A stretch of 22,480 bases of DNA from a virus. The DNA is taken from the IMG/VR virus record IMGVR_UViG_3300025168_000738, positions 1 to 22,480 of that record; one strand, given 5' to 3'. Shown piece by piece: positions 1-22,480 of the stretch. The notes beneath the pieces were generated by a model. It searched no databases and was not told the DNA's origin. It saw only the letters and a list, made by a program, of their open reading frames with translations. A program made the position numbers and the translations under genes. Within the stretch, counting starts at the first letter, position 1. Each line of letters opens with the position of its first letter.

Positions 1-232
1 CAGCTAGTGTTACGTCAACTGTGCTGTGAGCAATATCCATTGTTGGAACTTCAGCATGACGATTTTTAGTAACGGCTGTACCTTTCCCTACTTTCTGGAA
101 ACGTGCTTGGCTACCTTTTACATTTTTTGTCTGCCTTACAGTATTCGCTAATTTAGAACCCATACGTTGATATGCCATATGAACTTCTGCTTCAAACTGT
201 TTAATAAAGGCAGTTGATATTGATGTACTCAT
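1..232 (-). CDS. Major capsid protein, N-terminal part (cut by window edge)
   Basis: An open frame runs from an ATG at 232 to the left edge of the window, giving 77 residues with no stop. It begins MSTSISTAFIKQFEAEVHMA and continues with a basic stretch (VRQTKNVKGSQARFQKVGKG). This start, with an AFIKQFEAEV segment followed by a KVGKG segment, is the usual amino terminus of major capsid proteins in marine podovirus-like phages (recognised from memory, not by search). The start is supported by a good ribosome binding site, AGGAGAT, seven bases upstream. It lies directly downstream of the scaffold and gp13-like genes in the minus-strand head operon, where a capsid gene is expected. The HK97-type fold is inferred from the family; the rest of the gene is outside the window. 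Confidence 0.8.
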   Translation of the reverse strand, partial: MSTSISTAFIKQFEAEVHMAYQRMGSKLANTVRQTKNVKGSQARFQKVGKGTAVTKNRHAEVPTMDIAHSTVDVTLA

Positions 233-263
233 CTTTTATCTCCTGTTAAATTAAATTAATATT

Positions 264-815
264 TCACAGTTGTCCTTTATCCTTCAGTTCGGTTATCCAT
301 TTAGGGCCTAGTTCCGAAATAATGGGCTGTATATCTACATCTACCTTTGGTAGATGCTTATAAAAGTAATACATTTCTATGTCATTTACAAGTACTGGTT
401 GCTTACTAAAGCAATATTTCTGCCATTTTAACCAATTAATACTACGTTCATGCTCTTTTATTATAAAATTAAATAAGAATGTATAATGAGATTCTAAGTA
501 TGGACCCCATTTAAGATTAGCTTTTATAATACTTTTTTTGTTTTTATAAAATAAATCGTTAGCTAAAAACCATACTGCTGCTCTATTAGGATTAGTTTTA
601 CTAACTGGCATTGCACCCCATATAGCTACAATTTCATCTGTATCTTTTTCAAAAATAGTAAACGTATGTGTATTAGGTCTGTTATATCTAAATGGATTTA
701 TAAGAGCAGTAAGAGGATCAACTCCCATTGTAGCTAGTTCATACTTATCTAGCTGTTGTAGATTGGGAGCTAATCTAAAACAATCATCAGGGATTGTTTT
801 TTCTATGTAGATCAT
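264..815 (-). CDS. gp13-like / GNAT-like phage protein (DUF2833-type)
   Basis: This 183-residue protein has an IYIEKTIPDDCFRLAPNLQQ start and a central segment with IVAIWGAMPVSKTNPNRAAVWFLANDLF. That pattern, a hydrophobic strand, a short loop, then a W-F/L-hinge strand, resembles the acetyltransferase-like fold of the T7 gp13 family (DUF2833). T7 gp13 is needed for virion assembly and is not known to be an active enzyme. The ATG overlaps the end of the scaffold gene by one base (ATCATTA on the plus strand), so translation is probably coupled. It sits between scaffold and capsid. The assignment rests on pattern and position only; I see no acetyl-CoA binding motif that I would trust. Confidence 0.55.
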   Translation of the reverse strand: MIYIEKTIPDDCFRLAPNLQQLDKYELATMGVDPLTALINPFRYNRPNTHTFTIFEKDTDEIVAIWGAMPVSKTNPNRAAVWFLANDLFYKNKKSIIKANLKWGPYLESHYTFLFNFIIKEHERSINWLKWQKYCFSKQPVLVNDIEMYYFYKHLPKVDVDIQPIISELGPKWITELKDKGQL

Positions 816-1549
816 TACTTTGTTAACATTCTAAATGCAGCATCTACTTTTGCTACATACGCATCATCCCTATAACGTGGATCAAAATATCTTTTATCTT
901 GCATCATGGCTCTTGCATCTGCCATTGTCAGTTGTTTGTCTGGTTGTGTAAATTGCTCAGACCTTACACCTGTTTGTCCCATTTCCATAATACGTTCTAT
1001 TGCTTGAATTCCTGATGCTGTTGTACCTAAAGAGTATTGAATTGCTTCAAATTCTTCTGGTGGAAAATTTTTACTAGCCCAAGCATTAACCGCATCTACT
1101 CTTGAGTTAGCATTTTCACCCAATGCTTCCATTTCTGCATCTAAATTAGGTTGTTGTGCTTGCATCATTTCTACATAAGTATTTATACCAGCTTCGTATT
1201 CCTCTTGAGAAAAACCATTTTCTTTAGCAATACCATTCCACCATGTAGTCATAGGATTTTCATTCACCATTTCTTCATTAATACCTTCTGGTAAAGCAGG
1301 TAGCTCATAGGCTTCTGGTACATTTTCTGCATGCTCATTAGCAAGTTCTTCTATTAATTTTTCTTTAATAGTTTCTTCTTTACCACCAGCATACGACTCA
1401 AGTTGTGTATATGACTTAGCCATCTCATTGTAATCAACCGTACCATCTTTCCAAAACTTTTCAGGTATATGTTCTGGTCGTGCTTCTTGCGGTACTTCAT
1501 TTTCAGGTACTTCATCTAGTATTTCTTGCTCTGTAATTTCTTCAGCCAT
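815..1549 (-). CDS. Capsid assembly scaffolding protein
   Basis: This 244-residue, strongly acidic protein (starting MAEEITEQEILDEVPENEVP) is predicted to be mostly helical. It contains an EHIPEKFWKDGTVDYNEMAK segment near residues 27-46, a motif usual in scaffold proteins of T7-like and related phages, and ends in a short basic/aromatic helix (DDAYVAKVDAAFRMLTK) that would contact the capsid. Scaffolds of this type direct capsid assembly inside the cell and leave before DNA packaging. Length is slightly below T7 gp9 (about 300 residues). Its start overlaps the end of the Bbp19-like gene by 8 bases. Position between portal and capsid agrees with this role. Assignment is good; exact family not checked. 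Confidence 0.8.
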   Translation of the reverse strand: MAEEITEQEILDEVPENEVPQEARPEHIPEKFWKDGTVDYNEMAKSYTQLESYAGGKEETIKEKLIEELANEHAENVPEAYELPALPEGINEEMVNENPMTTWWNGIAKENGFSQEEYEAGINTYVEMMQAQQPNLDAEMEALGENANSRVDAVNAWASKNFPPEEFEAIQYSLGTTASGIQAIERIMEMGQTGVRSEQFTQPDKQLTMADARAMMQDKRYFDPRYRDDAYVAKVDAAFRMLTK

Positions 1550-1829
1550 TGTTGCTATCCTCCACTATTTTTTGTGATTGTCCTTTATTACTTCTGCGTT
1601 GTATTAAACCTACAATATAACGCTGTCCTTCTATATGTCTTAATTGATGATCAGATACTTCAGGACCTGCTACAGTTTCAATCGTAATAGACCTTAGATA
1701 ATTTAAAAATGTTTTACCTGCATCGGATGTGAATAATGCTCTTGATACTGTGTTAAGTGCTTCTTCTTGGTTTGGAGTTCTTTCCATACCATCAAGCCCT
1801 ATAAGAGTTTTGACTTTCTTTTCTGCCAT
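1542..1829 (-). CDS. Bbp19-like small head-module protein
   Basis: I place the start at the ATG at 1829, giving 95 residues beginning MAEKKVKTLIGLDGMERTPN, because TGAGGTG lies just upstream; a longer open frame to 1889 would run through the parS site and has no ribosome binding site. The pattern ALFTSDAGKTFLNYLRSITI ... LRHIEGQRYIVGLIQRRS resembles Bbp19-type proteins, small phage proteins of unknown role often found between portal and scaffold. The G(Q)R segment at about residues 67-70 is the most conserved part of such proteins. It shares an 8-base overlap with the scaffold gene. No function can be given. Confidence 0.65.
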   Translation of the reverse strand: MAEKKVKTLIGLDGMERTPNQEEALNTVSRALFTSDAGKTFLNYLRSITIETVAGPEVSDHQLRHIEGQRYIVGLIQRRSNKGQSQKIVEDSNNG

Positions 1830-1850
1830 GCTACACCTCATGTTGTTAAT

Positions 1851-1866
1851 TGTTCCACGTGAAACA
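1851..1866. promoter_or_regulatory. parS-type ParB binding site
   Basis: The sequence TGTTCCACGTGAAACA matches the bacterial chromosomal parS consensus TGTTNCACGTGAAACA at every fixed position; the reverse strand reads TGTTTCACGTGGAACA. It lies in the 127-bp gap between portal and Bbp19-like gene, 22 bases upstream of the latter's start codon, and outside both reading frames. ParB is a CTP-dependent clamp that loads at parS and slides outward for kilobases. No parA or parB gene is present in the window, so the site would be read by host ParB or by a gene elsewhere in the phage. A chance match to 15 fixed positions in a window this size is very unlikely. Confidence 0.75.
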
Positions 1867-1956
1867 GGAAGCAAAGGTACTTTCATCAAAACTGTGGGGG
1901 TTTAAATGCTTCGCTTCCCATTTGATAATAGTAAATTGTTACCGAAAGTCAAGCAC

Positions 1957-3528
1957 TTATTGTTGTGGTGGAGGTCCTGCTTGTTGTTGCTGTTGTTGCA
2001 TCTGTTGCATCTGTTGCATCATTGCCTGCATTTCTTCTGGAGTTCTAATTAATTCTTCTGGTATGCCTAATTTTTTAGCTATAAACTTAGCTACTTCATC
2101 TTGTTTAATCATAACATTAAGAAGTTCTGGACCTACTCTACCTTGTATTAAAGCTAAGAATCTATCTATAGTAGCTACATCTTGTTGATGTTGCGCTTGT
2201 GCTAATGGGCTTGATGATTTAATTTGTACTTCTCTACCATTAATAACTGGTATATTAATACGCCCTTGTTTTTTTAATAGATGTATAACTCTTGCTAATA
2301 CTGGATTTACCATTTCTGCTTGTAATCTACCAAACGCTGCACCTATTTGCCTAGACAAATCAGCTTGACGTTCAGCTACTTCGGTTGCAGACATAGGAGT
2401 TTTTTCATTTGGATTACCTAACATGTCGTTGTATAACGCTTTCTTAATGTTAGACCTCATATCACGCAACACAAGATCCGATACATTAAAGTTACCTGCT
2501 TGTGCAATAGGCTGTAAGCCTGCGCTACCTGCTGCTTTCGGGATAACTGTACCTGGAATAAGTGCAATGTTATCAACATTAATGACGCCATCATCTTCCA
2601 CTTGATACATACCTGAAATACTCATTTGTGCATTTTCTAATATTAGCTCTACGACTAAATTAGCAGTTTTAATTGCAGGCAACGCAAACTGTAATGGTCC
2701 TCTACCGTATGTTTCACCAGAACATTTGGACCAACGATAAACAATATATGGATTACTTCCTTGTCCTTTGTATTGCTCATCAAAAACTTTATGTTCATAT
2801 TCTTCTGCTATCGCACAAAATATATTAACTTCTTCTTTAGTATTTGAATAATCACGATATAAAGATTCAACTATTTTAATTTCCTTGTCTGGATTTGCTT
2901 CCATATCCATAGCCATTTTGTCAGATAATATAGGATTCTTATATGCAAAAGTTAATTCTTTTAATTTAATAGAACGTTTGCGATAAACCGCATCTACCTT
3001 ATCATCATGTCCACTTGTTAAACAAACTTGTGGTAATGGAATAGCTTTAAATCTTATTGGTTGAACGGCATCGCCTTCCTCAACTAATAAAACTCCTGTG
3101 CCTACAGCTATGTCTAAAAATGTTTCGTGTACTTCTTGAGAAAAATTTGAGTTTTGTAGTATCTCAAATACATATTCAGTTACCTCATCTAAAGCTAAGT
3201 TAACTTCTTTTTGTTCTTGTTTAGGTACTTCTGTTCCTGCTACAAAGTTAGCCCATCTAGCATAGTTAGGTACAATGCCTGACTGCAATCTACTTGCAAA
3301 TTCTTGTATGCCTACTACGGCAGTCTCATCAAAGATATGATCGGTTCTTCTTCTGCCTGGTGTTTCAGAATAAAACGATTCTCTTTGTGGTAAAGCATAT
3401 TCATAACATTCTTCAAACACAGAAGACCATTGAGCTTTAATAATTTGAGCATGTTTGTATCTAGCTAATATTTTTTTTGTTGGGTTTTCTATATTGGCTA
3501 CATTTACTGATGTTTGATTTTCAATCAT
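1957..3528 (-). CDS. Portal (head-to-tail connector) protein, T7 gp8-like
   Basis: At 523 residues this is close to T7 gp8 (536). Family features include an early WSSVFEECYEYALPQR segment (about residues 35-50), the middle PFAM-style block QVCLTSGHDDKVDAVYRKRS, YIVYRWSKCSGETYGRGPL (about residues 260-279), and TPMSATEVAERQADLSRQIG near residue 375, a hallmark of head-tail connector proteins. Portals form the dodecameric ring at one capsid vertex through which DNA is packaged and ejected. The C-terminus is a Met/Gln repeat with a Pro tail (MQQMQQMQQQQQQAGPPPQQ), encoded by a CAA/ATG repeat tract at about 1965-2020. Its start overlaps the stop of the small gene before it by one base. High confidence in the role. 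Confidence 0.92.
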   Translation of the reverse strand: MIENQTSVNVANIENPTKKILARYKHAQIIKAQWSSVFEECYEYALPQRESFYSETPGRRRTDHIFDETAVVGIQEFASRLQSGIVPNYARWANFVAGTEVPKQEQKEVNLALDEVTEYVFEILQNSNFSQEVHETFLDIAVGTGVLLVEEGDAVQPIRFKAIPLPQVCLTSGHDDKVDAVYRKRSIKLKELTFAYKNPILSDKMAMDMEANPDKEIKIVESLYRDYSNTKEEVNIFCAIAEEYEHKVFDEQYKGQGSNPYIVYRWSKCSGETYGRGPLQFALPAIKTANLVVELILENAQMSISGMYQVEDDGVINVDNIALIPGTVIPKAAGSAGLQPIAQAGNFNVSDLVLRDMRSNIKKALYNDMLGNPNEKTPMSATEVAERQADLSRQIGAAFGRLQAEMVNPVLARVIHLLKKQGRINIPVINGREVQIKSSSPLAQAQHQQDVATIDRFLALIQGRVGPELLNVMIKQDEVAKFIAKKLGIPEELIRTPEEMQAMMQQMQQMQQQQQQAGPPPQQ

Positions 3529-3791
3529 TAAGCACCTAAATTAGTTTTAGTTTGATAATTATCAGCTACATCAAATCCACTACCACCTTTACGACCAGAT
3601 AATAAACTTCTTCTGCCACGTCTGCCTGCTAATGCAGCAGTACTTATTTCTAACTGATCAGCTTTAATTTGAGCGGCCTCTTTTTTTTCTTCTTTCAACG
3701 CATCTCGTTGAGCTTTGCGGCTTGATTCTCTAGCACGTATATCTTCTGCTGATGGGCCTGGTGGCTTTGGTGATTTAAATGGACCGCACAT
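3528..3791 (-). CDS. Small basic protein between terminase and portal
   Basis: This 87-residue protein begins MCGPFKSPKPPGPSAEDIRA, has a charged helical middle rich in Lys, Glu and Ala, and a RRGRRSLLSGRKGGSGF segment near residues 57-73. Small proteins with a Pro-rich start and this Arg-Gly/SLL-Gly segment are common between the terminase and portal genes of podovirus-like phages, but I know of no proven role. Both ends overlap the neighbouring genes by one base, so it is translated as part of the packaging/portal unit. Possible roles are head completion or a virion-internal protein; neither is shown by the sequence. Confidence 0.75.
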   Translation of the reverse strand: MCGPFKSPKPPGPSAEDIRARESSRKAQRDALKEEKKEAAQIKADQLEISTAALAGRRGRRSLLSGRKGGSGFDVADNYQTKTNLGA

Positions 3792-5302
3792 TATCTATTT
3801 CTCCTATCATGGATGTTACGCTTTGGTTTCACAGTATAAACATCAAAGGCTCGCTTTGCTACAAAAGGTTTGCTAGTCTTTCCTCCAAGCATTAAACTTC
3901 TCCCTTCTCCTGCACCTAACAATAAATACTGTAGTGCATCATGTATGTGTGAAAACCTATTTTTGTTTGGCTTCTCATCATAGCGTTCACCACTTGTTTG
4001 TATACGCTTGTAATGATAACCACCACTAAATCCTTTTATCAAGTTAATACATTTTGGATCAATTAACAAGCCTGATTCTCCGTCTGTCATTCTGGTTAAC
4101 GTAGCATTAACTGCTTCTAATCTAATTAATACATCATTTGATGGTGCTGGTCTAGCATTTATTCCTTTGGATCTAAGTATTTGAAAGGGAGTTGCTTCAT
4201 CTGTTTGCACTCGATGATCGCCTGCTGGATCACCAAAGACGTGAAACGTACGTGGCGCATACAATGCCATCTGTTGTTTTAATAAATCAGAGTACCTTAC
4301 AATACCCATGTCCTCCGCTACCAGCTCATCTAGCAATACCCATCTACCACGTATGCGTTGAGCAAACACACAAGCAGGAGTTAATCCAAAATCTATTCCC
4401 ATGTAAATTGGTAACTTATCTGCAACCAAACAATCACTTCTAGCTACATGCACATCATGTCTAAAGGAATCGTATACAGGTTTACCATCTTCTATCAATC
4501 CTAATTTGTTTAGCACATAGACATCAATCCAAGATTTAGTCTTACCTCTAATAATATTGCGATAATAATTAGGTGTAAGGTTCTTTACATTCTCTGCATC
4601 CTCACTCTTTTCGTATCTATCTACTATTTTATCTTTGCCTATAATCTCATCCATTGCTGGAGGCTGATTAAAGAAGGTCCAGTTATCTGGTTTGACTAAC
4701 ATCTTCGCTTCTTGCTTGGTGAGGTAGTCTGGCAATACAGTCTCCCCTGCAAGTATAGGCCACCAATGTTCAGTATCAGGAGCATTGGTATCACAAATAA
4801 CGCCATACCAGCTAGGACCACCATCACGCATAGACGGATAACGGCCAACACGCATAGTACAAGCATCGATGATAGACTTTGGAATTTCTCTTGCTTCATT
4901 TACCCATACTCCTGTAAGTTCAAGGGATAGTAGTTTCTTGACATCATCTGGCCTATCTAATGCTAGGAAGATAACTTCTAATTCAATATCACCTTTCTTA
5001 ATCATGTGCGTAAAAGGTACGCTATATAAGAACTTACCCCATTCTTCTTCTGGAAACCAGTCTAGCCAGGTCTTAATGGTAGTAGTCTTTAGTTGTGGAT
5101 TAGTGTTTCTTATGACTGCCCATCTGCTTTTCCTTATACCTTCTGCATTGGGTTCTTGTGCTAACGCTCTACGCAATACTTCAATACAACAGGACACAGA
5201 TTTACCGCTACCTACAGGTCCACGCAAACCACGAAAGAAAGAATCGTCTTTCATAAACGCTTTTACAATAGGACCAGGTGCTTTATAGTTGAGTGATGCC
5301 AT
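3791..5302 (-). CDS. terL: Terminase large subunit (ATPase and nuclease)
   Basis: This 503-residue protein is the DNA packaging motor. The Walker A motif GPVGSGKS is at residues 28-35, and the Walker B/catalytic region GVWVNEARE at 131-139 ends in the expected acidic pair. The RNase H-type nuclease domain shows MGIDFG with Asp304, FGDPA with Asp358 and FSHIHDALQYLLLG with Asp455, the usual three metal-binding acids. The ATPase translocates DNA into the prohead through the portal and the nuclease cuts genome ends. The C-terminus is basic. Length is typical of podovirus terminases (T7 gp19 is about 590). Its start overlaps the end of the 75-residue gene by 20 bases. Very secure. Confidence 0.95.
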   Translation of the reverse strand: MASLNYKAPGPIVKAFMKDDSFFRGLRGPVGSGKSVSCCIEVLRRALAQEPNAEGIRKSRWAVIRNTNPQLKTTTIKTWLDWFPEEEWGKFLYSVPFTHMIKKGDIELEVIFLALDRPDDVKKLLSLELTGVWVNEAREIPKSIIDACTMRVGRYPSMRDGGPSWYGVICDTNAPDTEHWWPILAGETVLPDYLTKQEAKMLVKPDNWTFFNQPPAMDEIIGKDKIVDRYEKSEDAENVKNLTPNYYRNIIRGKTKSWIDVYVLNKLGLIEDGKPVYDSFRHDVHVARSDCLVADKLPIYMGIDFGLTPACVFAQRIRGRWVLLDELVAEDMGIVRYSDLLKQQMALYAPRTFHVFGDPAGDHRVQTDEATPFQILRSKGINARPAPSNDVLIRLEAVNATLTRMTDGESGLLIDPKCINLIKGFSGGYHYKRIQTSGERYDEKPNKNRFSHIHDALQYLLLGAGEGRSLMLGGKTSKPFVAKRAFDVYTVKPKRNIHDRRNR

Positions 5303-5510
5303 ACTTTACCGCTAGTTCGTAGAGTTTTTCTACAGCTTGTGGCGACATAGCTGCTAAAATTCTATCTGCTTCCATGTCATTTACAAAATCTTTAGGATAA
5401 CTTTTCATGTGCTGTGTCTTTACAACAGTTCGTACTTTTTTCCATTGCTCTTTGCTGTATACATTAGGGTTAACAACATCTCTAGGTTTATTAGTCCATT
5501 CATTATTCAT
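5283..5510 (-). CDS. Hypothetical protein, 75 residues, upstream of terL
   Basis: A 75-residue protein beginning MNNEWTNKPRDVVNPNVYSK, with a C-terminal helical half (MEADRILAAMSPQAVEKLYE). I do not recognise the family. It overlaps terL by 20 bases and abuts the glucosaminidase gene by one base (shared base at 5510), so it is co-translated with them. The helical part resembles small packaging-associated proteins in being amphipathic, but this is only a general likeness. No signal peptide or membrane segment is seen. Confidence 0.7.
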   Translation of the reverse strand: MNNEWTNKPRDVVNPNVYSKEQWKKVRTVVKTQHMKSYPKDFVNDMEADRILAAMSPQAVEKLYELAVKYGITQL

Positions 5511-6808
5511 TATAAGTCTACCTCTATTTTAATATTACCTTGTTTTAAATTTTCATTTTTTTCAAAACCACCTTTAAGTCTAACCCCTTTACTAATTTCT
5601 TTATTAACACTTCCGCCAAAATAAGTTTTATCTTGTCTTTGTCCACCATATAGTTCATAACCATTTGTTTTTCCAAATAATTCAAAATTTAAATCAGTAA
5701 TAGCTTCTCCTGTTGAATCAACAACAGTATTTGCTTTTGTTCCTAATTCAAAATCTTTACTTTCAAAACCTATTTCTCCATCTAATTTATAGATGTCTTG
5801 CATTATTTCTTGAAAAGAAAGATTTCCTGTGGCCATGTTACCTGCAATACTATTTTTTAGAAATTGTTCTTGCGATACATTGCGATGTACAAAGTCCAAG
5901 CTAGTATAATCTTTTCTATACTTTGGATTTACATTATTGTTTACATTTTCTTTTTGCATAACAACTTTTTTTGGTAACTCTGGATCAACTTCTAATTGTG
6001 TAAAAAGGTCTGTATTTAGATATTGGCCACCTTTAATACCTCTAGGTGAATAATTTATTCCTCGCTTACCTTTTTCTGAAGGAACAATTAATTCTTCATT
6101 ACCTATTTTTATAGTTGTCATATCAGGTCTAGTAACACCACCTAGAAAATTATGAAACTTATTCCAGTATTGATTAGCAAAAATGTTTGGTTCTAGTTCT
6201 CCTGTATCTTCTAAGACTGGCGCTAATGCAGATTGTTTAGGCATATCTTGCCTAAATTTAAAATCAGTTGCGTACATTTTATTATCTTTGCCTTTCATTA
6301 AAGCAAGAACAAAGTCAGTTGAGTTTTTTGCTTTCATTACATTAGGGAAGTTAGGTAAAATCACATCATTAAAAAAAGCATCCATTCCTTCTTTCTCTGT
6401 TTTATAGTTAGCAAAATATCTTTTTTGATTACCTTTTTTTCCTGATGTACCTTGTCCTTCTACCTCACCTATTTCATGTGTGCTAACAAGTTTAGCAGGA
6501 GGAAAGTCAAATTCTTTTTCTCTACCTGTTAATCTTTCCGTATCTTTTATTTGTTTCTTGGTTGCTGTAATACCAAAATGATTATTAATGCCTGACTCTT
6601 TTGTAAAACTTGTTGATTCATTCATACCTACGGCTGTCATCCAATAAGCAAATTCTTTTTTGTCTACAGCAAACTTTAAATCAGTTCTACCTTTTAAATA
6701 CTTATGTATCTTATGCAACATGATTGCATTGTTATTTGCTCTAATTTCTCTATGCCTAGAATCTTTTACATCAAAATTAGGTAAGTGTTGAATGACTACG
6801 TTTTCCAT
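5510..6808 (-). CDS. Glucosaminidase-type peptidoglycan hydrolase, virion-associated
   Basis: A 432-residue protein. Residues about 50-150 show the FlgJ/endo-beta-N-acetylglucosaminidase pattern: AVGMNESTSFTKESG with candidate catalytic Glu64, then NNHFGI at 75-80, then YFANYKTEKEGMDAFFNDVI near 130-150. Such enzymes cut the glycan strands of peptidoglycan. No signal peptide or membrane segment is visible and the gene sits in the packaging module rather than with the holin-like gene, so a virion role (local wall opening during DNA entry) is more likely than endolysin, though an endolysin is possible. The C-terminal third (from about residue 320) is unrelated, Gly-rich and beta-prone (KTNGYELYGGQRQDKTYFGG), perhaps an assembly or wall-binding domain. 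The domain call is moderately secure. Confidence 0.75.
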   Translation of the reverse strand: MENVVIQHLPNFDVKDSRHREIRANNNAIMLHKIHKYLKGRTDLKFAVDKKEFAYWMTAVGMNESTSFTKESGINNHFGITATKKQIKDTERLTGREKEFDFPPAKLVSTHEIGEVEGQGTSGKKGNQKRYFANYKTEKEGMDAFFNDVILPNFPNVMKAKNSTDFVLALMKGKDNKMYATDFKFRQDMPKQSALAPVLEDTGELEPNIFANQYWNKFHNFLGGVTRPDMTTIKIGNEELIVPSEKGKRGINYSPRGIKGGQYLNTDLFTQLEVDPELPKKVVMQKENVNNNVNPKYRKDYTSLDFVHRNVSQEQFLKNSIAGNMATGNLSFQEIMQDIYKLDGEIGFESKDFELGTKANTVVDSTGEAITDLNFELFGKTNGYELYGGQRQDKTYFGGSVNKEISKGVRLKGGFEKNENLKQGNIKIEVDL

Positions 6809-7032
6809 TAGACTACCTGCTGGTTATAAATAATTTCTTTGGCCATCTTCTCAGCATCTGCCTGGCTATGTCCTTTGATTAGTTTGTACTCTACGTACTG
6901 ATCGTACTGTCTTTTCTTGTCATCATCACGCATCTTTTGTTCGCTGGCCATCATAACAGCAGCACGCTTCTCAGCTTTGTCCATCTTAGTTAATTTCTTT
7001 TTGGGTGTACCTAACGGTTTTACTTTTGGCAT
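6808..7032 (-). CDS. Small charged hypothetical protein, 74 residues
   Basis: A 74-residue protein, Lys-rich at the start (MPKVKPLGTPKKKLTKMDKA), then a long predicted helix dense in charged residues (EKRAAVMMASEQKMRDDDKK) and a C-terminal KGHSQADAEKMAKEIIYNQQ. I do not recognise a family. It continues the run of basic proteins between the terminase subunits; the start is preceded by TAGGAGGTAGT, a strong ribosome binding site. Its stop shares one base with the start of the glucosaminidase gene. Confidence 0.75.
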   Translation of the reverse strand: MPKVKPLGTPKKKLTKMDKAEKRAAVMMASEQKMRDDDKKRQYDQYVEYKLIKGHSQADAEKMAKEIIYNQQVV

Positions 7033-7040
7033 ACTACCTC

Positions 7041-7304
7041 CTAGCAGTTCCAGGCTCTTAATGATTTGTTGATTCTTGACTGCGGATCTCTGGCAGTCTT
7101 AGCTGACGTTAGTTTAGACTTCATCCCCTTCATCCTAGCGCAGAAAGACTTACGTCTAGCTTTGTCTTTACTAGTCTTAGGTTTGGGTGCAGGTGGTTTA
7201 AGATTACCGCCACCCTGATTGTAACTGGCTCGCCCTTTAGCATTTAATCCACCTTTGGGATTCTTACCAGCTTTGCGTTGCCAGGCTGGAGTTTGTACTG
7301 CCAT
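7041..7304 (-). CDS. DUF6321-like basic phage protein
   Basis: An 87-residue, strongly basic protein. It carries the order WQRKAGKNPKGGLNAKGRAS, then LKPPAPK, then RRKSFCARMKGMKSKLTSAK, DPQSRINKSLRAWNC at the end. This order (W-R-x-G-K-x-P-x-G-G-L, R-R-K-S-F-C-A-R-M, D-P-x-S-R-I-N-x-L-R-x-W-x-C) is the conserved signature of DUF6321, a family widespread in phages and of unknown function. The Cys at SFC and the terminal WNC are noteworthy because the protein is otherwise nearly Cys-free. Start shares an A with the TAA of the 16-residue peptide gene (TAATG). The family is recognised from memory. Confidence 0.8.
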   Translation of the reverse strand: MAVQTPAWQRKAGKNPKGGLNAKGRASYNQGGGNLKPPAPKPKTSKDKARRKSFCARMKGMKSKLTSAKTARDPQSRINKSLRAWNC

Positions 7305-7354
7305 TAATACTTAATTTTTTTTGGCTTAGGCTGTTTCTTCTTCATCTTCTTCAT
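7304..7354 (-). CDS. 16-residue Lys-rich peptide, tiled between two genes
   Basis: The reverse strand encodes MKKMKKKQPKPKKIKY followed by TAA. It exactly fills the gap between the 60-residue and DUF6321-like genes: its ATG overlaps the upstream TGA (ATGA) and its TAA overlaps the downstream ATG (TAATG). A GAGGAAGC ribosome binding site lies just upstream. Nine of 16 residues are Lys. The exact tiling suggests it is translated by coupling; the alternative is that the codons only serve to carry ribosomes across to the next gene. Function unknown, but composition fits the surrounding basic proteins. Confidence 0.5.
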   Translation of the reverse strand: MKKMKKKQPKPKKIKY

Positions 7355-7533
7355 GCTTGCTTCCTCATCTTCATTAGTTTATTGCGGACTGCCTTTGGCA
7401 GATCCTTCATGTGGAACAACTTCTTACTTGATTTTGTATGAGTCTTGCCAGAATGTAAAGTACCATCTGTCATCTTGTGGTTAGCACCTTTAAACAACGA
7501 GCCGTCTTTGGTGTAATGCGGTACGCCTTTCAT
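7351..7533 (-). CDS. Small basic protein with HYTKDG/HKMTDGTLHSG repeats
   Basis: A 60-residue basic protein: MKGVPHYTKDGSLFKGANHK, then MTDGTLHSGKTHTKSSKKLF, then a short basic helix. It carries two similar turns (HYTKDGSLFKGANHK and HKMTDGTLHSGKTH). Proteins of this look occur beside DUF5872 genes in cyanophages and other marine phages, where they are taken as possible structural proteins. Rich in His and Lys, so nucleic acid or metal contact is possible but unproved. Start is supported by AGGAGTGC upstream and it overlaps the neighbouring gene by one base. Confidence 0.7.
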   Translation of the reverse strand: MKGVPHYTKDGSLFKGANHKMTDGTLHSGKTHTKSSKKLFHMKDLPKAVRNKLMKMRKQA

Positions 7534-7916
7534 TATGCACTCCTATACTGTTTAGTTTTCTGAGCAATCTTTTTAGGCTGACTGCTAAACTGCTTACCTT
7601 TGGCCGTATCTTCTCTTTTCTTGGCCGTTGTCTTAGCATATTCTTTTGCTGATAGTCTGGCAATAGCTTTTCTTGGTAGGTAGCGTTCCCCTGACTCACT
7701 TGATTTCTTACCTGACTTCGTACCCCAGTCTTGTTTAGACCACTTGGATAGCTTGTTGGTTGTCTTTTTCGCACCTGAATACGTACCACCTGAGGACTTG
7801 TAATACTTAACGGCTAACTGCATGGCTCTGGCTGAGTGTTTACCACCCATCTTAGCTTTGGCTTTGGCTTTAGCTGCGGCCCATTTAGCAGGGTTGCGTT
7901 TGGTTGCAGTACTCAT
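7533..7916 (-). CDS. DUF5872-like basic protein
   Basis: A 127-residue protein of very high Lys/Arg content. It begins with NPAKWAAAKAKAKAKMGGKH, a Lys-Ala repeat like that of histone H1-type proteins, followed by SARAMQLAVKYYKSSGGTYS, LSKWSKQDWGTKSGK, GERYLPRKAIARLSAKEYAK and QFSSQPKKIAQKTKQYRSA. This sequence of blocks is the DUF5872 signature (W-x-KakakakmGGKhSARamQlAvkYYK, then RYLP). The family occurs in large DNA viruses and phages and has no assigned function; DNA condensation in the head is a reasonable inference from charge and from the terminase context. The start shares bases with the stop of the 173-residue gene. Confidence 0.82.
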   Translation of the reverse strand: MSTATKRNPAKWAAAKAKAKAKMGGKHSARAMQLAVKYYKSSGGTYSGAKKTTNKLSKWSKQDWGTKSGKKSSESGERYLPRKAIARLSAKEYAKTTAKKREDTAKGKQFSSQPKKIAQKTKQYRSA

Positions 7917-8434
7917 TTTCTTCTTTTCTCCTTGCCTTGTGCTTTTTTAATTCTAAAATTCTTTGAACTTAATTTAAACGCACCTGGATTTAATAAAGAT
8001 TCTTTTGATTTGCTCGTACCAACTTTTGTTGCTTCTCCTGAAAAGCCTTGACCACTAGGAGCTTTGTCTGGCATGGTTATTTTTTTACCCGCAGCATCTG
8101 TCGTTGTGTGTGTATTACTTTGTGGTACAATTTTACGCTCTTCCTTATCTTTTATTTTAGTTTTATTTTTAACTTCAAACTTATCTTTCTTTTGTGTCTT
8201 TAATTTTTTTTGTAAGGCGTTAGCTCTGTTGGTTAAGAACTGACCTTCACTTATCAGCTCTTTCTTCTTTAAACTTTTAAAGATAGGCTTGCCATTTTTG
8301 TCTGTACCAATGCGTACCCTGCGTTTAAGATTTGCTTTTTTGTAGGCTTGATAGGCTTCTTTACCTAGCTTGTATGCTTTTGGACCTAGTATTCTTACTA
8401 GTGCTGCTACTCCATAGACGACAGGTGCTACCAT
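7913..8434 (-). CDS. Basic hypothetical protein, 173 residues
   Basis: A 173-residue protein rich in Lys. It has a hydrophobic N-terminal helix (VAPVVYGVAALVRILGPKAY), a KLGKEAYQAYKKANLKRR basic helix, then a long disordered Lys/Glu region, and a C-terminal LNPGAFKLSSKNFRIKKAQG ending KEKRRK. Whether the N-terminal helix is membrane-inserting is uncertain, as it contains an Arg. I do not recognise the family. It is part of the basic gene run between the terminase subunits and overlaps the DUF5872-like gene by four bases. Confidence 0.7.
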   Translation of the reverse strand: MVAPVVYGVAALVRILGPKAYKLGKEAYQAYKKANLKRRVRIGTDKNGKPIFKSLKKKELISEGQFLTNRANALQKKLKTQKKDKFEVKNKTKIKDKEERKIVPQSNTHTTTDAAGKKITMPDKAPSGQGFSGEATKVGTSKSKESLLNPGAFKLSSKNFRIKKAQGKEKRRK

Positions 8435-8436
8435 AG

Positions 8437-8865
8437 TTATGTACCTAAAGTTTTTTTAGTTTTGACTGCTTGCTTTCTGGCAGTCCTACGTCTGGTTAAA
8501 TCTCTGCGCTGAGATGGAAATAGGTCTCTTATATTACCACCAAACAAAGTCTTTTGGCTGGCAGTCCTTCTAAACTCTTTAGCATCGGCGACAGCCTTAG
8601 CGGCATCAGCTTTAGCAAACGAGGATGACTTGTAGGTACTATCTTGTGCTACTGGCAATAGTGTTCCTGTGTAAGCGCTCCCTGTCTTTTGTTTAAAGAT
8701 ATCGGCCGCCTGTCTGGTTACACCTGGATCACGAACTGGCCTATTTGGTGGACCACCTAATCTTCTACTAAAACCCATAGCACCACTAGGACCTTGTATT
8801 GGTTTGAAGTATTTGAGGAATGGATCTTTCGCTATCCTCTGTAACATTAGTTCTTGTGGGCCCAT
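8437..8865 (-). CDS. Basic hypothetical protein, 142 residues
   Basis: A 142-residue protein: LMLQRIAKDPFLKYFKPIQG, then AMGFSRRLGGPPNRPVRDPG, a middle helix rich in Ala (FAKADAAKAVADAKEFRR), SQKTLFGGNIRDLFPSQRRD, then a tail of RRRTARKQAVKTKKTLGT. The TLFGG segment resembles the SLLGG/TLLGG turn seen in other small phage head-module proteins. It starts at 8865, ATG followed by GGC CCA, 166 bp downstream (in transcript order) of the terminase small subunit. No recognised family or function; very basic C-terminus suggests DNA contact. Confidence 0.7.
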   Translation of the reverse strand: MGPQELMLQRIAKDPFLKYFKPIQGPSGAMGFSRRLGGPPNRPVRDPGVTRQAADIFKQKTGSAYTGTLLPVAQDSTYKSSSFAKADAAKAVADAKEFRRTASQKTLFGGNIRDLFPSQRRDLTRRRTARKQAVKTKKTLGT

Positions 8866-9031
8866 GTTTTTACTATAGCGAATAAAAAAATAAAATCAAC
8901 ATCGAGTTCTAAGAAAAAATAATGCGTGTGCTAGACGTCATTATAGATGTCAAGGTCGTTTTTTTAACCCACCCTCTCTGTTGATTGCTAGATAATATTC
9001 TTGTGCAAAAGGGCATTGACAGGCTTCTAAC
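8866..9031. other. Gap between terminase small subunit and 142-residue gene
   Basis: A 166-bp non-coding gap, unusual in a module where genes otherwise overlap. It holds a 6-bp imperfect stem, GACGTC (8934-8939) with GATGTC (8946-8951), one G-T pair, and a T7 run at 8959-8965 with a short G/C-rich flank. Seen from the minus strand this is an A-run, so it is not a terminator for the packaging genes. Gaps next to terS are common places for packaging start (cos/pac) sites; nothing here proves one. Confidence 0.35.
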
Positions 9032-9433
9032 TTATCCTAAGTCAATATGTACTTTAAAGTCTCCGACTATCTGGTGCTGATGTTTATCGGGTGCTTTGAA
9101 GCCTGCCCTATCAAGAATATCCTTCGCTGATTCCATCTGGACATACTCTGACTTGGCATTCTGTGAGAGCTTAACCAAAGTACTCTTAGCTTTCAGACTG
9201 TTAATACCGAACGACTGCTGTATCTGCTGGTACATGTACTCGGCTACATGAGATTTCTTAAGAGTTTGATACCCTTGCACTTCTGGAGTCTTTCCCTTAT
9301 ATCCAGCTACCTTTGAAGCCTCGCTCACAGAACACCCTGTACTAACTAAAGTATCTACGAGTGCCTTCTGCCTACTATTCAGCTCAGGTTGTTTAACTGG
9401 AAGTGTCGCATTAACGTTGCTTAATTTAGCCAT
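9032..9433 (-). CDS. terS: Terminase small subunit
   Basis: A 133-residue protein with an N-terminal helix-turn-helix: LNSRQKALVDTLVSTGCSVS, then EASKVAGYKGKTPEVQGYQT, the pattern L-x-x-(R/K)-Q-x-x-F/L-V ... EAx-xAGY typical of phage terminase small subunits of the Terminase_2 kind. This is followed by KKSHVAEYMYQQIQQSFGIN and a C-terminal helix region. The small subunit binds the packaging site on phage DNA and regulates the large subunit. It is the first gene of the minus-strand head operon, 527 bp from the divergent early operon. A candidate promoter (9467-9494) lies just upstream. The family call is good; the site it binds is unknown. Confidence 0.85.
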   Translation of the reverse strand: MAKLSNVNATLPVKQPELNSRQKALVDTLVSTGCSVSEASKVAGYKGKTPEVQGYQTLKKSHVAEYMYQQIQQSFGINSLKAKSTLVKLSQNAKSEYVQMESAKDILDRAGFKAPDKHQHQIVGDFKVHIDLG

Positions 9434-9441
9434 AGTCTCTA

Positions 9442-9538
9442 CTGCCTTTCGTTGTTATTGTTCTTAATAGTACTACCCTCGTTCTATCTGTCAAGCTACC
9501 CACCATAACTTGTTGATTCTATTACAACGAAAGACAGG
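9442..9538. repeat. Inverted repeat around the terS promoter
   Basis: CTGCCTTTCGTTGT at 9442-9455 and ACAACGAAAGACAG at 9525-9538 are complementary at 13 of 14 positions, separated by 69 bases that contain the candidate terS promoter. It could form a long-range RNA stem or mark a protein binding pair. Confidence 0.5.
9467..9494 (-). promoter_or_regulatory. Candidate promoter for the head operon
   Basis: Read on the minus strand, TTGACA (9494-9489) is followed after 16 bases by TACTAT (9472-9467). The first hexamer is a perfect sigma-70 -35 box, the second matches the -10 consensus at four of six places. It is 33 bases upstream of the terS start codon and would drive the packaging genes with host RNA polymerase. 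Predicted only. Confidence 0.5.
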
Positions 9539-9541
9539 CTT

Positions 9542-9565
9542 TTTCTTTTCTCTGTAGAAAAGAAA
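9542..9565. repeat. Perfect 9-bp hairpin in control region
   Basis: TTTCTTTTC (9542-9550), loop TCTGTA, GAAAAGAAA (9557-9565). It lies in the leader upstream of terS. On either strand the flanking bases are A/T rich, so a weak terminator or attenuator is possible, but there is no clean T-run. Confidence 0.55.
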
Positions 9566-9574
9566 CAAAAGACA

Positions 9575-9592
9575 CGTACTTTAAAAAGTACG
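9575..9592. repeat. Perfect 7-bp hairpin in control region
   Basis: CGTACTT (9575-9581), loop TAAA, AAGTACG (9586-9592). Sited 10 bases from the 9542-9565 hairpin. Read on the minus strand it is followed by TGTCTTTTGTTTC, an interrupted T-tract, so it might act as an attenuator ahead of the head operon. Confidence 0.5.
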
Positions 9593-9633
9593 GCAAACTA
9601 AACCTAACCTTATTATACTGCTTCGTAACGGAG

Positions 9634-9651
9634 GCAGACCACAAAGGCATC
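9634..9651. repeat. 18-bp direct repeat, copy 1
   Basis: GCAGACCACAAAGGCATC, identical to 9819-9836. Copy 1 is inside a possible stem AACGG (about 9628-9632) with CCGTT (about 9655-9659). A degenerate third copy, ACCAAAAGGCATC, is at 10791-10803. Confidence 0.8.
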
Positions 9652-9818
9652 CGACCGTTTCTCAAATAAGAATATTATCTACATCATCGTTATATATATA
9701 TATATAATCTTCTGATTTTTATGTTCCTCATGTCAAATTGAGCTGTCAAATAAGATGAACGAATATTTTTCGAACAAGGCAAAAGTCTCGAAATATATTC
9801 ACGAATTGATGGCACACC

Positions 9819-9836
9819 GCAGACCACAAAGGCATC
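9819..9836. repeat. 18-bp direct repeat, copy 2
   Basis: GCAGACCACAAAGGCATC, identical to 9634-9651, here within the inverted-repeat core and just after the 9761-9800 stem-loop. Confidence 0.8.
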
Positions 9837-9894
9837 GCCGCACCACAATTAGGTTCATCTAATTTGACAGCAAAATTTGACAAGAGGTTTATTC

Positions 9895-9923
9895 TTATCA
9901 GAATTTTTATATATATTTATAAT
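9895..9923 (+). promoter_or_regulatory. Candidate early promoter
   Basis: TTATCA (9895-9900), a 17-base spacer and a perfect TATAAT (9918-9923), 38 bases before the start codon of the first early gene. The mirrored TTGACA boxes lie just upstream and may be bound by a regulator or act as an alternative -35. Confidence 0.55.
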
Positions 9924-9960
9924 TATTCGTTAATATAAACTAAATAAAAGGTAAATTAAA

Positions 9961-10656
9961 ATGAGTAAAATAATAGAAGATGTAATATTAAACCATGATT
10001 TAATGACTGAAGATAATAGAATGTTAGAAAATACAAACCAAATACCTAGAACTCACGATAGAACTGAAGAAGGTTTTGATGCAGTATCTGCTGATATTAA
10101 TGAAGTCGAAATGATGGATGAAGAAAGAAATGTTTTTGGAAATAGTAAGAAAGAAATAAAACGTAACCTGGATATCTATTCAGACTGCATTGTGCTTAGA
10201 CATTCGTTAGTTAATCCTAATCCAGAAAGCACATTTAACCCTAACTATCCTGCTCAAACAGAAGTTAATAACCTCTACACTCAAAAGTTTAAAACAGAAC
10301 AACTCTTTGATGCTGGAGCAAAAAGACTTGAGACTGCTCAAACTAACTACAACTCAGGTGATTTTATTTCAAGTTTATCTAACAGTCAAATGACTTATAG
10401 AAACAACCTTGTAATACTTGAACTGTCTATTGAGAGCTACAAGCAAGCTAATAAAAAGAACCCATCATTAGAATTAACGTTCTTTAAATTAGAAGATGAC
10501 CTTAAACTTTTCAAAGCTAAAATCTCTGCCTCTATAGCTTCTGCACAAGCTGCAAAACAAGGTAAAACTCAAGCTAAGAAGATGTCTAAGCAAGAGATTA
10601 AAAGAGAGCAAGATAGAATGACAATGTTGACAAGTAGAAAAGACATTAGAATCTAA
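9961..10656 (+). CDS. First early gene, hypothetical, 231 residues
   Basis: A 231-residue protein, acidic at the start (MSKIIEDVILNHDLMTEDNR) and basic at the end (AAKQGKTQAKKMSKQEIKRE, then TSRKDIRI). The middle is predicted all-helical (KFKTEQLFDAGAKRLETAQT; SIESYKQANKKNPSLELTFF), so a coiled-coil or helical bundle is likely. I do not recognise the family. It is the first gene after the control region and the start has AAAGG eight bases upstream. It ends before a structured gap, so it may be made at a different level from the rest of the early genes. Position suggests an early host-takeover or regulatory protein; sequence does not show which. Confidence 0.75.
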   Translation: MSKIIEDVILNHDLMTEDNRMLENTNQIPRTHDRTEEGFDAVSADINEVEMMDEERNVFGNSKKEIKRNLDIYSDCIVLRHSLVNPNPESTFNPNYPAQTEVNNLYTQKFKTEQLFDAGAKRLETAQTNYNSGDFISSLSNSQMTYRNNLVILELSIESYKQANKKNPSLELTFFKLEDDLKLFKAKISASIASAQAAKQGKTQAKKMSKQEIKREQDRMTMLTSRKDIRI

Positions 10657-10667
10657 CTTAACATATA

Positions 10668-10704
10668 GAGTTCGCTAGTCTCTACGACAAAAAAACTAGC
10701 ACTC
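10668..10704 (+). repeat. Hairpin after the first early gene
   Basis: GAGT, a 2-base bulge, GCTAGT (10674-10679), a 15-base loop, ACTAGC (10695-10700) and ACTC. Sited 12 bases after the stop codon. There is no T-run after it, so it is more likely an RNA-stabilising or regulatory stem than an intrinsic terminator. Confidence 0.5.
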
Positions 10705-10754
10705 ATTTCATAATTCAAATCTAATATATACAACACACAAACTAATCACAAACC

Positions 10755-10778
10755 ATTCTTTTGATGAAGCAAAAGAAT
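10755..10778 (+). repeat. Perfect 9-bp hairpin upstream of the 59-residue gene
   Basis: ATTCTTTTG (10755-10763), loop ATGAAG, CAAAAGAAT (10770-10778). Thirteen bases later comes ACCAAAAGGCATC (10791-10803), a degenerate copy of the 18-bp repeat in the control region, so the hairpin-then-motif order is the same as around 9761-9836. The 10657-10896 gap otherwise shows only a pair of GGTATAGCA repeats (10824 and 10847). Confidence 0.55.
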
Positions 10779-10896
10779 CAAAACTTCTAAACCAAAAGGC
10801 ATCAAACCTGTATCTTAGTACGTGGTATAGCAGGAATTGTTTACATGGTATAGCAACAGTTATGATTAATTTTCAAACAACAATCGGAGATAATAT

Positions 10897-11076
10897 ATGA
10901 GTGATCCATTAAATCAGCATCCAAAATTTTACACCATAACATTTGATGACAACAAACAAGAATATATGTGGGCTAATGATGAGGCACATGTTGTTGCCAA
11001 ATGTCTTGAAGAATATCCAAGTGCAGAAGTAACAGAAATATTCTTAAACAATAGAGAACCAGTGATATACAAATAA
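10897..11076 (+). CDS. Small hypothetical protein, 59 residues
   Basis: ATG at 10897 opens 59 codons ending in TAA, preceded by GGAG seven bases upstream. The protein begins MSDPLNQHPKFYTITFDDNK and ends NNREPVIYK; the pattern of alternating hydrophobic residues (FYTITF, VTEIFLNN) with a central helix (EAHVVAKCLEEY) gives a beta-helix-beta outline seen in many small phage proteins. No family recognised. It stands alone between two structured non-coding stretches, so its expression may be tied to them. Confidence 0.7.
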   Translation: MSDPLNQHPKFYTITFDDNKQEYMWANDEAHVVAKCLEEYPSAEVTEIFLNNREPVIYK

Positions 11077-11079
11077 TAA

Positions 11080-11765
11080 TTTGTAATCTTAGAACAGATA
11101 GTATACACTTATTAGAACAGTTTCATTAGGATAGGGTACAACTGCAACCAGGTTTATTCCTGCTTACTTGTACCACAAGAGAGTTAGCTTTCTCTCTGTA
11201 GTCAAACACTATGTCATCTTGACGTAAAGTTAAAACAGCTCTATTGAGTCTGGGCTACAAACAAAAAGCATGAATTACTGAGCGTGGGTTTGAATCCCAT
11301 TAAGTATAGGTACAAACATGCGCTGTGCTGAGGTAGGTTTATATCCTACAATATGTACAGCCCATGAGTAGCATACTGTTATTTGTCGGTGTCTTGAGCT
11401 TGTAGTCTAAGTATCGCTCGCTTCAAAAACCTTATGCTTTTTGTACCGCCCTTATAATTCTGGGGTGTACGCATGATTGCCAGTATGGATGATTCTTTAT
11501 CAAAACTTAGATACGATAAAGATAGCACAGCAATCAAGCTACCAGAGTAAGGTGTTATACATAGGTACTGGTTATTAAAACCCTGCATGGGTAATCCTGC
11601 AAAGAGAGAAGGATAGTCTCTTGAGGTTAGAGGGAGTAGACCAGCTAAGTTTATACCCGTCAAAGCCTATGACTTTTGTGTGTGCATAGCCTAGCGTGTG
11701 GCTGTATAGATAGTCTTGTTGTACAAGTACAGCAGTCCAGGACTTGCGTGTACACACATTTTATT
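11080..11765 (+). ncRNA. Candidate large structured non-coding RNA (GOLLD/ROOL-class size)
   Basis: About 680 bases with no plausible gene on the plus strand, while the rest of the early operon is tightly packed. It is full of stems: GGTACAA/TTGTACC (11135-11141 with 11168-11174); AGAGAG/CTCTCT (11178-11183 with 11192-11197); TGGGCT/AGCCCA (11251-11256 with 11359-11364) enclosing GCATG/CATGC (11268-11272 with 11317-11321) and GCTGTGC/GTACAGC (11322-11328 with 11355-11361); CAAAAA/TTTTTG (11424-11429 with 11438-11443); AAGAGA/TCTCTT (11602-11607 with 11617-11622); and near the end TGTGTGT/ACACACA (11677-11683 with 11752-11758) enclosing GCTGTA/TACAGC and CTTGT/ACAAG. Some stems are alternatives to each other. 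Large ornate RNAs such as GOLLD and ROOL are known from phages at this size; membership is inferred, not shown. TTAGAACAG is repeated at 11089 and 11112, just before the first stem. Confidence 0.55.
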
Positions 11766-11777
11766 AAGGAGGTATAG

Positions 11778-11840
11778 ATGGACCAGTTATTATTATTCAT
11801 AGCTCTTATGCTGTTGTATATCATGGCAGTCAGAGCATAA
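11778..11840 (+). CDS. 20-residue membrane peptide
   Basis: A perfect AAGGAGG ribosome binding site (11766-11772) precedes ATG at 11778, which encodes MDQLLLFIALMLLYIMAVRA and TAA. The whole peptide is one hydrophobic helix with a charge at each end, so it should insert in the membrane. It is the first coding sequence after the candidate RNA and lies 18 bases before the DUF2958 gene. Such a strong binding site before so short a frame argues for real translation. Role unknown; small phage membrane peptides can act on host membrane proteins. Confidence 0.6.
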   Translation: MDQLLLFIALMLLYIMAVRA

Positions 11841-11858
11841 CAACAAGAGGTGTAGTCA

Positions 11859-12188
11859 ATGAAGTTAATCACAAAAGAAATAGAGCGTAAGCTCAAGGCT
11901 AATCAAGCCATGATGGATGAGGCAGATGAGAAAGGTATGGACTTCTCTATTGCTGATCGTCAACCAGTCGTTAAGTTATTCAATCCAGTTGGTGCAGGTA
12001 CTTGGTTCTTATTCAGTATGAATGAGGCAGGTCATGCGTTTGGGTGGGCTAAGATATCGGATGGTGAGTATGGTTGGGTAGACGTTAACAGTTTACAAGA
12101 GTTGGATGTCGGGTTTTATCTTGGTATAGAAAGAGACCTGCATTACACACCATGTACATTCAAAGAAATCGCAGAGATGTGGGGGTAA
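11859..12188 (+). CDS. DUF2958 family protein
   Basis: A 109-residue protein beginning MKLITKEIERKLKANQAMMD, with VVKLFNPVGAGTWFLFSMNE at about residues 37-56, FGWAKISDGEYGW, and LGIERDLHYTPCTFKEIAEM at the end. This order (K-L-x-T-x-E-I, V-K-L-F-N-P-x-G-x-x-T-W, E-R-D-x-H) is the DUF2958 signature. The family is common on plasmids and phages, mostly without known function. Start has AGAGGTG upstream. It heads a long chain of small early genes whose ends overlap or nearly overlap. Well recognised family, unknown role. Confidence 0.85.
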   Translation: MKLITKEIERKLKANQAMMDEADEKGMDFSIADRQPVVKLFNPVGAGTWFLFSMNEAGHAFGWAKISDGEYGWVDVNSLQELDVGFYLGIERDLHYTPCTFKEIAEMWG

Positions 12189-12189
12189 C

Positions 12190-12501
12190 ATGAGCAAAGT
12201 AATAAGTGATAAGCAAGACAAGCTAGTTAGTATCAATGGTGAACCAGTTTGGTATAGGTACAGAGTAACAAGAGTAAGGAAAGAATATACTGATTGGGAA
12301 ATAGAAAGCACAGTTAAGTTAGACCTTAATGATCTAAAGTCTCATGCTAATTGGCGTGAGGTATCAGGTGGTAACAAAGAGTTTCCATATGGGTTACGTG
12401 ATTTACCTTTTGGTTCTGTTGATGTAGGACATGGGCCAGCCCTTGTGGATTATAGTGATGAAGATTGGGAGTATGAATTACAGGAGGATAACAATGAGTA
12501 A
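12190..12501 (+). CDS. Hypothetical early protein, 103 residues
   Basis: A 103-residue protein beginning MSKVISDKQDKLVSINGEPV, with a beta-rich first half (VWYRYRVTRVRKEYTDWEIE) and an acidic end (VDYSDEDWEYELQEDNNE). No family recognised. It begins one base after the DUF2958 stop, with a GTGGGGG stretch upstream, and its end overlaps the next start by eight bases. Confidence 0.7.
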   Translation: MSKVISDKQDKLVSINGEPVWYRYRVTRVRKEYTDWEIESTVKLDLNDLKSHANWREVSGGNKEFPYGLRDLPFGSVDVGHGPALVDYSDEDWEYELQEDNNE

Positions 12502-12796
12502 CGGTACACCAGAAGATGATTTAAATACATACATGGATAGGCAAGACCAAGCAGAAGCAGAGCATAACGCTGAGTTAGAAGTAGCAACAGACACAGCGCT
12601 ATGTGTATGCAATGTGTTAGAAGGACTTAGATACTTTAATGTAGATGATCAGTCGACTGTTGATTTAGATTTTTCACAAGGCACAGTCAACGTAACGATT
12701 GATTTAACTGAGGTAGAACTAGAAGTATTCGCTGAGTACTTAGGCACAACTGCTAGTAAGTATGTGTGTGAGAAGGTAGCAAAGGTGATTGAGTAA
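12494..12796 (+). CDS. Hypothetical acidic early protein, 100 residues
   Basis: I place the start at the ATG at 12494 because AGGAGG (12482-12487) is seven bases upstream; a frame opening at 12431 lies within the previous gene. The protein begins MSNGTPEDDLNTYMDRQDQA, is acidic throughout and ends in a helix (VFAEYLGTTASKYVCEKVAK). The middle alternates polar and hydrophobic residues (VDLDFSQGTVNVTIDLTEVE), suggesting a beta-sheet. No family recognised. Stop codon shares one base with the next start. Confidence 0.7.
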   Translation: MSNGTPEDDLNTYMDRQDQAEAEHNAELEVATDTALCVCNVLEGLRYFNVDDQSTVDLDFSQGTVNVTIDLTEVELEVFAEYLGTTASKYVCEKVAKVIE

Positions 12797-12987
12797 TGGA
12801 AGCATGGCAACGTAGATACAAGGACCGTAAAGAAGAAGCCTATTATAAATATCGTGATAGGTTAATGAAAACAATTAAGCCTGGTTACATTAGGCCAACA
12901 ACATTTACTGATGTTATACACGCAACAGCTATGCGAATGGCTGAGAAATATATGACATCACTAAGAACAGGAGAACGCAATGGGTGA
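12796..12987 (+). CDS. Small basic early protein, 63 residues
   Basis: A 63-residue protein, basic and helical, beginning MEAWQRRYKDRKEEAYYKYR and ending EKYMTSLRTGERNG. It starts on the last A of the previous TAA (TAATG) and has AAGGTG upstream. No family recognised. Charge suggests nucleic-acid contact, but this is weak. Confidence 0.65.
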   Translation: MEAWQRRYKDRKEEAYYKYRDRLMKTIKPGYIRPTTFTDVIHATAMRMAEKYMTSLRTGERNG

Positions 12988-13219
12988 ATTATGTTTAACA
13001 ATGGAAGAACAAGTCTGGTTGGTACAGCTTATCAGTACTAACACGCAGACTGCTGCAAAGTTTATGGAAAATTTAAATGAAAGTAATGTAACGGAGTACG
13101 ACCAAGAGTACATCAGACTGATGACTGAGTGCTATGAATCCTCAAAAAAATTAGGAGGATTGATAGTTAAAATTAAACACAACATAGAGGTAGACTACGA
13201 TGACAGAAGTAATAGCTAA
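12980..13219 (+). CDS. Hypothetical early protein, 79 residues
   Basis: A 79-residue, mostly helical protein (MGELCLTMEEQVWLVQLIST; ECYESSKKLGGLIVKIKHNI). AGGAG lies six bases upstream of the ATG, and the start overlaps the previous gene by eight bases. The end overlaps the next gene by 20 bases. No family recognised. Confidence 0.65.
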   Translation: MGELCLTMEEQVWLVQLISTNTQTAAKFMENLNESNVTEYDQEYIRLMTECYESSKKLGGLIVKIKHNIEVDYDDRSNS

Positions 13220-13418
13220 ACCGTTTGAAGATAGAGAAGAATACTGGGAAGGCAGACACATGGAGGTTGATCGCACAATCAGAAGCATGATAAAACTAAA
13301 TTGTTTAGGCACAAGTTTATGCAAGATGCTTAGTGATGATAGTTCTTTGCAAGATGATTGGGTCAATGCAGTAACCAATAAGATTCTTATGCACGAGTGG
13401 GAACAAAGTGTTAAGTAA
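13200..13418 (+). CDS. Hypothetical early protein, 72 residues
   Basis: A 72-residue protein beginning MTEVIAKPFEDREEYWEGRH, with a helical C-terminal half (DDWVNAVTNKILMHEWEQSV). It overlaps the previous gene by 20 bases and has AGAGGTAG upstream of the start. No family recognised. It is followed after 7 bases by the 28-residue membrane peptide gene. Confidence 0.65.
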   Translation: MTEVIAKPFEDREEYWEGRHMEVDRTIRSMIKLNCLGTSLCKMLSDDSSLQDDWVNAVTNKILMHEWEQSVK

Positions 13419-13425
13419 GGGTGTG

Positions 13426-13512
13426 ATGTTTGTGAAGTGGGTGATGCTACCACTCTTAGTGGCTGGCATTGTAATTTTAATAATAGAATTATTAGCGAGG
13501 GTATTACTATGA
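13426..13512 (+). CDS. 28-residue membrane peptide
   Basis: ATG at 13426 opens 28 codons ending in TGA at 13510-13512, which overlaps the start of the next gene (ATGA). The peptide begins MFVKWVMLPLLVAGIVILII and ends ELLARVLL: a Lys near the start, then a long hydrophobic helix that should span the membrane. AAGGG is just upstream. The ATGA overlap and the exact fill of the gap between neighbours support translation. Function unknown. Confidence 0.6.
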   Translation: MFVKWVMLPLLVAGIVILIIELLARVLL

Positions 13513-13895
13513 AGATAGATGCAAATGATGTAGATAGATTGATTGATGAGATAGATATACTTGAGAAAGATGTAAGGAGATATAAACATATTTGGAAGAA
13601 AGCACAGTATAACTATGAGTATATGTTTGATCGACATGCAGATAAAGAAATCATTATTAAACAAAATGAAATGTTAATGAACTTTATGACTGACTATGCT
13701 CTAGCACAAAAAGCATTGCATAAACATAACCATAATCATTGTGTTAAGAAAGTAGTTGATTCAATACCAGATGAAGAGTTGCTTATTGTTTCAGCAGCAT
13801 TTGAAGCAAGGCTTAAAGACAGATGTAAAGATAAGCCTGGACAATTTGAATCTATAATGAAAGCGTTAAATCTTGAAGAATCCATTACTGGATAG
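13509..13895 (+). CDS. Helical hypothetical early protein, 128 residues
   Basis: I place the start at the ATG at 13509 (GAGGG nine bases upstream, ATGA overlap with the membrane peptide gene); a longer frame from 13437 has no binding site and would overlap that peptide. The protein begins MKIDANDVDRLIDEIDILEK, is charged and helical, with a likely coiled coil over its first 60 residues, and a His-rich stretch ALHKHNHNHCVKKV near residue 70. The C-terminal part (DEELLIVSAAFEARLKDRCK) is another amphipathic helix. The His/Cys cluster could bind a metal. No family recognised. Confidence 0.65.
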   Translation: MKIDANDVDRLIDEIDILEKDVRRYKHIWKKAQYNYEYMFDRHADKEIIIKQNEMLMNFMTDYALAQKALHKHNHNHCVKKVVDSIPDEELLIVSAAFEARLKDRCKDKPGQFESIMKALNLEESITG

Positions 13896-13903
13896 GAGGT
13901 AGT

Positions 13904-14140
13904 ATGAAAGGTACAGGACCAAAGCGTAAGGTTAACAAGTACTTGCAGGTAAAAAAATATTTGCAGAGATACAAGAAGATAACAACATGGGATGCAATCA
14001 CAAAGTTTAGAGCAACCAGACTGTCAGATATTATATATAGAATGAGAGGTGAAGGATACTCAATAGCAAGTGAGTGGCATACCAACAAAGATGGTATACG
14101 TTATACCATCTATTATTACTGGGGAGATAAAGATGAGTAA
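13904..14140 (+). CDS. Winged helix-turn-helix protein (HTH_39-like)
   Basis: A 78-residue protein. After a basic start (MKGTGPKRKVNKYLQVKKYL) comes QRYKKITTWDAITKFRATRL, SDIIYRMRGEGYSIASEWHT, and a beta wing IRYTIYYYWGDKDE. The pattern I-T-x-x-x-A-I ... x-R-L-(S)-x-x-I-(Y)-x-L/M-(R)-x-x-G-Y-x-I is that of HTH_39, a small DNA-binding domain frequent in phages. It probably acts as a DNA-binding regulator or replication accessory; the target is not visible. GGAGGT lies just upstream of the start, and the end overlaps the next gene by eight bases. Confidence 0.75.
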   Translation: MKGTGPKRKVNKYLQVKKYLQRYKKITTWDAITKFRATRLSDIIYRMRGEGYSIASEWHTNKDGIRYTIYYYWGDKDE

Positions 14141-14321
14141 AGAAATCAAAAATAGATATGACTACTTAGAAAATAATATTTCTGTAGGCGAGTTCATGGA
14201 GTACTGTAAAGACAATGGACTTACATGTGCATACCACCAAAATTTGTATGATTCAGTAGTAGATGGTTTGCTTGAAATGTCTTTAGATAAAACAAATTGG
14301 TACTCGGATTATGACGTATAA
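14133..14321 (+). CDS. Small hypothetical early protein, 62 residues
   Basis: I place the start at the ATG at 14133 (GGGGAG upstream, overlap with the previous stop). The 62-residue acidic protein begins MSKEIKNRYDYLENNISVGE and continues FMEYCKDNGLTCAYHQNLYD. It has a helix-turn outline but no recognised motif. It overlaps the following gene by 11 bases. Confidence 0.6.
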   Translation: MSKEIKNRYDYLENNISVGEFMEYCKDNGLTCAYHQNLYDSVVDGLLEMSLDKTNWYSDYDV

Positions 14322-14823
14322 AGAATTGGTGTTCACTCTTATAGCCAAGAGAAAAAAATATAAGGTAGATACTATGACAGTATCGCAGATGATTGGTGTA
14401 GCTGATAGCTCAGTTGGTAGCTGGGAGCGTATGCAAAAATGTCCTAATGGTATGAACTTACTAGCTTGGTGCAATGCACTAGAGTTAGAGTTAGACCTAA
14501 AGGAATTAGAATCACAATGTCCAGTAGACTTTGAAGCATCACCTGATGTAATAGCCTGGACTCAACAACAGGATATAGACTATGACAAAGAAAGAGATAA
14601 GTTCATCGACTACTACACAGCGCAAGGTAGGACAGCAAGGAACTGGCAAGCCATGTTTAAACTTTGGGTTCGAAGGTCAGTCGAGTTTAGAGCAGAGTCA
14701 GATCGAACACGTGCAACATATGATAAGACTTCGCCCACCTTTGTTCGAGACAGACGTGAACGAATCCTTGATATGTCAAATGTATCGAGTAAATTTCTTG
14801 AAAGAAAAGGTAAAGACAAGTGA
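14311..14823 (+). CDS. DnaT-like phage replication protein with N-terminal HTH
   Basis: A 170-residue protein with two parts. Residues about 1-55 hold a Cro/XRE-type helix-turn-helix (TMTVSQMIGVADSSVGSWER near 21-40). After an acidic linker comes DIDYDKERDKFIDYYTAQGR, TARNWQAMFKLWVRRSVEFR (about 88-127). The F-x-x-Y-(Y/W) ... NWQAxFxxWVRR pattern is that of the DNA-binding domain of DnaT and phage replication-initiation proteins, which bind single-stranded DNA and help load the host helicase. A phage origin-binding or primosome role is therefore likely. HTH plus DnaT-like domain is a usual design for origin recognition. The rest of the module agrees, since no phage polymerase is seen nearby. 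Confidence 0.65.
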   Translation: MTYKELVFTLIAKRKKYKVDTMTVSQMIGVADSSVGSWERMQKCPNGMNLLAWCNALELELDLKELESQCPVDFEASPDVIAWTQQQDIDYDKERDKFIDYYTAQGRTARNWQAMFKLWVRRSVEFRAESDRTRATYDKTSPTFVRDRRERILDMSNVSSKFLERKGKDK

Positions 14824-15166
14824 ATTTACTGTAGCTGTAGCCAAGTGTGAGGAGTTACTTACACCATGTGCAGTAGAAGATGTGCAAGTAATGTTAGAAA
14901 CCATATGCTCTACCTTCAGTTGCTCTGCACCTAATGAACTAGGTCTTAAAACATATTGGGAGTTACTCAAGAAATATCCTGCTGGATTATTTCCTTATGT
15001 AACGTTACACATATGTGCTACTTACAAATATCCTAGACTGCCAATGCCAATAGATTTTGTATCATATCTTGATGACGAATATCTCAAGGCTTTTAACTTT
15101 TTAGAAAGCCTTAGAAATGCTGGAGCTTGGGCGTTGCAACTAGAACAAACACAAGGTAAAATATAG
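14780..15166 (+). CDS. Hypothetical protein downstream of DnaT-like gene (possible helicase loader)
   Basis: The start is uncertain. The ATG at 14780 gives 128 residues (MYRVNFLKEKVKTSEFTVAV) and overlaps the DnaT-like gene by 44 bases; ATGs at 14720 and 14582 are in frame but lie deeper inside it, and none has a clear ribosome binding site. The C-terminal part holds YWELLKKYPAGLFPYVTLHI, CATYKYPRLPMPIDFVSYLD and a terminal helix. Position directly after a DnaT-like protein, and the (Y)P-x-x-L-x-x-Y/V and L-P-x-P-x-x-F segments, are reminiscent of helicase loaders such as lambda P, but this is a weak likeness. Four Cys in residues 20-50 are unusual for this genome. Confidence 0.6.
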   Translation: MYRVNFLKEKVKTSEFTVAVAKCEELLTPCAVEDVQVMLETICSTFSCSAPNELGLKTYWELLKKYPAGLFPYVTLHICATYKYPRLPMPIDFVSYLDDEYLKAFNFLESLRNAGAWALQLEQTQGKI

Positions 15167-15169
15167 AAC

Positions 15170-15745
15170 ATGAGTGTAGTCAAATATATAGATATAGATA
15201 GGCACAAAGGGATTGGTGGCTCAGATTCACATGCCCTAATGGGTACAAATGTTACACCCATACATGAGCTATGGGAACTTAAAACATTACGTAAGCCTGG
15301 AGTAGATTTATCTAATGTGTTGCCAGTACAGATAGGTACATTGACTGAGGACTTTAATCTTAGTTGGTTTGTTAAACAAACTGGTATCAAAGCTGAACCT
15401 TATCCTGAAGAATATATCAAAGAAGATTTTAGAATGGCACACTTTGATGGCTGGTGTCCAGAAGAACAAGCAATCATAGAGTGTAAGCACACTAATCATT
15501 ACAATAAGTTAGAGCATGTAAGGGCTAGATACTATGCGCAGATCCAACACTATCTGATGATGGCAAGACTTGATGTCTGTTATCTATCAGTACTGTTTGG
15601 TAATGCACGATGGGAATACTGTGCTATCCCATCACATCAAGACTATCAAGAGATCCTAGCTTATCGTCAAGAAAAGTTTTGGGATATGGTAGTAAACAAT
15701 AATGAACCAACCGCAGATAATACTGCATGGAGACTGTATGAGTAA
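15170..15745 (+). CDS. YqaJ / lambda-exonuclease-like recombination nuclease
   Basis: A 191-residue protein that digests one strand of double-stranded DNA from an end, in the lambda Exo/YqaJ family. Visible motifs: IGGSD at residues 15-19, GTLTED with Glu60, HFDGW with Asp93, and IIECKHTNHY with Glu104 and Lys106, matching the D-x(n)-E-x-K core of the PD-(D/E)xK nucleases. A later QIQHYLMMARLDVCYLSVL segment (Gln at about 125) fits the conserved Q-x-Q motif. Length is near lambda Exo (226). The gene is followed at once by a probable annealing protein and SSB, so the three form a recombination set comparable with lambda exo-bet. Strong assignment. Confidence 0.88.
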   Translation: MSVVKYIDIDRHKGIGGSDSHALMGTNVTPIHELWELKTLRKPGVDLSNVLPVQIGTLTEDFNLSWFVKQTGIKAEPYPEEYIKEDFRMAHFDGWCPEEQAIIECKHTNHYNKLEHVRARYYAQIQHYLMMARLDVCYLSVLFGNARWEYCAIPSHQDYQEILAYRQEKFWDMVVNNNEPTADNTAWRLYE

Positions 15746-16355
15746 GATGAATATACCTGACGAAGCCGTCAAGATATTTAAAGATTTAAAGATTAATGGT
15801 AGTGAAGCTACATGGGATTGTCATGGCACACCTGTTGTACTGCATAAGTATATAGAAATCATAGGAGCTAAACTTAATGTAAGTATAGATAGCCTAGATA
15901 TTGTAGAAGCTAGTGCTAAAGATGGGATAGTCAGTATGAAATGTGTAGCCTCAATTAAAGATAGACAAGTTATATCTTATGGTGAGTGTAGTCCTAAGAA
16001 TAATAAGAACGCCTATCCGTATGCAATGGCAGAGAAGCGAGCAGTCGATAGATGTATCTTGAAGCTAGCTAACTTACATGGCTTTGTCTACTCAGAGAAT
16101 GAGATAGATGATAAAGCACCATCAAGTAAACCAAAGACAGCAGAGAAAAAAGTAATAGGTAATGAGCCTACTGTCCGTATGTTTATAGATGAGATGAACC
16201 ATGAACAAACGTATACTGAATTCAATACAACAGTTAAAAAATTCTCTGGTGTTATGAAGATAGCTGCTAAATCAAATCCAACTTTGTATCAAGAAGCTAA
16301 AGACAAGTATGAGTTAATCAAATCAAATCACACAAGGAGTTTAAATGTACAATAA
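15738..16355 (+). CDS. Probable single-strand annealing protein (Rad52/Erf-like role)
   Basis: I place the start at the ATG at 15738 (overlapping the nuclease stop), giving 205 residues. The first two thirds include ATWDCHGTPVVLHKYIEIIG (24-43), ASIKDRQVISYGECSPKNNK (71-90) and YPYAMAEKRAVDRCILKLAN (93-112). The pattern A-x-x-(K/R)-R-A-x-x-R followed by a helix is typical of Rad52/Erf-type annealing proteins, and genes with this GECSPKN-YPYAMAEKR pattern occur in marine phages beside YqaJ nucleases. The C-terminus is Lys-rich and probably disordered. Its role is to pair the single strands made by the nuclease. The recombination context supports it; the exact fold was not checked. Confidence 0.68.
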   Translation: MSKMNIPDEAVKIFKDLKINGSEATWDCHGTPVVLHKYIEIIGAKLNVSIDSLDIVEASAKDGIVSMKCVASIKDRQVISYGECSPKNNKNAYPYAMAEKRAVDRCILKLANLHGFVYSENEIDDKAPSSKPKTAEKKVIGNEPTVRMFIDEMNHEQTYTEFNTTVKKFSGVMKIAAKSNPTLYQEAKDKYELIKSNHTRSLNVQ

Positions 16356-16746
16356 GATAACACTAATAGGTAGACTAGGTAGAGATGCCGAAGCTATGGA
16401 ATCAAAAGCAGGTAACAAGTATTGGAAGTTTAGTATTGCAACCAATGAATGGATCTCATCTAAGGGTGAGGAAGAAACAACCTGGCATAACATCACATGC
16501 TTTAATGATTATGTAGGTAAGATGCTTGATGACAAAGGTAAAGCAGGTACTCTATTATACATAGAAGGTAAGCAACAATATAATACTTACACTAATAAAG
16601 ATGGACAAGAAGTTACCGCAGGTCAAGTAGTCATGGATAGGTTTGGATCTGTCTGTAAAATCATGGAACGCAGTCAACCTAAATCTACAGGTAACGTTAA
16701 GCCATCTGAAAGTGAAGATGAGTTTGATGATTCAATGCCATTCTAG
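16345..16746 (+). CDS. ssb: Single-stranded DNA-binding protein
   Basis: A 133-residue OB-fold SSB. It begins MYNKITLIGRLGRDAEAMES, the usual N-terminal strand (N-K-x-x-L-I-G-x-L-x-x-D/x-E), has KYWKFSIATNEW near residues 26-37, WHNITCFNDYVGKML near 46-60, and LLYIEGKQQYNTY near 69-81. The tail is acidic and ends DEFDDSMPF, which matches the C-terminal D-D-x-(I/M)-P-F tip used by bacterial SSB to recruit partner proteins. It coats single-stranded DNA in replication and recombination. It overlaps the annealing protein gene by 11 bases with AAGGAG upstream. Very secure. Confidence 0.95.
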   Translation: MYNKITLIGRLGRDAEAMESKAGNKYWKFSIATNEWISSKGEEETTWHNITCFNDYVGKMLDDKGKAGTLLYIEGKQQYNTYTNKDGQEVTAGQVVMDRFGSVCKIMERSQPKSTGNVKPSESEDEFDDSMPF

Positions 16747-16754
16747 GAGTATGT

Positions 16755-16991
16755 ATGAAAGTAAAAGCAAGACAAAGGGATGTGTATTATTTTATTAAAC
16801 ATTTTATTGCAGCGTATAAGGCATCACCTACGTATAAGGAAATATGTAGTGGGTGTCGCATTAAAAGTAAGAGCCATGCTTATGGTTTAGTAAAGCATTT
16901 GATTGAAGAAGGGTATCTTGAAAAAAACAAGGATGTAAATCTTAATCGTCAGATCAAGTTAACCAAGAAAAGATATAGGATAATGATGTGA
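16755..16991 (+). CDS. LexA-like DNA-binding domain protein (no protease domain)
   Basis: A 78-residue winged helix-turn-helix protein: MKVKARQRDVYYFIKHFIAA, YKASPTYKEICSGCRIKSKS, HAYGLVKHLIEEGYLEKNKD. This follows the N-terminal domain of LexA (T-x-x-Q-x-x-(I/V)-(L/F)-x-x-(I)-x-x-(F), (S/P)-(P)-(T/S)-x-x-E-I, (G)-(I)-x-S-x-S, L-x-x-L-x-x-x-G-(Y/F)-(I/L)). The autocleavage domain of LexA is missing, and the protein ends in a basic tail. It may therefore be a phage regulator that either copies LexA operator binding or binds the symmetric sites in the control region; both are inference. It is the last early gene, ahead of the terminator. AGGAG is upstream of the start. Confidence 0.72.
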   Translation: MKVKARQRDVYYFIKHFIAAYKASPTYKEICSGCRIKSKSHAYGLVKHLIEEGYLEKNKDVNLNRQIKLTKKRYRIMM

Positions 16992-17045
16992 TGTTGGGTA
17001 TAGGACTCCAGTTTGTAATGTTGATTATGATATGTTAGCGTTACG

Positions 17046-17076
17046 TCAGTCTATAACATCCTAGTTTATAGACTGA
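17046..17076 (+). repeat. Perfect 11-bp hairpin after the early operon
   Basis: TCAGTCTATAA (17046-17056), loop CATCCTAGT, TTATAGACTGA (17066-17076): an exact 11-bp stem. No T-run follows on either strand, so it is not a typical terminator; it may protect transcripts or mark a site for a protein. The 16992-17094 stretch holds no other feature I can identify. Confidence 0.6.
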
Positions 17077-17094
17077 TCGTTATTATCCTACCTT

Positions 17095-17122
17095 AGAGGG
17101 TGTAACAGCCCTCTCTTTTTTT
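17095..17122 (+). terminator. Intrinsic terminator of the early operon
   Basis: AGAGGG (17095-17100), loop TGTAACAG, CCCTCT (17109-17114), then C and seven T (17116-17122). This is a clear rho-independent terminator reading in the plus direction. On the minus strand no T-run follows the stem, so it does not obviously stop transcripts of the converging tail/lysis genes. Confidence 0.88.
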
Positions 17123-17201
17123 ATTAAGCCACTACCACACCAGATGGTATAGCAAGCCCTGTGTATGGGCGACTGAGAGCCTCTTAATTATAGAGTTTGT
17201 T

Positions 17202-17348
17202 CTAATTCTTAGCGAATGGTAGCCATTCTTCTAATTGTTCGTCAGTCATGGTAGATTTTGGTATATCACAACCTTCAAAAGATTTAATTCCTTTGCCAAT
17301 CATTATAATAAATAAAAATATTGCCAACACTATTAGAAAATCTTTCAT
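17202..17348 (-). CDS. 48-residue membrane protein, hidden after holin-like gene
   Basis: ATG at 17348, directly after the stop of the holin-like gene, opens 48 codons ending in TAG. The protein begins MKDFLIVLAIFLFIIMIGKG, one membrane helix, then a short soluble tail (IKSFEGCDIPKSTMTDEQLE, EWLPFAKN) with one Cys. A GTGAGACGTTAG stretch with a GAG core is upstream. Its placement after holin-like and coiled-coil anchor genes suggests a lysis-related role (for example spanin-like), but no lipobox is present and no family is recognised. The gap 17123-17201 holds only a GCCC/GGGC stem at 17156-17170. Confidence 0.65.
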   Translation of the reverse strand: MKDFLIVLAIFLFIIMIGKGIKSFEGCDIPKSTMTDEQLEEWLPFAKN

Positions 17349-17786
17349 CTAACGTCTCACTAATGATCCACCAAAATATAATCCTATGATACTAGATACT
17401 ACGTGTGTGTCTAGTGGTGTGATTACTAATCCACCTAATGGTTTCCATAATGTCATGTCTGTACTGCTACTAAAGATCCAGAATCCTTTGGATATTGATT
17501 CGGTATAACCAACAAAAATATCTATGTTAGGATCTATGAATGGTGCAAGCTTAGGTAAGACTATAATTGCCATCACACACATGAGTGCAATGTATCTTCT
17601 TGTGTTCTTTGTGAATTGATCTGTTACGTTCCTGGCTTTATCAAACTGTTTAGATTGGAAGTCTGCTCTTGCCATCAACATCTTTTGTTGCTCGGCTTTG
17701 TCTTTGCTATTCTGTGCCATGATACCTAAGATACCACCCAGTACAGTTGATGCACCCATTGATATTAGTTCCATTGGTATACCCAT
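17349..17786 (-). CDS. Holin-like membrane protein
   Basis: A 145-residue protein with three likely membrane helices: residues about 7-24 (LISMGASTVLGGILGIMA), about 64-82 (YIALMCVMAIIVLPKLAPF), and about 115-142 (GLVITPLDTHVVSSIIGLYF). The MGASTVLGGILG start and the intervening basic helix KDKAEQQKMLMARADFQSKQ are found in a widespread group of marine phage proteins annotated as holins or as hypothetical. A holin would time host lysis by holing the inner membrane. No endolysin gene lies beside it in this window. Its end abuts the 48-residue gene, and it follows the coiled-coil anchor gene after one base. Moderately sure. Confidence 0.62.
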   Translation of the reverse strand: MGIPMELISMGASTVLGGILGIMAQNSKDKAEQQKMLMARADFQSKQFDKARNVTDQFTKNTRRYIALMCVMAIIVLPKLAPFIDPNIDIFVGYTESISKGFWIFSSSTDMTLWKPLGGLVITPLDTHVVSSIIGLYFGGSLVRR

Positions 17787-17787
17787 G

Positions 17788-18165
17788 TTATCTCCCTAGT
17801 GGATTATCATTTAGTACATCGTATAGCTTTGTAAATTCTTTCTCACTCCAGGATGTCATGCTCTCCTCTACTTCTGATATCTCATCATAAACTTCTGAGA
17901 TGTCAGCTTTCATTTCTTGTAGTTGTGTTGACTGGGTTTGCACTATGCCTTCGAGCTTTGCAATCCTGTCTAACAGAACTGAGGTATCCGCCTTTTTAAT
18001 CTTACCTAGCCTGTTACTATTCTTAGTTATTTGTCCTGACATATTTTGGAGCTTTGAATCGTTTGCGCTCATTTTGTAGATTACTCCACCTGCGGCTGGA
18101 ATTATTGTCAAGACCAACGATAGTAATACTGCTGGTGTTAAGGTTATACTCTTGCTCCCCTCCAT
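17788..18165 (-). CDS. Membrane-anchored coiled-coil protein
   Basis: A 125-residue protein with an N-terminal membrane helix (LTPAVLLSLVLTIIPAAGGV, about residues 9-28) and then a long coiled coil over about residues 35-110 (LLDRIAKLEGIVQTQSTQLQ, EMKADISEVYDEISEVEESM). This outline, one N-terminal anchor and a periplasmic coiled coil, is that of inner-membrane spanins (Rz-like), though sequence alone cannot prove it. AGGAG lies seven bases upstream of the start at 18165. The start lies 143 bases inside the preceding 521-residue gene. Confidence 0.65.
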   Translation of the reverse strand: MEGSKSITLTPAVLLSLVLTIIPAAGGVIYKMSANDSKLQNMSGQITKNSNRLGKIKKADTSVLLDRIAKLEGIVQTQSTQLQEMKADISEVYDEISEVEESMTSWSEKEFTKLYDVLNDNPLGR

Positions 18166-19588
18166 ATATCTGCTCCTGTCTTAAACTAATTGTGTCTACC
18201 ATGCTAATAGAATCAGTAATGATTTGCAAATAAGCAATCGGTAATGGTAGTTGCTCTATAGTTTGAGGCTTTGCAGTACTGACTTCAAGCGTAGCTTTAG
18301 GCCTGCTAGTATTTTTCTTAGCTGTACTTGTAGGTCTATCAGTTTGAACATCACCTTTTGTTTTGGGCTTAGGTTTAGTTTTGGTTTTACTTGTGCTTGT
18401 TGTGGTGGTCTCTTTAGTTTCTGCAACTGCTGTTGTTTCTTTTGGCTCATCTCCTTTGTCGGCATCGGCTGTACTTTCTTTGGTCTCCCCACTCCCTTCT
18501 TCTCCTTCGGCTTCTCGTATGTCGCCTCCTCCATCTTGCGGCTCTGCCTCAACTGTTTCAATTTTGCTTTCTGCTTCTGGCTCAATTTCCCGTCTTTCAT
18601 CTGTAGTCTCCACCATCTCTGGTTGTTGTTGTGGTGTGTCCTGCACCTGGATTTCTTGTATCTCCTGTATAGGTTCTACCTCAATTATGTCTGGCATGTC
18701 AACAGGCATTTCCATTCTGATCTCTTGGATTGCTGCTGGCATATCAACCATACTCATATCAATACGCTCTACAGTCTTAGGCATATCCGTATTCATCTCT
18801 GGCATCTCAATCTCTATGGTATCAATCGGCTGGATGTCTGGTATATCTATCATCTCCATTTGTGGTATCTCAACACGTATCTCTTGAATTAAATCTAAGG
18901 TAACCTCAGTCGATAGCTCAAGCCCACCAATCATAGTTTCTTCTATGACTACAATCTCCTCAATGACTGGCTCAACTACAACAGGTTCTACGACAGGTGC
19001 TATGTAGTCATCGTAAGTAAGTAAGAACTCATAGTTATCGGTGATCGGACCTAACCAATGGGTAGAGTTACCTGTGTCTACACCTGACAGCTCAAAACCT
19101 ATGGCTACTTCACCTGTTAGAAAAGTATCATTAATAGATTTGGTAAAGGTATGATGAGTCCAGGCATCTTCATAAGGTACAGCAACAGTATGACTGGATA
19201 TCTCGGTGGTTGTGCCATCGGTAAACGTAATGTTAGTTACTATCGTGTCATCACCACCAGCAGTACACCAACCAGTTGCAGTATTACCACAACCATAGCC
19301 GTTGTATTTCAGGGTATACGATTTAATTTCTTTACCTTGCTCAATACCAGTTAGGTCAACCATTTGTGATATGGTAGAAGTTTGTCCATTGAATCTTATA
19401 GTTGGGCTGTTGCCTGCATCACTATAAGAATTAGCATCACGCTTAACATCAGTATCTGAAAGAGTCCACCCATTTGTATTCTCGTCAAATGTATTGTTAG
19501 TTAATAGGTTGTCCGTAGTAGTTTCTTCTGCCGACAGGCTGGTCAGCATCATACTTAACAGGAGTAACCATATGGTTTTGGATAACAT
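18023..19588 (-). CDS. Secreted protein with carbohydrate-binding-like domain and long acidic repeats
   Basis: I prefer the ATG at 19588 (TGAGGACAATA upstream) to the one at 19600. The 521-residue protein has a signal peptide (MLSKTIWLLLLSMMLTSLSA, cleavage likely before EE). Next comes a jelly-roll-like region (LLTNNTFDENTNGWTLSDTD ... ITDNYEFLLTYDDY, about residues 28-195) of the kind seen in carbohydrate-binding modules. The middle is repetitive and acidic: EPVVVEPVIEEIVVIEE, then many (I/M)-E-(I/M)-P units such as IEIEMPEMNTDMP. It then becomes disordered, with a Thr/Lys-rich stretch (TTTTSTSKTKTKPKPKTKGD) before a C-terminal IYGGEQEYN segment. The first gene's end overlaps this gene, and the last 143 bases overlap the next. 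Possible surface or virion-associated protein; the role is unknown. Confidence 0.65.
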   Translation of the reverse strand: MLSKTIWLLLLSMMLTSLSAEETTTDNLLTNNTFDENTNGWTLSDTDVKRDANSYSDAGNSPTIRFNGQTSTISQMVDLTGIEQGKEIKSYTLKYNGYGCGNTATGWCTAGGDDTIVTNITFTDGTTTEISSHTVAVPYEDAWTHHTFTKSINDTFLTGEVAIGFELSGVDTGNSTHWLGPITDNYEFLLTYDDYIAPVVEPVVVEPVIEEIVVIEETMIGGLELSTEVTLDLIQEIRVEIPQMEMIDIPDIQPIDTIEIEMPEMNTDMPKTVERIDMSMVDMPAAIQEIRMEMPVDMPDIIEVEPIQEIQEIQVQDTPQQQPEMVETTDERREIEPEAESKIETVEAEPQDGGGDIREAEGEEGSGETKESTADADKGDEPKETTAVAETKETTTTSTSKTKTKPKPKTKGDVQTDRPTSTAKKNTSRPKATLEVSTAKPQTIEQLPLPIAYLQIITDSISMVDTISLRQEQIYGGEQEYNLNTSSITIVGLDNNSSRRWSNLQNERKRFKAPKYVRTNN

Positions 19589-20012
19589 TATTGTCCTCAT
19601 CTAATATTCCACGCTTACGATATTCTTCTATAGCTTCATCGCCTATCATACCATTGATAGGACAAGGGCTACCAGCCGCTATCATGGATTTAAATACTCT
19701 TGGATCTTGACACAACATAGCAGTCGCACTAATCTTCATACCTAATTGTGCTAACGCTCGTGATAGTTTTATTCTTTGACAGTTTTTGTCTTCGACATGT
19801 ACACCAGCAGAGATACCAAAGAACCCACCTGATATACCACCTGCTCTTACGACCACACAGATATCAGAGTATGCACCTGATGCACCCATAGATGGTACAG
19901 ATGGCGGAGTTACTGGCATATCTTTGTAACGAATGTTTGAATCAGCCGCATTACATTCGTTAATGTAAGCTAGAACTATAGCAAGGATTACTATAAAGGC
20001 TAGGCTTCGCAT
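19497..20012 (-). CDS. Secreted hypothetical protein, 171 residues
   Basis: A 171-residue protein with a signal peptide (MRSLAFIVILAIVLAYINEC, then NAAD). The mature part has VVVRAGGISGGFFGISAGVH near 53-72, DKNCQRIKLSRALAQLGMKI near 75-94 and AMLCQDPRVFKSMIAAGSPC near 97-116, then PINGMIGDEAIEEYRKRGI. Cys residues at about 51, 78, 100 and 116 may form disulphides in the periplasm. I have seen this G-x-S-A-G ... C-x-x-x-K-x-S-R-x-L pattern in phage proteins of unknown function. The last 92 bases overlap the next gene. The start is supported by TAAAGGCTAATGT upstream. Confidence 0.7.
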   Translation of the reverse strand: MRSLAFIVILAIVLAYINECNAADSNIRYKDMPVTPPSVPSMGASGAYSDICVVVRAGGISGGFFGISAGVHVEDKNCQRIKLSRALAQLGMKISATAMLCQDPRVFKSMIAAGSPCPINGMIGDEAIEEYRKRGILDEDNNVIQNHMVTPVKYDADQPVGRRNYYGQPIN

Positions 20013-20015
20013 ACA

Positions 20016-20318
20016 TTAGCCTTTAGGATACTTGTCTTTAGTTGCCTTAATAACAACTTTCCAAGCATCAATGCCGTCATTATAGATTTTATCTAACTGT
20101 TCTTCAATGGAAGGGTACTCTGCTTTTCTTTTTCTAGCATAATCAAGATTGTCATAAGCAGTCGATAGCTCTGCCATCTTTGCTTCAATAGCAGACTTAG
20201 CAACAGGAGTAGTTACCCATTCAATATTATCTATATCTTCGTTTTTAACAGTACATGATGCGTTAGCATCTATAGCTAGTATGGCTGATAATATATCTTT
20301 GCCTGGTTCTGTATTCAT
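20016..20318 (-). CDS. XkdW/DUF4376-like small tail protein
   Basis: A 100-residue protein. Its C-terminal half, ARKRKAEYPSIEEQLDKIYN, DGIDAWKVVIKATKDKYPKG, is the typical R-x-x-x-Y-P-x-(I/L)-x-E-Q-L-D-x-(I/L)-Y ... W-x-x-x-I-x-x-x-K-x-x-Y-P-K pattern of small proteins placed after tail-fibre genes (XkdW/DUF4376-like). These are usually taken as tail-fibre assembly or attachment proteins, without firm biochemistry. The first 40 residues are less conserved. Start shares one base with the tail-fibre stop (TAATG), so translation is coupled. Confidence 0.75.
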   Translation of the reverse strand: MNTEPGKDILSAILAIDANASCTVKNEDIDNIEWVTTPVAKSAIEAKMAELSTAYDNLDYARKRKAEYPSIEEQLDKIYNDGIDAWKVVIKATKDKYPKG

Positions 20319-22480
20319 TATTCAAACTCCACTAAAGTTACATGCGTTCTTGTTCTATGTGTATATGTTTGATCTGCATCATTTTGTGTACGGTTTACAT
20401 ATACAGTTGTTGCTCCATCTCCAGCACCAAAATAAAATTTATAACTTACTTGTGATGTTGTATTTGGACTATCTACTATTGTACCTGTTATGGTTGTTGC
20501 TGCTCTGTTGCCATCACCATTAGTATCATAGTTACCAAATAATGCGGCTTGTCTATTACTTGCTGCTGTTCCTGATAAACCTGTTACGTGTGAATACCCA
20601 GCTCCACCTATATCTCTATACAACCTTACACGTAAACCAGCATGTTGTGCATGTTTTACTTGAGGTATAGTGAAATGTATCATAACTTTATGAGCTGTTG
20701 CTGCTGGTGTTATTGTATACGCTATACTTCCAGCATGGTCAGAAGTAGCATTAGATATACTAATTGCATATAAAGTAGCATCTGAAGCATGTGTAATTTG
20801 TTTTATCTTGCCACCACCTAATAACTCACCTGCATCTACTTTCTTTAACGCATTGTCTGTAGCATCGTGAAACATAATATGATCTGCTGCTACAATCGTA
20901 GTATCTGATAATCCACTAATAACTGTTGGATCTAAATGTTCTTCTGATATTGCATCGTCTGCTATTTTAGCTGCGGTAACTGCATCTGCTCCTAGCTTAT
21001 CTGTTGTAACTGCACCATCATTTATTTTTGCAGTTTCTACTGCACTTGCTGCAATCTCTGCTGTATCAATAGCATTGTCTGCCATTTTAGCATTAGTAAT
21101 TTGACTGTCTGCAATATGTTCAGTATCAATAGAACCAGCAACATAATGTTCAGAGTTTATTTGGTCATCGCCAATTTTAGTACCATCAACTGCATCGGCT
21201 GACAAATGTATAGTGTCAATAGAGCCATCAACATATTGGTCTGAATCTACTGAGTTTGCTGTTAAGGTAAGCACACCTGTATCTGCAAGCGTTGCATCAC
21301 CTGATATAACATTGTCTATGTATTTACTTGTAGCTGTGTCGTATAACAACAACGAGCCATCAGCAGGTGAAGTAATATTAGTATCACTTAGTCCTGCAAG
21401 GGTAGAGCCAGTTACATCTACAAATGAACTACCATCAAATACCTTTAATATGTTTGAGCCTGTATTAAATATCAAATCTCCAGCATCATTGTCTGAGCCT
21501 GGATCACTACCTGCTACTCGGTATCTTGCACCAAAACTGTTGACTCCTGCTACGTTAGCAGCAACAGTAGCAATGTTAGTTACTACAGTTGAACTAGCCA
21601 ATGTGTTTAGGTCTGATACAAAATCACTGGTCGCTAATGTGTTTAAGTCGCTCACAATATCTGATGTAGCTAACACGTTAATGTCAGACACTATGTCTGA
21701 TGTTGCTAATATATTTAAGTCAGTAACAATGGCTGATGTAGCTAATGTGTTTAAGTCTGAAACTATATCGCTTGTAGCAAGTATTGCAATGTCAGCAACA
21801 ACATCACTTGTAGCTAAGATTGCTAAGTCAGCAACAATGTCAGACGTTGCTAGTATAGCCATGTCAGCTATAACATCTGAGTTAGCTAGTAAAGCCATAT
21901 CTGCAACAACAGCACTTGTGCCTAATAAATTTAAGTCAGCGACTACAGCATCTGTGCCTAATAATCCCATTGCTGTTACGTTAGCTGATGTGCCTAGTAT
22001 GCCCATAGCTGTTACGTTTGCAGAAGTACCTAGTAAATCCATGTCAGTTACGATGGCTGAAGTACCTAATATTGCCATATCAGCTACAGCATCACTTGTT
22101 CCAAGTCTGCCAATTTCAGTAGCTTTACCAGCAACAGCGCCTATATCAGTTGCATCTCCAGCAACAGCAGTTACATTAGATGCAATGCCTGCGACTGTGG
22201 TTACATTACTGGCTATACCTGCAACGGTTGTAACGTTACCAGTTATTGCACCAAGAGCAGATAAGTTACTTGCAGTAATAGTACAAGCTGGATCCCCATC
22301 ACCATCAAATTCTAGTATTTTGTTTGCTCTACTTGCTTTAACAGGTAGTTGCATATCAAAACCTGTAGTGGTTTCTGCTAACGGTAGACGTATGGATCTT
22401 GATGAACTCTCTTCTCTTTCTGCCATCATAGCCATCAATACGTCAAGCTGTGTATTCAATGCAGTTACATCAAAAGATGC
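20318..22480 (-). CDS. Tail fibre protein, N-terminus outside window
   Basis: The frame is open to the right edge, so the true start lies beyond it; 720 residues are visible, including seven codons beyond a possible TTG at 22459. An N-terminal RLPLAETTTGFDMQLPVKAS, RANKILEFDGDGDPA segment is the form used by podovirus tail fibres to attach to the tail. Then come decapeptide repeats (NVTTVAGIAS, about 22109-22237), fifteen 12-residue repeats (LATSDIVSDLNT type, 21566-22105), and a region of short T-K-L/I repeats (for example DGAVTTDKLGADAVTAAKIA). The C-terminal 150 residues (from about GGGKIKQITHASDATLYAIS) form a Gly/Ser/Thr-rich beta domain, the likely receptor-contacting tip. Confidence 0.88.
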   Translation of the reverse strand, partial: ASFDVTALNTQLDVLMAMMAEREESSSRSIRLPLAETTTGFDMQLPVKASRANKILEFDGDGDPACTITASNLSALGAITGNVTTVAGIASNVTTVAGIASNVTAVAGDATDIGAVAGKATEIGRLGTSDAVADMAILGTSAIVTDMDLLGTSANVTAMGILGTSANVTAMGLLGTDAVVADLNLLGTSAVVADMALLANSDVIADMAILATSDIVADLAILATSDVVADIAILATSDIVSDLNTLATSAIVTDLNILATSDIVSDINVLATSDIVSDLNTLATSDFVSDLNTLASSTVVTNIATVAANVAGVNSFGARYRVAGSDPGSDNDAGDLIFNTGSNILKVFDGSSFVDVTGSTLAGLSDTNITSPADGSLLLYDTATSKYIDNVISGDATLADTGVLTLTANSVDSDQYVDGSIDTIHLSADAVDGTKIGDDQINSEHYVAGSIDTEHIADSQITNAKMADNAIDTAEIAASAVETAKINDGAVTTDKLGADAVTAAKIADDAISEEHLDPTVISGLSDTTIVAADHIMFHDATDNALKKVDAGELLGGGKIKQITHASDATLYAISISNATSDHAGSIAYTITPAATAHKVMIHFTIPQVKHAQHAGLRVRLYRDIGGAGYSHVTGLSGTAASNRQAALFGNYDTNGDGNRAATTITGTIVDSPNTTSQVSYKFYFGAGDGATTVYVNRTQNDADQTYTHRTRTHVTLVEFE
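21566..22105 (-). repeat. Fifteen 36-nt (12-residue) repeats in tail fibre
   Basis: Fifteen tandem units of 12 residues, L-(G/A)-T-S-x-x-V-(A/S/T)-D-(M/L)-x-x, encode a regular shaft, probably a trimeric beta-helix. Units near the right are LGTSANVTAMGI and those near the left LATSDIVSDLNT. Nucleotide identity between neighbours is high in places, so units can be gained or lost by recombination. Confidence 0.8.
22109..22237 (-). repeat. Decapeptide repeats in tail fibre
   Basis: Four and a half 10-residue units of the form N-V-T-(T/A)-V-A-G-x-A-(S/T), encoded by 30-nt repeats. They precede the 12-residue units and are probably another shaft segment. Confidence 0.7.

Follow-up and report, generated by a model that had tools for sequence, protein, structure and literature searches.

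The early operon and its leader region

The window, by which we mean the whole stretch of DNA that was analysed, is a 22,480-bp virus contig from IMG/VR whose TerL has 78% identity to its counterpart in Pelagibacter phage EXVC031P Hodr; the virus probably infects SAR11, an abundant ocean bacterium. The late genes point leftward from ~9.4 kb and the early genes rightward from ~10 kb, the latter including a RecE-like exonuclease and a single-strand binding protein. Immediately before the main early operon lies the leader that is the subject of this work (Table 1; related loci are cited by L numbers). The spacer of its promoter measures 15 bp, below the 16–18 nt of a consensus scan that did not list the site, and better hexamers are found in relatives, such as TTGACT...TATAAT in L115. 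We infer that the leader transcript starts within or just past the second TAGAACAG. Elsewhere in the window were noted a further non-coding stretch upstream (10657–10896, with repeated TGGTATAGCA motifs near 10824–10858), an inverted repeat AGATGGTATACGTTATACCATCT within overlapping early ORFs (14089–14111), and, where the early and late genes converge, a good intrinsic terminator AGAGGGTGTAACAGCCCTCT-CTTTTTTT (17095–17114).

The original prediction described this region as a non-coding stretch, and this description holds: the longest plus-strand ORF within 11100–11777 encodes 33 aa. A 94-aa ORF on the minus strand is a mosaic, non-conserved frame. When a protein-coding reading of the leader was tested, no conserved ORF was found, and relatives differ by whole modules.

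The T-rich end ahead of a ribosome binding site, also predicted, corresponds to a U-run followed by AAGGAGG. In 25 of 26 leaders the last stem is followed by at least four T, compared to 8.6% of other leader windows, although the last module before the U-run may be A, B, C, D or J. The gap between stem and U-run is 0–2 nt, as in terminators, or 3 nt in a few leaders ending in socket A, and the last 8 nt before the U-run are mostly paired in predicted folds. A terminator scan of 9500–17400 listed no short-loop GC-rich hairpin at the leader end. The first gene past the leader encodes a peptide that is conserved with many silent and conservative changes. One or two such conserved tiny membrane peptides (MDQLLLFIALMLLYIMAVRA; MVLGVLLVAHYFVWVPAIVQAIH) stand at the head of the early operon, as in the window, L092 and L017, and recall type I toxins in size. 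In L115 and L119 the leader is present and the small membrane peptides are absent; therefore the leader is not simply there for the peptides and is tied to the operon instead.

Table 1. Features of the leader region in the window, with leader layouts and diverged core sites in related loci
Feature	Position	Strand	Remarks
Early promoter	11081–11120	+	Read from sequence; same layout in relatives
Promoter −35, TTGTAA	11081–11086	+	Read from sequence
Operator-like direct repeats TAGAACAG	11090–11097, 11113–11120	+	Constant distance in relatives
Promoter −10, TATACA	11102–11107	+	Read from sequence
Predicted modular structured leader RNA	11121–11765	+	Non-coding; covariation; homologous leaders in at least 33 viral records
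Hairpin h1	11135–11174	+	GGTACAA...TTGTACC, inner CAGG/CCTG; also in L083, inner stem TAGG/CCTA
Hairpin h2	11178–11197	+	AGAGAG-TTAGCTTT-CTCTCT; shared by most relatives, stem altered in some (e.g., GGTG/CACC in L019)
Module E	11197–11259	+	Closing TGTAGTC (11197–11203)/GGCTACA (11253–11259); closing pairs change in relatives
Invariant core hairpin	11274–11309	+	UACU/AGUA, GUGGG-UUUGAAU-CCCAU, then UAUAG; model R1, 62.7 bits
Socket and cassette A	11309–11450	+	GUACAAA (11310–11316)/UUUGUAC (11440–11446), 123-nt insert, then CGCC
Module F	11450–11552	+	CCTTA (11450–11454)/TAAGG (11548–11552), TCTGG (11459–11463)/CCAGA (11542–11546); covariation
Module D	11560–11671	+	P1 CATAGG/CCTATG, P2 CTGGTT (11568–11573)/GACCAG (11639–11644); arm pairing in 11 copies
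Module B	11677–11758	+	UGUGUGUGC...GCGUGUACACACA; terminal domain of window leader; copies in L096, L095/L093, L026, L113
U-run	11759–11762	+	Directly past last stem
Shine-Dalgarno AAGGAGG (11766–11772) and 20-aa membrane peptide MDQLLLFIALMLLYIMAVRA (11778–11840)	11766–11840	+	First gene after leader
Window leader			h1-h2-E-core-A-F-D-B
L083 leader			h1-core-A-F-D
L086 leader			h2-core-A-C
L095 leader			h2-core-A-G-A-B-A-A
L100 leader			core-A; core plus one hairpin, ~110 nt
L142 leader			h2-core-C
L165 leader			core-D
Diverged second core	L092 4046, L096 2765, L099 76, L103 10924, L110 5882, L118 1817		Covariance model search

Covariation and cassette architecture

The region had also been called highly foldable. 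It does fold better than shuffled sequences, with z = −5.25 on the plus strand and −2.73 on the minus strand (20 shuffles), or −3.5 and −3.8, respectively, with another shuffle implementation and slightly different ends; the mean z of 26 related leaders is about −1.9 on either strand. Folding energy alone is thus moderate evidence of structure that proves neither structure nor strand, and with z-scores that are modest and similar on the two strands, minimum free energy was not used as main evidence. Covariation is decisive.

The core-plus-socket alignment (A1) comprises 24 distinct sequences with both cassette ends joined. In its core and socket helices 98.6% of cells are paired, compared to 34–54% when the partners are slid by 1–3 columns. 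A caveat is that complementarity itself helped to place most of the 3' arms, a bias in favour of the outer socket pairs; no such selection was made for the core helices. Both sides have changed in 59 cells, and none of 500 shuffles reached the observed pairing. In the core helices, nine sequences have exchanged G-C for A-U, and there are compatible G-U changes as well. At the ends of modules F and H all cells are paired, with nine double changes, and module F occurs in the covarying forms CCTCA/TGAGG, TCTAG/CTAGA and TCTTT/AAAGA. In module D, all six positions of P1 and of P2 pair in each of the 11 copies, which include several arm types and changed pairs, and four to five of five positions pair in P3; these arms were counted by anchors, because an automatic alignment sets two copies, L083 and L165, one base off close to P2. 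Taken alone, the module D arms, with only four distinct arm pairs, are not significant in the shuffle test (p = 0.09 and 0.16). Across core and socket, G-U combinations outnumber A-C combinations by 18 to 2, and therefore selection appears to see the plus-strand RNA. On these sequence comparisons the leader is almost certainly a structured, modular RNA. The original prediction was to fall if homologues lacked covariation or if a protein were translated across the region; covariation is strong, and no protein crosses it.

At the centre of the leader stands a core hairpin with the consensus ATTACYRAG-YGURGG-UUUGAAU-CCYAC-UARGUAUAG, the loop of which fits the tRNA T-loop pattern UUNRA. Searched with a covariance model, 69 loci (0.8 Mb) gave 39 copies, each of them within a leader and none outside, the next match scoring 18 bits. 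The core lies from a few to ~190 nt from the promoter. Some leaders carry a second, diverged core, GCAAGG-TTTGATT-CCTGC, with an A cassette of its own, and this lies 3' of the first wherever one contig has both. Two further pairings proposed for the core were rejected: GAATTA/TAATTC around it is not kept in L019-type leaders (CATAAATC), and a switch in which core CCTAC pairs with GTAGG of module C occurs in a few phages and is lost in L086 and L120.

Upstream of the core, h1, h2 and module E are optional and follow the second TAGAACAG; the module series comes after the core. A domain originally drawn at 11251–11364 found no support, as its GGCTACA pairs instead with the TGTAGTC of module E, a closing pairing that is kept in relatives (TGTAGTT/GACTACA in L092). 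The inner hairpin of module E is exchangeable, being ATGTCA/TGACGT in the window and other hairpins in relatives. One module of this series, socket A (UAUAG-arm ... arm-CGC), holds more than 12 unrelated inserts between arms that are complementary in all cases, for example ATACAGACTA/TAGTCTGTAT, GTACATAAATAG/CTGTTTATGTAC, GTACTATAAG/CTTATAGTAC and GTACAAAGG/CCTTTGTAC. One of these inserts (CTAGCGTGGCATAGCA...AAGGGT) occupies the first place in L083 and L089; in L095 and L093 it comes second.

The remaining modules, F/H (CCTYA...TRAGG), G, I, C, D, B, J and K, vary in order and number between leaders. Module D also holds a hairpin ACCC/GGGT and P3, GGGAGTA/TATACCC, and is followed by TTTT at 11674–11677; it is likely pseudoknotted, as modules I and C probably are, and its pattern was found in no virus other than leader carriers. 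The second domain originally drawn, at 11677–11758, is real: it is module B, with copies in relatives, terminal in L096 as well and internal in the others. With modules swapped, duplicated or missing, leaders range from ~110 to ~750 nt, and the minimal ones (L100, L111, L165) retain the promoter, the core, one closing domain and the U-run.

Occurrence and exchange among relatives

Relatives were gathered with the first large early ORF, the terminase, and the core, socket, promoter and module D patterns as queries, which yielded at least 33 viral records with a homologous leader at the corresponding site. No copy was found in the annotated phage collection searched, and the core pattern had no exact match in a genome set of 84,980 species, where the sole terminase relative found was 56% identical and lay in a MAG. 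All known leaders come from uncultured relatives of Pelagibacter phage Hodr. Among these, TAGAACAG-15-TAGAACAG sites are always followed by the core, provided that the contig continues and the site is not a chance match in coding DNA. Searches of open-licence papers found no description of such a leader; the RNA family appears to be new, its unusual part being the cassette architecture.

Leaders differ even between close relatives. L083 is 89–93% identical to the window over several kb downstream of the leader, yet its leader has neither module E nor module B, and the A insert bears no relation to that of the window. L003 encodes a terminase protein identical to that of the window and has a promoter of another type, in common with L084 (L003 8861, minus strand), a variant which suggests from sequence that the promoter-leader region is swapped between close relatives.

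A sister lineage (Hodr, L002 12037–12373; L055, L056, L071, L043, L061) is without such a leader. At its first early gene, the ribosome site is paired within a very long inverted repeat (CCTCCTTTGG...CCAAAGGAGG), which is kept with changed sequences and adjoins a minus-strand promoter, TTGACA-17-TATACT. The Hodr region folds with z = −5.15; a conserved block of this lineage, GTGTCAAGCYACC, was considered as an RNA domain and dropped, being that same minus-strand promoter.

Possible functions and known counterparts

The reading that we prefer, at a rough probability of 0.4 and by analogy with known phage elements, is that the leader acts in cis and controls entry into the early operon, with a terminator-like last stem and U-run, and upstream RNA for read-through. 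The leader would form the 5' end of the early transcript, and its last module, a closing stem and U-run ahead of the genes, would be a terminator-like gate, a role suggested because the U-run follows the last stem almost throughout though the last module differs. The core hairpin and adjacent modules could bind a factor of host or phage origin, or else host RNA polymerase during elongation, leading to a read-through decision as in put, and the cassettes would tune or protect the leader. Cassettes may be exchanged through recombination, for which the short conserved joints GGTATAGRTAC and GTAYCGCC would be the sites, perhaps with the aid of the phage's RecE-like exonuclease. Several points stand against this mechanism. 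First, the last stems enclose ~24 to >100 nt, unlike classical short-loop terminators, and the U-run may be only a free landing site for the ribosome. Second, no boxA-like or put-like element was established in the leader. Third, the spacing between promoter and core is variable. Fourth, antitermination offers no ready reason for a large cassette repertoire.

It is rather unlikely that the leader is instead an abundant non-coding RNA that exists on its own, set free through processing or by termination at the U-run, and that acts in trans, for instance as a decoy or scaffold directed at host functions, with an arms race driving cassette turnover. A U-run past the last stem would release such an RNA, the mosaic and fast turnover seen between L083 and the window fit, and modules C, D and I are compact and probably pseudoknotted. 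The leader, however, was never found apart from the early promoter, and its size varies about sevenfold, down to the minimal forms. Complementarity of the leader to the rest of the window is also no better than chance (longest match 13, random mean 12.3), and trans antisense action on phage mRNA was rejected.

Equally doubtful is a long structured 5' UTR that would set how well the first early genes are translated or how stable their mRNA is, its modules shielding the transcript from nucleases and Rho and its U-run serving as a standby site. The position of AAGGAGG or TTGGAGA ~5–20 nt past the U-run agrees with this, and the inverted repeat at the first early gene of the Hodr sister lineage could lock the ribosome site. 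But in predicted folds of the leaders the ribosome site is neither consistently closed nor consistently open (mean unpaired 0.02–0.66), the leader persists without the small membrane genes in L115 and L119, and an invariant T-loop-like core exceeds what shielding needs. Selection of the structure as DNA, or its origin as a by-product of mobile hairpin elements (e.g., in packaging, replication or an attachment site), is very improbable: hairpin cassettes do occupy common joints and move between phages, but G-U pairs are tolerated where A-C pairs are not, the cassettes are absent elsewhere in the genomes, and no integrase (PF00589) was matched in 19 possibly incomplete records, on which ground the attachment-site reading was rejected.

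Beyond control of entry into the operon, we tentatively consider a combinatorial RNA possible, in which one phage lineage builds its early leader from a common stock of folded cassettes in conserved sockets around a T-loop-like core, so that the cassette set, and not one sequence, would carry the function, such as specificity against factors of the host or of rival phages. The leader would then be an unusual case of RNA evolution by cassette shuffling. Phages akin to a cultured SAR11 phage abound in the sea, yet very little is known of their RNA-level control; a covarying modular leader outside Rfam offers natural domain swaps with which to probe the steering of early transcription by a phage RNA.

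Among known RNAs, GOLLD and ROOL had been named as possible kin, and the leader resembles them as large complex phage RNAs without known function. A search for GOLLD, ROOL, OLE and other Rfam families gave no match in the window at E ≤ 5, only chance matches in the leader region alone (E ≥ 7.6), none in seven related loci at E ≤ 1, and only chance matches in Hodr at permissive thresholds. Of the predicted giant structured RNA, a large structured RNA of a new class therefore remains, and membership in the GOLLD/ROOL kind, given no Rfam match and no single fixed architecture, does not. A further likeness is that GOLLD has a conserved 3' part and a less conserved 5' part (PMC12286853). Those RNAs have a fixed giant fold, whereas the leader measures 110–750 nt, is always tied to one early promoter and has no tRNAs nearby (no tRNA or tmRNA was found in the window with ARAGORN and Rfam).

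The core recalls a tRNA T-arm in its 5-bp stem and 7-nt UUUGAAU loop; it differs in having U and not C at position 56, and in a 4-bp UACY/RGUA helix in place of the acceptor stem. P4 CI RNA and P1 c4 are phage leader RNAs that are processed and prematurely terminated; they lie at the start of an operon, a position that the leader has in common with them; they differ in that for the leader no Rfam match, integrase in the records or conserved antisense pairing was found. Lambda nut has an unpaired boxA, bound by NusB-S10, that the leader lacks: the boxA-like CGCCCTTA was rejected as such, its CCTTA part covarying with TAAGG in a helix, and it is lost where the helix partner is missing (L100, CGCTTTTT).

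The put RNA of HK022 spans ~70 nt, folds into two stem-loops of one sequence, and binds the zinc-binding domain of the beta-prime subunit of RNA polymerase to suppress termination. The leader differs in its fold, which is one T-loop-like core with one to seven further, variable modules. In HK022 this promoter-proximal RNA lets polymerase pass terminators before the early genes and needs no fixed distance, as putL adjoins its promoter and putR lies ~270 nt downstream (PMC9378689). We do not claim put membership for the leader, but it is likewise a structured RNA 3' of an early phage promoter and 5' of the early genes, and perhaps it works like put RNA.
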